A DNA stretch of 64,000 nt from the NCBI GenBank assembly GCA_003222895.1, contig QHXI01000079.1, positions 1-64,000 of the forward strand. Reading direction: 5' to 3'. The notes below the pieces were generated by a model. The model had not been told where the DNA came from, ran no database searches, and was given only the letters and a program-made list of their open reading frames with translations. Position 1 is the stretch's first letter; each line of letters begins with the position of its first letter. Origin of the DNA: Acidobacteriota bacterium (GTDB taxonomy: Bacteria; Acidobacteriota; Blastocatellia; Pyrinomonadales; Pyrinomonadaceae). Both the position numbers and the translations under genes were made by a program. Positions 1-64,000 of this stretch are shown here, piece after piece.

Positions 1-2
1 TG

Positions 3-2249
3 TATGACAACACGATTGGCGATGGCCCATACAACGCCTGGGTCGATCCAATTCTTACCGACGAGTGGCAGTTGATCGGTTGGAAGAACGTTTCTGAAAT
101 GACGAAGTTCGGCATGCCTGGCGTCTTCGCGCACGGAACATTCGACACGTGGTCGCCGGGATATTTGATGTTCATCGCCGCCACACACAACGGCATCAGC
201 CGCCTCTACGAAACGTTCGGAAACGGCGGCGCGGACACGCTCGTGCGCACGTTGTCACCGGCCGAGTATGAACGCACCTGGTACAAACAGAATCCGCCGC
301 TGCCGCGCGCCAAATGGTCGCAGCGCAACAACAATAATTACGAGCAGACGGCGCTGCTGATCTCGCTCGACTATTTCAACAAGAACAGCAAGCTCTTTCT
401 TAAGAACTTCTATCTGAAATCAAAACGCTCGATCGAAAAGCCGAAGAACGAAGGCCCGGCAGCTTATGTATTTCCCGGCGACGATCCGCGGACGGGCAAT
501 CAAGCTGCGCTTTTGCGTGTCTTGCAAGCGCAAGGCTGTGAGATTCATCGCGCGACGGCGCCGTTCACCGTCACCGTGAAACGGAAATCAACGAGTCGTG
601 GCTCTGGATCGCGAGGTCCAGAACCGAGAGAGATGGTGACCTCAACACCGAATCCAGCAGCGACACCCTCTGACGCCGTGCCGCGCGCCAGAACGATTCC
701 TTCGCCTGAGTCGTCACCGGCAGTACCTATAAGACCGACCGATACCGAAGCGCGCACTTTCCCTGCGGGCAGCTATGTCCTCCGCATGGATCAGCCGTAC
801 AGCCGCATCGCCGACGCTCTGCTCGACTATCAGTACTGGAGCCCGCGCGATCCGCAGCAGAGTGTTTACGACGACACCGGTTGGACGTTCGGGGAAGCGG
901 CCAATGTCCAGGTCTTTCGCGTGACGGACACGAAGGTTCTAGAGGCGGCCATGAAACCCTTGAGCGGTGAAGTTCGTTCGCCGGGTGGCGTCAACGGAAC
1001 CGGATCGATTTACCTGGTGAACGCGAACGCCGACAACAACCTGATCACTTTGCGTTACCGATTGCGCAAAGCTTCGTTCGAGGCTGCTGAGGAACCGTTC
1101 GAAGCCGCCGGGAAGAAATTCAATCGCGGTTCTTTCATCATTCGCAATGCATCGACTGATGAAGTCAACAAAGCGTCATTGGATCTCGGCGCGCAGGCGT
1201 TCGCCGTCGCGACTGCGCCGACGGTAAAGAGACATTCAGTCAAAGCCGCACGCGTTGCGATCATGCATACCTGGCTAAACACGCAGGACGAAGGTTGGTG
1301 GCGGCTGGCGTTCGATCAGATGGGCGTGCCGTACGATTACATCAGCACGCAAGATGTCGCGAGGGAATCGGATCTGAATAAGAAATACGACGTGATCGTG
1401 TTCGGTCCGGGTGGCGGCAACGCCAACGCGGTGATTCAAGGACGCTCGATGTACGGCAACGCGATCCCCTGGAAGAAGACAGAGCTGACGCCGAACCTCG
1501 GTGGTTTTGCTTCGACCGATGATATGCGCCCAGGGCTTGGCTGGAGCGGACTGATGAACCTGCAAAACTTTGTGAAGAACGGCGGAGTCTTCATCGGTTC
1601 GGATGACTCAGCCGACTTTGCCGTCTCGACCGGATTCACGCCCGGCGTCTCTATTCAGCGGGCAACGCACCTGCGTGCGATCGGCGATCTGCTGAAAACT
1701 CGAATGATCGATGCAACTAGTCCGATCGCCTACGGATATGGCGAAACGCTTTCGGTTTACTGCTTCAATGGACCAATCTTCAACGTCAGTAACATCGCCG
1801 GCGGTGGCGGCGGAGGTCGCAGGGGCGGAGGCGTTGGAGGTCAGCGCGCAACCGGGCGCGGCACGGTCGACGACCCAGATGTCGTCCAAGGCCGGCCACC
1901 CGCGGAACTTCCCGAACCTCCACCGAACACGGAAGTTTGGGAAGCCGCGCCAATTAACGAAGAGCAGCGACGCAATCTTGTGGGTCTGATTCCGCCGGCG
2001 CAACGCCCGCGGGTGATTCTGCGTTGGGGCAATGCGGGAGAGCTTTTGGTTTCAGGTTTGCTCGATGGGGGAGACGAAATTGCGCAACACGCGGCGGTGA
2101 TCGATTCGCCGCTCGATCGCGGTCACGTGATTCTCTTCTCGATGAATCCATTTTGGCGCGGGCAGACTTCGGGAAGCTACTCGCTGGTTTTTAATACGAT
2201 TCTGAATTTCGATAATTTGAATGCGGGAAGAAAACTGGACGAGAAGTAA
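3..2249 (+). CDS. M14-type zinc carboxypeptidase, C-terminal part (5' cut by window edge)
   Basis: The frame is open from the first bases of the window, so the gene starts upstream and roughly the last 750 codons are present. The first ~130 residues fit the end of an M14 zinc carboxypeptidase domain: HNGISRLYETFGNG carries a Glu where M14 enzymes have their catalytic base. The zinc ligands would lie outside the window. A later segment (about 1250-1700) with AIMHTW and DVIVFGPGGG resembles a class I glutamine-amidotransferase fold, seen at the end of other long acidobacterial M14 proteins. A Gly/Arg-rich linker lies at about 1800-1860. The likely role is an extracytoplasmic peptidase; the signal peptide cannot be seen here. 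The family call is fairly sure and the substrate is unknown. Confidence 0.75.
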   Translation, partial: YDNTIGDGPYNAWVDPILTDEWQLIGWKNVSEMTKFGMPGVFAHGTFDTWSPGYLMFIAATHNGISRLYETFGNGGADTLVRTLSPAEYERTWYKQNPPLPRAKWSQRNNNNYEQTALLISLDYFNKNSKLFLKNFYLKSKRSIEKPKNEGPAAYVFPGDDPRTGNQAALLRVLQAQGCEIHRATAPFTVTVKRKSTSRGSGSRGPEPREMVTSTPNPAATPSDAVPRARTIPSPESSPAVPIRPTDTEARTFPAGSYVLRMDQPYSRIADALLDYQYWSPRDPQQSVYDDTGWTFGEAANVQVFRVTDTKVLEAAMKPLSGEVRSPGGVNGTGSIYLVNANADNNLITLRYRLRKASFEAAEEPFEAAGKKFNRGSFIIRNASTDEVNKASLDLGAQAFAVATAPTVKRHSVKAARVAIMHTWLNTQDEGWWRLAFDQMGVPYDYISTQDVARESDLNKKYDVIVFGPGGGNANAVIQGRSMYGNAIPWKKTELTPNLGGFASTDDMRPGLGWSGLMNLQNFVKNGGVFIGSDDSADFAVSTGFTPGVSIQRATHLRAIGDLLKTRMIDATSPIAYGYGETLSVYCFNGPIFNVSNIAGGGGGGRRGGGVGGQRATGRGTVDDPDVVQGRPPAELPEPPPNTEVWEAAPINEEQRRNLVGLIPPAQRPRVILRWGNAGELLVSGLLDGGDEIAQHAAVIDSPLDRGHVILFSMNPFWRGQTSGSYSLVFNTILNFDNLNAGRKLDEK

Positions 2250-2343
2250 CCGGTGACATAGAAGAAGCAAGTCCAGCAAACAAAGCGCGTCACTCTTGTT
2301 ATTCCCTGCGGAGTGCTCAGGGCCGGCGTCGCTTGTGGTTAGG

Positions 2344-3078
2344 TTATCGCTTGCAAATCTCAATCAGTTTTCTACTGATTGTTATCAGGTCGCCTTGATA
2401 TTGTCTTCCTTGTTGAAGGGCAAGCTTGAGCTGGTCGTTTACTTCCGAAACTGATTTTTGATTTCGCTGTAGCTCATGAGCCTTATCTAATACTCCCTGA
2501 CGGTCACCATCGATATTGAGGGCGAGTTCTTCCATCGCTCTCTTAGACAGAGCCGCTGGTGGATTGGTCTTCCGCTTGACGACAAACTCGTAAAAATCGT
2601 CAATTGCCTTGACATCCTCAGGCGACAAACTCTCTTCAATATAAGCGTGGCTAAAGCCGACGTGTGACATTTCCAAACTCTTCAATTGCGGAGCGAGACT
2701 TTGGATACTTTGGTTAAGCCGGGTCTGGAGGTCCGCAGCTTGTTGGGATGTTCGTTCCAGGTTCTCAGAATTCTGGGTTAGCTCCCGGTAGTATTGATCC
2801 AACGGGGCGCCTGATGGAGCGACGGGGTTATCTGCGTTCGATGCTGTCTTCCCCTGGCGTGACTCTTGTCGTACGTTATTCAACTGCCTCTCGAGCGCCT
2901 GCGCTTTTTGCTGATACTGAGCAGCCGCGTGAGCAATATAAAAAAAGAGTCCCAAAGCAAGAACAATTGGCATCGAGACAGCGAATCTTGCCGTACGACG
3001 GGCAACTTCCTGCTTTTCCTTGACTTCGCAAAAAAGAGAACTCAATTCGCTTTCCAGACTGTCCTTAATTTCTGACAT
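2344..3078 (-). CDS. Membrane-anchored coiled-coil protein, unknown function
   Basis: About 244 residues. One hydrophobic segment (FAVSMPIVLALGLFFYIAHA) follows a ~35-residue N-terminal region, then a long Gln/Glu/Leu-rich stretch with heptad character predicts coiled coil. I recognise no family. I place the start at the ATG at 3078: a clear AAGGAG lies 11 bases upstream, and this ATG sits just after the stop of the upstream gene. A GTG at 3090 would overlap the ribosome-binding site. The gene probably forms a two-gene operon with 3084-3503, another small membrane protein, so the two products may act together at the inner membrane. Confidence 0.6.
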   Translation of the reverse strand: MSEIKDSLESELSSLFCEVKEKQEVARRTARFAVSMPIVLALGLFFYIAHAAAQYQQKAQALERQLNNVRQESRQGKTASNADNPVAPSGAPLDQYYRELTQNSENLERTSQQAADLQTRLNQSIQSLAPQLKSLEMSHVGFSHAYIEESLSPEDVKAIDDFYEFVVKRKTNPPAALSKRAMEELALNIDGDRQGVLDKAHELQRNQKSVSEVNDQLKLALQQGRQYQGDLITISRKLIEICKR

Positions 3079-3083
3079 TTTAC

Positions 3084-3503
3084 TCAGCACTCCTTATGCA
3101 TTTCGGCGATTATGTTCTGTATTTGTTCGCGGATGCCTTTTATGCGTGACCGGTTTTTTTGCTCGTTCTTTGCCCGCTGTATGATGCCGAGCAGTTTTTC
3201 ATATGTAATGATCTTTCCTTCTCGCCTGGTGATTTCCTTTGCGGGGTACGCCATTGCGGTTGTCGTCACGAGTCCAACACCGATAGGTGCGTACACTTGA
3301 ATCAAGGTAATCCCGGACGTTTCTCCGTACAGCTTCTTGAAGATTAGCCACCAAATCGGCGACACGAGAATGAGAACTAACCCGATCACCAGAAGCAGTA
3401 GTCGTTGCTGTCGATACTTTCGCAAGCCACTCCTCTGCACGGTCAAGAGCGCCTCGATATAGACCCTCGAATCCTCAAGGACGTTTTCATTCTCTGAAGA
3501 CAT
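3084..3503 (-). CDS. Small membrane protein with two transmembrane segments, unknown function
   Basis: 139 residues. The N-terminal ~30 residues are soluble. Two hydrophobic segments follow (LLLLVIGLVLILVSPIWWLI and a second around TLIQVYAPIGVGLVTTT), and a basic, probably cytosolic helical tail (about residues 90-139) rich in Lys, Arg and Gln completes the protein. No family recognised. Its stop lies five bases before the start of the downstream coiled-coil membrane protein, so the two are almost certainly co-transcribed. The gene is divergent from the metalloprotease at 3661, whose promoter must lie in the ~157 bases between them. Confidence 0.55.
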   Translation of the reverse strand: MSSENENVLEDSRVYIEALLTVQRSGLRKYRQQRLLLLVIGLVLILVSPIWWLIFKKLYGETSGITLIQVYAPIGVGLVTTTAMAYPAKEITRREGKIITYEKLLGIIQRAKNEQKNRSRIKGIREQIQNIIAEMHKEC

Positions 3504-3660
3504 GGTTAGCGGAAGGTTAGTGCAACCATCGTCGCAGGCTCTAAGATTTTGCCCATTAGATTTTCCCTTTGACTTGCGAGGTGCGCGAATGATAGTAGAA
3601 CCTTACATCGCGGTCAACGAAATTTTGTCAACCAAGAAGATTCTTCGGAGGAAACTAGGC

Positions 3661-6153
3661 ATGAAACGTGCTGTTTGTCTGGTCGCAGGTCTTTTTCTGT
3701 TTTGCGCGATCGCGGTCGCTCAACCACGCTCGGCATCAGAAACGAAAACGCCCACCATCAACGAAAAAATCTCCGGCATGCAGAAGTTCCCCGGCTACTT
3801 CCCTTTCTATTGGGATGCAAAGGCGGGAAAGATTTGGTTGGAGATCGACAAGTGGAATTCTGAGTTTCTGTACGTCGAATCTTTGCCCGCCGGCATTGGA
3901 TCGAACGACATTGGATTGGATCGTGGACAGCTCGGCCAAAGCTACATCGTGCGTTTCGAACGCATCGGTCCAAAGATTCTGCTGATCGCTTCGAACCAGG
4001 CCTATCGCGCGAACAGCGACAATGCCGACGAACGGCGCGCGGTAAAAGATGCGTTCGCCGAATCAACGCTGTGGGGATTTGAAGTTGGCGCCGAAGATGG
4101 CAATCGCGCCCTGGTCGATGCGACCAATTTTTATCTGCGCGACGTGCACGGAGTCCCCGGCACGCTGCAACGAAATCAACAGGGACAGTTCCGAATCGAC
4201 GGATCGCGCTGTGCTTTCCATCTCGCCAACACGAAAAATTTTCCGAAGAACACGGAAGTCGAAACGACTTTGACGTTCACAACCGAAGGTGAAGCCGGGC
4301 CGCTGGTGCGATCGGTAACGCCTAACGCTCAGGCCGTCACAGTCCGCGAGCACATTTCGTTTGTCGAATTGCCTCCCCCGGGATTCAAGCCGCGCGAAAA
4401 CGATCCACGCGCCGGTTACTCTGGAATTCAGTACATGGATTTCGCTATGCCCATAAGCGATCCGATCGTCAAGCGCTACATCAGCCATCATCGCTTGCAG
4501 AAGAAAGATCCATCCGCGGCGATGAGCGACCCGGTTGAGCCGATCGTCTACTACGTCGATCGGGGCGCACCTGAGCCGGTGCGTTCAGCCTTGATCGAAG
4601 GCGCGAGCTGGTGGAACCAGGCGTTCGAAGCCGCCGGTTACCGAAATGCGTTTCGGGTTGAAGTCATGCCGCCCGATGCCGATCCGATGGACGTTCGCTA
4701 CAACGTGATTCAATGGGTGCATCGCTCGACGCGCGGCTGGTCGTATGGTTCATCGCTCGACGATCCCCGCACCGGAGAAATCATTCAAGGTCGGGTATCG
4801 CTCGGCTCTCTTCGTGACCGTCAGGATTTTTTGATCGCGCAAGGTTTGCTCGCGCCGTACGGCAAAGACCGTGGCGTAGTCGAAAAGATCATGCAGCAGG
4901 TTGTGCTCGCTCGTTTGCGCCAACTCGCCGCGCATGAAGTCGGCCACACGCTCGGATTGCAACACAACTTCGCCGCCAGCACGACGAATCGCGCATCGGT
5001 CATGGATTATCCGGCGCCGTTAGTGAAACTCGGCGCGGATGGCTTGCCCGATCTCTCGGACGCTTACGCAAAAGGCATCGGCGAATGGGACAAGGTTGTG
5101 ATCGCTTACGGCTATCAGGATTTTCCCGCCGGTACGAACGAGCAAGCCGCGCTCGACAAAATTCTCAGCGATGCGTTCGCGCGCGGGTTGCGTTACCTCA
5201 CGGATCAGGATGCGCGGCCCGCGAGCGCCTCGAGTTCGTACACGCATCTTTGGGACAACGGCGCGAGCGTGATAGACGGTCTCGCTAATGTAATGAAAGT
5301 TCGCGCGGCGGCCCTCCAACGCTTTGGCGAGAACAATATTCGCGAAGGCGCGCCCATGGCCACGCTCGAAGATGTGCTGGTGCCGCTTTATATGTATCAC
5401 CGCTATCAGGTCGAAGCTGTCGCCAAACTGGTTGGTGGCGAGGACTACACCTTCAGCTTGCGCGGCAAGGGCGACAAGAATCCGCAGATCATTGCGCCTG
5501 AGGAACAAAGGCGCGCACTCGCGACCGTGCTCGACACTTTGAAGCCTGAGAATCTGGCGCTGCCCGAATCGCTTCTGCGTTTGATCCCGCCGCGGCCGCC
5601 AGGCTATTCACGCACGCGCGAAGACTTTCGCATCCGCACCTTTCCGACGTTCGACGGCTTAGCGCCGGCCGAAGCTTTCGCCAATCACGTTTCAGATTTT
5701 CTTTTGAATCAGGAACGCGCCGCGCGCCTCGTCGAATTTCACGCGCGCGATCCGCGGAATCCGAGTCTCGAGGAGGTCCTGGACAAGATCATCGATTCAA
5801 CTTTGAAAGCGCGAGTCGGTACAGGCTACAACGCCGAGATTCAGCGCGTAGTAGGTATGGTTGTGCTCAACGATCTGATGGCGTTGGCTTCGGGCGAACG
5901 CGCCTCGAATCAGGTGCGTGCCCTTGCGGAGTACAGACTGAATAATCTGATGACCTGGTTGGCGAGCCGGATGGACCTGGCGCGCGATGAAGACCAGGTT
6001 GCGTTTATGATTTACGCGGCCAATCAAATCAAACGCTTCGAGGACGATCCGAAGAAGATGAACCTCACCAAACCAAACGATCCGCCCGACGGCCAACCGA
6101 TTGGCACGGATTGGTGGACGCTTGCGGACCGCGATTGGTGCGATTGGCGGTAA
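3661..6153 (+). CDS. Secreted zinc-dependent metalloprotease (DUF5117/DUF4953 type)
   Basis: 830 residues. The start at 3661 is chosen because GGAGGA lies at 3647-3652 and a classic signal peptide follows (MKRAVCLVAGLFLFCAIAVA, then Gln-Pro). The N-terminal half has the DUF5117 look (KFPGYFPFYWDAKAGKIWLEI). The catalytic motif HEVGHTLGLQHNF starts at His425 and matches the metzincin-like HExxHxxGxxHN signature, giving three His ligands and a catalytic Glu. The C-terminal third corresponds to DUF4953. Proteins of this family are large exported peptidases common in Acidobacteriota and Bacteroidota; the natural substrate is unknown. The gene stands alone, with a small-protein pair downstream. 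Confidence 0.88.
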   Translation: MKRAVCLVAGLFLFCAIAVAQPRSASETKTPTINEKISGMQKFPGYFPFYWDAKAGKIWLEIDKWNSEFLYVESLPAGIGSNDIGLDRGQLGQSYIVRFERIGPKILLIASNQAYRANSDNADERRAVKDAFAESTLWGFEVGAEDGNRALVDATNFYLRDVHGVPGTLQRNQQGQFRIDGSRCAFHLANTKNFPKNTEVETTLTFTTEGEAGPLVRSVTPNAQAVTVREHISFVELPPPGFKPRENDPRAGYSGIQYMDFAMPISDPIVKRYISHHRLQKKDPSAAMSDPVEPIVYYVDRGAPEPVRSALIEGASWWNQAFEAAGYRNAFRVEVMPPDADPMDVRYNVIQWVHRSTRGWSYGSSLDDPRTGEIIQGRVSLGSLRDRQDFLIAQGLLAPYGKDRGVVEKIMQQVVLARLRQLAAHEVGHTLGLQHNFAASTTNRASVMDYPAPLVKLGADGLPDLSDAYAKGIGEWDKVVIAYGYQDFPAGTNEQAALDKILSDAFARGLRYLTDQDARPASASSSYTHLWDNGASVIDGLANVMKVRAAALQRFGENNIREGAPMATLEDVLVPLYMYHRYQVEAVAKLVGGEDYTFSLRGKGDKNPQIIAPEEQRRALATVLDTLKPENLALPESLLRLIPPRPPGYSRTREDFRIRTFPTFDGLAPAEAFANHVSDFLLNQERAARLVEFHARDPRNPSLEEVLDKIIDSTLKARVGTGYNAEIQRVVGMVVLNDLMALASGERASNQVRALAEYRLNNLMTWLASRMDLARDEDQVAFMIYAANQIKRFEDDPKKMNLTKPNDPPDGQPIGTDWWTLADRDWCDWR

Positions 6154-6225
6154 GTCTGCTCTGTGTTCGAATTACAGGTTGTATGAATTAATGGCTGCAT
6201 GCTAGCATCACGTTGGAGGAAGGCT

Positions 6226-6438
6226 ATGAAGGGTAAAATCTCAGAGAATCTTGAAAACATCCTAAGGGATGAACAAGGCAGAAGATTACTTCGTCGCTCT
6301 CTCATGACAGGGAAAGATGGTGAAATAACTGTCGGCACTGTCAAGTACAAGGTTTCTACCAAGAATATAAGATCTAGTTCAAGCGGAAAGTTTGTTAACT
6401 CGAAAAGACTAGGTTCCTCAAGCCGAGCCGCCGGCTAA
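6226..6438 (+). CDS. Small basic protein, unknown function
   Basis: 70 residues starting at 6226, where a GGAGGAAGG sequence lies just upstream; an in-frame ATG at 6199 lacks such a site. The protein is rich in Lys, Arg and Ser, has no membrane segment, and ends in a Ser/Arg-rich tail. No family recognised. It ends nine bases before the membrane protein at 6448, which suggests a two-gene unit. It may be an accessory of that membrane protein, but this is only inferred from spacing. Confidence 0.55.
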   Translation: MKGKISENLENILRDEQGRRLLRRSLMTGKDGEITVGTVKYKVSTKNIRSSSSGKFVNSKRLGSSSRAAG

Positions 6439-6447
6439 TCCAACCAT

Positions 6448-7278
6448 ATGGAATTCGCGGTCTCCGCTATATTCCTTCTAATTCTATTACTGCCTGGCTT
6501 CATCCTTCAGACAGCATACACAAAAGGCTTTTGGCGTTGGAATAGTCCGACCTCGGCACGTTCGCTAACAGAGCAAGTACCGGCGGGGATAGTGCTAGCC
6601 AGCATCTTGCATGCTCTATGGGCAAGCGCGGCGGCCGTCGTGGGTTATCCGGTCGATCTCCGTGCGGTGGTCATGTTATTAACGGGAGCTTACGGTCACG
6701 AAGAAGTACATTTCGAGTCGGCTTTGAGTGCACTCACCAATAGTCCGTACAAGATCTTCTTTTATTTTGCGACTCTCTGTTCGTTTGCTGCCGGTATCGG
6801 CTATGTTTCTCACTTCGCCGTAAGGCAATTAGGTCTAGACCGATCTACTCGAATTCTCCGCTTCAACAACCAGTGGTTTTATTTGTTGAGCGGAGAAATC
6901 ATTCAATTCAAAGGCTCACCACACGTCGATCAAGAGGTGGATGGAGTTCTTCTAACGACAATTGTGCATCATTCGGATGGCGACTATCTATATCGAGGAG
7001 TTGTAGCCGACTTCTTTTTCGATGGGGAAGGATCTCTCGATCGAGTTCTTTTGACGTTGGCCGCCCGCCGCAAATTGTCTCACGATCGTAAGGAGGAGGA
7101 GGAAGCCGGTTCTCCGGAATCGGAGGCAAGGTATTACGAGATCGAGGGCGATTATTTCGTGCTCAAATACTCGGAAATGTCTACGGTCAATGTCGACTAC
7201 ATATTTGTGATTCGCGAACCTGAAGAAGACATCAAAGTTGCCGATCCCACAGCTCAGTCGACTGTTGACTCAAAATAA
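6448..7278 (+). CDS. Membrane protein, possibly DUF6338-like
   Basis: 276 residues. Hydrophobic segments lie at the N-terminus (SAIFLLILLLPGFILQTAYT), around residues 45-70 and around 105-125. A ~150-residue soluble C-terminal domain with beta-rich character follows and contains a very acidic stretch (KEEEEAGSPESE). The layout of an LLPGF N-terminal helix, three membrane segments and a cytosolic domain recalls the DUF6338 family, but I cannot confirm it. The stop codon directly abuts the tyrS ATG, so tyrS may be translated partly by coupling. Confidence 0.6.
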   Translation: MEFAVSAIFLLILLLPGFILQTAYTKGFWRWNSPTSARSLTEQVPAGIVLASILHALWASAAAVVGYPVDLRAVVMLLTGAYGHEEVHFESALSALTNSPYKIFFYFATLCSFAAGIGYVSHFAVRQLGLDRSTRILRFNNQWFYLLSGEIIQFKGSPHVDQEVDGVLLTTIVHHSDGDYLYRGVVADFFFDGEGSLDRVLLTLAARRKLSHDRKEEEEAGSPESEARYYEIEGDYFVLKYSEMSTVNVDYIFVIREPEEDIKVADPTAQSTVDSK

Positions 7279-8556
7279 ATGAACCTAGTCGACGAATTCA
7301 AGTGGCGTGACATGCTCTACGAAGCGACGCCCGATCTGCGCGCAGTCCTCGCTAAAGAAAAGGTCACAGCCTACATCGGTTTCGATCCGTCGGCGCCGAG
7401 CCTGCACGTCGGTTCGCTTTTGCCGATTATGGGTCTCGCGCGTTTGCAGCGCTTTGGTCACACGCCGATTGCGATCGCCGGCGGCGGCACAGGTTTGATT
7501 GGCGATCCGAGCGGGAAAACTAAAGAGCGGCAGCTTCTATCAAATGAGCAGGTCGAGGAAAACCTGGTTGGAATTAAGGAGCAGTTGAGTCATTTCCTCG
7601 ATTTCAACGCGAAAGAAAATCCCGCGAGCATCGTGAATAACGCCGATTGGCTTGGACCAATCACGATGATGGAATTTCTGCGCGACGTCGGAAAGCATTT
7701 CACCGTCAACAGTCTGCTCGGCAAGGAAGCCATCAGCCGCCGGCTCGAGTCTGACGAAGGAATCTCCTTCACGGAATTCAGTTACCCGCTGCTGCAAGCC
7801 TACGACTATCTCGTGCTCCATGACCGTTTTGGCTGTAGCCTACAATTAGGCGGGAGCGATCAATGGGGCAACATTCTCGCTGGTATTGATCTGATTCGTC
7901 GCCTGCGTGGCGCGCGGGCGCACGGACTCGTGTTTCCGCTTGTCACCACTTCCGCCGGTGTGAAGTTCGGCAAGACTGAAGCAGGCACAGTGTGGCTCGA
8001 CGCGAAACTAACTTCACCATATCGCTTCTACCAATTCTGGCTGAATACCGACGATCGCGATGTAGTTACGTATCTGAAGTTCTTCACGTGGTTGTCGAAA
8101 GAAGAAGTCGATGAATTGGCGCAAAGCGTGAAGAGCGCACCCGAGAAACGCGAAGCGCAGCGGCGACTGGCGCGCGAAGTCACGGCAATGCTTCACGGTG
8201 AAACAGAATTGGAAAAGTCCGAGCGCGCGTCAGAAGTTTTGTTCGGCAAGGAAATCAGCGGGCTTAGCGTTTCTGAGATTCTCGAGATCTTTGCCGACGT
8301 GCCTTCTACTGAATTAGACAAATCGAAATTGAGTAGCGATGGCTTCACACTCGGCGATGCGCTGGTACTTTCGGGACTTGCGCCGTCTAAAGGTGAAGCG
8401 AAGCGCCTGGTGCAAGGCGGCGGCGTGGCGATGAACAACGTGCGGGCGGACGATGCTCGCAAATCGATCTCTTCTTCAGATTTTATCGACGGTGAGGTGC
8501 TCGTGTTGCGCAAAGGGGCGAAGCATTATCACTTGATCAGGATTACGAGAGATTAG
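7279..8556 (+). CDS. tyrS: Tyrosyl-tRNA synthetase
   Basis: 425 residues, normal for bacterial TyrRS. It charges tRNA-Tyr in the cytosol. The class I signature is present as HVGS at residue 43 (the HIGH-motif equivalent, in the context PSLHVGSLLP), followed by the Gly-rich GGGTGLIGDPSGK loop. The KMSKS loop appears as KFGKT at residue 229, the variant typical of the TyrRS 1 group. The last ~70 residues form an S4 RNA-binding domain. The ATG follows the upstream stop with no gap. A short perfect hairpin overlaps the 3' end (8556-8570) but lacks a T-run. Confidence 0.97.
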   Translation: MNLVDEFKWRDMLYEATPDLRAVLAKEKVTAYIGFDPSAPSLHVGSLLPIMGLARLQRFGHTPIAIAGGGTGLIGDPSGKTKERQLLSNEQVEENLVGIKEQLSHFLDFNAKENPASIVNNADWLGPITMMEFLRDVGKHFTVNSLLGKEAISRRLESDEGISFTEFSYPLLQAYDYLVLHDRFGCSLQLGGSDQWGNILAGIDLIRRLRGARAHGLVFPLVTTSAGVKFGKTEAGTVWLDAKLTSPYRFYQFWLNTDDRDVVTYLKFFTWLSKEEVDELAQSVKSAPEKREAQRRLAREVTAMLHGETELEKSERASEVLFGKEISGLSVSEILEIFADVPSTELDKSKLSSDGFTLGDALVLSGLAPSKGEAKRLVQGGGVAMNNVRADDARKSISSSDFIDGEVLVLRKGAKHYHLIRITRD

Positions 8557-8613
8557 TCCGCGAAGCGGACGAAACGCGTTCCCGCTCCCTTACCGTCGAA
8601 CAACTTCCGACAG

Positions 8614-9003
8614 TCAAAACATTCCATTCTCGTTCGGTGAGTCTTGCGGACCTTGCATGCCGATGTCCCACATCTCACCAATGCGACGGTCGTCAAAATG
8701 GAAGATGTGAACCACCGCGATTTCCGGCGCCTCTGCTGAGTGTATAACTCGAGAATGAACCGCCACCAGATCGCCTTCCTCGAAAACGTGTTTCACCTCA
8801 AGCGTCGTGTCGGGAAACTTTTGGTGGGCTTCCATCATGCCGGCCTTTAGAGACTTGGCATCACCGCGGAAATGGGGATTGTGGTGCCGAAAGTTTCTGC
8901 TGATGTACTTTTCGAAAGCCTCACTTACTTTTCCGGAAGCGGCGAGTTTCAGAAATGCTAGTGCTGTCTCTTTCTTGTCGAATGCCCTCGTTGGTGGTTG
9001 CAT
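8614..9003 (-). CDS. SnoaL-like / NTF2-fold protein
   Basis: 129 residues with the pattern of SnoaL-like polyketide-cyclase-fold proteins: an N-terminal helix pair, FRHHNPHFRGD, then beta strands (DLVAVHSRVIH, VVHIFHFDDRRIGEMWD). Members are small cone-shaped dimers with diverse or unknown ligands, so the activity here cannot be named. A strong GGGAGGAG lies immediately upstream; the ATG at 9003 is preferred over the GTG at 9006. It lies between tyrS and glyQS, pointing the same way as glyQS, with about 45 bases between them, so it could be the second gene of a glyQS transcript. Confidence 0.75.
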   Translation of the reverse strand: MQPPTRAFDKKETALAFLKLAASGKVSEAFEKYISRNFRHHNPHFRGDAKSLKAGMMEAHQKFPDTTLEVKHVFEEGDLVAVHSRVIHSAEAPEIAVVHIFHFDDRRIGEMWDIGMQGPQDSPNENGMF

Positions 9004-9048
9004 CACTCCTCCCTGGTGACGGTTATCACGCCTTTCCTTACGGTCGGG

Positions 9049-10500
9049 CTACTGCCCCGGTTCTAGCACAAACCGCTGACGCAAGTGCGTGGCCAGGTCC
9101 GCGACCTTTACACGTTCCTGCTCCCACGAGTCGCGATCTCTTACGGTGACAGCTTCATCTTCCAGCGATTGATGATCGACGGTGACGCAAAACGGCGTGC
9201 CAATTTCGTCCTGACGTGCATACAACTTTCCAATCCCGCCGGTGTCGTCGTAAACCGCGCGCAACACGGGTTGCAGTGAGCGCTTGATGGCCTTCGCCAT
9301 ACCGACAATCTCCGGTTTGTTTTTCGCGAGCGGGAGCACAGCAACTTTGATTGGCGCCATCGAATGATGAAGCTTGAGGATGACGCGCGTCTCGCCCTTA
9401 TCATTTGTCTTTTCTGAATACGCGTCCATCAGCAGCGCGAGCACTGTGCGATTGACGCCTGCGGCTGGTTCGATCACATAAGGATAGAAACGTTGCTTCG
9501 TTTGTTCGTCGAAGTAGGAAAGGTCTTCGGTCGAGTCAGGATTGAGCCGCTTCCCTTCCGCGTCTTCGGGTTTCTTTGAGTGAGTTTTCAGATCGAAATC
9601 CGTGCGATTCGCGATACCCATCAGTTCGTCCCACTGCCGCTCTTCCTCTTTGCGTTCGGGAAAGAAGCGATATTGAATATCGACGGTGCGCTTCGCGTAG
9701 TGGGCCAACTCCTCTTTCGGCTGCTCATAGAGCCGCAGGTTCGCTTGCGAGATGCCTATGCTCTGAAACCATTGATTACACGCGTCGATCCATTCCTGGT
9801 GCGCGGATTCATCTTCGCCGGGCTTGACGAAGTACTCCATCTCCATCTGCTCGAACTCGCGCGTGCGAAAGATGAAGTTGCCGGGGGTCACTTCGTTGCG
9901 GAATGATTTGCCGATTTGCGCGACGCCGAAAGGAAGCTTGCGGCGACTGGTATTCAGCACGTTGAGAAAGTTTATGAAGATGCCCTGCGCAGTTTCCGGA
10001 CGAAGATAAACCAGCGCGTCCGGATCGTCTTCCGCCGTGGCGCCGACGTGAGTACGGAACATGAGATTGAAAGGACGTTCATCGGTCCAGTTAATTTCTC
10101 CGCAATTTCGGCATTTAATATCGTCGAAAGGCGCCGGGGGCACAAAGGCCACGCTCCACGGGATGTTGTTCTCTATACGATATTCCTGTTCAAGCTTGTC
10201 CGCCCGAAAGCGACTATTACATTCTTTACAATCAACCAATGGATCGCTGAAAGTATCTTCGTGACCGGAATATTTCCAAACCAATCGGTTGAGAATAATC
10301 GACGAATCTAATCCTTCAATGTCATCGCGTTCGTAAACCATCCAGCGCCACCAGGCCTGCTTCACGTTGTTATAAAGCTCGATGCCCATCGGCCCGTAAT
10401 CCCAGGAGCTGCCGAGGCCGCCGTAAATTTCTGAAGAGGGATAGACGAAGCCACGACGCTTCGCAAGCGAGACAATCGTTTCGATGTTCGGAGCAGACAC
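9049..10500 (-). CDS. glyQS: Glycyl-tRNA synthetase, homodimeric (alpha2) type
   Basis: 483 residues. This is the single-chain class II GlyRS, not the alpha2-beta2 form. It opens with IVSLAKRRGFVYPSSEIYGG, has two CxxC pairs (DCKEC and KCRNC) that can bind zinc, the motif-2 region FRNEVTPGNFIFRTREFEQ and the motif-3 region around AAGVNRTVLALL. The C-terminal ~110 residues form the anticodon-binding domain (VAVLPL, GTPFCVTVDHQ). The start is a GTG at 10500, chosen because it begins exactly where family alignments begin; no good Shine-Dalgarno is visible. The leader contains the inverted doublet at 10559-10650. Confidence 0.96.
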   Translation of the reverse strand: MSAPNIETIVSLAKRRGFVYPSSEIYGGLGSSWDYGPMGIELYNNVKQAWWRWMVYERDDIEGLDSSIILNRLVWKYSGHEDTFSDPLVDCKECNSRFRADKLEQEYRIENNIPWSVAFVPPAPFDDIKCRNCGEINWTDERPFNLMFRTHVGATAEDDPDALVYLRPETAQGIFINFLNVLNTSRRKLPFGVAQIGKSFRNEVTPGNFIFRTREFEQMEMEYFVKPGEDESAHQEWIDACNQWFQSIGISQANLRLYEQPKEELAHYAKRTVDIQYRFFPERKEEERQWDELMGIANRTDFDLKTHSKKPEDAEGKRLNPDSTEDLSYFDEQTKQRFYPYVIEPAAGVNRTVLALLMDAYSEKTNDKGETRVILKLHHSMAPIKVAVLPLAKNKPEIVGMAKAIKRSLQPVLRAVYDDTGGIGKLYARQDEIGTPFCVTVDHQSLEDEAVTVRDRDSWEQERVKVADLATHLRQRFVLEPGQ

Positions 10501-10558
10501 TTGTAGTGAATAGTAAATCGAAATCGGGAATAGAAGAACGGAAGCGTGAGTGTAGCAG

Positions 10559-10650
10559 GTCAGAACCGCCTGCGGTAGCGGGCGGTTAGTCTTGCTTTTT
10601 AGAGCGACGCAGATAAAGAAAAACCACCCGCTGCCGCAGGTGGTTCTGAC
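10559..10650. repeat. REP/BIME-like inverted doublet
   Basis: Two 29-base arms, 10559-10587 and 10622-10650, are inverted copies of each other with three mismatches, separated by 34 bases. Each arm is itself a near-perfect hairpin of about ten base pairs (for the left arm AACCGCCTGC pairs with GCGGGCGGTT around a GGTA loop). A head sequence GTCAGAACC sits outside each stem. Two self-complementary units in opposite orientation is the architecture of REP doublets (BIMEs), which are mobilised by RAYT-type Y1 transposases in other bacteria. A partial copy (tagcgggcggt) recurs near 13545-13555. Confidence 0.65.
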
Positions 10651-10654
10651 AAAC

Positions 10655-10883
10655 CCTTAAAAAGGCTTTCGGGCTGCTGATAAGTTCCCGAGAGGCTCCC
10701 CCTAGCCTCGTTCAGGCCGACTTATCAGCAGCCCTGCCTTTTCGCTCTTCGGCTGATATCGGCAACTCCGTTCCCCCGAAAGAGCCGCCATGCTCAGATG
10801 TAGGGCACCTCCCCCAAAGCGCCTTCCAACTTTTCAACCTAAGAGCCTGACCCGATTAACTACCCTTCTGCCTTTTTGTCGTA
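10655..10883 (-). ncRNA. Candidate sigma-54-dependent small RNA with intrinsic terminator
   Basis: Reading the minus strand from the -24/-12 element at 10909-10893, a transcript of about 225 bases would start near 10882 and end near 10656. It has no convincing ORF. Its 3' end is a long nested hairpin: GGGCTGCTGATAAGT (10734-10720) pairs perfectly with 10685-10671. The flanking AAAAGGC (10742-10736) pairs with GCCTTTT just before the final T-run, and an inner GAGGCT/AGCCTC stem caps the structure. A second hairpin pairs 10785-10776 with 10752-10744 (GCTCTTTCGG with CCGAAGAGC, one bulge). I do not recognise it as 6S, SRP, tmRNA or RNase P RNA. Confidence 0.6.
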
Positions 10884-10892
10884 TCTGGCCTG

Positions 10893-10909
10893 AGCAATGG
10901 TTGTGCCAA
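10893..10909 (-). promoter_or_regulatory. Sigma-54 (RpoN) -24/-12 promoter
   Basis: On the minus strand the sequence TTGGCACAACCATTGCT matches the sigma-54 consensus (TGGCAC, then five bases, then TTGCW) at every conserved position, with the required GG-N10-GC spacing. It faces the structured region 10882-10656 and glyQS beyond it. Sigma-54 promoters need an enhancer-binding activator; one with an intact GAFTGA loop is encoded at 34060-35478. I see no obvious enhancer dyad upstream (10980-11070). Confidence 0.7.
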
Positions 10910-11097
10910 GAGGGATCAGTCAACGTGCAAATCAATGGTTACTCAAATTTCTGAGGAAATCGCTCATCAAGATGCGAACCGAAAGGCGATGCAAACGCGT
11001 CTGGCAGATTGTTGTAAAAACGTTGTAGTCGATTGGTACAGCGTGCCGCGCGATTCGCATCAAAATCGCTCGGGTTACAAACGGCGAACGCTGCAGA

Positions 11098-11655
11098 TTA
11101 GAAATTGCTGGGATGAAATGGCCGGGCGTAGAACTCCTGATAAAGCCAGCCGAGCACGCGGATTTCGGCAGTGCACAGAGCTTCCAACCAACAATCGATC
11201 AGAAAGTTATTGCGGATACTGGCGGCGGGAATTTTTTGCGCCTCGTCGATCATCGATCGAGTCGAGTTCATATCGAGGCGATAATTCGCAACCACCTGTT
11301 CAGTCGATTTGGACGCTTGATCTAGCGCATTTAGCAACTGACCGATCCACGCGTGCAGCTCGCGTTCAGTTGAATTCTGAGCGATAGATTGAATGATGCC
11401 GATGGCCACACGATCTTCGGCGCGATTGAAATTGAAAATGTCTTCGCCGGCGTTCCGGCTCTGTTCCTGCTTCCATTGAAAGAGTTCTTCTACCTTCGGG
11501 TGCTTGATCATCGCGACCCGTTGATCGTAATCAAGAAACCACTGGATCACGTCGGGCAGCGAATCGTAATCGATCCCTCCATATTGATCGCGAAGCAGCA
11601 GAGGGCCTTCGGTTGAAGTGCCGCCCGTTGATTTAACTGCCGGTTCGTCGTTCAT
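11098..11655 (-). CDS. Conserved-looking hypothetical protein
   Basis: 185 residues, soluble and probably all-helical, with no signal peptide or membrane segment. Notable runs are PDVIQWFLDYDQRV near the start and FLIDCWLEALCTAEIRVLGW near the end. No family recognised. The ATG overlaps the stop of the broken asparaginase frame (ATGA), which implies translational coupling to that gene. The disruption of the upstream frame may therefore also affect its expression. Confidence 0.55.
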   Translation of the reverse strand: MNDEPAVKSTGGTSTEGPLLLRDQYGGIDYDSLPDVIQWFLDYDQRVAMIKHPKVEELFQWKQEQSRNAGEDIFNFNRAEDRVAIGIIQSIAQNSTERELHAWIGQLLNALDQASKSTEQVVANYRLDMNSTRSMIDEAQKIPAASIRNNFLIDCWLEALCTAEIRVLGWLYQEFYARPFHPSNF

Positions 11656-12640
11656 GACTGAGAGTCTATTGCGAGCTGAAAAGCCGCACGTGCTTCGCCC
11701 ACGCTGTCTCCGCGGCGATTTTTGATAATGGTCGGCGAGTAGACCGCCAGAGCCTCCAAATCGCTCGCGTCCAATACACCCAATTGACGCAGCGCGTCGA
11801 TCACCGCCGGCGGGCGGGCGCGATGATCGTCGCCATCTTCTACTTTAAGCGCCAAACCTAAGCCGCTGGTCCAATCGTTCGATGGCAGAACACCGACCGT
11901 GTTCCGCCAATCATTTCAGGATAAGCGATCATCGCGTTGACAATTCGTTTGCAGGATTCGCGGAGCCGCGCTTCAAAACTTGCCGGAGGCGAGACCAACC
12001 TCGCATACATCAAAGCCATCGCTCGCACCGGGATTCCGAAGATCGGCGCGCCACAACCGTCGGTCGCCACGACGATGTTCTCAACCGGTACGTCCGAGAA
12101 ATCCGCCACAGCTTTGACGATCATCTGCTGTACGGAATTCGTCGGTTCGTCGTAGGTTTCGATCGAAGCGCCAATATATCTAGCCAGCGCCAACATACCC
12201 GCGTGTTTCCCGGAACAATTATTCTGAAGCACGCTCGGCGGCTCGCCTTTGCGGATCAATGCGCGCGCGACTTCCAAGCTGTACGGCTCGTGCGCTCCGC
12301 ACTTCAGCGCGGTCGCGTCCAGGCCGATCTTACGCAGAATCGAGGTCACGGCTTCAACGTGAATCGGTTCACCATTGTGCGATCCACAGGCGATCGCGAT
12401 TTCCTGTTCAATGAGCCCGAAACGATCTGCAGCGCCGGATGCAACCAGAGGAAAGGCCTGAAACGGTTTGGCGGACGAACGAAGGAATGTAGCGGTCTCA
12501 GGTGAACCAAGCGAAGCAACGGTCGCCCCGTTTCCATCGACCGCGATCAGATGGCCGCGATGACGTGATTCGATCAACGGCCCGCGCCAAACTTCGACTA
12601 ACTGTTCCGGAATTTCGCCCGATTCGCCCTGTTTGGACAT
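11652..12640 (-). pseudogene. Type II-like L-asparaginase, disrupted by an internal deletion and frameshift
   Basis: The first ~258 residues (frame starting 12640) match the bacterial asparaginase family that contains GSHNGEP, CGAHEP, NNCSGKHAGML and TDGCGAP. Right after AYPEMIGGT the frame runs into 13 unrelated residues and a stop at about 11858. The family's conserved end then continues in another frame (GLGLALKVEDGDDHRARP, with TVGVLPSNDW before it) to 11652. The stretch normally found between GGT and the VGVLP region, including the conserved GAEGVY-type loop (about 25 residues), is absent. So a deletion whose length is not a multiple of three has removed a conserved segment. Either the gene is dead or the assembly has an error. 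The last frame overlaps the next gene by ATGA. Confidence 0.75.
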
Positions 12641-12678
12641 GAAGCAGCATCTTAACTGCTCCGTTCGCAAAAACGAAA

Positions 12679-12707
12679 AGCGGAAGCAGATTCGATCTGC
12701 TCCCGCT
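12679..12707 (-). terminator. Intrinsic terminator after the 3D-domain gene
   Basis: On the minus strand AAGCGGGAGCAGA and TCTGCTTCCGCTT form a 13-bp stem with one G-T wobble around a five-base loop, followed by a T-rich run (TTTTCGTTTTT). It lies 24 bases past the stop of the gene at 12731 and before the asparaginase start, so it separates the two transcripts. Confidence 0.85.
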
Positions 12708-12730
12708 TAACAACATACGTTTGTCTGAAC

Positions 12731-13372
12731 TTACTTTTGCGGCTTAGTACTCTGTTGATTATCCGAGGTTGAATTTGAAACTGTTGGATTAACTAGCCGT
12801 GGACGACCTGTAACCGTGTTCGCCTTCTTGCCACCAAGTTCCAATACTGTCAGCCTGACCATTCGTTTACCGAACTGCATCGCCTCGCGGGTCGTCGGCG
12901 TCCAGATATCGATCTTGCGGCCACGAACCGCGCCGCCGGTATCAGCAACGATATATTCGCCGCTCCACGAACCAGCTTCGAGGCGGACACGCGTACCCAG
13001 AGGCAACACCGAAAGATCGGCGGCAATTAATCCGCGCGCGACTGGCCGACCGCTGGCTGTCCGTCCGCGCAAGCTGTACGCAGTCGCAGTGTAGGCCCGC
13101 GCCGGCACCGCGATCGTTTCAAGCAGGACCGGCTTTTCGCTTGACGCCGTGGTTGCTGACGTGGGCGGAGCAGGTTCGCTCTCAGGCGACATCGCCACTG
13201 CCGTTTCCTTCGTCGCCGCATCCGTCGTGGCAGAATTCGCTTGTGGATTTACTGGCTGAGTCGATTGAACTGGCTTTGGATTTTGCTGTTGGATGTAAGT
13301 TCTCGAGTAAGAAATTACCGAGAATAAGAGAAGCACACTTGCAGCACTTCCCAGAAGTGTCGAGTTCTTCAT
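12731..13372 (-). CDS. Secreted 3D-domain protein (RlpA/MltA-like barrel)
   Basis: 213 residues from the ATG at 13372, with AGGAG 11 bases upstream; the TTG at 13375 is unlikely. An N-terminal hydrophobic signal or anchor (LLGSAASVLLLFSVISYS) is followed by a Pro/Thr/Ser/Gln-rich linker to about residue 85. A 3D domain (PF06725 type) then carries the three characteristic Asp residues: AADLSVLPLGTRV, IVADTGG and KIDIW. This double-psi beta-barrel is found in peptidoglycan-cleaving lytic transglycosylases and related wall proteins, so a role in wall remodelling is likely; catalysis is not shown. A folded leader at 13408-13527 precedes it and a terminator follows. Confidence 0.8.
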   Translation of the reverse strand: MKNSTLLGSAASVLLLFSVISYSRTYIQQQNPKPVQSTQPVNPQANSATTDAATKETAVAMSPESEPAPPTSATTASSEKPVLLETIAVPARAYTATAYSLRGRTASGRPVARGLIAADLSVLPLGTRVRLEAGSWSGEYIVADTGGAVRGRKIDIWTPTTREAMQFGKRMVRLTVLELGGKKANTVTGRPRLVNPTVSNSTSDNQQSTKPQK

Positions 13373-13407
13373 CAATTCGGGTTCTCCTGTCCGATGTTTT
13401 AAGTCAA

Positions 13408-13527
13408 CTTTTCAGCGATGTCGCGCGCGAGTCAGGTGGTGCATTGACTCGACCTTCGGCTCTAGGAGACTGAAGATGTCTGTCAGCCGAAGTGCAGGAC
13501 TACAACGTAATGCGCGACACTGAAAAG
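13408..13527 (-). promoter_or_regulatory. Structured leader RNA candidate (three-way junction) upstream of the 3D-domain gene
   Basis: In the minus-strand sense the region folds into a closing stem P1 of 16 bp, 13527-13512 against 13426-13419 plus 13415-13408, with a three-base bulge. It encloses P2 (CTTCGGCT, 13492-13485, with AGCCGAAG, 13461-13454, plus an inner AGAC/GTCT stem) and P3 (GAGTCA/TGACTC, 13450-13429). P1 ends 35 bases before the start codon, just upstream of the ribosome-binding site, where a riboswitch or protein-binding leader would sit. I do not recognise it as ydaO, GEMM, TPP, SAM, FMN or cobalamin. Confidence 0.5.
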
Positions 13528-13579
13528 ACCTTGTCACCCCTGTGTTAGCGGGCGGTCAAATCATTTGACTTCTAAAGAG

Positions 13580-13611
13580 CAAAAAGAAAAGCGAACCATA
13601 TGGTTCGCTTT
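13580..13611 (-). terminator. Intrinsic terminator (minus strand)
   Basis: A perfect 24-base palindrome, 13588-13611 (AAAGCGAACCAT and its complement), is followed on the minus strand by TTTCTTTTTGC. It probably ends transcripts from the pcrA/minisatellite side before the 3D-domain gene and its leader begin. The hairpin is symmetric but the T-run is clear only on the minus strand. Confidence 0.7.
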
Positions 13612-13805
13612 GTAACTCGGGTTCGAGGCTAGCACATGGTTTCAAAGTGTGTCCAGGCAGAAGCGCCCCGATCGCGGTAACGATTTCGTTGCAATTGCGT
13701 GGGGTTTGGCTCCACCACCAGCCCGGTTAGGGACATTTATTGGAGAGTCATCGGTTTTCCTGAGGAATTCGTCAGGTTGCTTCCACTCCGACAGAAGACC
13801 GAGCT

Positions 13806-14015
13806 CCAACTTCGCACCTCGGAACTTCAACTTCGCATCTTCGAGTTCCAACTTTGCGCCTCCGAGCTCCAACTTCGCACCTCAGAACTCCATCTTCGCA
13901 CCTCGGAACTTCAACTTCGCATCTTCGAGTTCCAACTTCGCGCCTCGGAGCCCCAACTTCGCACCTCAGAGCTTCAACACTGCGCTTACGAGCTTCAACT
14001 CCGCACCTCGGAGCC
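13806..14015. repeat. 21-bp tandem repeat (minisatellite), about ten units
   Basis: Ten consecutive 21-base units starting at 13806, of the type ccaacttcgcacctcggaact, differ from each other at a few positions. A degenerate eleventh unit runs to about 14036, near the last codons of pcrA (14046). Because 21 is a multiple of three, several frames on both strands stay open and read as heptapeptide repeats (for example FAPRNFN on plus, GAKLELE on minus). I see no start with a ribosome-binding site and annotate no gene. There are no spacers, so it is not a CRISPR. Confidence 0.9.
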
Positions 14016-14045
14016 CCACCTTTGGCGGTCTCAATTGTGGTTTTG

Positions 14046-16529
14046 TCAGGCTTTTTCCAATCCCGCATACTTCTCGATCAATTTCTTCTGACCATAGCCC
14101 GGAAAGCTGACCGTCACCTTGGTTTGGTCCCCCGAACCTTCCCGCCGTAGGACGAGACCCCGGCCGTATTTGGCGTGGCGAACGTAAGAGCCGGGAAGGA
14201 GAAGATCGGGTGAGCCAGAAGCCCGGGCATCCTGTCCCGTCGGTTGCGCTGCACGCAAACCTTGAGACTTCGGTCGGTCAATCGAGCCGTGGCCGCCCAT
14301 CTGCGCATCGCGCTTGCGAAAGAACTCGGCAATCGAGTCAACGCTGTCATAGGTCCTGCCTGAATACTTGCTGACCGGCTGCTTCGCGCTAATCCGTTGC
14401 GCGCCGGCGCTTGGAGACAGTCTGTATTCCGCCGCGTCCTCGTCATATTCGTATTGAAGCGCTTCCGTTGATGGCTCTAACTTGTGCGAGCCTCGGGCAA
14501 ACGACAACCACGAACGACCGCGCGAAAGGTCATCGATTAACTCGAGCGGCATCTCGTTGAGAAATTGCGAAGGCTCGGAAGCGAGCTCCTCGCCGTACAC
14601 GCGCCGCTTCACTGCATGAGTCACGTACAAATATTTCTCGGCGCGGGTCATCGCGACGTACGCCAGCCGCCGCTCTTCTTCAATGTCGGAAGAGTCGCTC
14701 AATGAGCGCGAATGCGGGAACAGCCCATCTTCCAAGCCGACAAGAAACACGAGCGGGAACTCCAAACCTTTCGCCGAGTGAGCTGTCATGAGCGTGACCG
14801 GCACGTCCGCTTTGTATTGATCCGTGTCTGCGACCAGCGCCGAATGATCGATGAAATCGCGCAGACCGTCCGGCCCTTGCTCGTCATAGTCGACGGCCGC
14901 ATTGACTAATTCCTGCAAGTTTTCCAGACGCGCCTCGGCTTCCTCACTGTTCTCGGCTTTCAGAGCATTCTCGTAACCGGTGTCGAGGATCGCGGCTTTC
15001 ACCAAATCGGAAACAGGGGAAGTCGATTCGATTTGTTGCTCGGTCAAATCATTATCGTAAGCGCGATCCGGCTCTTCGCCCGCTCTCAAAACCACTTCAA
15101 CCTTTGCCGCCAATCCGCGAACGATCCGCTGAAAGTTCGCCAGCACCGCAACCGCGCGCGCCGAGAGTCTTTGTTCGTCAACAACCAAATCCGAAATCGC
15201 ATCCCAATAGGAAATGCCAAGTTCTCGCGCTCGATTCTCAATTTCATCCAACGTCATCCTGCCAATCCCCCGGGGCGGAGTGTTTATGATTCGCTGGAGC
15301 GCGATCGAGTCGTGCGGATTTATCGCCAGCTTCAGATAAGCGATGATGTCGCGCACTTCCATGCGTTCGTAAAACGAAAAGCCGCCGACAATGTTGTAAG
15401 CGAGACTCGCGCGACGCATCGCTTCTTCAAAGACTCGCGACTGCGAGTTCGTTCGATAAAGCACGGCCGCGCGAATCTCCGGCTCGCGGCGCAGATGCTC
15501 CTCAATTTTGTTCGCCACGAATCGAGCTTCAGATTCAGCATCGAGCGCCTGGTAATAACGAATCTTTTCTCCGGCCGAATTCTGCGTCCAGAGAGCTTTC
15601 TCTTTACGCTCTACGTTGTGCTTGATGACGCCGCTGGCGAGGTCGAGGATGTTCTGAGTGGAGCGATAATTTTCTTCAAGTCGAATGACTTTCGCTGAAG
15701 GAAAATGTTCTTCGAACTTGAGAATGTTGGTTATGTCGGCGCCCCGCCAGCGATAAATCGACTGGTCAGGATCGCCGACAACACAGATGTTCTGCTGCTT
15801 CTCAGTCAACAGACGAATCAAAGCGAACTGCAATTGGTTTGTATCCTGATACTCATCAACCAGCAGATAGCGAAACCGATCGTTGTACCGGTCGCGCACG
15901 TCCGGCACGTCGCGCAACAACCTCACGGCTTTGATCAGCAGGTCGTCGAAATCAAGCGCGTTGTTTCTATGCAGGCGCTCTTCGTAAAGCTGAAACACGC
16001 GCGCGATCGAAGCGCGGCGCTCATCGATGAATTGCGCCTTCGCAGTAAACGCTTCCGCATCTTCGCCGCGATTCTTGGCCGCGCTGATGGCGGATTGAAC
16101 TGATCGCGGCACGAATTGCTTATCGTCGAGACCGAGATCGCGCACGCAGTTTCGCGTCAGGCGCACAGCGTCATCCTGGTCGTAAATCGTGAACGACCGC
16201 GTGTAGCCCGCCTGCAATGCTTCAATGTCGCGGCGCAGAATCCGCACGCACAAACTATGAAAAGTCGAAATGAGCGCCGCGCTACCCAGTTCAAGTCCTT
16301 CGATCAGTTTGCTAACGCGGTTGCGCATTTCCTCGGCAGCTTTATTGGTGAAGGTCACGGCCAGAATGTTACGCGGCCACACGTTGCCTTCAGAGATTAG
16401 GTACGCGATGCGGTGAGCAATAACGCGCGTCTTGCCTGAACCCGCGCCGGCTAGAATCAAGAGCGGCCCGTCGCTGGAAGTTACTGCTTCGCGTTGCTGT
16501 GGATTGAGCTGCGAGAGAAATTCAGTCAT
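14046..16529 (-). CDS. pcrA: PcrA/UvrD-type superfamily 1A DNA helicase
   Basis: 827 residues, normal length for PcrA/UvrD. It is an ATP-driven 3'-5' helicase acting in repair and in removing proteins from DNA. The Q-motif (LNPQQREAV) and Walker A (AGAGSGKT, residues 27-34) are followed by TFTNKAAEEM, the Walker B region VDEYQDTN, GDPDQSIYRWRGA, LEENYRS, and the late motifs MTAHSAKGLEF and VAMTRAEK. The C-terminus ends in the PcrA-type Tudor-like module (GSYVRHAKYGRGLVL), which in PcrA contacts RNA polymerase. The start is the ATG at 16529. The minisatellite follows its stop. The symbol could equally be uvrD. Confidence 0.95.
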   Translation of the reverse strand: MTEFLSQLNPQQREAVTSSDGPLLILAGAGSGKTRVIAHRIAYLISEGNVWPRNILAVTFTNKAAEEMRNRVSKLIEGLELGSAALISTFHSLCVRILRRDIEALQAGYTRSFTIYDQDDAVRLTRNCVRDLGLDDKQFVPRSVQSAISAAKNRGEDAEAFTAKAQFIDERRASIARVFQLYEERLHRNNALDFDDLLIKAVRLLRDVPDVRDRYNDRFRYLLVDEYQDTNQLQFALIRLLTEKQQNICVVGDPDQSIYRWRGADITNILKFEEHFPSAKVIRLEENYRSTQNILDLASGVIKHNVERKEKALWTQNSAGEKIRYYQALDAESEARFVANKIEEHLRREPEIRAAVLYRTNSQSRVFEEAMRRASLAYNIVGGFSFYERMEVRDIIAYLKLAINPHDSIALQRIINTPPRGIGRMTLDEIENRARELGISYWDAISDLVVDEQRLSARAVAVLANFQRIVRGLAAKVEVVLRAGEEPDRAYDNDLTEQQIESTSPVSDLVKAAILDTGYENALKAENSEEAEARLENLQELVNAAVDYDEQGPDGLRDFIDHSALVADTDQYKADVPVTLMTAHSAKGLEFPLVFLVGLEDGLFPHSRSLSDSSDIEEERRLAYVAMTRAEKYLYVTHAVKRRVYGEELASEPSQFLNEMPLELIDDLSRGRSWLSFARGSHKLEPSTEALQYEYDEDAAEYRLSPSAGAQRISAKQPVSKYSGRTYDSVDSIAEFFRKRDAQMGGHGSIDRPKSQGLRAAQPTGQDARASGSPDLLLPGSYVRHAKYGRGLVLRREGSGDQTKVTVSFPGYGQKKLIEKYAGLEKA

Positions 16530-17193
16530 GAAATTGTTTCCGCGAACATTTAAGCATACGATTTGCGGTCAGCAAACTTTGAGGAGCAGAGGGAGCATCT
16601 GTCGCACGCTTCAGAGAGAATGCGTAGGGGAATTCTCCGCATAACAATCGCGCCGCGATCGTGCCCAACATACTTTAGGAATTAATGTCGCGCGCGCGCG
16701 CGACGTCACTATGCATAAGCTGGCAAGATAAGCACGAACATCTGGAAAGTTCCCTATCAATGACCACTAAGTTATTCTCTCAGTGGAACTTCATCTCTAC
16801 GGCAACAAATTACTTGACAAGAAATTCGGGGGGGATAGTATGCGGCGGTCACATAGCCTTTTGTCGACTAGTGGCAACCAAGCACAGACCGACGCGGCCC
16901 CGAAAATCAAACTCAGAAGACACCGATGACCTCACTTCTCCGACGCCAATCTTTCCCGTTACTGAACCAGATCGTTTGGCACTTGCGCGCCGTGGGAGAG
17001 CGTTCAAGAGTGTCTTTGGAGGAATACTGAAAGGCCGATCATCACAAGCGCGTGATGACCGAGCCTAATTGGAAGGGCCTCTCTCGCGCTTTGCACATCC
17101 GTGCGGAGCACGTGGCCTAAACCTTTTCATCACCGGCTTTGGCCGCTTCACGGCTACTAAGCTATGAATCAAACCAGCCAAAGGAGATCATCA
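16530..17193. other. Intergenic region with one good promoter and no confident gene
   Basis: 664 bases between pcrA (leftward) and the secreted-protein genes (rightward). It holds a CG dinucleotide run within a palindrome (GTCGCGCGCGCGCGAC, 16687-16702), a sigma-70-like promoter (16814-16841) and a hairpin with TCATCAC/GTGATGA arms inside GGC/GCC flanks (about 17033-17065). If that promoter serves the gene at 17194, the transcript has a ~350-base leader. Two very short overlapping frames (starts 16840 and 16926) are noted but not called. Confidence 0.5.
16814..16841 (+). promoter_or_regulatory. Sigma-70-type promoter
   Basis: TTGACA (16814-16819), a 16-base spacer containing a run of seven G, then TAGTAT (16836-16841). 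The -35 is a perfect match and the -10 matches five of six. It faces the three-gene secreted-protein cluster beginning at 17194. Confidence 0.55.
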
Positions 17194-17823
17194 ATGAAAC
17201 TTTCAAGAAAGCAAAAGCTCGCCTTCGTGGCTGCGGCAGTGTCACTGGCTATAGGCATTTCAGCCTACACACTATTCGCCGTCGCTGCCGGCCACAAACA
17301 AACGAGTATCCCACAGGACAACACGACGACGCTCAGATGGGCGCCGCACCCAGCGCCGATCAATTCCAAGGACTCAAGATTCAAACTCCAGTTAACTGAT
17401 CTCGCGGCCTCTGGCGATTGGATCGTTGGGGTTCAACCCACAGAAGGGAACGAACCAGAGACAATCTCCGTCGGACTGGTGTCGTGGGGAACTCCCTCGC
17501 CGAACGAAACGATGGCGAAGAAAGCCATTAGCGCCGCGGTGATTTCGCAAATAGAAGATTTGCCGCTTGACGGAATCCAATCACGGCCGGGCCTCGTCAC
17601 TCTCAATGGACTGGGCCAACTTTCACGATCGCAAAGCGTGGTTGTCCAGCTAAAGGTCGCTCCGGGAACGAAGGTGCGCATCCTGAACCACGACCGAGAA
17701 TTTGCGAACGACGCCGAACCTGAAGGTTTGATCATTCACAATGGCACGATCACGTCCGGTCCACCTAAGGGCATCAAATCCTTACTGGCGCATTTGACGC
17801 GCTCCAAGATGCTCCACTCTTGA
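17194..17823 (+). CDS. Secreted or membrane-anchored protein, unknown function
   Basis: 209 residues from the ATG at 17194, which has AAAGGAG a few bases upstream; an earlier in-frame ATG at 17164 lacks one. The N-terminus is basic then hydrophobic (KLAFVAAAVSLAIGISAYTLFAVAAG), a signal peptide or anchor. The rest is soluble and beta-rich with no cysteine. No family recognised. It leads a cluster of three small exported proteins on the same strand, 15 bases before the next gene, so the products probably act together outside the cytoplasm. Confidence 0.6.
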   Translation: MKLSRKQKLAFVAAAVSLAIGISAYTLFAVAAGHKQTSIPQDNTTTLRWAPHPAPINSKDSRFKLQLTDLAASGDWIVGVQPTEGNEPETISVGLVSWGTPSPNETMAKKAISAAVISQIEDLPLDGIQSRPGLVTLNGLGQLSRSQSVVVQLKVAPGTKVRILNHDREFANDAEPEGLIIHNGTITSGPPKGIKSLLAHLTRSKMLHS

Positions 17824-17838
17824 AAAGAGAACATCCCC

Positions 17839-18132
17839 ATGAAACCTCTCAGTCTCGTTTTGAGTATTTTTTTGGCTCTCGGCACTTCAGTAGTTTCGAG
17901 GGCCGCAAGCGGTAACGCAGCTCGCCCCAATTCCGTTCCGTCCAATGGGAGCGCCGCCAACGAGGGCTGCTCCTGGGACATTTCCGAAGAGGAAACTGAC
18001 AACTCCTGGTGCGCGTCGCTGACTGTTATGTGCGATGACGGCAGCGCCTGTTTCTTAACTGTTTGTCTCTATGATCCCAGCGGCGATGCCGAGATCATAC
18101 AAACGGTGACTTGGGGATGCACCGAAAACTAG
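17839..18132 (+). CDS. Small secreted acidic cysteine-rich protein
   Basis: 97 residues: a signal peptide (MKPLSLVLSIFLALGTSVVSRAAS) and a ~73-residue mature part with six cysteines in the last ~55 residues (GCSW, WCAS, MCDD, ACFL, VCLY, GCTE). That is an even number and would suit three disulfides. The mature region is strongly acidic. No family recognised; the shape is that of a small disulfide-stabilised exported protein. It follows the 17194 gene by 15 bases, with only a weak ribosome-binding sequence (AAAAGAGAA), so it may be coupled. A bacteriocin-like role is possible but nothing supports it specifically: no maturation or export genes are adjacent. Confidence 0.6.
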   Translation: MKPLSLVLSIFLALGTSVVSRAASGNAARPNSVPSNGSAANEGCSWDISEEETDNSWCASLTVMCDDGSACFLTVCLYDPSGDAEIIQTVTWGCTEN

Positions 18133-18267
18133 TCGATGATAGGAGTGTGGTGGCCTCGGCCATCCGGGAGAGGCCACTGCATCCCAGTTATTTCGTCGAG
18201 GAAAAATTCGATCGGAAACGGCCACTCTTTCTCTGATACAATCGAGGAAGTGGCCGGGAGGTATGAA

Positions 18268-18696
18268 ATGCGATATGTATTGATTGTCGGTGTGATCCTG
18301 CTCAGTGCTTCCTCACTTTTTTCTCAGAACCGGGACCTTGGTCGATTGGGCACGCCACAGGCCGAGAGCAAATCACGAATCCCGGATGATTGCTTGAGTG
18401 GCGCGCGTGTGGAAGGGTGTCGCTTTGCAATGCCGCTTCCGTCTTTGGATGAGTTTCTAAACAGCGGCGACCGTCTCGTGTTTGTTGATGGCGCGTTACG
18501 AACCAAAGGCCTCGCGGGGCTTTACGCAACGCCTGGCGGAGGAGCCAGCGGTTGCTTCAGTGCGGCGATACAAAAAAGAGTCGACCAGCTACGAGAGTTC
18601 ACTCCTAACCTTGGCGACGTCCCGAAACCGGCAGAAGACCCTGACTATTGGCGCTTTCGCGCTCAAAGAGTCCTAAGACAAACTCGGTATTACTGA
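18268..18696 (+). CDS. Small secreted protein, unknown function
   Basis: 142 residues from the ATG at 18268. GGGAGG lies six bases upstream and a signal peptide follows (MRYVLIVGVILLSASSLFSQ). The mature part has three cysteines (DDC, EGC, SGC) and a C-terminus rich in Arg, Tyr and Trp. No family recognised. It is third in the row of small exported proteins that starts at 17194, but 135 bases separate it from the second, so it may have its own promoter. Confidence 0.55.
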   Translation: MRYVLIVGVILLSASSLFSQNRDLGRLGTPQAESKSRIPDDCLSGARVEGCRFAMPLPSLDEFLNSGDRLVFVDGALRTKGLAGLYATPGGGASGCFSAAIQKRVDQLREFTPNLGDVPKPAEDPDYWRFRAQRVLRQTRYY

Positions 18697-18775
18697 ACTT
18701 CGACTTAAGTCGACACAACGGTCGCCACCGATGTTGCTCCCCGCGGGATGTAGTCCACGGTGCCGGACGGCTTCT

Positions 18776-18925
18776 TCACGCCCGTTTGAAATACTGCACC
18801 TCTCGTTCATGCTTCTTGGCCCCTTCCTTAGTGTCGAACGTCCCGAGGTTCCGGCGTTTACCGGTCTTTGGATCCTTCTTCCGCGAATAGAGTCGATACT
18901 TTCCTGATTTCAGTTTTCTGATCAT
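18776..18925 (-). CDS. 49-residue basic protein, integrase N-terminal-like
   Basis: A frame of 49 codons plus stop beginning at the ATG at 18925, with GGAAGGGG upstream on the minus strand. It reads MIRKLKSGKYRLYSRK, then KDPKTGKRRNLGTFDT and KEGAKKHEREVQYFKRA. The pattern of short strands ending in a G-T/S-F-x-T turn followed by a helix with AxxHE resembles the DNA-binding arm domain of phage-type integrases, but there is no catalytic domain. Very similar stand-alone proteins occur in many environmental bacteria, to my knowledge without an assigned role. It is convergent with the gene ending at 18696. Confidence 0.7.
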   Translation of the reverse strand: MIRKLKSGKYRLYSRKKDPKTGKRRNLGTFDTKEGAKKHEREVQYFKRA

Positions 18926-19142
18926 AAGACCCCTTCCCTTCGGTTGGCTAAAGCTTAGCCTAACCCACTACAAACGAGTAAATGCGAGACGCCACGATTG
19001 AAAGCAGTGCCTTACGGCGCGTTAGATCTATAGGGGAGTGTCTTGAATCCGCAAAGGATTAGAGGGACAATGCGCGCTGTTCTAAGAAAGCCGCGGCCGT
19101 CCTCGAGCGATCTTTGCAAACGGTCGCTCACTCTATGCCACC

Positions 19143-22100
19143 ATGCCCGGATCGCTGATCGGACAAACAGTCTCGCATTATCGCATTCTCCAACAACTCG
19201 GCGAAGGCGGAATGGGTGTCGTGTATTTGGCTGAGGACATCTTGCTGGGCCGCCGCGTGGCAATCAAAACGTTGCATTCACGCACCGGACAAGACCCTCA
19301 ATTTCGCGCCCGCTTTCTCCGCGAAGCTCGCGCCGTTTCCGCACTATCGCATCCGCACATTGCGATCATTTACGACTATGGAGAGACGGAAGACGGCGAG
19401 CCCTACATCGTCATGGAGTTAATTAAAGGTGAAACACTCGGCCAGCTGATGCTAACCGAGAAGTTAACCGTCGCGCGAAGCATCGAGATCATCAGACAAG
19501 TCGGCGAAGCCCTGGCGGAAGCGCATCATCACGGAATAATTCATCGCGATATCAAACCAACGAACGTGGCCATCAACGAACGCGGGCGGGTAAAAGTTCT
19601 CGACTTCGGGCTCGCCAAACAAGTGGCGCTTTCCCCGGAAGCTGACACTGGTCCCGACCAACAGACTCTCCTGGTTTCGCATACGCGCGAAGGTGTGATC
19701 GTGGGCACGCCTTTATATTTGTCACCGGAACAAGCTTTAGGCAACGAGATCGATGGGCGGGCCGATCTGTTTTCGCTTGGCAGTTTGCTCTACGAATGCA
19801 TTGCCGGGAAACCGCCTTTCTTTGGAAAGAGCACGGCAGATATTTGCGCGAAAGTACTTCGCGACGATCCGCCGCCGCCTTCCAGCCTTAATCGAGATGT
19901 CTCGAAAGGTCTAGATCGAGTGACGCTGAAGTGTCTGGCGAAAAAGCCTGAAGCACGATACCAGACTGCGGATGAGCTGGTCGGCGCGCTCGAGCGAATT
20001 CAATCTGATCTGGACAGTGATGCAACGAACACCGTGACGCGTTTAGTTCCGTCCACTGCAGTACCGCGCCCGTCAGCCACACTTGCCACCATTTCAGATA
20101 TTTTTCGGCGACCGCGGTTGCCAATCGGCTACGTCGCGGTGGCTGTCGTCGCACTTCTCAGCTTGATTATCGGCGTTTGGTATTTCGCGCGCGCCCGCCC
20201 ACATCAACCAAACGCGGAAGCGTTGCGCCTTTATGAAGCCGGCGCAAATGCTTTACGAGCAGGCGCGTACTTTCAGGCCAGCAAAGCTCTTTCTCTCTCG
20301 ACTGCGAACGACGATCAGTTTGCGTTGGCCCACGCTCGTTTGGCTGAAGCGTGGATGGAGTTGGATTACAGCGACCGCGCCAAGGACGAGCTATTGCGCG
20401 CCGGCGAGCTGTCACCCAACCGCTCGCTGTTTACGGCCGTCGATGCGCTTTACCTGGATGCGATAACAGCAACCGTCCGCCGCGATTTCGCAAAAGCAGA
20501 GTCGGCCTATGGTAACCTCACGAAGCTACAACCGAACCAGCCTTATGTTTACGTAGACTTGGGACGCGCCTACGAAAAGAACAACGAATCAGACAAGGCG
20601 ATCGAAAGCTATACAACAGCAACGCAGAAAGACCCCCAGAACGCGACTGCGTTTCTGCGGATCGGTGTGCTGCAAGGCCGCCGACACAATCTGTCCGAAG
20701 CCAACGCCACTTTTGATAAGGCTGATACGATTTATCAGGCGTTGGGAAACATTGAAGGACGCGCTGAGGTTGCGCTGCAACGTGGCGTGCTGCTGAACGA
20801 TATCGCGGGCAAGGTGATTGAGGCGCGCAACCAACTGGAACAGGCGCGCGAAATGGCCAAGGTCATTAACAACCCGTACCAGCAGATCAAAATCCTCTTC
20901 CAACTAAGCAGCGTGGCGACCAAAGAAGGCAACACCGATCAGGCCGAACAATACATTCGCCAGGCCGGCGAGCTGGCTCAGGCCAATCAAATGGAGAGCA
21001 TGATCGCGCGTGGCAACAATGAAATGGGCACGGTTCTGCTTGGGCGCGGCAACTACACCGAAGCTGAGAAATATTTTCAGCAGGCCCTGGAAGCGGCGCA
21101 GCGTTACGGCGGGAAACAGAACGAAGCGCGGGCACGCCTGTCTCTCGGCAGTCTCTACATCCAACGGGGCGAAGCTGATCGCGGTTTGGGGTTTGTGAAC
21201 CAGGCCCTGGCGTTTTACCAACTCGGAGCGTATCGCACTGAAACTTCACAGGGGTTACTTCTGCGCGCTCGAGCTTTGAAACAAAAGGGAGACTACGCGG
21301 CAGCGCTGCAATCGTTCCGGGATCAATTAAAGCTCGCTGAACAAACTGGCGACCAATCGCAGATCGCATATTCGCACGGCGCCATCGGCGGCATCATGAT
21401 GATTCAGGAACAATACGCCGAGGCCCGCCAGCATTTCGAAGAAGGTCGTGCGCGATACAAAGCGTCGGGAAATCAGTTGTATGAAGGCTATGCCTTAATG
21501 AATCTCGGCGAGGCGCTGTGGAAACTCGGCAACTACGATGAGTCACGCAAGATGTTGGACCAGGCATCAGTAATCGCTAATCAAACGCCCGCCTCCTTCG
21601 TGGCGTTACAAGCGCAGATTGCCTTGAATCGCGCAGAGATCGCCATGAACAATCGCAATTTCGCGGAAGCCGGCGCCAAGGCGAAACTAGCGCTTGATTT
21701 GGCTGGCACCGAAGACAAAGCTATCGCCGCAGAGGCGAACAGTCTAGTCGGCTTGTCGCAGGTGCTGGCAGGACGCTCCGAGGCTGGCTTGGCCCTGTGC
21801 CAGCAGGCCAGTGATGCAGCAGCGACTCTCAGCGATCCGTTGCTAACAGCCGAATCTCAGCTCGAGTTGGCGGAAGCGGCGCTGGCGGCCGGAGACGCAA
21901 AGCGCGCAGTTGAAAACGCGCGCATGGCTCAAAACTTTTTCGCAAACAGCGCCATGATGGAACGGAATTGGCGAGCCTCATTACTCGCAGGGATAGCCAG
22001 CGAGAAACTTCTCGATCACGATAGCGCCCGGACGTATTTCAAGAAGGCCGGCGATGCTTTCTCATCGTTGGAACAAAAATGGGGCGCAGAAACCTTCAAG

Positions 22101-22172
22101 GCTTATCAGGCGCGTCCTGATGTTCAATTCTACCGAAGACAACTGGAGCAAAGTTCCGCATCGGTTCGGTAG
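19143..22172 (+). CDS. Membrane Ser/Thr protein kinase with TPR sensor domain
   Basis: 1009 residues. The Hanks-type kinase domain spans about residues 12-275: glycine loop GEGGMG (20-25), ATP-binding Lys42 in VAIK, catalytic HRDIKPTN with Asp136, then LDFG and the activation-segment end GTPLYLSPEQ. All catalytic residues are present. One transmembrane helix (about 323-347, GYVAVAVVALLSLIIGVWYF) separates it from ~650 residues of tandem TPR repeats that probably face the periplasm. The family phosphorylates Ser/Thr of cytosolic targets in response to signals sensed outside. The lysine-rich small protein 37 bases downstream may be a partner or substrate (inference). Confidence 0.93.
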   Translation: MPGSLIGQTVSHYRILQQLGEGGMGVVYLAEDILLGRRVAIKTLHSRTGQDPQFRARFLREARAVSALSHPHIAIIYDYGETEDGEPYIVMELIKGETLGQLMLTEKLTVARSIEIIRQVGEALAEAHHHGIIHRDIKPTNVAINERGRVKVLDFGLAKQVALSPEADTGPDQQTLLVSHTREGVIVGTPLYLSPEQALGNEIDGRADLFSLGSLLYECIAGKPPFFGKSTADICAKVLRDDPPPPSSLNRDVSKGLDRVTLKCLAKKPEARYQTADELVGALERIQSDLDSDATNTVTRLVPSTAVPRPSATLATISDIFRRPRLPIGYVAVAVVALLSLIIGVWYFARARPHQPNAEALRLYEAGANALRAGAYFQASKALSLSTANDDQFALAHARLAEAWMELDYSDRAKDELLRAGELSPNRSLFTAVDALYLDAITATVRRDFAKAESAYGNLTKLQPNQPYVYVDLGRAYEKNNESDKAIESYTTATQKDPQNATAFLRIGVLQGRRHNLSEANATFDKADTIYQALGNIEGRAEVALQRGVLLNDIAGKVIEARNQLEQAREMAKVINNPYQQIKILFQLSSVATKEGNTDQAEQYIRQAGELAQANQMESMIARGNNEMGTVLLGRGNYTEAEKYFQQALEAAQRYGGKQNEARARLSLGSLYIQRGEADRGLGFVNQALAFYQLGAYRTETSQGLLLRARALKQKGDYAAALQSFRDQLKLAEQTGDQSQIAYSHGAIGGIMMIQEQYAEARQHFEEGRARYKASGNQLYEGYALMNLGEALWKLGNYDESRKMLDQASVIANQTPASFVALQAQIALNRAEIAMNNRNFAEAGAKAKLALDLAGTEDKAIAAEANSLVGLSQVLAGRSEAGLALCQQASDAAATLSDPLLTAESQLELAEAALAAGDAKRAVENARMAQNFFANSAMMERNWRASLLAGIASEKLLDHDSARTYFKKAGDAFSSLEQKWGAETFKAYQARPDVQFYRRQLEQSSASVR

Positions 22173-22209
22173 CCAACCTCAACCCCCATGTCAAACAAGG
22201 AGAATTACG

Positions 22210-22560
22210 ATGGCAACTAAGAAGACGACCAAAAAGAAACGAAAAAGCCACTTGGATGTTGGCAGTGATCCACCGATTCTGGTCGGTGGCGGAGGTTCGT
22301 CGTATGTTTGGGTGAACTTTAATGAAGGCCAAACGGGAGTGAACCCTAACGGCATTTCTCCAGACGCTCCATCGCCTTCTACGAAGAGTAAGTATTCCTG
22401 TTCGAAAATTACGAACACGCCCGTCCGACTATATTTTAACGATGGCGCGACCCCAGGCCGGGCAGGTGAGCAGCCCTTGCCCATAGTGAATAACAAGACA
22501 TGGTATATCCGGTTCGGCACGCCTGGCTCACTGCGACGTCGGAAAGCGGCTAAGAAATAA
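22210..22560 (+). CDS. Small protein with lysine-rich ends, unknown function
   Basis: 116 residues from the ATG at 22210; AAGGAG lies eight bases upstream. The N-terminus is a lysine patch (MATKKTTKKKRKS) and the C-terminus is also basic (LRRRKAAKK). The middle is a beta-rich, Gly/Asn/Pro-containing stretch (ILVGGGGSSYVWVNFNEG). No signal peptide or membrane segment. No family recognised. It follows the kinase gene closely and on the same strand, which suggests a functional tie such as a substrate or nucleic-acid-binding effector. It overlaps the end of mug by 11 bases, tail to tail. Confidence 0.55.
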   Translation: MATKKTTKKKRKSHLDVGSDPPILVGGGGSSYVWVNFNEGQTGVNPNGISPDAPSPSTKSKYSCSKITNTPVRLYFNDGATPGRAGEQPLPIVNNKTWYIRFGTPGSLRRRKAAKK

Positions 22561-23116
22561 CGTCCGCTTTGGCTCGCAGCTCGCGAAACAAACGCACCAG
22601 TTCCGGCAACTGGTAATTCGCATTCAGACCGCTCGGGTTTGGCAGCACCCACACCCGGGCGGAATGAATTTTTTCAGCTTGCTCGCCAACGGCTGCCTTC
22701 GGCTGGTTGAATGCGTGCCGATAAGCTCCCACGCCGAGAATGGCGACGACGCGCGGCCGATATCGCTTAACTTTTTGCGCCAGCAATCGTCCGCCCGCCG
22801 CGAAATCTTCTTTGGTCAATTCAGCCGCCGACGCCGTAGCGTGCGGCACGACGTTGCTCATTCCAATACCCAATTTCAAAAGCTCACGTTCGTCAAATGG
22901 CGAAATCAATCGATCCGTAAATCCCGATTTGTGCAGCGCCGGCCAAAAGCGATTGCCCGGCCTCGCAAAGTGGTGTCCGACGGCTGCGGTATAAAGCCCG
23001 GGATTGATTCCACAGAAGAGCACTCGCAGGTTTGGGGCGATCACGTCGGGTAGTGTCTTACCAACCGCTTCGAGCAGTTGCTCCTTGGTTGGCTTGAACG
23101 GCTTGCTCGGTTTCAT
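22550..23116 (-). CDS. mug: G:T/U mismatch-specific DNA glycosylase
   Basis: 188 residues, the usual size for Mug/TDG-family uracil-DNA glycosylases, which excise uracil or thymine opposite guanine. The active-site motif GINPG (in VLFCGINPGLYTAAVGHHFARPGNRFW) and the minor-groove loop NPSGLN near the end are both present. The two motifs together are specific to this family. The start at 23116 is only 22 bases from the divergent ligase start, so the two repair genes share a very compact control region. Confidence 0.93.
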   Translation of the reverse strand: MKPSKPFKPTKEQLLEAVGKTLPDVIAPNLRVLFCGINPGLYTAAVGHHFARPGNRFWPALHKSGFTDRLISPFDERELLKLGIGMSNVVPHATASAAELTKEDFAAGGRLLAQKVKRYRPRVVAILGVGAYRHAFNQPKAAVGEQAEKIHSARVWVLPNPSGLNANYQLPELVRLFRELRAKADVIS

Positions 23117-23138
23117 GAGCGGCTCTTAGACTAACACC

Positions 23139-24167
23139 ATGAAACGGAAAACAGCGCCGACGATTTGCGCGGCAGCACGAAAGACACGCATGCCTTCCGT
23201 CATTCATCCGATGCTGGCCACGTTGGTTGATGATCCGTTTTCTGATCCTGACTGGATATTCGAAACCAAGTGGGATGGCTTTCGATCGGTTTGCTTTGTT
23301 AAGAACGGCACAGCCCGATTCGTCTCGCGCAATCAGATCGAGATGACGCCGCAGTATCCCGAACTGGCAAACCTGGCGAAACAAATCGATGCGAAAGAAG
23401 CGATCCTCGACGGCGAGATCGTGGCGCTTGATGAACACGGGATGCCTCGGTTCCAACTCTTGCAACCACGCGTCGGGCGAAAAAGCGGCATCGACACTCT
23501 GCGCGGGACTGCGCAGATTGTCTATTTCGTTTTCGATCTGCTTTACGTCGATGGCTACGATCTAATGCAATGCTCTGTCGTAGAAAGGAAAGCAAAGCTC
23601 GCGGAAATGCTTCGGCCGTCGACCTTTATCAAACTTTCAGAACACGTCGAAGGCGAGGGCGAAGCCTTCTTTCGCCAGATCGAAAAGTTTCATCTGGAAG
23701 GCCTGATGGCCAAGCGCGCAGCGAGCAAGTACGTGCAGAAACGTAGCTCCGACTGGCTGAAGATCAAAACCGTCATACGTTCGGAAGTTGTGATTGGCGG
23801 CTACACGCAACCGCGCGGCACGCGTTCGTATTTCGGTTCGCTGGTTTGTGGCCTGTATCGCGGCGGCGACTTGCATTACGTCGCGCACGTCGGCGGCGGC
23901 TTCAATGAACGGACGCTGGCGTCGACTTACAAACTTATGCAGCCTTTGAAAATTGATAAGAGCCCGTTCGTCGACGCACCCAAAACGAACGAACCGGTTC
24001 AATGGCTCAAGCCGAAACTGGTCGCCGAGGTGAAGTTTTCTGAATGGACTGCGGACAAGCGTCTGCGTCATCCGGTGTTCATCGGAATGCGTGAAGACAA
24101 GAAAGCCAAAGACTGTCGATTCGAAATCGAAAAAGATACAAGGAGAGTCGTAAGGGGGCGTCAGTGA
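23139..24167 (+). CDS. ATP-dependent DNA ligase (LigD ligase-domain type)
   Basis: 342 residues. The nucleotidyl-transfer motif KWDGFR (Lys44 the likely AMP acceptor) is followed by LDGEIV, YFVFDLLY, EGLMAKR and the motif V region SSDWLKIK; an OB-fold domain completes it. It is the size of a stand-alone ligase domain: the polymerase and phosphoesterase modules of full LigD are absent. It seals nicks or ends in DNA using ATP, in repair or non-homologous end joining if a Ku partner exists elsewhere. It is divergent from mug. Confidence 0.9.
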   Translation: MKRKTAPTICAAARKTRMPSVIHPMLATLVDDPFSDPDWIFETKWDGFRSVCFVKNGTARFVSRNQIEMTPQYPELANLAKQIDAKEAILDGEIVALDEHGMPRFQLLQPRVGRKSGIDTLRGTAQIVYFVFDLLYVDGYDLMQCSVVERKAKLAEMLRPSTFIKLSEHVEGEGEAFFRQIEKFHLEGLMAKRAASKYVQKRSSDWLKIKTVIRSEVVIGGYTQPRGTRSYFGSLVCGLYRGGDLHYVAHVGGGFNERTLASTYKLMQPLKIDKSPFVDAPKTNEPVQWLKPKLVAEVKFSEWTADKRLRHPVFIGMREDKKAKDCRFEIEKDTRRVVRGRQ

Positions 24168-24206
24168 ACTCCACCCGGCACGTCCTTGCGTCGCGACGGA
24201 ACCAGA

Positions 24207-24458
24207 TCAATTCAGCCATTGGGCGACGCCGCCATGATGAGAACAAGTGCCACGATGATTTTGGCTGAAACTGAATGATCCATCTCGACATTTGGCGGTA
24301 GCGCCGGATGGTACGCTCCTGCTGAACACTGGCCGGTGTACTCGATGCCCTTCGACGTTTCTATAATACCTATGTCGATGGCGGTTTTGGCCGAATGCCG
24401 CCGAGACGAGCAAAACAAAAGCAAGCAACAGGGTTGTTATGGATCTACCGAACTTCAT
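24207..24458 (-). CDS. Small secreted DUF3761-like protein
   Basis: 83 residues. A signal peptide (MKFGRSITTLLLAFVLLVSA) is followed by a His/Arg-rich stretch and a C-terminal CRDGSFSFSQNHRGTCSHH with GGVAQWLN at the end, the hallmark of DUF3761 proteins (two Cys, HHGGV ending in WL). Function unknown in the family. AAGGA precedes the ATG and a promoter-like pair is visible at 24509-24537. It is convergent with the ligase gene. Confidence 0.7.
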   Translation of the reverse strand: MKFGRSITTLLLAFVLLVSAAFGQNRHRHRYYRNVEGHRVHRPVFSRSVPSGATAKCRDGSFSFSQNHRGTCSHHGGVAQWLN

Positions 24459-24508
24459 AGCATACGTCCTTTCAGTTCGCGCGAGAGTAATGACGTTAAA
24501 TGAAGCGA

Positions 24509-24537
24509 AGCTTACGGTTCGTACAACTTGATGTCAA
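24509..24537 (-). promoter_or_regulatory. Sigma-70-type promoter for the DUF3761 gene
   Basis: Minus strand TTGACA (24537-24532), a 17-base spacer and TAAGCT (24514-24509), about 50 bases ahead of the start codon at 24458. The -35 is perfect and the -10 is moderate. Confidence 0.45.
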
Positions 24538-24665
24538 TTGGTCTGAAAATATTTGGCAAGAACGAATTCTTGGGGATATTTGTTTATGAGATGGCGGGTC
24601 GGACGGTTCTGGCGTATCTCTGGGAGTAATCGGTTTGGTGGGACAAGGCCGCACGCATAAAACAA

Positions 24666-24685
24666 AGGCGGGCAATAGCCCGCCT
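24666..24685 (-). terminator. Intrinsic terminator of lexA
   Basis: AGGCGGGC and GCCCGCCT pair in an 8-bp stem with a four-base loop. On the minus strand it is followed by TTTGTTTT. It lies 24 bases beyond the lexA stop. Confidence 0.85.
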
Positions 24686-24709
24686 CTAAACCTGGCTTAT
24701 TAACTCAGC

Positions 24710-25333
24710 TCAGGCGCTTGGCCGCATGAGACTGCGGAAGATACCTTGAACCTCGACGCGTGAAGCATGCAGCCGGAGCGGTTGCAACTGCGCATTCGAA
24801 GGCCGCAGCTCGATTTCATCTCCGAACCTGAAGATCCGCTTCAACGTTGCGCGAGCGCGATCAATCAACGCCACGACGATCTCGCCGTCGCGAGCTTCGT
24901 TCCGACTCTCGATCAGCGCAATGTCGCCATCACAGATGTGCTCATCGATCATCGAATCGCCTTTGACACGTAACGCATAGATTCGCTCAGGTCGAACCCG
25001 TCCCAGGAGAAACCTCGGCACGCAGATCATTTCGGTGTCTTCAATCGCGTCGATTGGGGCACCCGCGGCAATGCGCCCGACCAGACGCACTTCGCACACC
25101 GCATCAGCCGCCGCGTCTCCCATATTCACCGCAAGCGTGAACGTGCCATCGTCATGAGCACGTTTTATCAGGCCACGCTTTTCAAGCGCCGAGATGTGTT
25201 TCGCGATCGTAGCTTTCGAGCTAACGCCAAAGTGTCGCGCGATTTGTGAGTATGAAGGTTCGTGACCGTGCTTTGCGAGAAAGCGCGTGAGGTAATCAAG
25301 AACTTCTTTCTGACGTTGGGTGCGGGGTAGCAT
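24710..25333 (-). CDS. lexA: LexA repressor
   Basis: 207 residues, normal for LexA. The N-terminal winged helix-turn-helix (SYSQIARHFGVSSKATIAKHISALEKRG) binds operators. The C-terminal S24 peptidase fold holds the self-cleavage bond Ala90-Gly91 (RIAAGAP) and the catalytic dyad Ser127 (GDSMID) and Lys165. It represses SOS genes until RecA filaments trigger autocleavage. I do not see a clear self-operator in the upstream region, and the operator of this lineage is not known to me. It lies near mug and the ligase gene. Confidence 0.95.
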   Translation of the reverse strand: MLPRTQRQKEVLDYLTRFLAKHGHEPSYSQIARHFGVSSKATIAKHISALEKRGLIKRAHDDGTFTLAVNMGDAAADAVCEVRLVGRIAAGAPIDAIEDTEMICVPRFLLGRVRPERIYALRVKGDSMIDEHICDGDIALIESRNEARDGEIVVALIDRARATLKRIFRFGDEIELRPSNAQLQPLRLHASRVEVQGIFRSLMRPSA

Positions 25334-25643
25334 GAGTCATTCTTCGAGGGTCGACTCGAATTCTAGTCACGCTCTTTCGCTTCGTCAAGCTCTTTACAAC
25401 ATGCGCTGCACAAAAACTGTGAGATTGCGCAGCGTTCTCTCCTTAGCTTGCGCAACAGTTCGCGAGTTGCTCTGTGAAAAAGCATTTGACTATGCGCGCG
25501 CGATCGGATAAATGTTTTCGCGCTTTGGCTGATAAACGCCTGTAACCGGATTCGGCGATTCCGCGTCATAGGTTTGTTAACGTTTTTCTTCGGCAGTCGC
25601 TACCTGCAGTTTCAACCACAACTGATTGAAAGGAAATTCCCCA
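25334..25643. other. Intergenic region between divergent lexA and the propeller gene
   Basis: 310 bases. It should carry promoters for both divergent genes. On the plus strand TTGACT (25486-25491), 17 bases and TAAATG form a weak promoter-like pair towards 25644. No perfect dyad that I would name as a LexA box was seen, and no ORF, hairpin terminator or RNA gene. Confidence 0.4.
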
Positions 25644-28600
25644 ATGAAACAGACGTGTCGTTCTGCTCGCGACATCGGCGGGCTGGTTGCGTCGATCTGC
25701 GCGCTGGCTTTGATGGTAATCACTTTGGGCGCCCTCGCGGTTCAGGCCGAAAAGCCGGATGGCTCGCAGCCTCCGCTGCCCACTCAAGAACCATCACCGG
25801 CGCAAAGTCCTTCTGCAACGCCAACCCCCAGTCCCACGCCGACGCCAATCAACTGGTCGAACGACCCGATGCTCAAGCGATTTGTATTTCGCGGCATCGG
25901 CCCGGCCAGCATGGGCGGGCGCATCGATGACATCACCTGCGCCGACAACAATTCCTACACTTGTTACGTAGGATTTGCGACTGGCGGCGTTTGGAAGACC
26001 ACGAATAACGGCACGACGTTCACGCCGGTTTTTGACACTTATTCGCGAGGTTCGATTGGCGACATTGCGATCGCGCCTTCGAATCCCGACATCGTTTGGG
26101 TCGGCACTGGCGAAGCCAACAACCGCCAGAGCGCGAGTTTCGGCGATGGCATTTATAAATCGACGGATGCAGGAAAAACGTTCGCGCGGATGGGCTTGGA
26201 AAATTCACAGACGATCGCCCGCATCGTGATCGATCCTAAAGATCCGAATGTCGTTTATGTCGCGGTGCTGGGTCACCTGTTTGGCCCAAACAAAGAACGC
26301 GGCGTTTACAAGACCACGGATGGCGGCAAGAGCTGGAACAACGTCAAGTTCATCGACGAAGATACCGGCTTTACCGATCTCGTCATGGATTCAGTAGATA
26401 ATAAAACGCTTTACGCTGCTTCTTATCAACGGCGGCGAACTTCATGGGGATTTAACGGTGGCGGTCCAGGTTCGGGAGTTTGGCGAACGACTGATGCTGG
26501 AAAGACATGGACGAGAATTCAAGGCAGTGGATTTCCTGAAGGCATGCTCGGCCGGATCGGCATCGACGTTTCGCGATCGCATCCGAACGTGCTTTACGCT
26601 CAGATCGAAGTTGGCGCGAGCACAGGTACCGGTGGCGAAGAACAGGCCGGGCCTCCAACTCCAACACCGACGCCTACTCCAGGAGCGACTCCGGCAGCAT
26701 CCCCGACACCTGATCCGAAGAAGCACGGCGTCTGGCGCTCGGATGATAAGGGCAAGACGTGGAAAGTTGTCGCCAGTTGCTTCAACCTGAACAACTGCAC
26801 CGAAAATAATCGGCCGATGTACTACAGCCAGATTCGCGTCGATCCGTCGAATCCGGAAAATGTTTTCGTTGGCGGTTTGAACTTCAGCCGATCGACTGAC
26901 GGCGGCAAGACATTCAAGTCGCTGCAACCGGGGATCGCGCATAGCGATCACCACGCGATCTGGATCGATCCAAAGAACGGCAAGCACATCATGATCGGAA
27001 ACGATGGCGGTCTCGACGTCAGCTACGATCAAGGCGACACGTGGGAATTCGTCAACACGATTCCCGCGGCGCAGTTCTATGCGATCGCCGTTGACATGCG
27101 AAAACCGTATTACGTCTATGGCGGTTTGCAGGACAACGGTTCCTGGGGTGGGCCAAGCCAAACACGTAACCTTCAAGTCGGCATAACTAACTCTGACTGG
27201 TTCCGCACCGGAGGCGGCGATGGTTTCTATTCGCAAGCCGATCCAAACGATCCGTTCATCATTTATTCCGAATCACAAAATGGAGCAATGCAGCGAATCG
27301 ACATGCGCACCGGCCGCAGCGTTAGCATTCGCCCGCGCGCAAATCCGCGGCGCGGTGCCGGAGGCGGCGGCGGCGGTGGACGTCGCGGCGGACAAGGTGG
27401 CGCTCAAGCTGCCGCAGCATCGGCGTCACCCGAAGCAAGTCCGCAGGACACCCAAGCTCAGCAGGGCTTTGGTGGCGGCTTTGGCGGCGGCGCGAATCTG
27501 CCCACGAATGTTGTTCCTCCGCCGGCGGCGAACGAACAGTACCGTTTTTACTGGAACACGCCCATCGTCATGTCGCCGCACAATCCGAGCATTCTGTACG
27601 TAGGCGGCGATCGCTTCTTCAAATCGATGAATCGCGGCGATAACTGGACCGCCTCTGTCGATCTCAGCAAGCATCTCGATCGCAACAAGTTTTCAATCAT
27701 GGGCGTCAAGGGCAGCGATCCGATGGCGTCGAAGAATGATGGCTACACGAGCTTTGGTTACGTCGTGACGATTGGCGAGTCGCCAATGGTGCCGGGAATT
27801 CTTTGGGCGGGCACGGACGACGGCAATGTGCAGTTGAGCCGCGACGGCGGGATGAACTGGGCGAACGTCGCAAAGAATGTTCCCGTGCTGTCCAAGAAAG
27901 AAGGCGAGCTTTATCACATCACGCGTATCGAGCCTTCGAGATACGATGCCGGCACTGCTTATCTTTCGGTCGATGGACATCGGTTCGACGATCTCAAGCC
28001 TTACCTCTATGTGACGAGAGATTACGGCGCGACGTGGTCGTCAATCGCTGGCAATCTGCCGCAGGTTGGTAACGTGAATGTGATTCGCGAAGATCCCAAG
28101 AACAAGGATCTGCTGTACTCCGGAACGGAATTCGGCCTGTACGTTTCGCTCGATGGCGGCAAGGAATGGAAAGAGTTCATGTCCGGTCTGCCGCGCGTCC
28201 GCATCGACGATATCCTCGTTCATCCGCGCGACAACGATCTGGTTATCGGAACACATGGACGCGGGATTTACATCTGTGACGACATCAGCGCGTTGCAGCA
28301 ATTGGGGCTCCAGAAAGTACTCGATAAAGATGCGTTCCTGTTTGATGTTCGGCCGGGTATTCTTTGGTACAACGATATTCGTTTGAGCCGCTACACCGGC
28401 GGGTCGAAGAATTTCCGCGGCAGCAATCCGCAACCGGGAACAGCCATCAGCTACTATCTAAAGTCGGCGCCAACCGGCGACGTGAAGATCACGATCAGCG
28501 ATTACACCGGCAAAGTTGTGCGGAACCTTGTCGCCACGAAAGACATCGGCATCAATCGCATTCAGTGGAATATGCGCGGAGATCCGCCTCCGCGTCCCGC

Positions 28601-28784
28601 GAATCTTCCAGCATTCGGTGGAGGTGGCGGCGGGGGAGGTGGTGGTGGCGGAGGCGGCTTCGGCGGGTTTCTCAACGCCGGCCCGCCACTCGAAGCCGGC
28701 ACTTATCAGGTGAAGCTTTCGGTCAACGGCAAGGACTACACAACCAAAGTCGTGATCGAAAACGATCCGGGAATCATGCCGTAG
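25644..28784 (+). CDS. Secreted sortilin-like (VPS10/BNR) beta-propeller protein
   Basis: 1046 residues from the ATG at 25644 (AAAGGAA upstream). An N-terminal signal region (CALALMVITLGALAVQAE) and a TPTPSPTPTP linker precede repeated propeller blades with the BNR/sortilin pattern KSTDAGKTF, KTTDGGKSW, RTTDAGKTW, RSDDKGKTW, VSYDQGDTW, LSRDGGMNW and VTRDYGATW. The C-terminal part is an Ig-like region ending in DYTTKVVIENDPGI, as in the acidobacterial glycosyl-hydrolase-named propeller proteins. Gly-rich inserts lie at about 27340-27490 and 28610-28665. Probably an exported binding or degradative protein; no catalytic residues can be named. A strong terminator follows. Confidence 0.82.
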   Translation: MKQTCRSARDIGGLVASICALALMVITLGALAVQAEKPDGSQPPLPTQEPSPAQSPSATPTPSPTPTPINWSNDPMLKRFVFRGIGPASMGGRIDDITCADNNSYTCYVGFATGGVWKTTNNGTTFTPVFDTYSRGSIGDIAIAPSNPDIVWVGTGEANNRQSASFGDGIYKSTDAGKTFARMGLENSQTIARIVIDPKDPNVVYVAVLGHLFGPNKERGVYKTTDGGKSWNNVKFIDEDTGFTDLVMDSVDNKTLYAASYQRRRTSWGFNGGGPGSGVWRTTDAGKTWTRIQGSGFPEGMLGRIGIDVSRSHPNVLYAQIEVGASTGTGGEEQAGPPTPTPTPTPGATPAASPTPDPKKHGVWRSDDKGKTWKVVASCFNLNNCTENNRPMYYSQIRVDPSNPENVFVGGLNFSRSTDGGKTFKSLQPGIAHSDHHAIWIDPKNGKHIMIGNDGGLDVSYDQGDTWEFVNTIPAAQFYAIAVDMRKPYYVYGGLQDNGSWGGPSQTRNLQVGITNSDWFRTGGGDGFYSQADPNDPFIIYSESQNGAMQRIDMRTGRSVSIRPRANPRRGAGGGGGGGRRGGQGGAQAAAASASPEASPQDTQAQQGFGGGFGGGANLPTNVVPPPAANEQYRFYWNTPIVMSPHNPSILYVGGDRFFKSMNRGDNWTASVDLSKHLDRNKFSIMGVKGSDPMASKNDGYTSFGYVVTIGESPMVPGILWAGTDDGNVQLSRDGGMNWANVAKNVPVLSKKEGELYHITRIEPSRYDAGTAYLSVDGHRFDDLKPYLYVTRDYGATWSSIAGNLPQVGNVNVIREDPKNKDLLYSGTEFGLYVSLDGGKEWKEFMSGLPRVRIDDILVHPRDNDLVIGTHGRGIYICDDISALQQLGLQKVLDKDAFLFDVRPGILWYNDIRLSRYTGGSKNFRGSNPQPGTAISYYLKSAPTGDVKITISDYTGKVVRNLVATKDIGINRIQWNMRGDPPPRPANLPAFGGGGGGGGGGGGGGFGGFLNAGPPLEAGTYQVKLSVNGKDYTTKVVIENDPGIMP

Positions 28785-28809
28785 CTCATTCACAAATGTG
28801 AGGAACAAG

Positions 28810-28855
28810 GAGCCGCTGGTGGTGAAACAACTCATCTCCAGCGGCTCTGGCTTTT
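28810..28855 (+). terminator. Intrinsic terminator of the propeller gene
   Basis: GAGCCGCTGG (28810-28819) pairs perfectly with CCAGCGGCTC (28838-28847) around an 18-base loop, followed by TGGCTTTT. It lies 25 bases past the stop at 28784. Confidence 0.75.
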
Positions 28856-28915
28856 GACAACTATCTTATTTAGACTACACACACCGTTCGCCTTCGAGTT
28901 TGACAGGAGGCACCT

Positions 28916-30088
28916 ATGTTTTCACTCAATGGATTACTTCGCTGCTTGATCGTGGTCGTTGCGCTCGCTCCGGCCGCGATGTCTCAGCAGGTCTCGTCCC
29001 CTTCTGCTCAACTTGTGCTGGAAGTTCACTTCTATCCCGGCGAACCGCCCGCGTATCAGAGAATCACGAAATCGCCGATGCAAGGAGCGTGGTACTCGCG
29101 TTTCCATCAAATCAAATCGGCCGGTACAAATGATTTGCCCGTTAACGCCGTGGACATCAAACCGGTATTTACAGAATCCGGGATTCGCGTCTCAGTTTCT
29201 GTGCTGTTTGGTGAGCTGCATGAGAAACAGAAATCGGTGGGTGTCTACACGCTTCACGAAGGGGAGAAGATCAAGATACAGGAACTAGCTCAGTTCGGGG
29301 TCGATCCGTTCATAGTCTCCGCGGTCAATTTCTCTCCTACGCAGCTCGATTTGCCGGAATTCTTCAGCAAGGCAAATTCGATTGATTACATAGGCATCCA
29401 ACCCACGGTGTCGTTAATGCCCGCATATCGCATAGCGGTTCGGAATCTTTCGAATAAGAACGTGAGAGCCCTGATGGTTCACGTGCTCAAAGGCGGAGAA
29501 CCACAGCTCACATTCTTGCCGCAGGGAAAAGAAGGCGCGCCGCTGATCGTCATCGCAAATGCCTTTGAGTTCGACGCGCGGGTCGCCACGCGAGCAACGG
29601 TGACGCCGACCGGAATCACGCAAGTGACGCTGCCCGGCCAAGTCATCGAAGTATCGACAGCGATCTTCGAGGACGGCTCGTTCGAAGGTGATGCTGAGCC
29701 GGCGCTGATCTATGCCGCCACTTTGCGAGGCGAACGGATACAACTGGCGCGTGTCATCGACCTACTCGAAAAAACCGCCGACGACAGTCGATCAGATCCC
29801 GCGACGAAGATCGAGACGCTGAAGACAACCATAGCAATGCTCAGTCTCGAGGCGGATCTAACGACGGCGCAGGAAGTCATTGCCGGGTTCGGACAACCGG
29901 TCAGGAAGTCGCCTGAAGAAATCAAAAGCGCGGTTGAGATAGGCATGAAGACGATTCTGGGGCATGCATTGAATATGACCCAACAATTTCAACTTCGTAA
30001 CCCCAAGCCTGATCCTGCCGACGTCAACCGTTGGCTCGGCAATGTCCAACAACGTTACGAAAATTGGCTGCGCCGACTGGGAAAGTGA
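28916..30088 (+). CDS. Secreted protein, unknown function
   Basis: 390 residues. AGGAGG precedes the ATG. The signal peptide (LLRCLIVVVALAPAAMSQ) is followed by a beta-rich region to about residue 260 and a helical C-terminal part with TTAQEVIAGFGQPV and a Trp/Arg-rich end. No cysteine in the mature part and no family recognised. Similar proteins with a KSAGTNDLPVNAVDI-type strand pattern occur in acidobacterial genomes as hypotheticals. It is convergent with rlmI, with no gap between the two stops. Confidence 0.6.
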   Translation: MFSLNGLLRCLIVVVALAPAAMSQQVSSPSAQLVLEVHFYPGEPPAYQRITKSPMQGAWYSRFHQIKSAGTNDLPVNAVDIKPVFTESGIRVSVSVLFGELHEKQKSVGVYTLHEGEKIKIQELAQFGVDPFIVSAVNFSPTQLDLPEFFSKANSIDYIGIQPTVSLMPAYRIAVRNLSNKNVRALMVHVLKGGEPQLTFLPQGKEGAPLIVIANAFEFDARVATRATVTPTGITQVTLPGQVIEVSTAIFEDGSFEGDAEPALIYAATLRGERIQLARVIDLLEKTADDSRSDPATKIETLKTTIAMLSLEADLTTAQEVIAGFGQPVRKSPEEIKSAVEIGMKTILGHALNMTQQFQLRNPKPDPADVNRWLGNVQQRYENWLRRLGK

Positions 30089-31357
30089 CTACTCAATTAT
30101 CCGCGCAATCACGCAATTCAAATAATGCGTTTCGGGAACTCCCAGCAAGACGGGATGGTCTGACGACTGTCCGCGTTTCTCGACGATCTGCAAGCGTCGA
30201 CGAGCATCGACCGCGGCAGCGGCAATGATCTCCATGAACATTTCTTCGCTCATGTGATACGAGCAGGTGCAAGTAACCAGCACCCCGCCCGGATTCAAGA
30301 GCTTTAGCGCGCGCAGATTAATTTCCTTGTAGCCGCGGGCGCCTGATTTGATGGTCGCGCGACTCTTCGTGAACGCGGGCGGATCCAAAACGATCGTGTC
30401 AAAGCGTTCGCCTGCGGATTCCATCTCGCGCAAGGCGTCAAAGACATTGGCCGGACGAAATTCAACATTACTTATTTGATTCAGCTCCGCATTTCTTCGC
30501 GCGCCGGCAATCGCATCTTCCGAGATGTCGATCCCCAAAACGCTTTCGCAAGACTTGGCGATGTGAATCGCAAAGCCGCCGTTGAAGGTGAAGCAATCGA
30601 GCGCCCGGCCGCGAGCAAGTTTGGCCGCAGCGAGATAATTTTCGCGCTGATCGAGAAACGCGCCGGTCTTTTGACTTGCCAGCGGCGAAACGATGAAACG
30701 CACGCCGTGCTGATTGATTTCGAATTCGGTGTCAGTACCGCGAGCGGACCGTGGTCCCCACGCGGGCAGCCCGTGTGGGGTGGTGGATACGACCGGATCG
30801 CCCAGCGGCGCTAATGATCCGGTCGCTACCGCTCCCGGCACTGCCACGTGCAGCACGCCCTTCCGCAGCTCCAGTCCTTCAATCTCGCGCACGCGTGCAT
30901 CGTTTCGTTCGAGGATTGAACGAGGTTTGAATTCTTCGATTAGCAATTCGACTATCTCGTTTTGCAGTCGATCAGTTCCCTGCGACAGCGTTTGCAGCAC
31001 GAAGTTGCCGTCATAGAGATCGACGATCAGCGACGGGAGCAAGTCCCCTTCGGAATACACCAAACGATAAGCGTTAGTGTCCCTTGCGATGTTTGCACGA
31101 AGTTCGGCGCAAGCTTGCAGGCGCGCGCGCCACCAGTCTCGATCAAGCTGTTCGCGACGCGTCGTCAGAAAGCGCAGGGCAATCTCTGATCGATCGCTGT
31201 AGAACGCCTGACCCACGAAATTGTTTGCCTCGTCAAAAACCGTGACGATCGCGCCCGCATCAACTTCGCGCAACTCGCGAACGTCACTCTTGTAAACCCA
31301 GATGTGACCGGTGCGAATTCGCTTCGCGGCTCGTTTTGAGATGTTCACTTGGCCCAT
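30089..31357 (-). CDS. rlmI: Class I SAM-dependent rRNA methyltransferase, RlmI-like
   Basis: 422 residues. The N-terminal PUA domain (KRIRTGHIWVYKSDV, GQAFYSDRSEIALR) is followed by a small domain and a Rossmann methyltransferase domain: DCFTFNGGFAIHIA binds SAM and LDPPAFTKS is the catalytic DPPxF motif. RlmI of E. coli makes m5C1962 in 23S rRNA; orthology is likely but the target base is inferred. A run around residues 170-200 (ATGSLAPLGDPVVSTTPH) looks like an insertion relative to RlmI. Confidence 0.85.
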   Translation of the reverse strand: MGQVNISKRAAKRIRTGHIWVYKSDVRELREVDAGAIVTVFDEANNFVGQAFYSDRSEIALRFLTTRREQLDRDWWRARLQACAELRANIARDTNAYRLVYSEGDLLPSLIVDLYDGNFVLQTLSQGTDRLQNEIVELLIEEFKPRSILERNDARVREIEGLELRKGVLHVAVPGAVATGSLAPLGDPVVSTTPHGLPAWGPRSARGTDTEFEINQHGVRFIVSPLASQKTGAFLDQRENYLAAAKLARGRALDCFTFNGGFAIHIAKSCESVLGIDISEDAIAGARRNAELNQISNVEFRPANVFDALREMESAGERFDTIVLDPPAFTKSRATIKSGARGYKEINLRALKLLNPGGVLVTCTCSYHMSEEMFMEIIAAAAVDARRRLQIVEKRGQSSDHPVLLGVPETHYLNCVIARIIE

Positions 31358-31521
31358 CTGACCTTGAACTTAACACAAACGTCGAAACGATTGCCGTCGC
31401 CCGGCTGAGACTCGTTCAAGAGATGCCGGATTAGCACTTGACCGCGGGCGATTTTCCGCGTAGAAACTTTCAAGCGCCCTTAGTTTTAGGATTTTTGCTG
31501 CCCCGGTGAAATTCCGATTTA

Positions 31522-33954
31522 ATGGCCGCAAGTGTTGACCTAAAAACCGCTCCGCCCTCACCAAACGAAAGCGCCAGCACGCTGAGCCTCGCTGTCGACC
31601 GGGTTCTTCCGCGCGTTGCGATGTTCGATTCCAAAAAATTCAGAATTGCATCGTCGGTTACATTTGTCGCAAGCGTCGCCCTGCTCATCCTTGGCATTTC
31701 CGTTCTGATCGGATGGGCCTTCGACATCGGCATACTTAAGAGGCTCGCGCCTGGACTCGTGTCGATGAAGCCGAACACGGCGGTCTGCTTCATCTTATCT
31801 GGCGCATCGCTCTGGCTGTTGAAAGCTGAGGGAGTATCCGGAGCAAAGCTTCGTCTGGGCCAGGCGCTCGCAGCGATCGTCATCGTCATCGGCGCGCTCA
31901 CGATCATCGAATACTTCTCTGGCGCGAATTTGCGTCTCGACCAACTGTTATTTACAGAGGCAAAGTCACCGAGCGTGCTCTTTCCGGGCAGGATGGCTTT
32001 TGCTACGGCGTTGAATTTCGTGGTGCTGGGAAGCGCCTTGGTTTTCATTAACGAGAAAAGCAAGGGTAAAAATCTCACGGATGTTCTGGCTGGTTCAGGC
32101 GCTGCGCTCACACTACTCGCTCTGCTCTCCTATTTGTACAAGGTCGATGCTCTATACCGTGTAGTTCCCTTTGCCACGATCGCCTTGCACACGATCATCG
32201 GTCTCCTAATCTTGTGTGCCGGAATTCTTTTTGCCCGGGCCAAAGATGGCTTCGTCGCTGTCTTTCTGAGCGACACGTCCGGAGGAATTGTCGCGCGCCG
32301 ATTACTGCCGGTTGCGATTCTGATTCCACCAATGCTCGGCTGGTTTCGCCTAATGGGCGAGCGTCGAGGATTTTATGAGCCGGCATTCGGGATAGCGATT
32401 GTCGCCACTTCTCTGATCATCCTTTTGGTAGCGGTAATCGGACGGACGGCCCGCGTGCTTGATTCCGCGGAAGTTGTGCGACGTCGCGCTGACGATCGAA
32501 CGCGCCTCGTGGTTGAAGCTACTCCCAGCGCGATAGTAATGGTCAATGAACAAGGGCGAATCGCTTTGGTCAACAGCCAAACGGAAAGACTGTTTGGTTA
32601 TTCTCGATCGGAATTGCTCGACCAACCGATCGAGAAGCTGGTACCCGATCGCTATGCTTCGCTTCACGCCGATCATCGAGGCTCATTTTTGCGAGAGCCG
32701 ACTACGCGCGCGATGGGCGCCGGTCGCGACTTGTATGGCCTCCGAAAGGACGGAAGCGAAGTTCCGATCGAGATTGGCCTGAATCCGCTTCGAACCGACG
32801 AAGGTAATTTCGTTCTGGCCGATATAATCGACATCACCAAGCGAAAAGAGACCGAAGCCACGCTGCGGCAAAGCGAGGAGCGCGCGCAGCGTGGCAAGCG
32901 AATCTGGGAGAAGACCTTTGACGCGATTGGCGAAGGGATCCTGGTCCACGACAGCGAAATGCGGATCGTGCGATGCAACGCGCAGGCGGCCGAAATGCTG
33001 AATATGAAACCCGCGGAAGTGATTGGCCGCAAGTTCGCCGATGCTTTTGCGCTCTTATTTGGCAAACAGGCCGCTGATTATTACTTGGACGAAGGCCGCG
33101 AAGTGTTATCGTCATTTGAAGCGCAGACCGCCGCAGGACAGCGATATATGGTTTCGATCTTTCCGATCAAAAATCCCGACGGCGAATCAGTAAGCGTGGT
33201 GATGTGGAACGACGTTACCACTCTGGCTGAAGTCCAGGAACAATTGGGACGCTCGCGCCGATTGGCGAGCGTGGGCCAATTGGCCGCCGGTGTCGCGCAC
33301 GAAGTAAATAATCCGCTGGCTGCAATCACGACCTGCGCTGAAGCAGTGATGCGCGACATCAATCATAGCGAGACGGCAAAAGAACTCGCCGAAAGCCGGC
33401 AATGGAATTACTACCTCGGCGAAATTGTCCGGCAGTCGTTGCGTTGCAAGGAGATCACTCGCGGCCTCCTGGATCTCACTCGTCAGCGACAAGCGCGCCG
33501 CGTCTTAATCGACATAAATTCCCTGGTGAAGGAATGCGCGAAGATTGGAGTTCAGCGCACGGATTCGAAGGCAGAATTCCAAATGCATCTGGACGAGAAC
33601 ATCGGCGAAGTGGCAACTGATGCCGAGATGTTGCGCCAAATTCTCGACAATCTGATCGCAAATGCTATCGACGCGCTGAACGAACAACCCGGGACGGTCG
33701 CCGTCTCGACGATCCGCGAAGGGGATCGCATCGGAATCGAAATCGCTGATTCAGGTCAGGGCATTCCGACTGATCTGCTTTCGAGGATATTCGATCCATT
33801 TTTCAGCACGAAGGGGCCGGGAAAGGGTTATGGACTTGGTCTCGCGATTTGTCTGTCGCTGGCTGAATCGCTCGGCGGCAGCATCACCGTCGAGACAAAA
33901 GAAAGCAAAGGCAGCCGCTTTCGAGTCTGGATTCCGCGGCGCGCGCCCGACTAA
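31522..33954 (+). CDS. Membrane PAS-domain sensor histidine kinase, NtrB-like
   Basis: 810 residues. After ~35 soluble residues there are about eight hydrophobic segments to residue ~315. A PAS domain follows (VEATPSAIVMVNEQGRIALV), then a PAC-like segment (RKDGSEVPIEIGLNP), a second PAS (TFDAIGEGILVHDSEM), the HisKA H-box AAGVAHEVNNPL with phospho-acceptor His593, and a HATPase domain with DNLIANAIDAL, DSGQGIP and GYGLGLAI. All catalytic boxes are present. It should phosphorylate the NtrC-type regulator encoded next. The signal is unknown; the membrane part may sense lipid or envelope state. No clear ribosome-binding site; an alternative ATG is at 31621. Confidence 0.92.
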   Translation: MAASVDLKTAPPSPNESASTLSLAVDRVLPRVAMFDSKKFRIASSVTFVASVALLILGISVLIGWAFDIGILKRLAPGLVSMKPNTAVCFILSGASLWLLKAEGVSGAKLRLGQALAAIVIVIGALTIIEYFSGANLRLDQLLFTEAKSPSVLFPGRMAFATALNFVVLGSALVFINEKSKGKNLTDVLAGSGAALTLLALLSYLYKVDALYRVVPFATIALHTIIGLLILCAGILFARAKDGFVAVFLSDTSGGIVARRLLPVAILIPPMLGWFRLMGERRGFYEPAFGIAIVATSLIILLVAVIGRTARVLDSAEVVRRRADDRTRLVVEATPSAIVMVNEQGRIALVNSQTERLFGYSRSELLDQPIEKLVPDRYASLHADHRGSFLREPTTRAMGAGRDLYGLRKDGSEVPIEIGLNPLRTDEGNFVLADIIDITKRKETEATLRQSEERAQRGKRIWEKTFDAIGEGILVHDSEMRIVRCNAQAAEMLNMKPAEVIGRKFADAFALLFGKQAADYYLDEGREVLSSFEAQTAAGQRYMVSIFPIKNPDGESVSVVMWNDVTTLAEVQEQLGRSRRLASVGQLAAGVAHEVNNPLAAITTCAEAVMRDINHSETAKELAESRQWNYYLGEIVRQSLRCKEITRGLLDLTRQRQARRVLIDINSLVKECAKIGVQRTDSKAEFQMHLDENIGEVATDAEMLRQILDNLIANAIDALNEQPGTVAVSTIREGDRIGIEIADSGQGIPTDLLSRIFDPFFSTKGPGKGYGLGLAICLSLAESLGGSITVETKESKGSRFRVWIPRRAPD

Positions 33955-33959
33955 CGCTA

Positions 33960-34050
33960 TTTTGAATTGCGATTTTAGAATTCCGATTTGGCCGTTTATC
34001 CTGCCCGTTCAGCGAATTGCGCAATCGCAAATCGGCATTCAAAAATCAGA
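33960..34050. repeat. Dispersed AT-rich inverted repeat, copy 1
   Basis: TTTTGAATTGCGATTT at the left and, in inverted orientation, CAATCGCAAATCGGCATTC with AAAAATC at the right, enclosing about 25 bases. It fills the junction between the kinase and regulator genes. A second copy with the same TTTTTGAATTGCGAT and ATCGCAAATC boxes lies at 60585-60664, also at a junction inside an operon. Confidence 0.6.
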
Positions 34051-34059
34051 AATGGAATC

Positions 34060-35478
34060 ATGAGTAGAAAAACTCGCGTGTTAGTCGTAGACGACGATAG
34101 CCTGCTGCGTAAGCTCGTCACTGAACAACTTTCGCGATCTGACTTCGAAGCCGATCCCGCCGCCAGCGCCAGAGACGCTTTAGCTCGGCTGCGCGACGCG
34201 GATTACGACGTCGTGTTGCTGGACATCATGATGCCTGATATGTCGGGTCTGGAAACTCTGCGCGAGATTCGCAAGCTCGAAGATCCACCCGAAGTCGTCA
34301 TGCTCACTGCCGATACCTCGCTGGCAACCGGCATCGAAGCGATGCGCCACGGCGCTTACGATTATCTGACAAAGCCGGCGACCCTCGACGAGATGGAAGC
34401 CGTGCTGCACAAAGCAGATGAAAAGCGACGGCTGGTCAAACAGAATGCTTCGCTCCGATCCGTCGCGCGACCGACTGGCGGCGGTGATGAAGTTCTGCCC
34501 ATCTTTTGCGAGAACCCGCTGATGGCTGCCGTGGTAGCCCAGGCCGAAACGGCCGCGCGCACCGATTCAACCGTACTGCTGACCGGCGAATCAGGATCGG
34601 GCAAAGACGTGCTGGCGCGACACATTCACTCGCAAAGCTCGCGTCGTGCGGCTCCGATTATCACTGTCAACTGTGGGGCGCTTCCCGAGTCACTTTTCGA
34701 ATCAGAATTCTTTGGGCATGAGCGCGGAGCGTTCACCGGCGCCAGCTCGCTGCGGCGAGGTTTGTTGGAAGCCGCCGATGGCTCGACTTTGTTTCTTGAT
34801 GAGATCGGGGACCTGCCGCTGTTGATGCAGGTGAAACTCTTGCATTTTCTCGAGCAGGGACGATTTCGGCGCGTAGGATCGACCCGCGATCAACATGCGG
34901 ACGTGCGCATCATCGCCGCCACTAATCGCGATCTTTCTTCGGATGTCGAACGACAACGTTTCCGCGCAGATCTGTTTTATCGTCTTAACGTCGTGTCGCT
35001 GCATGTGCCCGCACTGCGTGATCGGCCCGAAGATATTACTCGGCTGGTCAATCACTTTCTCGAGATTTATCGCGAACGCTTCAATCGTCCGAACCTGGAT
35101 GTTTCAGCCGAAGGTCGCGAGCTCTTGCGGAATTATTCATGGCCGGGAAATGTGAGAGAGCTGCGCAATTGTTTGGAGCGAGCAGCGGCAATCTCGACTG
35201 ACGATACGATCGGCGCCGAACAACTTCCGTTCGTGAGCCTCTCGAGCAGCACCACTGCGGCAACTGTTGGGCCGTCCGCAGCAGTACCCGCGCCGGTAAC
35301 TGCGCCCGTGACGCTGGAAGAACTCGAACACGAGCACATCCTGCACGTGCTTAACGAGAGCGATGGAAATCGCGAGCGCGCCGCCGCCATCCTCGGTATT
35401 TCTTCACGCACCTTGTATCGAAAGCTTCGCGAATATGAATCTCAGTCGAACTCATCTGGTCTGGCCACTGAAGGTTGA
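34060..35478 (+). CDS. NtrC-family response regulator, sigma-54 activator
   Basis: 472 residues. The start at 34060 is used because the receiver domain begins there (SRKTRVLVVDDD); the in-frame extension is repeat-derived. Receiver with phospho-acceptor Asp55 (VVLLDIMMPDMSG), then an AAA+ domain: Walker A GESGSGKD (176-183), the sigma-54-contacting loop GAFTGA (223-228), Walker B FLDEIGDL and the R-finger region. It ends with a Fis-type helix-turn-helix (NRERAAAILGISSRTLYRKL). It binds enhancer sites and drives ATP-dependent open-complex formation by RpoN polymerase. It is the partner of the upstream kinase. A sigma-54 promoter is present in this window at 10893-10909. Confidence 0.95.
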   Translation: MSRKTRVLVVDDDSLLRKLVTEQLSRSDFEADPAASARDALARLRDADYDVVLLDIMMPDMSGLETLREIRKLEDPPEVVMLTADTSLATGIEAMRHGAYDYLTKPATLDEMEAVLHKADEKRRLVKQNASLRSVARPTGGGDEVLPIFCENPLMAAVVAQAETAARTDSTVLLTGESGSGKDVLARHIHSQSSRRAAPIITVNCGALPESLFESEFFGHERGAFTGASSLRRGLLEAADGSTLFLDEIGDLPLLMQVKLLHFLEQGRFRRVGSTRDQHADVRIIAATNRDLSSDVERQRFRADLFYRLNVVSLHVPALRDRPEDITRLVNHFLEIYRERFNRPNLDVSAEGRELLRNYSWPGNVRELRNCLERAAAISTDDTIGAEQLPFVSLSSSTTAATVGPSAAVPAPVTAPVTLEELEHEHILHVLNESDGNRERAAAILGISSRTLYRKLREYESQSNSSGLATEG

Positions 35479-35575
35479 TTCAATCCGGCGCTTTTGACAC
35501 ACATCGGGTTGACTCGCGGCTTTCGCTGTTATAGAAGTCTTAGCCAAATCCAATCAAATAAGAGGGGGAGGTAAG

Positions 35576-35932
35576 ATGGCAACAAACAAGAGCTTCAATT
35601 CGCCGGAAGAAACCCGCACGATGGACAAAGGTAAGGTAGAGGTTCTAAACCTTGCTGGCTCGCAAGTGATGCGCGCGACGTTTCAACCCGGATGGAAATG
35701 GTCTGAGTGTGTGAAACCGATCGCCGGAACCGAGAGCTGTCAGGTCGCGCATCTCATGTACACGGTTTCCGGAAAAATGGTCGTCCGGATGGATGACGGA
35801 ACTGAAGTTGAAATCAATGCCGGTGACGTCAGTTCAATCCCGGCCGGCCACGACGCATGGATCGTTGGAGACGAGCCCTTCGTCGGAATTGACTTTCAAG
35901 GCGCCAGCCAATATGCGAAAGCCGGTGCGTGA
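35576..35932 (+). CDS. Cupin-domain protein
   Basis: 118 residues. A strong GAGGGGGAGG precedes the ATG. The core has cupin strands (MVVRMDDGTEVEINAGDVSSIPAGHDAWIV is the second motif region, with PAGH). The first cupin motif lacks the usual paired His: SCQVAHLMYTVSGKM keeps one. Metal binding is therefore uncertain. The role could be small-molecule binding or protection against a metabolite; nothing nearby fixes it. The gene is overlapped on the other strand by the run-on end of the truncated SBBP gene. Confidence 0.8.
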   Translation: MATNKSFNSPEETRTMDKGKVEVLNLAGSQVMRATFQPGWKWSECVKPIAGTESCQVAHLMYTVSGKMVVRMDDGTEVEINAGDVSSIPAGHDAWIVGDEPFVGIDFQGASQYAKAGA

Positions 35933-37267
35933 AGGAAGGTTGAGTTGGCGCGGCGGCACTGAGAAGCACCCTCCGCGCCACTTCATCCTATCTGGGCAGT
36001 AATTTCCCCAACCCTGGCCCTTACGAGAGTGACGCATTACTGTTGATGTGGTCGGCGGAGAAGGCTGAAACGCGCCGGGAGTTGTCGGGAAACTGGGGGC
36101 GTTGGTCTGCCCGGTCACGTAAGCATTGCCGGTTGAGTCAACTGCAATACCGGCCCCGGAAGTGGTTGTGCTGTTCAGGTCACTCGCGGTGTCACCTGCG
36201 AGGTAGGTGGAATAGATAATGTTCGTGCCTGATGAATTCAACTTTGTGACAAAGGCATCGCAGGTACCGGCCCTGTTGATGGTCGTTTTATACGCGCCCG
36301 GACTAATGGGAAAGTCCTGGGAGCAAACCTCGCCCGTCATGTAGGCGTTGCCATCAGCATCAACTGCGATGCCGCGTCCGCTATCATGTAGACTTCCCCC
36401 AAGAAAAGTTGAATAGCTCAAAACCGGATCAATGATCAGCGGTAAGCTGGGATCGTACTTATCGACTTCAAAACCGATTTGATTATTAGCTCTCAGGACA
36501 TAGCGAGCGCCAATGAGTTGACGATTGTTTCCTGCTTCCTGATACACGACGGGTGTGTGCTGGCGTAACTCTCCGTCTCTTGTGCGCAGCAACAGATCGC
36601 CGCCGGCGTCCAGGCGCACTTGCCGCGCTCCGGCAAAAGCGAGCCGGATGCTGTGTGGATCGGCGCCAGGCGCGACGACAAAGTCGTATTCAAGCTGCCG
36701 CTGATTGCCGTACATCACCAAATCCACGCCGTGATATATAGCCTCGTATTTGACTCTCGCATAATTGGAAACGTTTGTGCGCCATTTCGCGGGATCGTTG
36801 CCGATGAAGTAGTTGCTCTTGCCCGGCAACTGATCCGCGCCTGACACTTGCGGCGCTGGATTGGCGCCCACGAACTTCATGCGCAGCACAGTGGATTTCA
36901 GAATTCTAGATTTGTGAGACCGGGCAGCGATACGCGCGTTGCTTTCATTTCGCGATTGAACAATTCCCAAGCGTAACACTGCTTCCGTGGGCATTAGGAA
37001 AAGCGCATAGTCGTTCCCCCGAGAAAGGAACTTCACCGAGCTGTCGGTCTGGCCCTGATTCGTCTCAAAGCTGAGTGGCAGTCTGCCGTAGGCTTCTTGC
37101 ACTTTGGCGGGCATTAGGCGTTCACTGAGAACTGGTTTCGAAGAGACCGGCGCGACGAAACGCGCTCCGACTTTTCGAGATAAGTAATTCAAATCTGCGA
37201 TGCCCGTCACGAGCAACACCATCAACAAACAATAGTTGAGAAGCGAACGGCGAGAATTGGGGATCAT
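35834..37267 (-). pseudogene. SBBP-repeat surface protein, truncated
   Basis: The first ~415 residues look genuine: a signal or anchor (SLLNYCLLMVLLVTGIA), then the N-terminal region typical of SBBP proteins (LSFETNQGQTDSSVKFLSRG, YHGVDLVMYGNQRQLEYDF) and two beta-propeller blades (YSTFLGGS...GIAVDADGNAYMTG and GIAVDSTGNAYVTG). After the start of the next blade (TTPGAFQPS) homology ends. The remaining ~70 residues are simply the antisense of the spacer and of the cupin gene. Full proteins have many more blades, so the gene has lost its 3' end. It shares promoter, leader and N-terminus with the LamG gene upstream. Confidence 0.65.
35947..35979 (+). terminator. Hairpin after the cupin gene (weak terminator candidate)
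   Basis: GGCGCGG (35947-35953) pairs with CCGCGCC (35973-35979). It lies 14 bases past the cupin stop but has no T-run on either strand, so intrinsic termination is doubtful. Confidence 0.3.
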
Positions 37268-37346
37268 GGGAAGCTCTCCTTTTTGAACTGGATTAACGAC
37301 GGTAAAGGTCGGGTAACTTTCTGAAAGGTAATGGGAGTGCGGCGGT

Positions 37347-37375
37347 CTTATATATCTTCAAATAAGGGATGTCAA
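37347..37375 (-). promoter_or_regulatory. Sigma-70 promoter of the SBBP gene
   Basis: Minus strand TTGACA (37375-37370), a 17-base spacer and TATAAG (37352-37347), about 80 bases before the start at 37267. The spacer contains TTTGAAGATA. A very similar element drives the LamG gene (38485-38514), and the two leaders also share GAAAGT(T)ACCCGACCTT and a TTC(G)AAAAAGGAGA ribosome-binding region. Confidence 0.75.
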
Positions 37376-37538
37376 TATTCTTCGCTTCAAATACTCAATA
37401 GATTTTTTTGCCACTCGCCGACCAAATTCCTTTGCCTGCCGGGAACGCCGATGACGGCCAACTACAGCCTTATGATCCCCGCTGACAAAACCCTAAGGTT
37501 CAACGCGTGGGGCGATGCTGGATCGGCGTTGGTGATGG

Positions 37539-38387
37539 CTAGGGTACCGAAGTTGGCGCTGGTCCACAGCCACAGGGGGTCGGGGGCACCACACAGCTTG
37601 AAAAGATGACCTCGTCAATGCGGCCAGGAAAGTGGGTATTGCCAGAGCCGAACGGACTCCATCCGATATTGAACGGCGCCGAATTGTTGTAAGGCATGGC
37701 AACCGATGCAGTGCTGACCTGTACGCCGTTCACGTACGTAACGAGACTATTTGTTGAACCGTTATAGAGCAGCGTCACTTTTGTGAACTGGCCCGTGGCG
37801 ACCACGCCCGGTGCCGACGTCACCGCGCAGTTGCTTGAATTCATGTAACTACAAAGCGAACCATTCGCGTTTATTTGCAGGCCGGCGCGGTTATTTAAGG
37901 AAGCCTCCTTACTGAAGACGACGGGTCTGATGTTGTGCAAAGAACTCGGATTAACGCAGGCTTCCCAGGTAAAAGAGCCTGGCTGATTCATGGGGACTAT
38001 GTTTATGGGAGCCTCTACATAAGCTAAGATCCCGTTGAGGCTAAAAGCCCCTCCCACCGCGCCCGGCCCGAAGGTTGCGCCGTTTTTCAGGATGCCTGGA
38101 TTGCCTGGATTGAGTCCACCCGAATCATTCGCATTTCCTTCTGCTAACCATCGGGAAGTCGGGCATTTTGTTGCCGTGGGCCACGGTGTCGGCGTTGGCG
38201 CCGCGCTGGAAACGATTTTTGAGGTTAGGCGGTTGTCCGACTTGGGTGATTCGGGCGTGACGAAAACCGCCCCGACTTTCCGCGTCAGGGAAGTCAGGCC
38301 GGCGACGCCTGCGAGCAGCAGCCCTAACAACAAACAACAATTAAGAAATGGATGACGAGTGACGAAACGACGAGAGTTGAGGGACAT
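37539..38387 (-). CDS. LamG/concanavalin-like domain surface protein
   Basis: 282 residues from the ATG at 38387 (AAAAAGGAG upstream). The N-terminus is a hydrophobic signal or anchor (LNCCLLLGLLLAGVAGLTSL) followed by RKVGAVFVTPE, closely matching the SBBP gene start. A Pro/Thr linker (APTPTPWPTATKCP) precedes a LamG-like jelly-roll domain: WLAEGNANDSGG, AFSLNGILAYVEAP, GSFTWEACVNPSS, TLLYNGSTNSLVTYVNGVQV and RIDEVIF. Such domains bind carbohydrate or protein ligands outside the cell. It ends in a Cys/Pro-rich tail (CVVPPTPCGCGP), perhaps shortened. Confidence 0.75.
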   Translation of the reverse strand: MSLNSRRFVTRHPFLNCCLLLGLLLAGVAGLTSLTRKVGAVFVTPESPKSDNRLTSKIVSSAAPTPTPWPTATKCPTSRWLAEGNANDSGGLNPGNPGILKNGATFGPGAVGGAFSLNGILAYVEAPINIVPMNQPGSFTWEACVNPSSLHNIRPVVFSKEASLNNRAGLQINANGSLCSYMNSSNCAVTSAPGVVATGQFTKVTLLYNGSTNSLVTYVNGVQVSTASVAMPYNNSAPFNIGWSPFGSGNTHFPGRIDEVIFSSCVVPPTPCGCGPAPTSVP

Positions 38388-38484
38388 GGGGGCGATCTCC
38401 TTTTTCGAACGATTACCAGGAATACAATTCGGAAGGTCGGGTACTTTCACGAACGCAAGTACAGCAATAACTAATGCGAGCACC

Positions 38485-38514
38485 CTTATATCTCTTCAAA
38501 AGAGGGGTTGTCAA
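38485..38514 (-). promoter_or_regulatory. Sigma-70 promoter of the LamG gene
   Basis: Minus strand TTGACA (38514-38509), an 18-base spacer and TATAAG (38490-38485), about 100 bases before the start at 38387. The spacer holds the dyad CTCTTTTGAAGAG. Both the flanks (AATATTGACA) and the spacer resemble the SBBP promoter. Confidence 0.75.
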
Positions 38515-38595
38515 TATTCAAAGAGTGAGCTAGGAGAGCCCGCAACGAAAGTGTGACGATGACTTGTAATTCGCTCAGTTCAATTCTGGATAACC

Positions 38596-38647
38596 CTGAC
38601 AGAATGTCGCCCTCGCTGACAAAATGTCAGTTGCGGTTGTCATGACA
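38596..38647. promoter_or_regulatory. Three helically phased TGACA/TGTCA dyads
   Basis: Dyad 1: TGACA-GAA-TGTC (597-608 in 38 kb, centre 38603). Dyad 2: CTGACA-AAA-TGTCAG without a mismatch (38616-38630, centre 38623). Dyad 3: TGTCATGACA (38638-38647, centre 38642.5). Centres are 20 and 19.5 bases apart, two helical turns, so bound dimers would lie on one DNA face. The array sits between the divergent LamG gene and the DUF11 cluster and is probably an operator or enhancer for one or both. Confidence 0.55.
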
Positions 38648-38888
38648 GCAAAGGCCATCGCTCGCCCGCGCAAGACACACTCTAAACCCAACAAACTCCT
38701 CTATTTCTCCACTTACAGGTTGAACCAGTTGGCTGGCAACACGCGGCACGGCGATTGTTAATAGCGGTCGCGGTTGATTGTGCTCCCACCCAATCACCCT
38801 TTCTATGCAAGGTGGGAAAAATTCCAAACGGCGCAGATTGCGCACACTCACCCAACCAGACCTCAATACGTCCCAAGGAGACGAACCG

Positions 38889-39407
38889 ATGTTGAAATCG
38901 AAAAAGAAACTCAGCGCGCTGTTGATGGCTACGATGACTCTGATGCTTGCCGGCGCGGCCGGTTTTGCGCAGAGACATTTCATGCTGGCGAATGCAGCGC
39001 GTCCCGAAGTGAACGTGCAATTGTCAGGCGCGGTCGAACGTGATTCCAAACTCATGTCGTTAGATAAATCGACGGTTGTGAATCCGGGCGAAATCCTGGA
39101 TTGGAACATCGCAGCCGAGAACACCGGCAATGCCTCAGCGCTCGAATACAAAACCGTCGGTCACATTCCGCGCGGCACAGAATTCGTCGCCGGCAGCGCG
39201 AAAGCAGATGCCGCGAAAGCGCTCTATAGCATCGACGGCGGCAAGTCATTTTCAGCGCAGCCGATGATCGAAGTGAAACAGGTCGACGGCAACGTTAAGC
39301 GCGTGCCCGCTCCGGTTTCGATGTATACCGAGATTCGCTACGAGTGGAGCGATCCGCTCGCGCAAGGTGGCAAACTCTCCGCTTCGTACAAAGTGCGCGT
39401 GAAGTAA
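38889..39407 (+). CDS. Small secreted DUF11-like protein
   Basis: 172 residues. The start at 38889 has AAGGAG at 38875-38880 and a signal peptide (KLSALLMATMTLMLAGAAGFAQ). The mature part is a single DUF11-like beta-sandwich: NPGEILDWNIAAENTGNASALEY, then HIPRGTEFVAGSA and YSIDGGKSF. It ends in LSASYKVRVK, resembling the ends of the 505- and 444-residue proteins of the cluster. DUF11 domains occur in surface and wall-associated proteins. It is the first of five same-strand genes running to 50299. Confidence 0.8.
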   Translation: MLKSKKKLSALLMATMTLMLAGAAGFAQRHFMLANAARPEVNVQLSGAVERDSKLMSLDKSTVVNPGEILDWNIAAENTGNASALEYKTVGHIPRGTEFVAGSAKADAAKALYSIDGGKSFSAQPMIEVKQVDGNVKRVPAPVSMYTEIRYEWSDPLAQGGKLSASYKVRVK

Positions 39408-39488
39408 CCCCGCCATCAGACGTGATGCGCGCGCCATGAGCAACGCCGCATTTCTCACCCTGCCCCCATCTTTCAAAAAGGAATCGAC

Positions 39489-41555
39489 ATGAGAAACCCA
39501 CGAACAAACACTCTTAGTACGACTGCGATCGTTCGCGTGCTGATTGCCCTGGCTATCGCCTTCGCATTCGCCGCCCGCACGATGGCCCAGACGCCGGCCG
39601 ACACCGTGATCTCGAACCAGGCGAGCGCGTCCTATAGCGATGGGACGAACACCTACAACACCGTTTCGAATACGGTAACGGTGACCGTTTCGAAGGTATC
39701 GGGTCTGGCCGTCACACCTGACGCCGGCAGCAACCCGACAGTCGTCGCCGGACAGACTGGCGTCATTTACAACTTTACGGTGACCAACACCGGCAACTTC
39801 AGCGATCAGGTGCACTTCCTCGGCAGTAGCGCCAGCGCCGTGGTCAACGGTCCCGGCACGATCACGAACATGGTGATCGATCTCGACAACAGCGGCACCA
39901 TCAACGCCGGCGATACGCTGCTGACGGGCGCGAGCCCGACTGATTCAGCTGCGATTGCGCAGAATGGATCAATTCACGTATTGGTCGAAGTAAGCATCAA
40001 TGCCGGCGCGACTCCAAGTCAGACCGTTCAAGTTATTCTGGGCGATGCCGCTACCGGCGCGCCGTCTTATGACAACCAGCCTGTAGCCGCAGCCGTCCCT
40101 TCGCACGAAGTTCGCACGGTTTCAGCTGCATCGGTGAACGGCCAGCGCGAAGCGAAAGGCGACATCTCGGCGACCGTGGCCAACGATGCGCTTTTGCTAT
40201 TGACGCTGACGACGGCGCCCGCGGCTCCGATCGATCTCGGCACCGACGTCACTTATACCTGGCAACTCTGTAACAACGGCTCGCGCGATGCTTCGGGCGT
40301 CGCCCTGAGTGGCGCTCCGCAGGTCTATATCATCGCTCCGATTCCGCAACAGAACCCCCTAGGCTCGCGCGGGACACTCAAGTCCGGCCAATCGTTCCCC
40401 GCCGGAACGCTTTTCACACAGAGCGCACTGACGATCGCTCCATTGTCAGCCACGTGGAGTTCCACTGCGCCATCGCCGCTCACGCTCGCGACGCGCGTCG
40501 CGTATCCCGTCGGCGGCACGCTCGCCCAGGGCGGAGCTTGCTCATCCGTCAACATGATCGTGACTATCCCGACGGGCATCGATGCCAATGTGATGATGGA
40601 CGAAATCGGTGATGCATTCGGCAAGAACAGCCTGTCGAGCATTATTCCCGATCAGTCTGGCGACGCGACGTCGAATAACGGCGACTCGAATGCGAATTTC
40701 GACGAAACGTATTCAGCGGCTGCGGGCCACGGCGTCATCCAGCAGATCGCGCTCAAGAAAGTCGGCAACGTCCTGATTGGACCGAGCGGCTCTCCCGGCG
40801 CGGTTGGTCCAACCGACAACAACGACGATTACACAAACAAAGCCGTCAACACCGGTATAGCAGGCGTAGCGCCGGGTGGCGTGACCACCGCATCGGGTCA
40901 GCTCGTCTACACGAATACGATTCAAAATACCGGCAACACCAGCGACACCTTCACGATCGATGCGCCAACTGTTCCGGCTGGATTCACCGTCGAAGTTTCA
41001 ACCAACGGCGGCACCAGTTACACAACGGTGTCGGGTGGCGGATCGACAACGCTGGCGATTAGTTTCGGCGCTTCGGCAAATATTCTGGTGCGCGTAACCG
41101 AGCCCTCGGGCAAGACCGTACTCACCGGCTACGACTCGATCATTCGCGCAGCTTCGGTGGCTACGCCGGCAGCCAACAACAAAACAATCGACCGCCTCTA
41201 CACCGGCTTTGTTCGTCTCGACAAGACCTCCAGCGTCAGCAATTCAACGGGCGTTGGCGGTGCGACGGATCCGGTGCCGGGCGCGGTCATCACTTACAAC
41301 ATCACGTACACCAACGTCTCCAGCTCGAACGGCGATGCGAACTGCGTCAAGTTGACGGCCAGCAGTGTGGTCATCACCGAAGACGGATTAGCTGCGCCAA
41401 ATAACTGGGGAACGTATACGACCAACAACGGATCGCCGAGCGATTCGGGTTCGGGCACCGTCGTCACTGTGAGTGCGTCGAAGTACACGGACACGATCGC
41501 CTCTCTTGCCCCGGGCGCATCCGCCGTGTTCACGTTCAAGCGTTCGATTAACTAG
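39489..41555 (+). CDS. DUF11-type surface protein (688 residues)
   Basis: A signal peptide (VLIALAIAFAFAARTMAQ) precedes a module TVISNQASASYSDGTNTYNT, TVSNTVTVTV and GLAVTPD that recurs at the N-terminus of the 1863-residue protein. Several Ig-like/DUF11 sandwiches follow (FTVTNTGNFSDQV, TYTWQLCNNGSRDASGV, LVYTNTIQNTGNTSDTF, ITYNITYTNVSSSNGD). No membrane anchor or barrel is seen; the protein ends in FTFKRSIN. An AAAAAGGA site precedes the ATG. Likely an exported structural or adhesive subunit; interaction with the barrel-bearing neighbour is inferred. Confidence 0.8.
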   Translation: MRNPRTNTLSTTAIVRVLIALAIAFAFAARTMAQTPADTVISNQASASYSDGTNTYNTVSNTVTVTVSKVSGLAVTPDAGSNPTVVAGQTGVIYNFTVTNTGNFSDQVHFLGSSASAVVNGPGTITNMVIDLDNSGTINAGDTLLTGASPTDSAAIAQNGSIHVLVEVSINAGATPSQTVQVILGDAATGAPSYDNQPVAAAVPSHEVRTVSAASVNGQREAKGDISATVANDALLLLTLTTAPAAPIDLGTDVTYTWQLCNNGSRDASGVALSGAPQVYIIAPIPQQNPLGSRGTLKSGQSFPAGTLFTQSALTIAPLSATWSSTAPSPLTLATRVAYPVGGTLAQGGACSSVNMIVTIPTGIDANVMMDEIGDAFGKNSLSSIIPDQSGDATSNNGDSNANFDETYSAAAGHGVIQQIALKKVGNVLIGPSGSPGAVGPTDNNDDYTNKAVNTGIAGVAPGGVTTASGQLVYTNTIQNTGNTSDTFTIDAPTVPAGFTVEVSTNGGTSYTTVSGGGSTTLAISFGASANILVRVTEPSGKTVLTGYDSIIRAASVATPAANNKTIDRLYTGFVRLDKTSSVSNSTGVGGATDPVPGAVITYNITYTNVSSSNGDANCVKLTASSVVITEDGLAAPNNWGTYTTNNGSPSDSGSGTVVTVSASKYTDTIASLAPGASAVFTFKRSIN

Positions 41556-41582
41556 TCAAACGCTTATCGTGACGCTCGCAAT

Positions 41583-41636
41583 GAAGCGGCGCGACGGTTC
41601 TGACTGCGATGCAGCTTGAAACCGCAGCGCCGCTTC
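41583..41636. other. Long imperfect hairpin between DUF11 genes
   Basis: GAAGCGGCGC (41583-41592) pairs perfectly with GCGCCGCTTC (41627-41636). Inside lie CGGTT/AACCG and CTGC-GAT-GCAG stems, separated by small symmetric internal loops, giving one ~54-base hairpin. It starts 28 bases past the 39489 gene's stop and has no T-run. It could stabilise the upstream mRNA, be a processing site or be a weak terminator. Confidence 0.6.
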
Positions 41637-41713
41637 TAGTCCATTAAGAAGGCCGCGAGCAAACTCTTCCGGACAGTTCTTTCAATCCTCCGATAGCAGT
41701 CTCCGACCTCAAA

Positions 41714-44700
41714 ATGTCTCGCTCACGAACAAAGATAATCACCGTTGCGCTCGCCCTGTTTGCATTGGCGTCCTACATTTCGGCGCGCACGAATGAAAAT
41801 TCATCCAGCGCGGGTACAGTGATTTCGAATCGAGCCGAAGCGACGTATCAGGACGATTCCGGCGCCGGCTTTACTACCGTTTCCGAAACGGTCACGGTCA
41901 CGATCGCGGTCGTAGCCGGAGTCGCGGTCACGCCTGACGAAACCGCGCCGTCGAATACGATCGCGCCGCACGATCAGGTGACGCGGCTCTTTCGCGTTTG
42001 CAATACCGGCAACAATCCAGACACGTTCATGATGACCGCGCTTGATGTGACGGCGCCGGCAACACTTGCTGGGTTGTACTTCGATTCAGATAACAGCGGC
42101 GATTTCAGCAACGCTGATGCGCCGATCCATCTGAACGAAACTGCCTCACCGGCGATCGCGCCCGGCGCATGCTTTGGCGTGTTGGCAACGCTCAATACGA
42201 ATGACGCACAACCGCAGAGCACGATTACGATCACGCTAACCGCGCAATCGAATTCCGGAAATGCAGTTAACGGTCGCGGCCAGGATGCTGGAACTATCAT
42301 CAATGCGCTCGGAATCGGGCCGCGGCTGAGTGACCTGGCCAACTGGAACATTCCGCCGATTAAGTTGGTGAACAACGCTGCGCAGACTGTCGTGGGCGCG
42401 GCCTCTGAATTTAGCTATTTGATCGCTTTTCGCAACAGCGGCGACACGGCCGCGCGCAACCTCGTTGTCGTGGATCATCTGCCGGCGGGAATCGCATACG
42501 TACCGGGTTCGTTACTGCTGAATGATCGCGCGCTATCGGACGCAAGCGATACCGACGAAGGCTCAGCACAGAACGATCAAGTCGCCATACGTCTCGCCAC
42601 GCTTAAGCCCGGCGAAGGTTTTCGCATCACTTTCAAGTCGCGTCTGTCCGGCGCGGTGATCTCGGGCACCGGCCTCATCAATCAAGCCAGTTTTACGGCC
42701 GATAACATCGCGCCTCTGAAGAGTTCCACCGCGACAGTCGTTGTCGATCCGTTCGGAGTCGTTTTCGCCGGACGCGCCGGGAGCTCGGCGCCAATCCCTG
42801 GCGCTCGCGTTGAGTTGCTGCGCGATCAAAATGGCGATAACTTGCTTGCATTGCCTGGTGACGGCGGCTTCACTCCCAATGCAAAGAATGAAAATCCGTT
42901 TGCGACCGACGGCGCAGGCCACTTCAGTTTTGTGCCGAACACAAATGATGTCGGCACCGACAGCAATGCCGCAAATTATTTCCTGAAAATCACCGCGCAG
43001 GGTTACATCACGCGAATGATTCAAGCCAGCCTTCGTCCCACGCAAGCCGGGCTGTTTGCGCTTGGCCTGCACTCGATTGACGGACAGCCACTGGCGATCG
43101 CCGGCGGATTTGATCTCGTGCGCGAAGACGTTCGGATAAACGATCTCGCCGCGATTGCGATGAACGTGCCGATGTTCGAAGCGTCGGGTTTGCAGATTGT
43201 GAAATCCGCTGACCGGGCTCGCGCTGATATCGGTGACACGATTACCTATCGAATCGAAGTCAATAATCCGACCGCGGCGCCGGTGAATAATGTAGTCATT
43301 CGCGATCTGCTGCCGCCTTCCTTTCAATATGCAACCGGCTCGGCGCGACTGACGCTAGGCGCGACGATCGATCAAACAATCGAACCTGAGATTCAGAATA
43401 ACGAACTGCACTTTCATCTTCCCGAAATCGCGCACGGCGAAACCGCACGTGTGTTGTATCGCGTACGCGTCGGCGCGAATGCACAGCAGGGCAACCAGGA
43501 AAACCTGGCCGTCGCTTCCGCTACATTTCCGTCGGGAGAACAGATTCAAACTTCGCCGGCGCGCGCGTCCGTTTACGTATCGCTGGGCGTTTTCTCGACG
43601 CAGCAAGTGATTGTCGGACGCGTTTTCGTAGACATGAATCAGAACGGCCATTTTGACGGCAGTGATCGGCCGATGCCTGGCGTTCGTCTATATCTAAGCA
43701 ACGGCGCATCGGTAATCACTGATTCGGCCGGACTGTACAACTTCCCTTCTCTCGGCGATGGACCGCAAGTTGTTTCGCTCGATCCGGTGAGTTTGCCGCC
43801 GGGTTACGCGCTCTCGGCCAACGGCCGTGAATCGGGCAAAACCTGGACGCGTCTGTTGCGCACGCCCATCGGAGGCGGCGCGCTGCTGCGTCAAAATTTT
43901 GCGTTAACAGCGACTGACTCGTTGGCGAAATCTCTCGCAGACCAATCCGTGCAATCAGTCGCGGACAAGTCAGCCGCACCGCGACCGTCAGAATCATCCG
44001 CAGTGTCAGAACCGTCTGCGGTAGCGGACCGGCCAGGTTCGTCCTCTGCCACAGCGAATGAACCGAAGCAGCTGATCAAGCCCGGCACTTACGAAGTCGC
44101 CGCGACGGAAACCATCGAAGCGGTCGCGCCCGGCGACGTCGTGATTGTCTCGCCAAAGCCGAATTCAGTTGCGATGACGCCTGGCTTGGAGATTGAAGTG
44201 CGCACCGCTCTGAACTGCAACGTGAAGCTGGAAGTAAACGGCGAGACGGTTTCGGACAAGAACATCGGCGTCAGCCGCCTCGATCGCAAGAACCAGGTCT
44301 CGACGTTCGGCTTTGTCGGCATCAACGTTCGGCCGGGCGCGAATCGTATCCGCGCAACCGCAGTTGGGCCAAACGGTGAAGTCGGACACACTGTTGAAAT
44401 CAACGTGATGGGCCGTGGCCCAGCACGCCGGCTGAACATCGTCACCGACAGAACTGAAATTCAATCCGGCGGAAACGATTTCACGCTCGTGCACGTTAGG
44501 ATGCTGGACCAATGGAACAACCCCGCGCTCGATGGGCAAGTCGGCATCGAGACTTCGTCCGGACAGTTGCTGCGCGAGAACGGAACCAAACCAGAGATGT
44601 CCCATCAGTTCGCGCGCACTCCTGAAAAATCTGGCGACGCGCCGGAAGCCACGAGCGGTTCACAACTCGTCGTGCAGACTGAAAAGGGCGAAGCAACCGT

Positions 44701-47305
44701 CAAGCTGATCGGTTCAGGCGCGCCGGGCGAAGCAAAGCTAAAAGCGCAAACCGGGCAGTTTGAAGCGAACGCGCAAGTGCATATTGGCTCTGAGATGCGC
44801 CCGACGATCCTGATTGGTTTTGCCGAGATGAGTTTTGGCAAAGGCATTCCGGAAGTTTCGTTGCGCAACGAGCAGGGCAACTTCCGCAGTCGCGTCAGCT
44901 TTTTCTACAGTGGAAAGCTGCCGTGGAACAGCATGCTCACGCTCACGTACGATTCCGAGCGCCCGATCAACCGCACTGCTGGTCAGGATCGAATGTTCCA
45001 ACTCGATCCGCTCGATCGCGCCTATCCCCTGTTCGGCGATTCGTCAACGCGCTTCGAAGCTGCGCCTTCGAATTCAAAGTTGTACGCGCGCATCGATCAC
45101 AAACGTTCATTCATGATGTTCGGCGATTTCGAAACAGACATGGATGCGCCACTCGCCGGATATTCGCGCAAGCTCACCGGCGTCAAAGCGCATCTGGAAA
45201 ACTCACGCGGTGACTTTGTGACGATCACCGGCGCGCGTCCGGACACCTCGTTTGCCCGCGACGTATTCCCCGCGGGACAGTTGGGTATTATGCAGCTCTC
45301 GAACGCAGAGATTCTGCCGGGATCGGAAACCGTCCTGCTCGAGACTCGCGATCGGCGCAATCCCGAAATCATTATCTCTCGTGAAACGCTGACGCGTTCG
45401 ATCGATTACAATCTGGACGCCGCCAATGGCCGCCTGTTTTTCCTGCGCTACGTATCAGTGTTCGATTCGGTGCTGAACCTGAAACAAATTGTCGTGACCT
45501 ACGAGCATCGCGCGAGCGGTCTCGCGTCCGCGGTTTACACGGCGCGCGCGCGCAAGAATTTCAAAGGAATTGGATTGAAGCTCGGGCTCTCGGCTGTGCT
45601 GCAACGCGAAGCTGAAGGCAGCGATTTCGTTCTCGGGGGAATCGACGCCGAGAAGACTTTGCCGAATGGCGGATCGCTGCAAATGGCCTGGGCGCGCAGC
45701 AGTGGCGAGATTCTGGGAAGCGGCAACGTCTTCACGACTGACACCAACACGCACCACGACGGTGATGCTTATCAATTGACGCTCGCGCAGCCGCTGCCGT
45801 TTTTCAACGGCACGCTCAAAGCGCGCTACATTAATGCCTCGGTGGGATTTTTTAATCCCTTCGGTGGCACCGTGACGCCGGGTTCGCAACGCGCTGAAGC
45901 ATCGCTGGAAATCAAGCCGATGAAGAACTCGACGCTGCAGTTCGCGGTGATCGACGAACGCAACAAGACCGCGAACGTCGATAACGGCCGGTTAACGTAC
46001 TCAGCAGCGCTCGATCAAATTCTCGGCGAGAAGGTAAAGCTGCACTTTGGATTCGACCATCGCGCGCTAACTGACAACCTGACCGACAAAAGCACGGACT
46101 CGAATCTATTGACCGCGGCCATTGATGTCCACGCGACCGACAAACTGAATTTCTCAATCAAGCGCGAGCAGAACCTCGGCCAAGCCGATCCAACTTATCC
46201 GACGCAAACGACGATTGGCGCGAACTATCAGATCAATTCGCTCACGAAATTGTTCTTCACGCAGCGTCTTGCGTCAACTTCTATCAGGCCCATCGGTGAT
46301 TACAGTGGAACCGGCTTCGCGACCGTTTCATCGCGACGCGAGACTGCGATTGGGGTCGAGACTCGCTTCGGAAAATTCACTTCGATGACCGGCCGTTATC
46401 AATTGGAAAACGGCATCAGCGGCACGGACAGTTTTGCCGTGCTCGGCCTGCAAAACCGCTTCCCGATCAATAAACAGCTTTCCGTTGAAGTAGGTTTCGA
46501 ACGCGGCTTTCATCTGTTGGGTCCGAACCAGAGTTTCAATAGCGGGACAATTGGTTTTGGCTGGCAGCCGAATTCTGATTTCCGCGCGACTGCGCGTTAC
46601 GAATATCGCGATCGCGGCGGTGTCGGACAGATTCTGTCGTTTGGCACAGCCGGTCGTCTGGCCGACGGCATCACCGCCCTATCGCGAGTCCAATGGTCGC
46701 GCGGATCGTTCACCGGCCGCACGAATTCCTCACTCGACGGCATGGCGGCGCTGGCGATTCGTCCCGTCAAAACCGATCGCTACGGATTGCTGTTTAGCTA
46801 CAATCATCGATCGTTGTTTCAGGATGGCTTGACCGGACAACTGCCGACGCGCGATCGTCGCGACACGCTTTCGACCGACGGTTATTACGAGCCATGCAAG
46901 GACCTCGAGTTGTTTGGCCGGGTCGCTTTGAACTTCAATGCCAACGGCCAGCCGGGATTGCCTTACGTTTCGACGCTCACTTACCTGACGCAGGCCCGCG
47001 CGCAGTACCACTTCACGAAGCGTCTGGATTGGGCCATCGAATCGCGAATGATCTTTCAGCCGTCTTCGGGAACCAGCCGCACTTCAACCGGAGCAGAAAT
47101 CGGATTTTGGGTTTTGCCGGATTTGCGTCTGGGCGGCGGTTACAACTTCTCGGCGAGTCACGAACCAACCGAGAGCGGGTTGATTCCGCAGCGCCGTGGC
47201 TTTTACTTCACGATCACTTCCAAGCTCTCAAACCTGTTCGATTTGTTCGGCACAGCGAAAGCAGGACTGGCAAGCTCAGAAACTTCCTCGCCCACTAAAG
47301 AATGA
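41714..47305 (+). CDS. Giant DUF11 / SdrD-like protein with C-terminal outer-membrane barrel
   Basis: 1863 residues. Order: signal peptide (IITVALALFALASYISA); the TVISNRAEATY...TVSETVTVTI module shared with its upstream neighbour; DUF11 (about 215-345); a carboxypeptidase-regulatory-like region (350-480); a second DUF11 (485-620); an SdrD-B-like domain (VIVGRVFVDMNQNGHFDG, 625-700); a Ser/Ala linker (730-790); Ig-like and Big-1-like domains (to ~1020); then ~840 residues of alternating amphipathic strands with short turns, typical of an outer-membrane beta-barrel, beginning near TILIGFAEMSFGKG. The N-terminal domains would be held at the cell surface by the barrel or fill the periplasm. It overlaps the next gene by ATGA. 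Confidence 0.75.
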   Translation: MSRSRTKIITVALALFALASYISARTNENSSSAGTVISNRAEATYQDDSGAGFTTVSETVTVTIAVVAGVAVTPDETAPSNTIAPHDQVTRLFRVCNTGNNPDTFMMTALDVTAPATLAGLYFDSDNSGDFSNADAPIHLNETASPAIAPGACFGVLATLNTNDAQPQSTITITLTAQSNSGNAVNGRGQDAGTIINALGIGPRLSDLANWNIPPIKLVNNAAQTVVGAASEFSYLIAFRNSGDTAARNLVVVDHLPAGIAYVPGSLLLNDRALSDASDTDEGSAQNDQVAIRLATLKPGEGFRITFKSRLSGAVISGTGLINQASFTADNIAPLKSSTATVVVDPFGVVFAGRAGSSAPIPGARVELLRDQNGDNLLALPGDGGFTPNAKNENPFATDGAGHFSFVPNTNDVGTDSNAANYFLKITAQGYITRMIQASLRPTQAGLFALGLHSIDGQPLAIAGGFDLVREDVRINDLAAIAMNVPMFEASGLQIVKSADRARADIGDTITYRIEVNNPTAAPVNNVVIRDLLPPSFQYATGSARLTLGATIDQTIEPEIQNNELHFHLPEIAHGETARVLYRVRVGANAQQGNQENLAVASATFPSGEQIQTSPARASVYVSLGVFSTQQVIVGRVFVDMNQNGHFDGSDRPMPGVRLYLSNGASVITDSAGLYNFPSLGDGPQVVSLDPVSLPPGYALSANGRESGKTWTRLLRTPIGGGALLRQNFALTATDSLAKSLADQSVQSVADKSAAPRPSESSAVSEPSAVADRPGSSSATANEPKQLIKPGTYEVAATETIEAVAPGDVVIVSPKPNSVAMTPGLEIEVRTALNCNVKLEVNGETVSDKNIGVSRLDRKNQVSTFGFVGINVRPGANRIRATAVGPNGEVGHTVEINVMGRGPARRLNIVTDRTEIQSGGNDFTLVHVRMLDQWNNPALDGQVGIETSSGQLLRENGTKPEMSHQFARTPEKSGDAPEATSGSQLVVQTEKGEATVKLIGSGAPGEAKLKAQTGQFEANAQVHIGSEMRPTILIGFAEMSFGKGIPEVSLRNEQGNFRSRVSFFYSGKLPWNSMLTLTYDSERPINRTAGQDRMFQLDPLDRAYPLFGDSSTRFEAAPSNSKLYARIDHKRSFMMFGDFETDMDAPLAGYSRKLTGVKAHLENSRGDFVTITGARPDTSFARDVFPAGQLGIMQLSNAEILPGSETVLLETRDRRNPEIIISRETLTRSIDYNLDAANGRLFFLRYVSVFDSVLNLKQIVVTYEHRASGLASAVYTARARKNFKGIGLKLGLSAVLQREAEGSDFVLGGIDAEKTLPNGGSLQMAWARSSGEILGSGNVFTTDTNTHHDGDAYQLTLAQPLPFFNGTLKARYINASVGFFNPFGGTVTPGSQRAEASLEIKPMKNSTLQFAVIDERNKTANVDNGRLTYSAALDQILGEKVKLHFGFDHRALTDNLTDKSTDSNLLTAAIDVHATDKLNFSIKREQNLGQADPTYPTQTTIGANYQINSLTKLFFTQRLASTSIRPIGDYSGTGFATVSSRRETAIGVETRFGKFTSMTGRYQLENGISGTDSFAVLGLQNRFPINKQLSVEVGFERGFHLLGPNQSFNSGTIGFGWQPNSDFRATARYEYRDRGGVGQILSFGTAGRLADGITALSRVQWSRGSFTGRTNSSLDGMAALAIRPVKTDRYGLLFSYNHRSLFQDGLTGQLPTRDRRDTLSTDGYYEPCKDLELFGRVALNFNANGQPGLPYVSTLTYLTQARAQYHFTKRLDWAIESRMIFQPSSGTSRTSTGAEIGFWVLPDLRLGGGYNFSASHEPTESGLIPQRRGFYFTITSKLSNLFDLFGTAKAGLASSETSSPTKE

Positions 47306-48819
47306 TGTCGCCAACTTCACCTGTAAAGAAGTTGCTCAAGTCCGCGCTGATACTCATCGTCGCGTTCATGGGATTGTGCGCAGCCGGCAGCGAAGCGCGC
47401 GCAGCGGATAATGTTCTCTACAGTCTCACTAACATCACACCATTCAATATTTATACCGTCAATACTTCCACTGGGGTCGCAACGTCTGTCGGGAACTTAT
47501 CTTTTGCATCGGCCGGCATCGCCAGACAGCCCAGCACGGGCTTGATTTATTATTACGCCATCAATCCAGTTAGCGGTAAGTATTCCGTGGCCACGTGGAA
47601 TCCGGCGACGGGTACCAATACAACCCTGTCCGGCACCGTAAATATTTACCTGCCGCGCATCGCCTTCAAAGCCGACGGGACCCTGTATGGCATGGATTCA
47701 AACAACGTGCTGTATACCTTGAACACGACGACTGGAGCGATAGCGACAACTGTAGGGACCGTCAGCGGCGGCGGACTAGGCACGGGGTTCGGCGGCGACA
47801 TCGCGTTCTCTCCGACCGGCGTACTCTACTTAGCCGCGGGAACGAACCTGTACACAGTCAGCGGAACGAGCTCGACGCTTGTTGGCGCAACCGGACTCTC
47901 GACAGCAATGGCTGGTTTGGCTTTCGCCACCGACGGCGCCTTGTACACTTGCGACACGACCGGGACGAACTCGCTGATCTACAAATTGAGCACAACAACC
48001 GGGGCGGGCACGCTGGTCGGCTCATCGGGAGCCGCGCTCAGCGACCTAGCGAACTTGCCGGCGTTCGCGGATCTGCAAATAACAAAGACTGCGACCAGTG
48101 GATTTCAGTACGATCAGAACAGTTCAAAAACCGCGACGTACGGCCTAAGCGTAAAGAACAACGGCCCACAGAGCGCATCCGGCACGATCACCGTGAGTGA
48201 TACTTTGCCGGCGGGATTGACTTATGTGTCGGGGATCGGAACCGGATGGTCGTGCAGCGCCGCCGGCAGCGTGGTCACGTGTACGAATGCCGGACCAGTC
48301 GCCAATGGAGTAACGATGTCAGCCGTCACTCTGACGGTGACGGTGGGATCGAGCGCTGTTCCGAGCGTGACAAACAGCGCCAGTGTATTCAGCACAACAT
48401 TCGATCAGACCGCGAACAATAACAGCAGCAGCATCACGACTAATGTGATGTGGGTGAACCTGCAAAAGTCCGTGAGTCCAAGCGGGCCGCAACAACCTGG
48501 AACTGATCTGGTTTATTCCGTCGCGTTCACAAATAGCGGCGGGGCCGCCGCGCGGAATATCCTGATAACAGATAACATTCCGGCCAACACAGATTTCAAG
48601 CTCAACTCCGAATCGCATACTGCTCCCGCCGGGGTCACAATAACGGTCGATTATTGGGACACTAGACCACCGACGCCACAATGGGTCTCGTCTCCCACCA
48701 CCGATGGCACTGCGCCAGCGGGATACGCGCGCAATATCACGATCACTCGTTGGACGTTTACCGGCAATCTGGCGACGAGCGCCAGCGGCACGCTTTCGTT
48801 TACAGCGCGCATTCGATGA
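47302..48819 (+). CDS. Secreted propeller plus DUF11 protein (505 residues)
   Basis: The ATGATG start overlaps the stop of the giant gene (ATGA), so translation is coupled. A signal peptide (LILIVAFMGLCAAGSEARA) is followed by a ~240-residue beta-propeller-like region with repeats such as LYTVNTSTGVATSVG, LYTLNTTTGAIATTVG and GDIAFSPTGVLYLA (DUF6923-like look). Two DUF11 domains follow (LQITKTATSG...TYGLSVKNNGPQ and LQKSVSPSGPQQPG). The C-terminal ~115 residues, ending RWTFTGNL and FTARIR, are clearly homologous to the end of the 444-residue neighbour. Probably a surface-displayed subunit. Confidence 0.78.
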   Translation: MMSPTSPVKKLLKSALILIVAFMGLCAAGSEARAADNVLYSLTNITPFNIYTVNTSTGVATSVGNLSFASAGIARQPSTGLIYYYAINPVSGKYSVATWNPATGTNTTLSGTVNIYLPRIAFKADGTLYGMDSNNVLYTLNTTTGAIATTVGTVSGGGLGTGFGGDIAFSPTGVLYLAAGTNLYTVSGTSSTLVGATGLSTAMAGLAFATDGALYTCDTTGTNSLIYKLSTTTGAGTLVGSSGAALSDLANLPAFADLQITKTATSGFQYDQNSSKTATYGLSVKNNGPQSASGTITVSDTLPAGLTYVSGIGTGWSCSAAGSVVTCTNAGPVANGVTMSAVTLTVTVGSSAVPSVTNSASVFSTTFDQTANNNSSSITTNVMWVNLQKSVSPSGPQQPGTDLVYSVAFTNSGGAAARNILITDNIPANTDFKLNSESHTAPAGVTITVDYWDTRPPTPQWVSSPTTDGTAPAGYARNITITRWTFTGNLATSASGTLSFTARIR

Positions 48820-48964
48820 AATGATTTGAAATGATTCGATCAGACACCGTTCATAACGCAAGCTTTTGAAGCTTCTCTGCGCATGATGGCTTGGCACTAC
48901 CGAATACCTCAGTCCCGACGCGACAGATTTACCAAAGACCTCCGGTCCTTCCACAAACTAACAT

Positions 48965-50299
48965 ATGCAATTTCGCGCCTATGACAGCATAACGAACGAC
49001 CGGACGAAGACTGCTCAAAGGCTATTGGTGCGCGTTTGTGCGCTTTTCTTCGTGCTCGGTGTGTTCGGTGTCAAGGATGCTTATGCGGGGCTCACAATTA
49101 CTCCTGTGTCATGGAACGTTATCGGCCTGGACAGCAACAACACTGCGGCCGGTCCCGACACCTATCAGATTGGCGCACGTGTCTGTAATACCGGCGGCAC
49201 AGCCGTTTCGAATTTGGTAGGTACCTTTGTTTGGGACAGCTCGAACGCGTTCGTCAATCTCAGCGGCAACAACCCGGTCACGTTTACGTCGCTGAACGCC
49301 GGAGCTTGCACGGACTTTTATTTCCCAGTGACGATTACGCGCACATCACTCGCCTATAATACGACTCGCGGTTATCACATCACTGCCAGCGCAACGAGTG
49401 TTTCGACAGTTTCTACGCCGACGCCGCGCGAACTTTACGTCGAGAAGATCATTTCGCAGAACCGCAATTCGGTGAACTCGATTAGTGGCCCGACAACGGT
49501 ATTTGTTGGCCAGACTTATCAGTACACCGTAAACGCCAGCACGGCGACTCAAGGTTACGAACAGCTCGAGGCCTTTCTCAATCTGTCTAATGTCATTTTT
49601 CAAGTGTTGTCGATTGCCACCACTTACACAGCGCCGGCCGGTGCTACAAATGACAAGTTCTACGCGGATGCCTGTGGCTGGGACAATAATCCTCTGAGCG
49701 CGAACTACCGCAGTTGTATCGGGCCGACAAACTATTCGGGTGGAAAAGCGGGCGGCACAGTCTCGACGATCTACACTGTGAAGATTCTGTCTGCGGGAAC
49801 CACGACTGCATCGACTCTCATCAATGATTTTTCGGGCAGCAGTTATCACTACAACAACGATTACGGTGTAGGCATCAACTCGATCACGATCGCCGCGCTG
49901 CCGGCGCCGGTGCCGAACGTCGCACTGCAAAAATCAGTCTCACCCAGCGCAGCATCGCAGACCATACCCGGTGCGGACCTTACTTACACCATCGGGTTCA
50001 GCAATGGTGGCACTGCGGGAGCATCCAGCCTGATCATTGCTGACCCGATTCCGCCAAACACTGATTTCAAAGTCGGGTCTGAATCGCACAGTCTCGGTAC
50101 GACTGGATTGACTGTCGTCGTGGCTTATTCGAATGACAACGGATCGACGTGGACATACACCCCGGTGAGTGGCGGCGGCAGCGCGCCTGCGGGCTACGAT
50201 CGCAACGTGACGAACATTCGTTGGACGTTCACCGGAAACTTAAGTCAGGGTTCTCCGAATAATAGCGGCACGGTCAGTTTCATTACGCGGATTAGATAA
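48965..50299 (+). CDS. Secreted DUF11-type protein (444 residues)
   Basis: Starts at 48965 with a signal peptide (LLVRVCALFFVLGVFGVKDAYA). The N-terminal ~300 residues are a beta-sandwich-rich region (PDTYQIGARVCNTGGTAVSN). The C-terminal ~120 residues (ALQKSVSPSAASQTIPGADL, DPIPPNTDFKVGSESHS, IRWTFTGNL, FITRIR) match the end of the 505-residue protein closely, indicating duplication. It is last in the DUF11 row; a strong terminator follows 21 bases after the stop. No cell-surface anchor is visible. Confidence 0.78.
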   Translation: MQFRAYDSITNDRTKTAQRLLVRVCALFFVLGVFGVKDAYAGLTITPVSWNVIGLDSNNTAAGPDTYQIGARVCNTGGTAVSNLVGTFVWDSSNAFVNLSGNNPVTFTSLNAGACTDFYFPVTITRTSLAYNTTRGYHITASATSVSTVSTPTPRELYVEKIISQNRNSVNSISGPTTVFVGQTYQYTVNASTATQGYEQLEAFLNLSNVIFQVLSIATTYTAPAGATNDKFYADACGWDNNPLSANYRSCIGPTNYSGGKAGGTVSTIYTVKILSAGTTTASTLINDFSGSSYHYNNDYGVGINSITIAALPAPVPNVALQKSVSPSAASQTIPGADLTYTIGFSNGGTAGASSLIIADPIPPNTDFKVGSESHSLGTTGLTVVVAYSNDNGSTWTYTPVSGGGSAPAGYDRNVTNIRWTFTGNLSQGSPNNSGTVSFITRIR

Positions 50300-50312
50300 C
50301 GCCGAGGGGTCC

Positions 50313-50354
50313 AAAAAAAGAAGGCCGCGCCTGAAAATGACGCGGCCTTTTTTT
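50313..50354. terminator. Bidirectional intrinsic terminator
   Basis: AAGGCCGCG (50321-50329) pairs with CGCGGCCTT (50341-50349) around an 11-base loop. There is an A-run on the left (50313-50319) and a T-run on the right (to 50354), so it works for the DUF11 cluster (+) and for the convergent gene at 50373 (-). Confidence 0.92.
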
Positions 50355-50372
50355 CTTCATCGACAAATCGAT

Positions 50373-51125
50373 CTACTGAATCACGAACACATCGTCGCCA
50401 ATCGGCTGATTAAGTTTTACGTCTTTCACTTTGTATTCGGCGAAGAACGCCCCTTGTGGTGTTTCCAGACGCTGCGTGAAGTTGAACGGGATCAGCACTC
50501 CTTCAACTTCCGAGAACTTTGAATTCTCGGTTCCGAACATATAGCCGTTGTAAGGAATCAGGTATTGCGTAACCCGCGCCGTGGCGGGATCGATGTAGAA
50601 GTCGGTCGTGTTTCCTTCCGCATCGACGATGCGAAAGCCGCGCAGCTTTTTCTTATCAGGCAAGGCCGAAACGGTATAGCCCGGCTGATCGTATTTCGCC
50701 AGCACAGGCAGACCGAACTTACTCGCGGGCGGCATTGTGATGCCGGGCATCGAGCTGAAGGACTGCTGGCCGTCGAAGACTTGTTTGAACTTGAAGATTG
50801 GAGTTGCGTCGATATCGATGCGCACTTTGTCGCCCGCCGTCACCATCACAAATTTTCCCGGCACAGATTGAGAGCTGTTCGGAGCGTAAAGGTTAGCGGA
50901 ACCAACCATCATCATGCTCTTCAGATTTTTGAATTTGTCGCCGCCCTGGGCGCCCAGCGCCGCGCGCGCGAGTTCAACCGGCGTGGTGTTAGCTGTTATC
51001 GGAGGAGGGGCGGGAATCGTGCTCGCAGTCGCATTGGCACCGTTTGATTTCGCATCCTTTTCCTGCGCGAAGCTAACAGAAGTAAGGGATAAAAAGACGA
51101 TGAGCGTCAGAGCGTATCTCTTCAT
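50373..51125 (-). CDS. Periplasmic LolA-like protein
   Basis: 250 residues. The signal peptide (RYALTLIVFLSLTSVSFAQ) is followed by an Ala/Asn/Pro linker (to ~45) and a domain with the look of the LolA/LppX-type open barrel: GDKFKNLKSMMMVGSANLY, VTAGDKVRIDI, VFDGQQSFSSMPG and FRIVDAEGNTTDFYIDPATARV. LolA-fold proteins carry lipoproteins or lipids across the periplasm, but members of this acidobacterial group are uncharacterised. It lies just downstream of the TonB receptor gene on the same strand (72-base gap) and may be co-transcribed. Confidence 0.65.
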   Translation of the reverse strand: MKRYALTLIVFLSLTSVSFAQEKDAKSNGANATASTIPAPPPITANTTPVELARAALGAQGGDKFKNLKSMMMVGSANLYAPNSSQSVPGKFVMVTAGDKVRIDIDATPIFKFKQVFDGQQSFSSMPGITMPPASKFGLPVLAKYDQPGYTVSALPDKKKLRGFRIVDAEGNTTDFYIDPATARVTQYLIPYNGYMFGTENSKFSEVEGVLIPFNFTQRLETPQGAFFAEYKVKDVKLNQPIGDDVFVIQ

Positions 51126-51197
51126 CGGTGGACTCCTTGACGAGATTTGGATTGAGACCGGAGGTCTCTTACTTATACGCTCTGACGCTTTTAAGGT

Positions 51198-54100
51198 TCA
51201 GAAATTAAATCTGGCGTTGAGATAAATCTTTCGGTTGCCGGCGCCCGTGCTGCCACCACCGAATCCACCAAAGCCGCCGAAACTGCCCGCCAAGGCAAGC
51301 GACTCGCCAAAGTTCGGCGAGGAAAGATTCCCAACCGGGTTTCCGAGATTTACGTGGTTCAATACGTTCTGAAAATTGACCGACAGTGTCAGCGTGTATT
51401 TCGAAGCGGCGCCGGCACCGCCACCGGGTCCGCCCATCATCATCATCTGCGGGCCGCCACGACCACCACCATCGCCGCCACTCGGGCCGCCGCCGCCAAC
51501 TTTCGCGCCGCCCACGCCACCAATCATTGCTGGGCCGCCTTTGGCGCGGTCGCCGCCTTTGGAATTATCGGCAGTAGTTTTCTGATTATTTTGTTTCGCG
51601 GCAGCCCTCCGATTTGCTTCGCCGCCAAAACCAAAGGTGCGACTTACACGCACGGTCAACGTTACCTGGCCGGGACCTTGTCCAAAGTTGCGCGGAATAA
51701 AGTCATTGCTCGTGCTTGAGTAGTCGAACCCGGTGCAACGGGCCGGAGCTGACGTGCAATAAGTATTCAAGGCGGCAAACGTGGGCCGTTCGTTGTATTG
51801 CCGATCGAGATTTGTGTCACGACCGGTCGTGATGTTGAAAGGCGGGCCGGAACTCGCGGTAATGAACGGACTGAATACCAGTTTCCACCACGGCGCGTTA
51901 ATTGTTCCGAACAGCGTGAAGCGTTGACGAACATCGAAGCCCGCGCGTCCAAACTCACCAGTCAAATCATAGGAATTCACCGGGAAGAGTGAACCGGCGC
52001 CCTGCCCATCAGTGTCGTTACTCGTCTTGCTCAACGAGTAATTGCCTGAGAGCGAAATCCTCGGATTCAGACGACTGTTAAAGCCAATCGTGAGATTCGT
52101 CTGATGGTATTTACCGCTTGACTCATATTGATAGACGTCGCCCATCGCCGGATTCGGCCTGACGCCATTGGGCGTCGCCGTGGTAATCGTCCCCGGCAAA
52201 GGCGCGTTGATGTCCCGCGCACGAATCACATGCTGAATGCGAATCATGTACAGACCAACATACGCCGTAAGATTCTTTGGCAATTGACGCTCAACCTGAA
52301 TGCCCGTCAAATACACCGCCGGCGCTTGCAGGTTTGACGCAACGCGCCAAGTGGTCTGTTGAGTGATTGGAATGAGTTGCAGCTGACTCGCGCTCGGAAC
52401 CGCCGGGAATAAATTCAGCGCGGTATACACGGGACGAGCCGTGGCCAAGTCCAATTGCGCCTGCGTGGGCGCCGTGTTTAAGAGAAATGGTTCAGCGAGC
52501 ACATAGTTCAACTCGTTCGATCCGTTGAACCGATTTGCAGTCAACGTCTGTCCTTCGCCAAACCGGTTATAGAAAATGCCGCCGCCACCGCGAATTACTG
52601 TCTTCGGCGGTTTGGTGGAGTTGGCTGCACCGGGCGACCACGCGAAACCCAGGCGCGGCGCAAAGTTAAAGAGGTCGGTTTGCGATACTGAAGCCGTGGG
52701 ATTGCCGGTGTTGATGCTGAACTGTGAAGCGCCGCCGCCGAGGCGTCGAAGGCAATCTGCGACAGAAGTTCCCGCGCCGCAGAATGCTTGCTGCTGCGCA
52801 GTCAGGCCGCGACTCTGGATCAGAACAGTTCGTCGATAGCGTTCAATGCTGCTCAGTTGCCCGTTAGTCCCAGCGATCGGATTGTTGCTGGCGTCGAGCG
52901 TCGGTCCGAAGCCGCCCGTAAAAACCCAGTTGCCGCCAAAGTTGTTCGGACTGATGTCATCGATTTTCACGCCGCGCAGTCGCCCGCCGAATTTGAGTGT
53001 GTGCTTGCCTTTTTGAATCTGCGTGAAATTATTCAATTCCCAGCGGGTGTTAGTATTGAGGGCATGACCAACCTGCGAACAACCGGTGCCGCTAGCACAG
53101 CCATTGAACGCGCCGCTTACGTTCAGCGAAGCGATCGTGCTGTTGCCCAACGACTCGTTGTGATTGCGGGAAAACTGAAAACGCGTCTCGTTAATCGTCC
53201 TTGGATTGATGACTGCGGTTTCAGTTAACTGAATATTATGATTCGTCGATTTAAAGGCATAGGCACGTTCCGGCAACGAAAATCCGACGACACCTCGGTT
53301 ATCAGCCTTTGATTGGAAGAAATTGTAGCGCGCGATCAGCGTATTGTTTGAATTGATCGCATAGTCAAAGCGGGGACTAATATTCGTGTTGCGTGTGGGA
53401 ACCAAAAAGCCCTCAGCGAACTGCACGATATTGAGGTTTGGGTCGAGAATCGTTGCATTGATGAGCTCGTTGTCGTCAGTTTCATTACGATTCGCTTCCA
53501 GAAAAAACGACGCCTTTTTCTTAACGACCGGTCCGCTGATACTGCCGCTAAACTGTCGGATCTGAAACGGAGTGCGCTTGCTGGAATTGATCGCAAATGG
53601 ATTCCGCGAGTTCAAACTCTCGTCACTAAAGTTGATCGAAGCACTTCCGCGAAACTTGTCAGTTCCCGGCCGCGTAAGGATGTCGATGCGACCCGAGGGC
53701 TGATCGTTCTCAGCGGCAAACGGATTCTGATTGATGCGAATTTCTCTGATGGCTTCCTTCGGGGGTAGGTTCGCGCCCGAGAACCCATCGATGAAGATTT
53801 GTCCGCCGTTTGGCCCAATCGATGGGCCGGCCAGTGCTTGTAGAGCTGCAGCAAGTTCATCCGGATCGTCCGGCAACGCGTCGAGATCTTTTCCGGACAG
53901 CACCTGTTGGTTCGCATTGTTATTCGTGTCGGTGCTGAGCGGCGTGTCGGCGTTGACCTTCACCTGCGTTTCGATCGCGGCAATCTTCAACGTGATGTTG
54001 ACCGGATCGCGTCGTCCCGCAGCGACATCGATTTCCGCATCTTCCGAAGTAGCAAAGCCCGTCGCCGCCGCGTGCAGTTTGTATTTTCCCGGCGTCAGTC

Positions 54101-54314
54101 CCGTGAACGAGTAACCGCCGTCCGGCCCCGTCGTGGCGGTTTTTTGCGTACCGTTTGCGTCCGTGACCGTTACCGTCGCACCGACAATCGACGCGCCAAA
54201 CTCGTCGCTGATCGAACCGCGCAGAGTTGCTCGGCCTTGCCCGTAAGTTGAAATTGAAACTGCGACCAGCAATAGAACCGTTGCCACAGCGGGGATAAAC
54301 TTTCGAATATTCAT
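51198..54314 (-). CDS. Oar-like TonB-dependent receptor with carboxypeptidase-regulatory domain
   Basis: 1038 residues. Signal peptide (FIPAVATVLLLVAVSISTYG), a CarboxypepD_reg/CNA-B-like domain (about 25-105, ATLRGSISDEFGASIVGATV), a plug-like domain (about 135-240, with VNADTPLSTDTNNNANQQVL and IFIDGFSGANLPPKEA) and a large barrel ending in IYLNARFNF with the terminal aromatic expected for BAM insertion. A Gly/Met-rich insert (MMMMGGPGGGAG, 51415-51545) interrupts a late extracellular loop. Such Oar-like receptors are abundant in Acidobacteriota; some export or import large substrates. The ligand is unknown. No TonB box was identified with certainty. Confidence 0.88.
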   Translation of the reverse strand: MNIRKFIPAVATVLLLVAVSISTYGQGRATLRGSISDEFGASIVGATVTVTDANGTQKTATTGPDGGYSFTGLTPGKYKLHAAATGFATSEDAEIDVAAGRRDPVNITLKIAAIETQVKVNADTPLSTDTNNNANQQVLSGKDLDALPDDPDELAAALQALAGPSIGPNGGQIFIDGFSGANLPPKEAIREIRINQNPFAAENDQPSGRIDILTRPGTDKFRGSASINFSDESLNSRNPFAINSSKRTPFQIRQFSGSISGPVVKKKASFFLEANRNETDDNELINATILDPNLNIVQFAEGFLVPTRNTNISPRFDYAINSNNTLIARYNFFQSKADNRGVVGFSLPERAYAFKSTNHNIQLTETAVINPRTINETRFQFSRNHNESLGNSTIASLNVSGAFNGCASGTGCSQVGHALNTNTRWELNNFTQIQKGKHTLKFGGRLRGVKIDDISPNNFGGNWVFTGGFGPTLDASNNPIAGTNGQLSSIERYRRTVLIQSRGLTAQQQAFCGAGTSVADCLRRLGGGASQFSINTGNPTASVSQTDLFNFAPRLGFAWSPGAANSTKPPKTVIRGGGGIFYNRFGEGQTLTANRFNGSNELNYVLAEPFLLNTAPTQAQLDLATARPVYTALNLFPAVPSASQLQLIPITQQTTWRVASNLQAPAVYLTGIQVERQLPKNLTAYVGLYMIRIQHVIRARDINAPLPGTITTATPNGVRPNPAMGDVYQYESSGKYHQTNLTIGFNSRLNPRISLSGNYSLSKTSNDTDGQGAGSLFPVNSYDLTGEFGRAGFDVRQRFTLFGTINAPWWKLVFSPFITASSGPPFNITTGRDTNLDRQYNERPTFAALNTYCTSAPARCTGFDYSSTSNDFIPRNFGQGPGQVTLTVRVSRTFGFGGEANRRAAAKQNNQKTTADNSKGGDRAKGGPAMIGGVGGAKVGGGGPSGGDGGGRGGPQMMMMGGPGGGAGAASKYTLTLSVNFQNVLNHVNLGNPVGNLSSPNFGESLALAGSFGGFGGFGGGSTGAGNRKIYLNARFNF

Positions 54315-54423
54315 CGTTTCTACTCTTCTTCAAATTAGACAACAACCGCGCGCGATGGAGGAAAAATCCTTTCGCTGACCGCGGTTGCTCTGAACTTCAA
54401 ACTGCGAGATCAGAGGGAATGAA

Positions 54424-55692
54424 TTAAGGCACGCCGACGCCTCCGAACATGCCGCCAAAACTGCCGTTAAGATCCACGGCCTGCGGACGACCCTGTCCGC
54501 CTTGTTGTTGTCGTGCAGCCATCATGGTCAGCAGCGGTTCGACGCCGCTGACCAGAGAGATCGCTGTCAGTTGAGTTGGATCGGCGCCCGGCAAACTGGA
54601 CATCAGAATCGTGTCACCGACTTTCAGCTCGTTGATGGTAATTACCGGCAGGCGCTCGAGCATGTCAGCCATGTTCCCGCCCGGGCCTTGGCCGCCGCCT
54701 TGTGGTCCGCTGGGACCTGCGCCTTGCGGTCGTTGACCTTGAGGGCCAACCGGTCCGGCTTGACCCGGCGGGCGCGCTTGACCTTGCGCACCGTTTGGCC
54801 CACCCGGTCCGCCCGGTCCGCCCGGTCCGCGCATGCCGCCGAACATCATGACAGCGCCTTCAGACAAACGACGAATGATTGAATCGGGCTTGATAATAAT
54901 CGTGAGCGGTTTCTTTGTCTGGAGATCATTGATCTTCAGTTGACCGTTGGCCGCGTCGATCGCGGTAACGGTTCCGCCGGCGATCTTAAAAGTTCCGAAC
55001 AAAATTTCTTCAGCCGTCAGGTGCGCGCCGTCAGCGCTCTTTTCGCCTTTGGCGTTAAATTGATCGTTTACTTTGATCTCTTCAAACTTGCCGGGCTTGG
55101 CATTTTCGTATTTAGGAATCGAATCAGGTGGAAATCGCTTCACCTTCGTTTTATCAGACATCGCGACGGTAATAGCCTGAGACGTGCCTGCAAGCGAGCG
55201 ACTGGTAACCGTGATCTCTTTAGTGGACGGATTAATCGAACTGACAATACCCTTGGCTCCACGCGCCCACGCCATTCGTTCCGCGGCGTTCTTTTTGGCG
55301 ATCTCAGATTGGCTAACAACGATGACTTGTTGTGCCGGAACCGATTTGCGATCGGCCGCAACAAATCCGCGAGCGACTACGCCATCACCGACCGTTATTT
55401 CCGTCAATGACGTTTGTTCGGCTTTACTCCGATCGGTTTCGCCTGGAGGCATTCGCTGGTACGTCGTTTTTTCGTTGAGGCTCGCAACGACAACAGAACC
55501 TGCCGCGGTTTTGATGGTGAGCTGCCCCGCTGAGGCATTGATTTCGGTTACCTTACCGAAAACCTGCGTCGCTTTGATCGCCGGATCCGGCGTTTGAGCT
55601 AATGCCGCGCCGGTGAGACTAGCAAAAAGCAAAAACAAGAATGGAATTGATGATTTTCGCACAGTAATAACCCGTTGAGTTTGAGTCTTCAT
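54424..55692 (-). CDS. Secreted DUF5666-like protein with collagen-like segment
   Basis: 422 residues. The signal peptide (SSIPFLFLLFASLTGAALA) is followed by at least three repeats of a small barrel of DUF5666 type (VFGKVTEINASAGQLTIKTA, KGIVSSINPSTKEITVTS, AGGTVTAIDAANGQLKINDL). A Gly-Pro-rich collagen-like region (54670-54840; GGPGGPGGPNGAQGQ) precedes the last repeat. Family function unknown. It is upstream of the TonB receptor on the same strand (109-base gap), so they may form an operon with the LolA-like gene. Confidence 0.7.
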   Translation of the reverse strand: MKTQTQRVITVRKSSIPFLFLLFASLTGAALAQTPDPAIKATQVFGKVTEINASAGQLTIKTAAGSVVVASLNEKTTYQRMPPGETDRSKAEQTSLTEITVGDGVVARGFVAADRKSVPAQQVIVVSQSEIAKKNAAERMAWARGAKGIVSSINPSTKEITVTSRSLAGTSQAITVAMSDKTKVKRFPPDSIPKYENAKPGKFEEIKVNDQFNAKGEKSADGAHLTAEEILFGTFKIAGGTVTAIDAANGQLKINDLQTKKPLTIIIKPDSIIRRLSEGAVMMFGGMRGPGGPGGPGGPNGAQGQARPPGQAGPVGPQGQRPQGAGPSGPQGGGQGPGGNMADMLERLPVITINELKVGDTILMSSLPGADPTQLTAISLVSGVEPLLTMMAARQQQGGQGRPQAVDLNGSFGGMFGGVGVP

Positions 55693-55722
55693 TATTTACG
55701 CCCCGTTAAAGCAGTTGGTTGC

Positions 55723-55746
55723 AAAAACTTTGGATTAAAGCCAAAG
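55723..55746 (-). terminator. Intrinsic terminator after the CpxP/Spy-like gene
   Basis: Minus strand CTTTGG (55746-55741), a seven-base loop and CCAAAG (55733-55728), then TTTTT. It lies about 50 bases past the stop at 55797 and before the DUF5666 gene. Confidence 0.65.
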
Positions 55747-55796
55747 AAAAATGACGGAGAGAAGGATCAGGCTTCAGAATTATGGATAATCAAAAA

Positions 55797-56192
55797 TTAG
55801 CGTCGGTTCTTTTGTTCGTTTTCACGTTGCGCGTCCTGCTGCGCTACGAGGGCATCAAATTTCTGCTGCTGCTCAGGCGTTAACAAGGCACGAATTTTGA
55901 TGCGAGCTTTTTGTCGCGGCTCTTCAAAACGCGGGCGCAGCTCAGCACGCAACGAATGATACTCCTTGCGCGTGTCGTCGAGGATCGCGCTAAAAGATTT
56001 CGTCTGCTCATCAGTCAAATTCAATTCGCGGCGCATTTTGTCAAAGCGCTCGTGCATTGCCTTTTCTGGACGATCGGCGCCAGCACGCGACCGATACAAC
56101 CCCGTCAGCGCTGCACCGGTGATCGAGCCGAGTACAAACACAACCACGAGCACCAACCAAACTTTCAATCTTGTGTTGCCCGCCAGCGTCAT
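55797..56192 (-). CDS. Spy/CpxP-like periplasmic protein
   Basis: 131 residues. One N-terminal membrane segment (VWLVLVVVFVLGSITGAALTGLY) is followed by a highly charged all-helical domain with the LTxxQ signatures of the Spy/CpxP/CnrX group: NLTDEQTKSFSAIL and LLTPEQQQKFDAL. Family members are envelope-stress chaperones or metal sensors that act with ECF or two-component systems. Its ATG overlaps the stop of the upstream gene (ATGA). It follows an ECF sigma factor and a probable anti-sigma protein, matching CnrX/CnrY/CnrH-type logic. Confidence 0.75.
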   Translation of the reverse strand: MTLAGNTRLKVWLVLVVVFVLGSITGAALTGLYRSRAGADRPEKAMHERFDKMRRELNLTDEQTKSFSAILDDTRKEYHSLRAELRPRFEEPRQKARIKIRALLTPEQQQKFDALVAQQDAQRENEQKNRR

Positions 56193-56620
56193 TTCGAGTC
56201 CACCTCATAATTACGATCGACGACGATATTCAAAACTTCCTCTCGAGATAATCCGCTGCCTTTCGCCAGAACCGTCTGCTCAACTCCGGGCTCAGCCGGT
56301 CCAAAGAGAGCTTCGTCATCAAGCTGAGCGGGCGTCGATGAAAAACTGAATCCGGCAGACCAGATCGTGATGACGGCAGCCATGATGGCGACTAATGCCA
56401 TCACCGGCACAGCTCGACGAGCCACCAGGATCAGCGAGAGCCAACTCCCCGACTCTTCAGCGCGGCCCGCGTCTTCGCTTATCGCAGCCCGCACACGTGT
56501 GAATAGAAACGGCGAAGTTGCGGCGGCCTCGACGGTGACCGCAGCAGCAGAAGCGGATTTGAGCACCACTCGGGCAACCCGATCAAGCTCTTCGTTTCTT
56601 TGGCTGTTTGCTTTGAACAT
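56189..56620 (-). CDS. Single-pass membrane protein, probable anti-sigma partner
   Basis: 143 residues: a ~65-residue cytosolic N-terminus (RNEELDRVARVVLKSASAAA), one transmembrane helix (about 70-92, VMALVAIMAAVITIWSAGF) and a ~50-residue periplasmic tail. It lacks a zinc-finger HxxxCxxC. Placement directly after an ECF sigma gene and overlapping a Spy/CpxP-like gene suggests it is the membrane anti-sigma or its substitute. An ECF-type promoter precedes it at 56668-56691. The assignment rests on topology and context. Confidence 0.55.
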   Translation of the reverse strand: MFKANSQRNEELDRVARVVLKSASAAAVTVEAAATSPFLFTRVRAAISEDAGRAEESGSWLSLILVARRAVPVMALVAIMAAVITIWSAGFSFSSTPAQLDDEALFGPAEPGVEQTVLAKGSGLSREEVLNIVVDRNYEVDSK

Positions 56621-56667
56621 TTCAGCTCTCCAAGCGATGCCCTAGTCTATCGCGCTCATGAATAAAA

Positions 56668-56691
56668 GACGATAAAAACTGCTCGAAAGTT
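56668..56691 (-). promoter_or_regulatory. ECF-sigma-type promoter
   Basis: Minus strand AACTTTCG (56691-56684), 12 bases, CGTC (56671-56668), about 50 bases before the gene starting at 56620. The -35 box and spacing are identical to the element at 59590-59613 in front of the other ECF operon. Confidence 0.6.
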
Positions 56692-56737
56692 ACAAGATTT
56701 ATTCGTGCGAAAAGTGACGATAAACCCTCGCAAAAGC

Positions 56738-57319
56738 CTATAAGTAACGCTGCAGCACGCGCCGCAGATTGGCACGCGCTCGATGCGCCCGAACTTTGAC
56801 CTTCGAGATCGACCAGTTCGTCATCTCCGCGATCTCGGCAACCGAAAACCCTTCCACGTCCAGAAGCGTGAGCACCAAACGATCGTCCGCGCTCAAACGC
56901 GACAAAAGCTTCGCGGCCAGATCGCGCGAGATGAGCTGCGTCTCGACATCCATCGGCGGTGAGCGCAGCTGCGCCGCAAATTCCTGCGCCTCTGTTTCTT
57001 CAATGTCACCGAAACCTTGTTCGGGACGGCGACGTGCGCGCCGCAAATGATCGTAACAGCAGTTGACCGCAATCTGCGTCAGCCATGCCTTGAATGAAGC
57101 CGGGTGCGTTCCGTGATAAGTGTTCAGCGCGAAATAGGCTTTGGTGAAAGTGTCCTGGATGATCTCTTCGATCTGTTCGCGTTGCAGGAAGAAGCGACCG
57201 CCGATTCGCCCCACCTGCCGCCGATGGCGTTCGAACAATTGTTCGAACGAGCCTTCGTCCCCGGCCATAGTCGCGCTGACCAAAGCATCATCTGTTGGTT
57301 CTACAAACGAAGCCACCAA
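56738..57319 (-). CDS. ECF RNA polymerase sigma factor
   Basis: 193 residues. Region 2 (FEQLFERHRRQVGRIGGRFF, EIIQDTFTKAYFAL, FKAWLTQIAVNCCYDHLRR) and region 4 (LSADDRLVLTLLDVEGFSVAEIAEMTNWSISKVKVRAHRAR) are complete; no extra domains. The start is taken as the GTG at 57319; an internal ATG 51 bases later would cut into the helix that opens region 2. It follows the polymer-forming-like gene by 44 bases and precedes the putative anti-sigma gene at 56620, so it probably belongs to an envelope-stress circuit. It redirects RNA polymerase to -35 AAC-type promoters. Confidence 0.93.
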   Translation of the reverse strand: MVASFVEPTDDALVSATMAGDEGSFEQLFERHRRQVGRIGGRFFLQREQIEEIIQDTFTKAYFALNTYHGTHPASFKAWLTQIAVNCCYDHLRRARRRPEQGFGDIEETEAQEFAAQLRSPPMDVETQLISRDLAAKLLSRLSADDRLVLTLLDVEGFSVAEIAEMTNWSISKVKVRAHRARANLRRVLQRYL

Positions 57320-57363
57320 GTCATTTTACCGATCTGAAGTTTGGAAGCCGAGCAGGTCTTGGA

Positions 57364-58353
57364 TCAATCGCTGGCAGAGCGTGTCTTCTGCCATCCGATC
57401 CGATATCGCGCCGTTAACGCCAATCCCAAGCTCGCGACCAGCAACCCTGCCTGGACCAGCGGCCAGACGTACGGCACTGAAGACCAAAAGATCCAAAACG
57501 CTACGCCAAGTAATAATATGAATGCCTCAGATTGCACGCGCGGCAACAGATGTCGCTGTAGCCATTGACCCGTCGCCGCGAATATTACTACGCGACCAAA
57601 CACCGTAGCGACGACTGCGAGCAGCAAGGCCATGATTGAAATCGCGGCCCCAACCACCGACGGCAGCAACCATAAGCTGCCAAGCACGCCGATGGTTATC
57701 GCGACGGATCCTAGAAAGCCAATCAATGCTACACGCAGACTCGTTAGCTGTAAGCGAGTCACGGCGCGGCTGATTGTATTCGGCATCGCCGCCGTCAACG
57801 CGAGCGAAATTACGAACCAGATGAGGATCGCCAACAGTCGAGTGCCAAAAAAGATCGCCGAAAGCTGAGGATGCAGCACGCTAAACGGTTCGCGCATAAC
57901 CCGGCGCAACTGGTCTTCGTAACCCGCATACATGATCGTGACGCTCTTCGGATCGCGATCGGGCGCGGCCTTCCCGTGATGATAGATTCCACCCAGAACG
58001 ATCACATCGCCGCCGATGCGTGCGCCTTCGCGTTGAATCACTGAGCCGCCAATCGCCGCGACGTCGCCGTCGACTTCGCCTTCGACAATAACGTCCCCGC
58101 CGAAGGCGATTGCGCCTTCCTTTACGGTGCCGGTGATCCGAATCGATTGGCCCATTCCGAAAACAGTCGTGTTGACGACGCCGTCGATCACCCGCGCGGC
58201 CGGATCGCCGGGATGTTCTGGCGCCGCAGGTTGCGCGCCCACGGCGATTACAAATAGCAGCAGCGCGATTGCTAACCAGGTCGCTCGCTCAAATTTCTGC
58301 CCGGCTTTGGAAATTTTCGAAACAATATGTGGCGAGAAGTCGCTGAGGATCAT
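57364..58353 (-). CDS. Membrane protein with bactofilin/polymer-forming-like repeat domain
   Basis: 329 residues. After a signal-like helix (ATWLAIALLLFVIAVGA) comes a short beta-helical domain of hexapeptide-like repeats (SIRITGTVKEGAIAFGGDV, IVEGEVDGDVAAIGGSVIQ, ARIGGDVIVLGGIYH) as in bactofilin/polymer-forming proteins. Four or more transmembrane helices follow (LLAILIWFVISLALTAA; LIGFLGSVAITIGVLGSLWLL; ISIMALLLAVVATVFG; FILLLGVAFWIFWSSV). This type is often encoded with ECF sigma/anti-sigma pairs; its role is unknown. It follows the zinc-finger anti-sigma gene by 15 bases. Confidence 0.75.
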   Translation of the reverse strand: MILSDFSPHIVSKISKAGQKFERATWLAIALLLFVIAVGAQPAAPEHPGDPAARVIDGVVNTTVFGMGQSIRITGTVKEGAIAFGGDVIVEGEVDGDVAAIGGSVIQREGARIGGDVIVLGGIYHHGKAAPDRDPKSVTIMYAGYEDQLRRVMREPFSVLHPQLSAIFFGTRLLAILIWFVISLALTAAMPNTISRAVTRLQLTSLRVALIGFLGSVAITIGVLGSLWLLPSVVGAAISIMALLLAVVATVFGRVVIFAATGQWLQRHLLPRVQSEAFILLLGVAFWIFWSSVPYVWPLVQAGLLVASLGLALTARYRIGWQKTRSASD

Positions 58354-58368
58354 TGAATGGAAGTGCTC

Positions 58369-58971
58369 CTATTCAACGATTTCCGCGCGATGATATTTGG
58401 CAATCAGGAGAAGCAGGAAAGAAACCGAGCCCAGGAAAACAATGGTTAGAAACACGCCCAATCCGTTCTTCGCAGGAAAAACCGCCTGGCCAATCACGCG
58501 AAGCAGAACCAGCGCAGTTGATATAGCTTCGGAAGTTGCTTGCCACACGAGATCCAGAAGTGCCCGCGTTACTCTAAAAAATGTTCGCAGCGGATCCCAA
58601 ACGACGACGCGCGTCGCCGCGCCCAGCAACGCAAACGAAACCAGCGCCATTGCCGCGCACAACTGCAGCGCGCGCCGGCCTTCGCGCCGGTTGCGCACAC
58701 CGCTTAAATCGTTCTCGGCTCGCGCGGTAACCACTCGCGTGAAGTTATCCGGCAAATCGAAAGCACGCGAATCGCTGAAAGCACTCTCAAGCGTGCAAAG
58801 AAGCTGACGCTGCTTGCGCAAATCACCATCGCAGTGAGCGCACGACTTCAGATGATCTTCGAAACGTAGTAGCGCAGCACCGCTCAACTCGCCATCAAGA
58901 TAGGCAGCGACGTCTTCAAGCTGACACGCGTTTCTCGGATCGAGTTCGTTCATAAGATCTTTGTCAGACAC
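58369..58971 (-). CDS. Zinc-finger (ZAS) membrane anti-sigma factor
   Basis: 200 residues. The N-terminal zf-HC2 domain reads CQLEDVAAYLDGELSG, then FEDHLKSCAHCDGDL with the His-x3-Cys-x2-Cys zinc site. Two hydrophobic segments follow (ALQLCAAMALVSFALLGAA and VFLTIVFLGSVSFLLLLIA). It should bind and inhibit the ECF factor encoded just upstream (8-base overlap) and release it on an envelope signal or oxidation. Confidence 0.9.
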   Translation of the reverse strand: MSDKDLMNELDPRNACQLEDVAAYLDGELSGAALLRFEDHLKSCAHCDGDLRKQRQLLCTLESAFSDSRAFDLPDNFTRVVTARAENDLSGVRNRREGRRALQLCAAMALVSFALLGAATRVVVWDPLRTFFRVTRALLDLVWQATSEAISTALVLLRVIGQAVFPAKNGLGVFLTIVFLGSVSFLLLLIAKYHRAEIVE

Positions 58972-59566
58972 TGCTGATGCCTCGTTTAATCAGCAAATCG
59001 CGCATCGCTTCGCGCGCGCGAAACAGCCGGTTCTTCACGGTCCCGAGCGGCAAGCCGGTAACCTCGGCGATTTCGTCGTAGCTCAAATCGTGCGAATGCC
59101 GCAGCACGATCAACTCAAGATAAGTGGCTGGCAACAACTGCACGATCGATTCAATCTCAGAGCGGCGCTCTTCTCGTTCGCTTTCTTGTTCGGGTGTGAG
59201 TCGACGACTCTCGATATTCGCTTCACCTCGCTCGCCATCGGTTCCGCCGGCCAGCGCCTGTCCGCGTACTGCGAAACGACGGAGATGATCGATCGCGGCG
59301 TTGTGCGCAATCTTGTAAATCCAGGTTGAGAATTTGAATTCCGATCGATAGCGCGAGAGCGAGTTGTAAACTTTAATGAAAACTTCCTGGGTGAGATCGA
59401 GCGCCGCGTCGTAATCCCCAACCATCCGATAGACGTAGGCAGCGATCGGCCGCTGATAGCGCCGCACGAGTTCTTCGAACGAATCTTCGCGACCGGCGAT
59501 GGCCGTTTCGACCAGCTCGCCATCGGCCAGCCCCGTTAATTTTGTCAGGGAAATCGCGGAGTTCAT
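58964..59566 (-). CDS. ECF RNA polymerase sigma factor (RpoE-like)
   Basis: 200 residues with complete region 2 (FEELVRRYQRPIAAYVYRMV, DLTQEVFIKVYNSL, FSTWIYKIAHNAAIDHLRR) and region 4 (LPATYLELIVLRHSHDLSYDEIAEVTGLPLGTVKNRLFRAR). It is paired with the overlapping zinc-finger anti-sigma gene. Its own promoter region contains AACTTTCG-N12-CGTA (59613-59590), so auto-activation is likely. The same element occurs before the second sigma circuit, suggesting cross-control. Confidence 0.95.
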   Translation of the reverse strand: MNSAISLTKLTGLADGELVETAIAGREDSFEELVRRYQRPIAAYVYRMVGDYDAALDLTQEVFIKVYNSLSRYRSEFKFSTWIYKIAHNAAIDHLRRFAVRGQALAGGTDGERGEANIESRRLTPEQESEREERRSEIESIVQLLPATYLELIVLRHSHDLSYDEIAEVTGLPLGTVKNRLFRAREAMRDLLIKRGISSV

Positions 59567-59589
59567 TGTAATTCAGATTGCTCGGGTTC

Positions 59590-59613
59590 TACGTCCGCAG
59601 GCTAACGAAAGTT
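59590..59613 (-). promoter_or_regulatory. ECF-sigma-type promoter of the sigma/anti-sigma operon
   Basis: Minus strand AACTTTCG (59613-59606), 12 bases, CGTA (59593-59590), 24 bases before the start codon at 59566. It shares the -35 octamer and exact spacing with 56668-56691. Confidence 0.6.
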
Positions 59614-59642
59614 TCAAGGGGCAGAGACCTGGCCCTTTGACT

Positions 59643-60584
59643 CTACCAAGCGAGTCTCGCTAATCCCGCAGGCGCAGCGATCGTGTCAAAATCCAATTCA
59701 CCCGCCGGAATCATCAGGCCAACATCGGCGGCATTCATCGGATTCAATCTAACACCCAGCGCTTCCTGCGCGATTTCCGCGACTCGCTTCTTGTCGAGAT
59801 GCTGTCCGACGACCAGCAATCGATTAACCGGTGGCGTTTCATCTTGCGCTCGAGAACCGGCTCGATCGCGATAAAAAAGCAGTACGCGATGAAGCTCGTC
59901 ATCGCATTCTCCCGGATCGCAAAATACCGAACGCAAAGTGAGCGGACGATTGCCGCGCATCAGCACCGCCGTGAAACCTTCTTCATGCGCCGTCAGCAGC
60001 AATCCGTCACCATGACTGCCGTTCCGCAGCCACTGCTCTTCGCCGGCGTGCCGCGGCAGAATCAAACCAACATGCCAACCAAGCGCAGCGAAGACCGCTT
60101 CGTATTCCGCCAAGACATTCAAGCGAACTGCGTTGACCAGGAAACGAGTTTGCCGCTGTGCATCGGGAACCATCTCTTCGCGTGACACGCGCAGCTCGGA
60201 CGATGGTGCGCCAAAGCTGCGCTCGATTTTCCATTCAAAGACTTCTTCGATTTCACGACGCGATCCGCCGGTGCCTTCGATCGTAACCATCGCCGAGCGC
60301 GTCGCAGATTCCGGCAGGGCTACGGACCACTTGCGCTGACGCAACAACCCGGCGCCGGTCACAAGTTCCGTCACCGCTCGTGCCAACTGTTCCCGGTCGC
60401 CGATGTTTGGTTGGTCGAAGCTTGCGCGCAGCAGATCCTTCGGCAAATCAAGTGTCGCCGCTCGACGGACTACAAACCCGCCGCGCGACCGATCGAGCTG
60501 CACGACTGAGGCAGCATCGCTCCTGATGCCCAGGGCAGTCGATGGAAATCGAGGCTTTAGTAATTTGTCGAGGGGATTGGGCAT
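59643..60584 (-). CDS. PilM/GspL-like pilus assembly protein
   Basis: 313 residues. It opens ALGIRSDAASVVQLDRSRGGFVVRRAA, the actin-like ATPase start of PilM/GspL cytosolic domains, then KWSVALPESATRSAMVTIEG and REEMVPDAQRQTRFLVNAV. The later half (GDGLLLTAHEEGFTAVLMRGNRPL) is the second actin-like subdomain. There is no membrane segment, as in PilM. In type IV pili PilM forms a ring with PilN. It is the last visible gene of the secretin-pseudopilin operon, separated from the pseudopilin by an 80-base repeat. The assignment is by pattern and context. Confidence 0.65.
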   Translation of the reverse strand: MPNPLDKLLKPRFPSTALGIRSDAASVVQLDRSRGGFVVRRAATLDLPKDLLRASFDQPNIGDREQLARAVTELVTGAGLLRQRKWSVALPESATRSAMVTIEGTGGSRREIEEVFEWKIERSFGAPSSELRVSREEMVPDAQRQTRFLVNAVRLNVLAEYEAVFAALGWHVGLILPRHAGEEQWLRNGSHGDGLLLTAHEEGFTAVLMRGNRPLTLRSVFCDPGECDDELHRVLLFYRDRAGSRAQDETPPVNRLLVVGQHLDKKRVAEIAQEALGVRLNPMNAADVGLMIPAGELDFDTIAAPAGLARLAW

Positions 60585-60664
60585 TTGCGATTAGCGATTT
60601 TTGAATTGCGATGTCTGACGGTTTTCTAAGATCGCAAATCACAAATCAAAAATCGAAAATGCGA
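60585..60664. repeat. Dispersed AT-rich inverted repeat, copy 2
   Basis: TTTTTGAATTGCGAT and, inverted, ATCGCAAATC with CAAATCAAAAATC fill the whole junction between the pseudopilin stop (60665) and the PilM-like start (60584). Same family as 33960-34050. Confidence 0.6.
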
Positions 60665-61135
60665 TCACCATTCGCTATACGGCGTGCCTTCGGTTGAGAC
60701 TTCGCTGGATGAACTATGGACGTCGGTGACTCCAGTTCCGCCTTCGGTCGAATAAGGATCGTCGCCGGTGACGATGTTCCAGTCCTTATTATCTGTTATC
60801 GGATCTTTCGGAAGCTGGCGCATATAGCCCGCAGTCACCAAATCATCCAGCGACTGCGGCAGCTTACCTTTGTCCGCCGCATACTGATCGATGATCGAGC
60901 GAAACTTAAACAAGTCGTCTTTTAAGACCGTCTCGCGCGCGTGCATGATTGTCTTCTGATATTGCGGCAAGGCAACCGCCGCCAGGATGATGATGACCGA
61001 GATCACGATCATCAGCTCGAGCAGAGTGAAACCAGATGATAGGAGTAGGGAGCCGGGAGCCGGCCGGTATTTTCTGACTCCTGACTCCTGACTCCTGACT
61101 CCTTCTTTATTACCAGTCACGATATTTCTCTCCAT
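60665..61135 (-). CDS. Type IV pilin-like / GspG-type pseudopilin with repeat-encoded leader
   Basis: 156 residues. The prepilin signature SSG/FTLLELMIVISVIIILAAVA is clear, with cleavage expected after Gly35 and Glu at +5, then ALPQYQKTIMHARE and the GspG-like DQYAADKGKLPQSLDDLVTAGYM region. The 35-residue leader is long and is read through four copies of a 7-base repeat (61074-61101). No start codon lies between the repeat and the cleavage site, so translation must begin upstream of it: ATG at 61135, overlapping the previous gene by 26 bases, or GTG at 61120. Copy-number change would shift the frame. Component of a pilus or type II-like secretion apparatus. Confidence 0.85.
   Translation of the reverse strand: MERNIVTGNKEGVRSQESGVRKYRPAPGSLLLSSGFTLLELMIVISVIIILAAVALPQYQKTIMHARETVLKDDLFKFRSIIDQYAADKGKLPQSLDDLVTAGYMRQLPKDPITDNKDWNIVTGDDPYSTEGGTGVTDVHSSSSEVSTEGTPYSEW
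61074..61101. repeat. Four perfect copies of a 7-bp repeat inside a pseudopilin leader
   Basis: ctgactc is repeated at 61074, 61081, 61088 and 61095. It lies in the translated leader of the pseudopilin ending at 60665. Seven is not a multiple of three, so slippage by one unit breaks the frame. Confidence 0.9.
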
Positions 61136-61898
61136 TCAATGCGACGCCTTCCGATTTTGAATGCACGTCAAAGATATTTTCGCCGCCCCACGAGGTCGAG
61201 TCCGCTGAGTCGTAACACGATCGAAAATCCCACTCAGCTTTTCCCGTCATCGGGTCGACCGGAATTCGCCGCAGATAGACTTTCGTCTTGGGAACCTGCG
61301 AGTTGTCCGAAGCGGCTTCGGTCGCGGTAAAGTTTTGGTTTCCGCGACGGCCCAAACTGCCGGCGCTAATCGGTAAGACATCCACGCCCTTGACTAAAGT
61401 ATCCAGGTCGGGCGGAAAACGATCGGGATTGTCGGTCGTGAAGATCGTCTGATCGGTAATCATCACACGCACACGCGGATCGGCGAAGATATTCGGTGCT
61501 TGTGCCGCTTGGGGATTCTGCGCCTGTGGATTGCTTCTTGGAGACTGCTCCTGTTGTGAGGTTGTCTGCCCCGGCTGATTGGTCGCCTGATATTGCGCGC
61601 CTGCCAGTGCCTCTCGATGAAATTGATCGATCGCTTCGCGCATTTCGCGCAACGCGTCGCGCAGTTGCTGCTCCTTCTGTCGCTTGACCGAAACCTGGAC
61701 CAGCGGAACAACGCCCATCGTCAGGATAGCTAATACGGCGACGGTTATGACAAGTTCGATCAGAGAAAAGCCGCGAACATGAGAAAGCAGTGGGCAGCGG
61801 GCAGAAGGCAGCAGACCTGAAGACACGGTTCCGACGTCGCGCTTTCGGTTTTGCCTTCCCTGCCTTCTGCCGTCTGCTTTCTGCCTTCTGCTTTTCAC
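61110..61898 (-). CDS. Type IV pilin-like pseudopilin (262 residues)
   Basis: The prepilin signature HVRG/FSLIELVITVAVLAILTMGV lies after a 43-residue basic leader, unusually long; Glu is at +5. A helical stretch (KRQKEQQLRDALREMREAID) and a Gln/Asn/Pro-rich linker are followed by a C-terminal part with GKAEWDFRSCYDS and FDVHSKSEG, typical of the GspG-like acidobacterial pseudopilins. The start is a GTG inside TAGTG, overlapping the secretin stop by one base. The leader's first ~20 residues (KSRRQKADGRRQGRQ) are encoded by a GCAGAAGGC-type simple repeat. Confidence 0.82.
   Translation of the reverse strand: MKSRRQKADGRRQGRQNRKRDVGTVSSGLLPSARCPLLSHVRGFSLIELVITVAVLAILTMGVVPLVQVSVKRQKEQQLRDALREMREAIDQFHREALAGAQYQATNQPGQTTSQQEQSPRSNPQAQNPQAAQAPNIFADPRVRVMITDQTIFTTDNPDRFPPDLDTLVKGVDVLPISAGSLGRRGNQNFTATEAASDNSQVPKTKVYLRRIPVDPMTGKAEWDFRSCYDSADSTSWGGENIFDVHSKSEGVALNGEKYRDW
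61852..61895. repeat. Degenerate GCAGAAGGC-type repeat at the secretin/pseudopilin junction
   Basis: The plus strand reads tgccttccctgccttctgcc and so on, about six imperfect units of 7-10 bases up to 61895. It encodes the first residues of the pseudopilin leader on the minus strand. A related shorter run is at 61787-61812. Confidence 0.7.
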
Positions 61899-64000
61899 TA
61901 CTTCACCGTCAACTTAATTGGTTCGATCTGAAGCAGCAGCGGCCGACCGTCGCTCGCTACTACATGGACATTCGACAAGTCGAAAGCCAAATTGCAGTCC
62001 CCGGCGGCAACAGCTTCGATATCGATGTTCAGCAACGCGCCGTCGGCAGTCAACGAGGAACCGCCGGCAGGCGTCAGCGACACCAGCATCATTCCGTGCT
62101 CATCGATCGATTGCGTCAGCGTCGGCGCTGTCTTCACATTCGCAAAAAGATCGCCCAGCGAGATCGAATCGATCTTCAACACCTTCGGATCGAATCGCAG
62201 CGTGAGCAATGCCGTTCCCAACGGTGCGTCAGATTTCACCCGCAACATAAGCTGCCGCTTCTCGCCAATCTTCAAATCGGTATTACCCGACGCAAAGCTT
62301 AATTCAACCATGCTTGGAATGGCGTCCGTCGATTTGATCGGGGCGCTCTCGCTCTTCGGACCGGGCAAGTCGACCGGCGTCACCGCGGCGTCCTGCTTTG
62401 CGCTGAGGCTTGTCGTCGCGACATTCGTCGACGGCGATACCAACGTCTTTAATGCGCTGGCCACGTCCGTAGTTTGCGTCGCAGGTGCGGCGTTCGGCGC
62501 AGTCGAGAGCATTGCGGATTTCGGTTGCGGCATCGCGGCATCAGTCTGCAGCGAAGCAACTACGCGATTTGAATCACCCGCTTGAGTCGAGACTGTTTGC
62601 GTTGGTGGCGCGGTAACAGGATTGGTGAGCACAGCAGCTTCCGTGGTCGTCGTGTCAGTCTTCGCGGGCTGAGATGCGTCAATCTTTGCCTGTTGACTCA
62701 CAGCGTCCGTCTTCGCCGGCTCGTAGGTTGTGACCGCGGCATCGGGAAGTTGGATCGTCACGTTCTTGGGAATGCGCCGCGCGGCCGCGATCTGTTCTTC
62801 GCGCTCTGTTTCGCGCAACATCGCTTCGAGCGATCCGGTTGTCGGCGCCTGCAGCGTTCCGCTCTGCCGCATCTCTTCATCGCGCGGCGTCACCGCGGGC
62901 GCACGCAGCACGCGCGGCGTCACGGCGATCACGATGTCGACTGTTCGATTGTCCTTTGTCGGTGAAGTAAATAACCGGCCAACCAGCGGAAGACCTCCAA
63001 TTATCGGCAATCCTTGTCGTCCATTCGATTGAATGTCCTGCGAAACGCTCGCCAACATCATCGTGCGGTTGTTCTGCACGCGAGCTGTGCCGGTGATCGT
63101 GCGCTCTGTGAAAGTTGGCGTCAGCGTACTCGCTCCGCTGACATCTTTCGATTCGATCTTCATCTTCACCTGCACATCGAGATTGGGAAAAACGATCGGC
63201 GTAAAACTCAGTGTCAAGCCCGTCGGTTCGTAGTTGATGACCGGAAAACCGCCGGAAGGAAATCCCGTCTGAGTGTTGGTCGTAGTTCCGGTCTGTACTC
63301 CGAATGGATAAGCTTGCGCCGTCTGCACCGGCACGCGTTGTCCGATGCGCGCCGTCGACTCTTCGTTATTGAAAGCATGAATCTGGGTCGAGGCGAGCAG
63401 GCGCGAATTGTTCTTGCTCTGAAAGGCAGTGAGCACGGACGGCGGAATTACCAGCGCTGCCGCAGCCGCAGTAGGTACGCCTCCAAGTATGCTGGCGACA
63501 TTAACGCCAGTTTGGGCCGCGCTCGTAGCAGCATTTGAAGTAAGCACCGACAAGCCCGGCGACCCGCCCAGATTAAATGATCCCGATCCCAGTTGATTGC
63601 CCACCTGAAGCAGACTGCTGCGCGACACTTCATAGATGTTCACATCCATGACTACTTCCGCGCGGTCCTTGTCGATCGTGTCGAGCAACTCGCCGATTAG
63701 TTTGACGTTCTCTGCGGTGTCGCGAACCGTCAGGCTGTTTGTATCTTTGTCAGAAACAACGATCGGTTGCGGCCGACCCACGGAGGCCGGCAGCGCCTGA
63801 CCAATCAGTGCTTTCACTTTGTCGGGATCGGAATTCGCGATGAAGAAAGTGCGGACGACCAGTTGCTGGTACTGCGGGCGGCGGGATTGATCGGCTACCA
63901 GGATCGTTCGCTTATCGAGTTTCTGAAAGAAAAGGTTCTCCTGAAGAAAGATGTAATCCAGGGCCCTCGCCGTCGTCACATCGCGCAGGTTCACATCGAT
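61898..64000 (-). CDS. Secretin (PilQ/GspD-type) with C-terminal cohesin-like domain; 5' cut by window edge
   Basis: The frame is open to the window end, so about 700 C-terminal residues are present. It begins inside an STN/secretin N0-N1-like region (VNLRDVTTARALDYIFLQ, then NSLTVRDTAENVKLIGELL), followed by the secretin core (VMDVNIYEVSRSSLLQVG, QLGSGSFNLGG, RIGQRVPVQTAQ, VPNLDVQVKMKIESKD-type strands, GRQGLPIIGGLPLVGRLF, IVIAVTPRVLRAP). A ~190-residue Thr/Ala/Gln-rich linker leads to a final ~140-residue beta-sandwich resembling type I cohesin (GEKRQLMLRVKSDAPLGTAL, LRFDPKVLKIDSISLGDLF). It forms the outer-membrane channel of the pilus/secretion machine. Confidence 0.88.
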   Translation of the reverse strand: MDVNLRDVTTARALDYIFLQENLFFQKLDKRTILVADQSRRPQYQQLVVRTFFIANSDPDKVKALIGQALPASVGRPQPIVVSDKDTNSLTVRDTAENVKLIGELLDTIDKDRAEVVMDVNIYEVSRSSLLQVGNQLGSGSFNLGGSPGLSVLTSNAATSAAQTGVNVASILGGVPTAAAAALVIPPSVLTAFQSKNNSRLLASTQIHAFNNEESTARIGQRVPVQTAQAYPFGVQTGTTTNTQTGFPSGGFPVINYEPTGLTLSFTPIVFPNLDVQVKMKIESKDVSGASTLTPTFTERTITGTARVQNNRTMMLASVSQDIQSNGRQGLPIIGGLPLVGRLFTSPTKDNRTVDIVIAVTPRVLRAPAVTPRDEEMRQSGTLQAPTTGSLEAMLRETEREEQIAAARRIPKNVTIQLPDAAVTTYEPAKTDAVSQQAKIDASQPAKTDTTTTEAAVLTNPVTAPPTQTVSTQAGDSNRVVASLQTDAAMPQPKSAMLSTAPNAAPATQTTDVASALKTLVSPSTNVATTSLSAKQDAAVTPVDLPGPKSESAPIKSTDAIPSMVELSFASGNTDLKIGEKRQLMLRVKSDAPLGTALLTLRFDPKVLKIDSISLGDLFANVKTAPTLTQSIDEHGMMLVSLTPAGGSSLTADGALLNIDIEAVAAGDCNLAFDLSNVHVVASDGRPLLLQIEPIKLTVK

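Follow-up and report, generated by a model that had tools for sequence, protein, structure and literature searches.

Stand-alone small RNAs (sRNAs) that depend on sigma-54 and carry enhancer sites are known from the Gammaproteobacteria, namely Qrr1-5, GlmY/GlmZ and CrcZ, and the usual arrangement of sites for an enhancer-binding protein is a pair of dyads, in phase with each other, about 100-170 bp 5' of the sigma-54 promoter. The sites recognised by CsrA, the protein that is sponged by CsrB/CsrC and RsmX/Y/Z, take the form of an ANGGAN hexaloop. From the Acidobacteria, the Rfam families Acido-1 and Acido-Lenti-1 have been reported. The Pxr sRNA of Myxococcus xanthus, an organism without Hfq, forms about three stem-loops, and its predicted sigma-54 promoter is preceded by an enhancer region; it is limited to one bacterial group, its conservation is highest in a hairpin loop, and its NtrC-like regulator, PxrR, is encoded next to it (PMC5684412). 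Transcription of GsrN of Caulobacter depends on the ECF general stress sigma factor, and its C-rich loop pairs with the G-rich leader of katG (PMC5869019).

The locus described here lies in a 64,000-nt stretch of DNA, all of which was analysed and which is called the window below. It is probably a stand-alone gene whose product is a trans-acting sRNA of about 224 nt, induced through sigma-54 and an activator, with five-G (G5) loops that bind a partner. Judged from the genomes compared, the RNA is a new sRNA family restricted to the Pyrinomonadaceae (soil bacteria of the Acidobacteriota), while the class to which it belongs, sigma-54-dependent sRNA, is already known. The initial annotation had proposed a sigma-54-driven structured non-coding RNA at this place, and this was largely right: the box and the stems were conserved across genera, the stems covaried, and there was no conserved ORF. 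It had not recognised the RNA, and the Rfam check gave the same answer. A search of Rfam 15 with the window and ten homologous loci produced no match at the gathering threshold; Acido-1 and Acido-Lenti-1 were not matched at the gathering score, nor did they appear for the locus among matches with E up to 10. No paper on this RNA was found in the open literature. The features of the unit were as follows:

11056-11072, minus strand: upstream activating element 1, CGAGCGATTTTGATGCG (consensus CGARCGATTWTNRTKCG), conserved within two genera (alignments of 7-8 genomes)
11025-11039, minus strand: upstream activating element 2, GTACCAATCGACTAC (consensus GTAYNNAANNNNTAC), lying 131 nt 5' of the -24 box
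10893-10908, minus strand: sigma-54 -24/-12 promoter, TGGCAC-N5-TTGCT, present in all aligned homologues
10659-10882, minus strand: sRNA of about 224 nt, supported by covariance-model matches and covariation, ends inferred without RNA-seq
10844-10855, minus strand: 5' box TCGGGTCAGGCT, nearly unchanged across the window's genus and in most other genera
10838-10847, minus strand: 5' strand of the core closing helices, pairing with 10744-10753 in a multibranch core
10744-10753, minus strand: 3' strand of the core closing helices, pairing with 10838-10847
10804-10823, minus strand: hairpin 1, exposed GGGGGA at 10815-10810, double changes in 7/11 stem pairs and a nearly fixed loop
10761-10789, minus strand: hairpin 2, exposed GGGGGA at 10777-10772, double changes in 5/7 stem pairs
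10664-10742, minus strand: hairpin 3, the long terminator hairpin, apical GGGGGA at 10702-10697, followed by the U-run at 10663-10659

Promoter and upstream elements

The sequence TGGCACAACCATTGCT at 10908-10893 (minus strand) matched the consensus of the sigma-54 -24/-12 element perfectly, and it was the only site in the 64 kb window that fitted TGGCAY-N5-TTGCW with at most one mismatch. The full -24/-12 element facing the RNA, as first annotated, was confirmed; in every aligned homologue the element sat 45-64 nt 5' of the modelled RNA core, with its GG and TTG invariant or nearly so.

When the DNA upstream was aligned genus by genus, elements 1 and 2 stood out as two enhancer-like dyads, which are 33 nt apart in the window. 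Of 43 homologues, 38 had element 2 with no more than one mismatch, where shuffled sequences would give 2.35. The best matches to the two elements were located independently before their spacing was measured, and that of element 1 lay 32-34 nt upstream of that of element 2 in 25 of the 43 homologues (about 0.5 by chance). Some of the sequences counted had also served to derive the motifs; the second copies of the RNA (L052-L055) and most genera had no part in defining them. On this comparative evidence both the promoter and the tandem upstream elements can be regarded as established. The initial annotation had promoter, body and terminator as a compact unit; all three are present, and the unit is larger than it supposed, with the two dyads at 11056-11072 and 11025-11039 having been missed.

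A sigma-54 unit should have a conserved GG-N10-GC with the consensus TGGCAY-N5-TTGC, tandem in-phase upstream sites, and rpoN and enhancer-binding proteins in the same genome, and each of these was met. RpoN was found in 58 of the 60 relatives, and there were 25-42 PF00158 matches (enhancer-binding proteins) per genome. When the 119 genomes were searched for element 2 together with the sigma-54 box, the pattern matched almost only RNA loci, the exceptions being four or five isolated matches, mainly in non-carriers. From this near confinement to RNA loci, promoter and activator look dedicated to the RNA; for the activator, which is known only through its putative sites, no more can be said than that it seems so.

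No activator gene adjoining the RNA was found in its neighbourhood. At 31510-35475 of the window a PAS histidine kinase adjoins an NtrC-type sigma-54 activator. This regulator (33979-35475, 24 kb from the RNA) was considered as the activator and rejected because genus g9, in which both the RNA and the same enhancer occur, gave no close homologue of it (E <= 1e-120), while a homologue exists in some non-carriers.

Structure, strand and distribution of the RNA

The start of the RNA (about 10882) was inferred as 12 nt after the GC of the -12 element and its end (about 10659) from the terminator U-run. The RNA from 10884 to 10655 folded with -98.6 kcal/mol (z = -5.2), and none of 200 dinucleotide shuffles was as stable. 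The nested terminator hairpin of the initial annotation was recovered in all its parts, with a perfect 15-bp stem (10720-10734/10671-10685), its extension by AAAAGGC/GCCTTTT and the T-run each where they had been placed. A second, 9-bp stem that it had put at 10744-10752/10776-10785 could not be upheld: this is an alternative pairing, 87% paired with few double changes, and in the comparative data its strands fall in different helices, 10744-10753 pairing with 10838-10847 and 10776-10785 lying in a hairpin of its own.

In an alignment of 38 sequences over the whole transcript, 94% of the cells were paired, against only 38-52% in slid-partner controls, and double changes were seen in 35 of 43 pairs; none of 500 shuffles reached the alignment on any of five covariation measures. 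A core alignment of 29 copies agreed on the covariation, with the caveat that it was fitted to its own model. Closing helices 1 and 2 were about 95% paired with double changes in 6 of 7 pairs, and the outer stem of hairpin 3 was 97% paired with double changes in 10 of 10. Among 155 G-U cells, 96% were paired on the minus strand and 77% on the complement, and the opposite strand was rejected as the RNA strand on these figures. The comparison of homologues may therefore be said to settle the gene, its strand and its structure.

No conserved ORF was found; the sense ORFs differed in frame, length and sequence between homologues, which bears out the early reading that no convincing ORF crosses the region. 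The window copy does hold a 41-aa ORF, from which a small protein gene could be proposed, or the hairpin and the promoter could each be there by chance. The frame and length of the ORF are not conserved, and covariation and promoter are conserved across 18 genera, so this explanation is considered refuted, short of ribosome profiling.

Most copies showed the motif GGGGGA in each of the three hairpin loops, and the loops were the most conserved part of the aligned RNAs: the stems vary by compensation while the loops stay constant. The Pyrinomonas copy has lost the G5 from hairpin 1, and the copy of one other genome (G002) keeps G5A only in hairpin 2. Since some copies are without one G5 loop, the three loops are not strictly needed.

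Three further observations concern the fold. One genome (G020; L018/L048) has a copy from which hairpin 2 is cleanly missing and in which promoter, hairpin 1 and terminator are kept. At four loci (L041, L042, L044, L048) a TGACCC-like stretch past the U-run can pair with GGGTCA of the 5' box, which is not general in the family. Repeated AGGGTA-type motifs were present in the single-stranded leader 5' of the 5' box in several genera (e.g. L026, L031, L036).

The region was recovered from 15 of 60 relatives by BLAST, from 26 of the 60 by a first covariance model and, by a second one built from 29 copies, from 47 of 119 Pyrinomonadaceae genomes in 18 of 29 genera, these 119 genomes being also the whole order as sampled. 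The carriers include Pyrinomonas methylaliphatogenes K22 and several Pyrinomonadaceae MAGs. A draw of 247 genomes across the phylum returned only members of the family and one marginal score. The marginal matches outside the family, L051 (E 0.002) and L057 (E 0.01), were not counted as members; L051 has neither the promoter nor the G5 loops. Within positive genera nearly every genome was positive, and the plasmid records held no match to the RNA. This distribution fits vertical descent in one clade, as far as the presence of homologues can tell.

In most genera the RNA lay between an L-asparaginase II (PF06089) or class-V aminotransferase gene upstream and a convergent DUF6599 gene downstream. 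The downstream gene of the window, which had been called glyQS, is in fact a single-chain class II glycyl-tRNA synthetase (GlyRS; PF00587 + PF03129), and GlyRS follows the RNA only in the window's genus. Four genomes (G011, G019, G023, G030) carried a second copy at an unrelated place, next to genes for an MFS transporter, a histidine kinase, an NHL-repeat protein and a sigma factor, and these copies came with element 2 and a promoter-like element of their own.

A leader, attenuator or riboswitch for the GlyRS gene would agree with the position of the RNA upstream of that gene in the window and in five of six further members of its genus (the locus of the sixth is cut off too early to judge). 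A T-box or glyS leader, however, should keep a fixed place upstream of an aminoacyl-tRNA synthetase gene, which was not met: elsewhere the downstream gene is the convergent DUF6599 gene, second copies stand at other places, a terminator with a U-run closes the unit, and there was no T-box or other Rfam match. Synteny thus refutes the leader. Second copies elsewhere and a changing downstream gene point to a free-standing gene, and the stand-alone position appears secure across the genera compared.

Between the RNA terminator and GlyRS (10562-10648) the window has two REP-like inverted palindromes (CAGAACCGCCTGCGG... and ...CCGCAGGTGGTTCTG), with four more partial copies in the genome (86-90% over 30-35 bases). 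Weak Rfam matches to miRNAs came from these REP-like palindromes, which lie outside the RNA, and were discarded.

Possible partners of the G5A loops

With its own promoter and an intrinsic terminator, structured, non-coding and without a fixed downstream gene, the RNA has the gene organisation that is asked of a trans-acting bacterial sRNA. RNAs of this class pair with mRNAs in trans, usually with the help of Hfq. Its expression, its dependence on RpoN and an activator, its action in trans and the role of its loops are inferred here without transcript data. In the proposed mechanism, an enhancer-binding protein would sit on the two dyads, which are spaced by 33 nt and lie about 100-170 nt 5' of the promoter, and only then would sigma-54 RNA polymerase transcribe the gene. 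The RNA would fold into a multibranch core with two hairpins and a terminator hairpin, and all three hairpins would show the same single-stranded G5A motif, which would be the working part, as several copies of one binding site.

For an RNA like CsrB or RsmZ, multiple hairpin loops with GGA and CsrA in the same genome are expected; the first was met and the second was not. CsrA (PF02599) was absent from all carriers among the 60 relatives except Pyrinomonas, whose copy of the RNA is divergent, and the same search did detect it in E. coli, B. subtilis and T. maritima. With CsrA missing from the carriers other than Pyrinomonas, the RNA is ruled out as a CsrA sponge. A sponge that follows the CsrB/RsmZ plan, with GGA in several loops, but serves some other RNA-binding protein is left open and is rather unlikely. 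It is supported by the repetition of one GGA-containing loop in several hairpins, with its flanks conserved, and is set back by the missing CsrA and by the fact that no alternative protein was found.

Samples of 400 kb from each of two carrier genomes (0.8 Mb) showed no enrichment of C5 and related motifs (TCCCCC etc.) around start codons; the non-carrier sample was a poor control, having fewer C-runs everywhere. Broad regulation of mRNAs through C5 sites at translation starts is therefore unlikely, and the same result favours a protein sponge over mRNA seeds. A classical Hfq-type sRNA, whose G5 loops would pair with C-rich stretches of a few mRNAs as the mirror of sRNAs with C-rich loops, nevertheless stays possible without being favoured. 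It would account for the intrinsic terminator with its U-tail and the repeated exposed seeds, Hfq was present (110 of the 119 family genomes), and pairing of C-rich sRNA loops with G-rich mRNA leaders is established, e.g. GsrN-katG (PMC5869019); the lack of enrichment of TCCCCC and its relatives at the translation starts of carriers speaks against it.

The C-terminal tail of Hfq was longer in carriers (stop-to-stop frames mostly about 100-120 aa) than in non-carriers (about 76-93 aa; L249-L264); shared ancestry may explain this, and one non-carrier (G033) also has the long form.

With CsrA mostly absent and C5 sites not enriched, titration of a partner by the G5A loops, be it an RNA rich in C or some RNA-binding protein that is not CsrA, was held likeliest, as an inference to which slightly less than an even chance is given. 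Loops acting as pairing seeds for a few mRNAs ranked second, again by inference and with weaker support. A multivalent G5A-loop decoy with a dedicated enhancer-binding protein, controlling, in bacteria without CsrA, either a partner RNA rich in C or an RNA-binding protein that would be new, is a more speculative version and is put forward as doubtful; if true, such a circuit would resemble the Csr system but use a different receptor.

Comparison with known systems

Acidobacteriota are among the most abundant soil bacteria, and regulatory RNA in them is almost undocumented, searches of the open literature having given no paper on an sRNA of this family. The locus offers a complete testable unit of activator sites, promoter, RNA and terminator in 18 genera, including the cultured P. 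methylaliphatogenes K22. The triple G5A design is unexplained in bacteria that are mostly without CsrA, and it remains to be asked what binds a five-G loop shown up to three times.

In its layout the new RNA resembles Pxr in the number of stem-loops, the sigma-54 promoter with enhancer, the restriction to one group and the hairpin loop as the most conserved part, whereas it belongs to another phylum, has no adjoining activator gene and occurs where Hfq is present. The likeness is one of analogy; the two RNAs were not aligned and there is no evidence of homology. As in CsrB/CsrC and RsmX/Y/Z, there are several hairpins, each with a GGA-containing loop, but the carriers other than Pyrinomonas lack CsrA, the G5A loop is closed by U-A, and Rfam gave no match. 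The RNA is, like Qrr1-5, GlmY/GlmZ and CrcZ, a stand-alone sRNA behind a sigma-54 promoter and enhancer sites, and differs from them in architecture and phylum, with no Rfam match for the window or the ten loci. As in GsrN, the part that presumably does the work is a homopolymeric loop, single-stranded and conserved, the loop being G-rich rather than C-rich and the promoter one for sigma-54 rather than for an ECF sigma factor.
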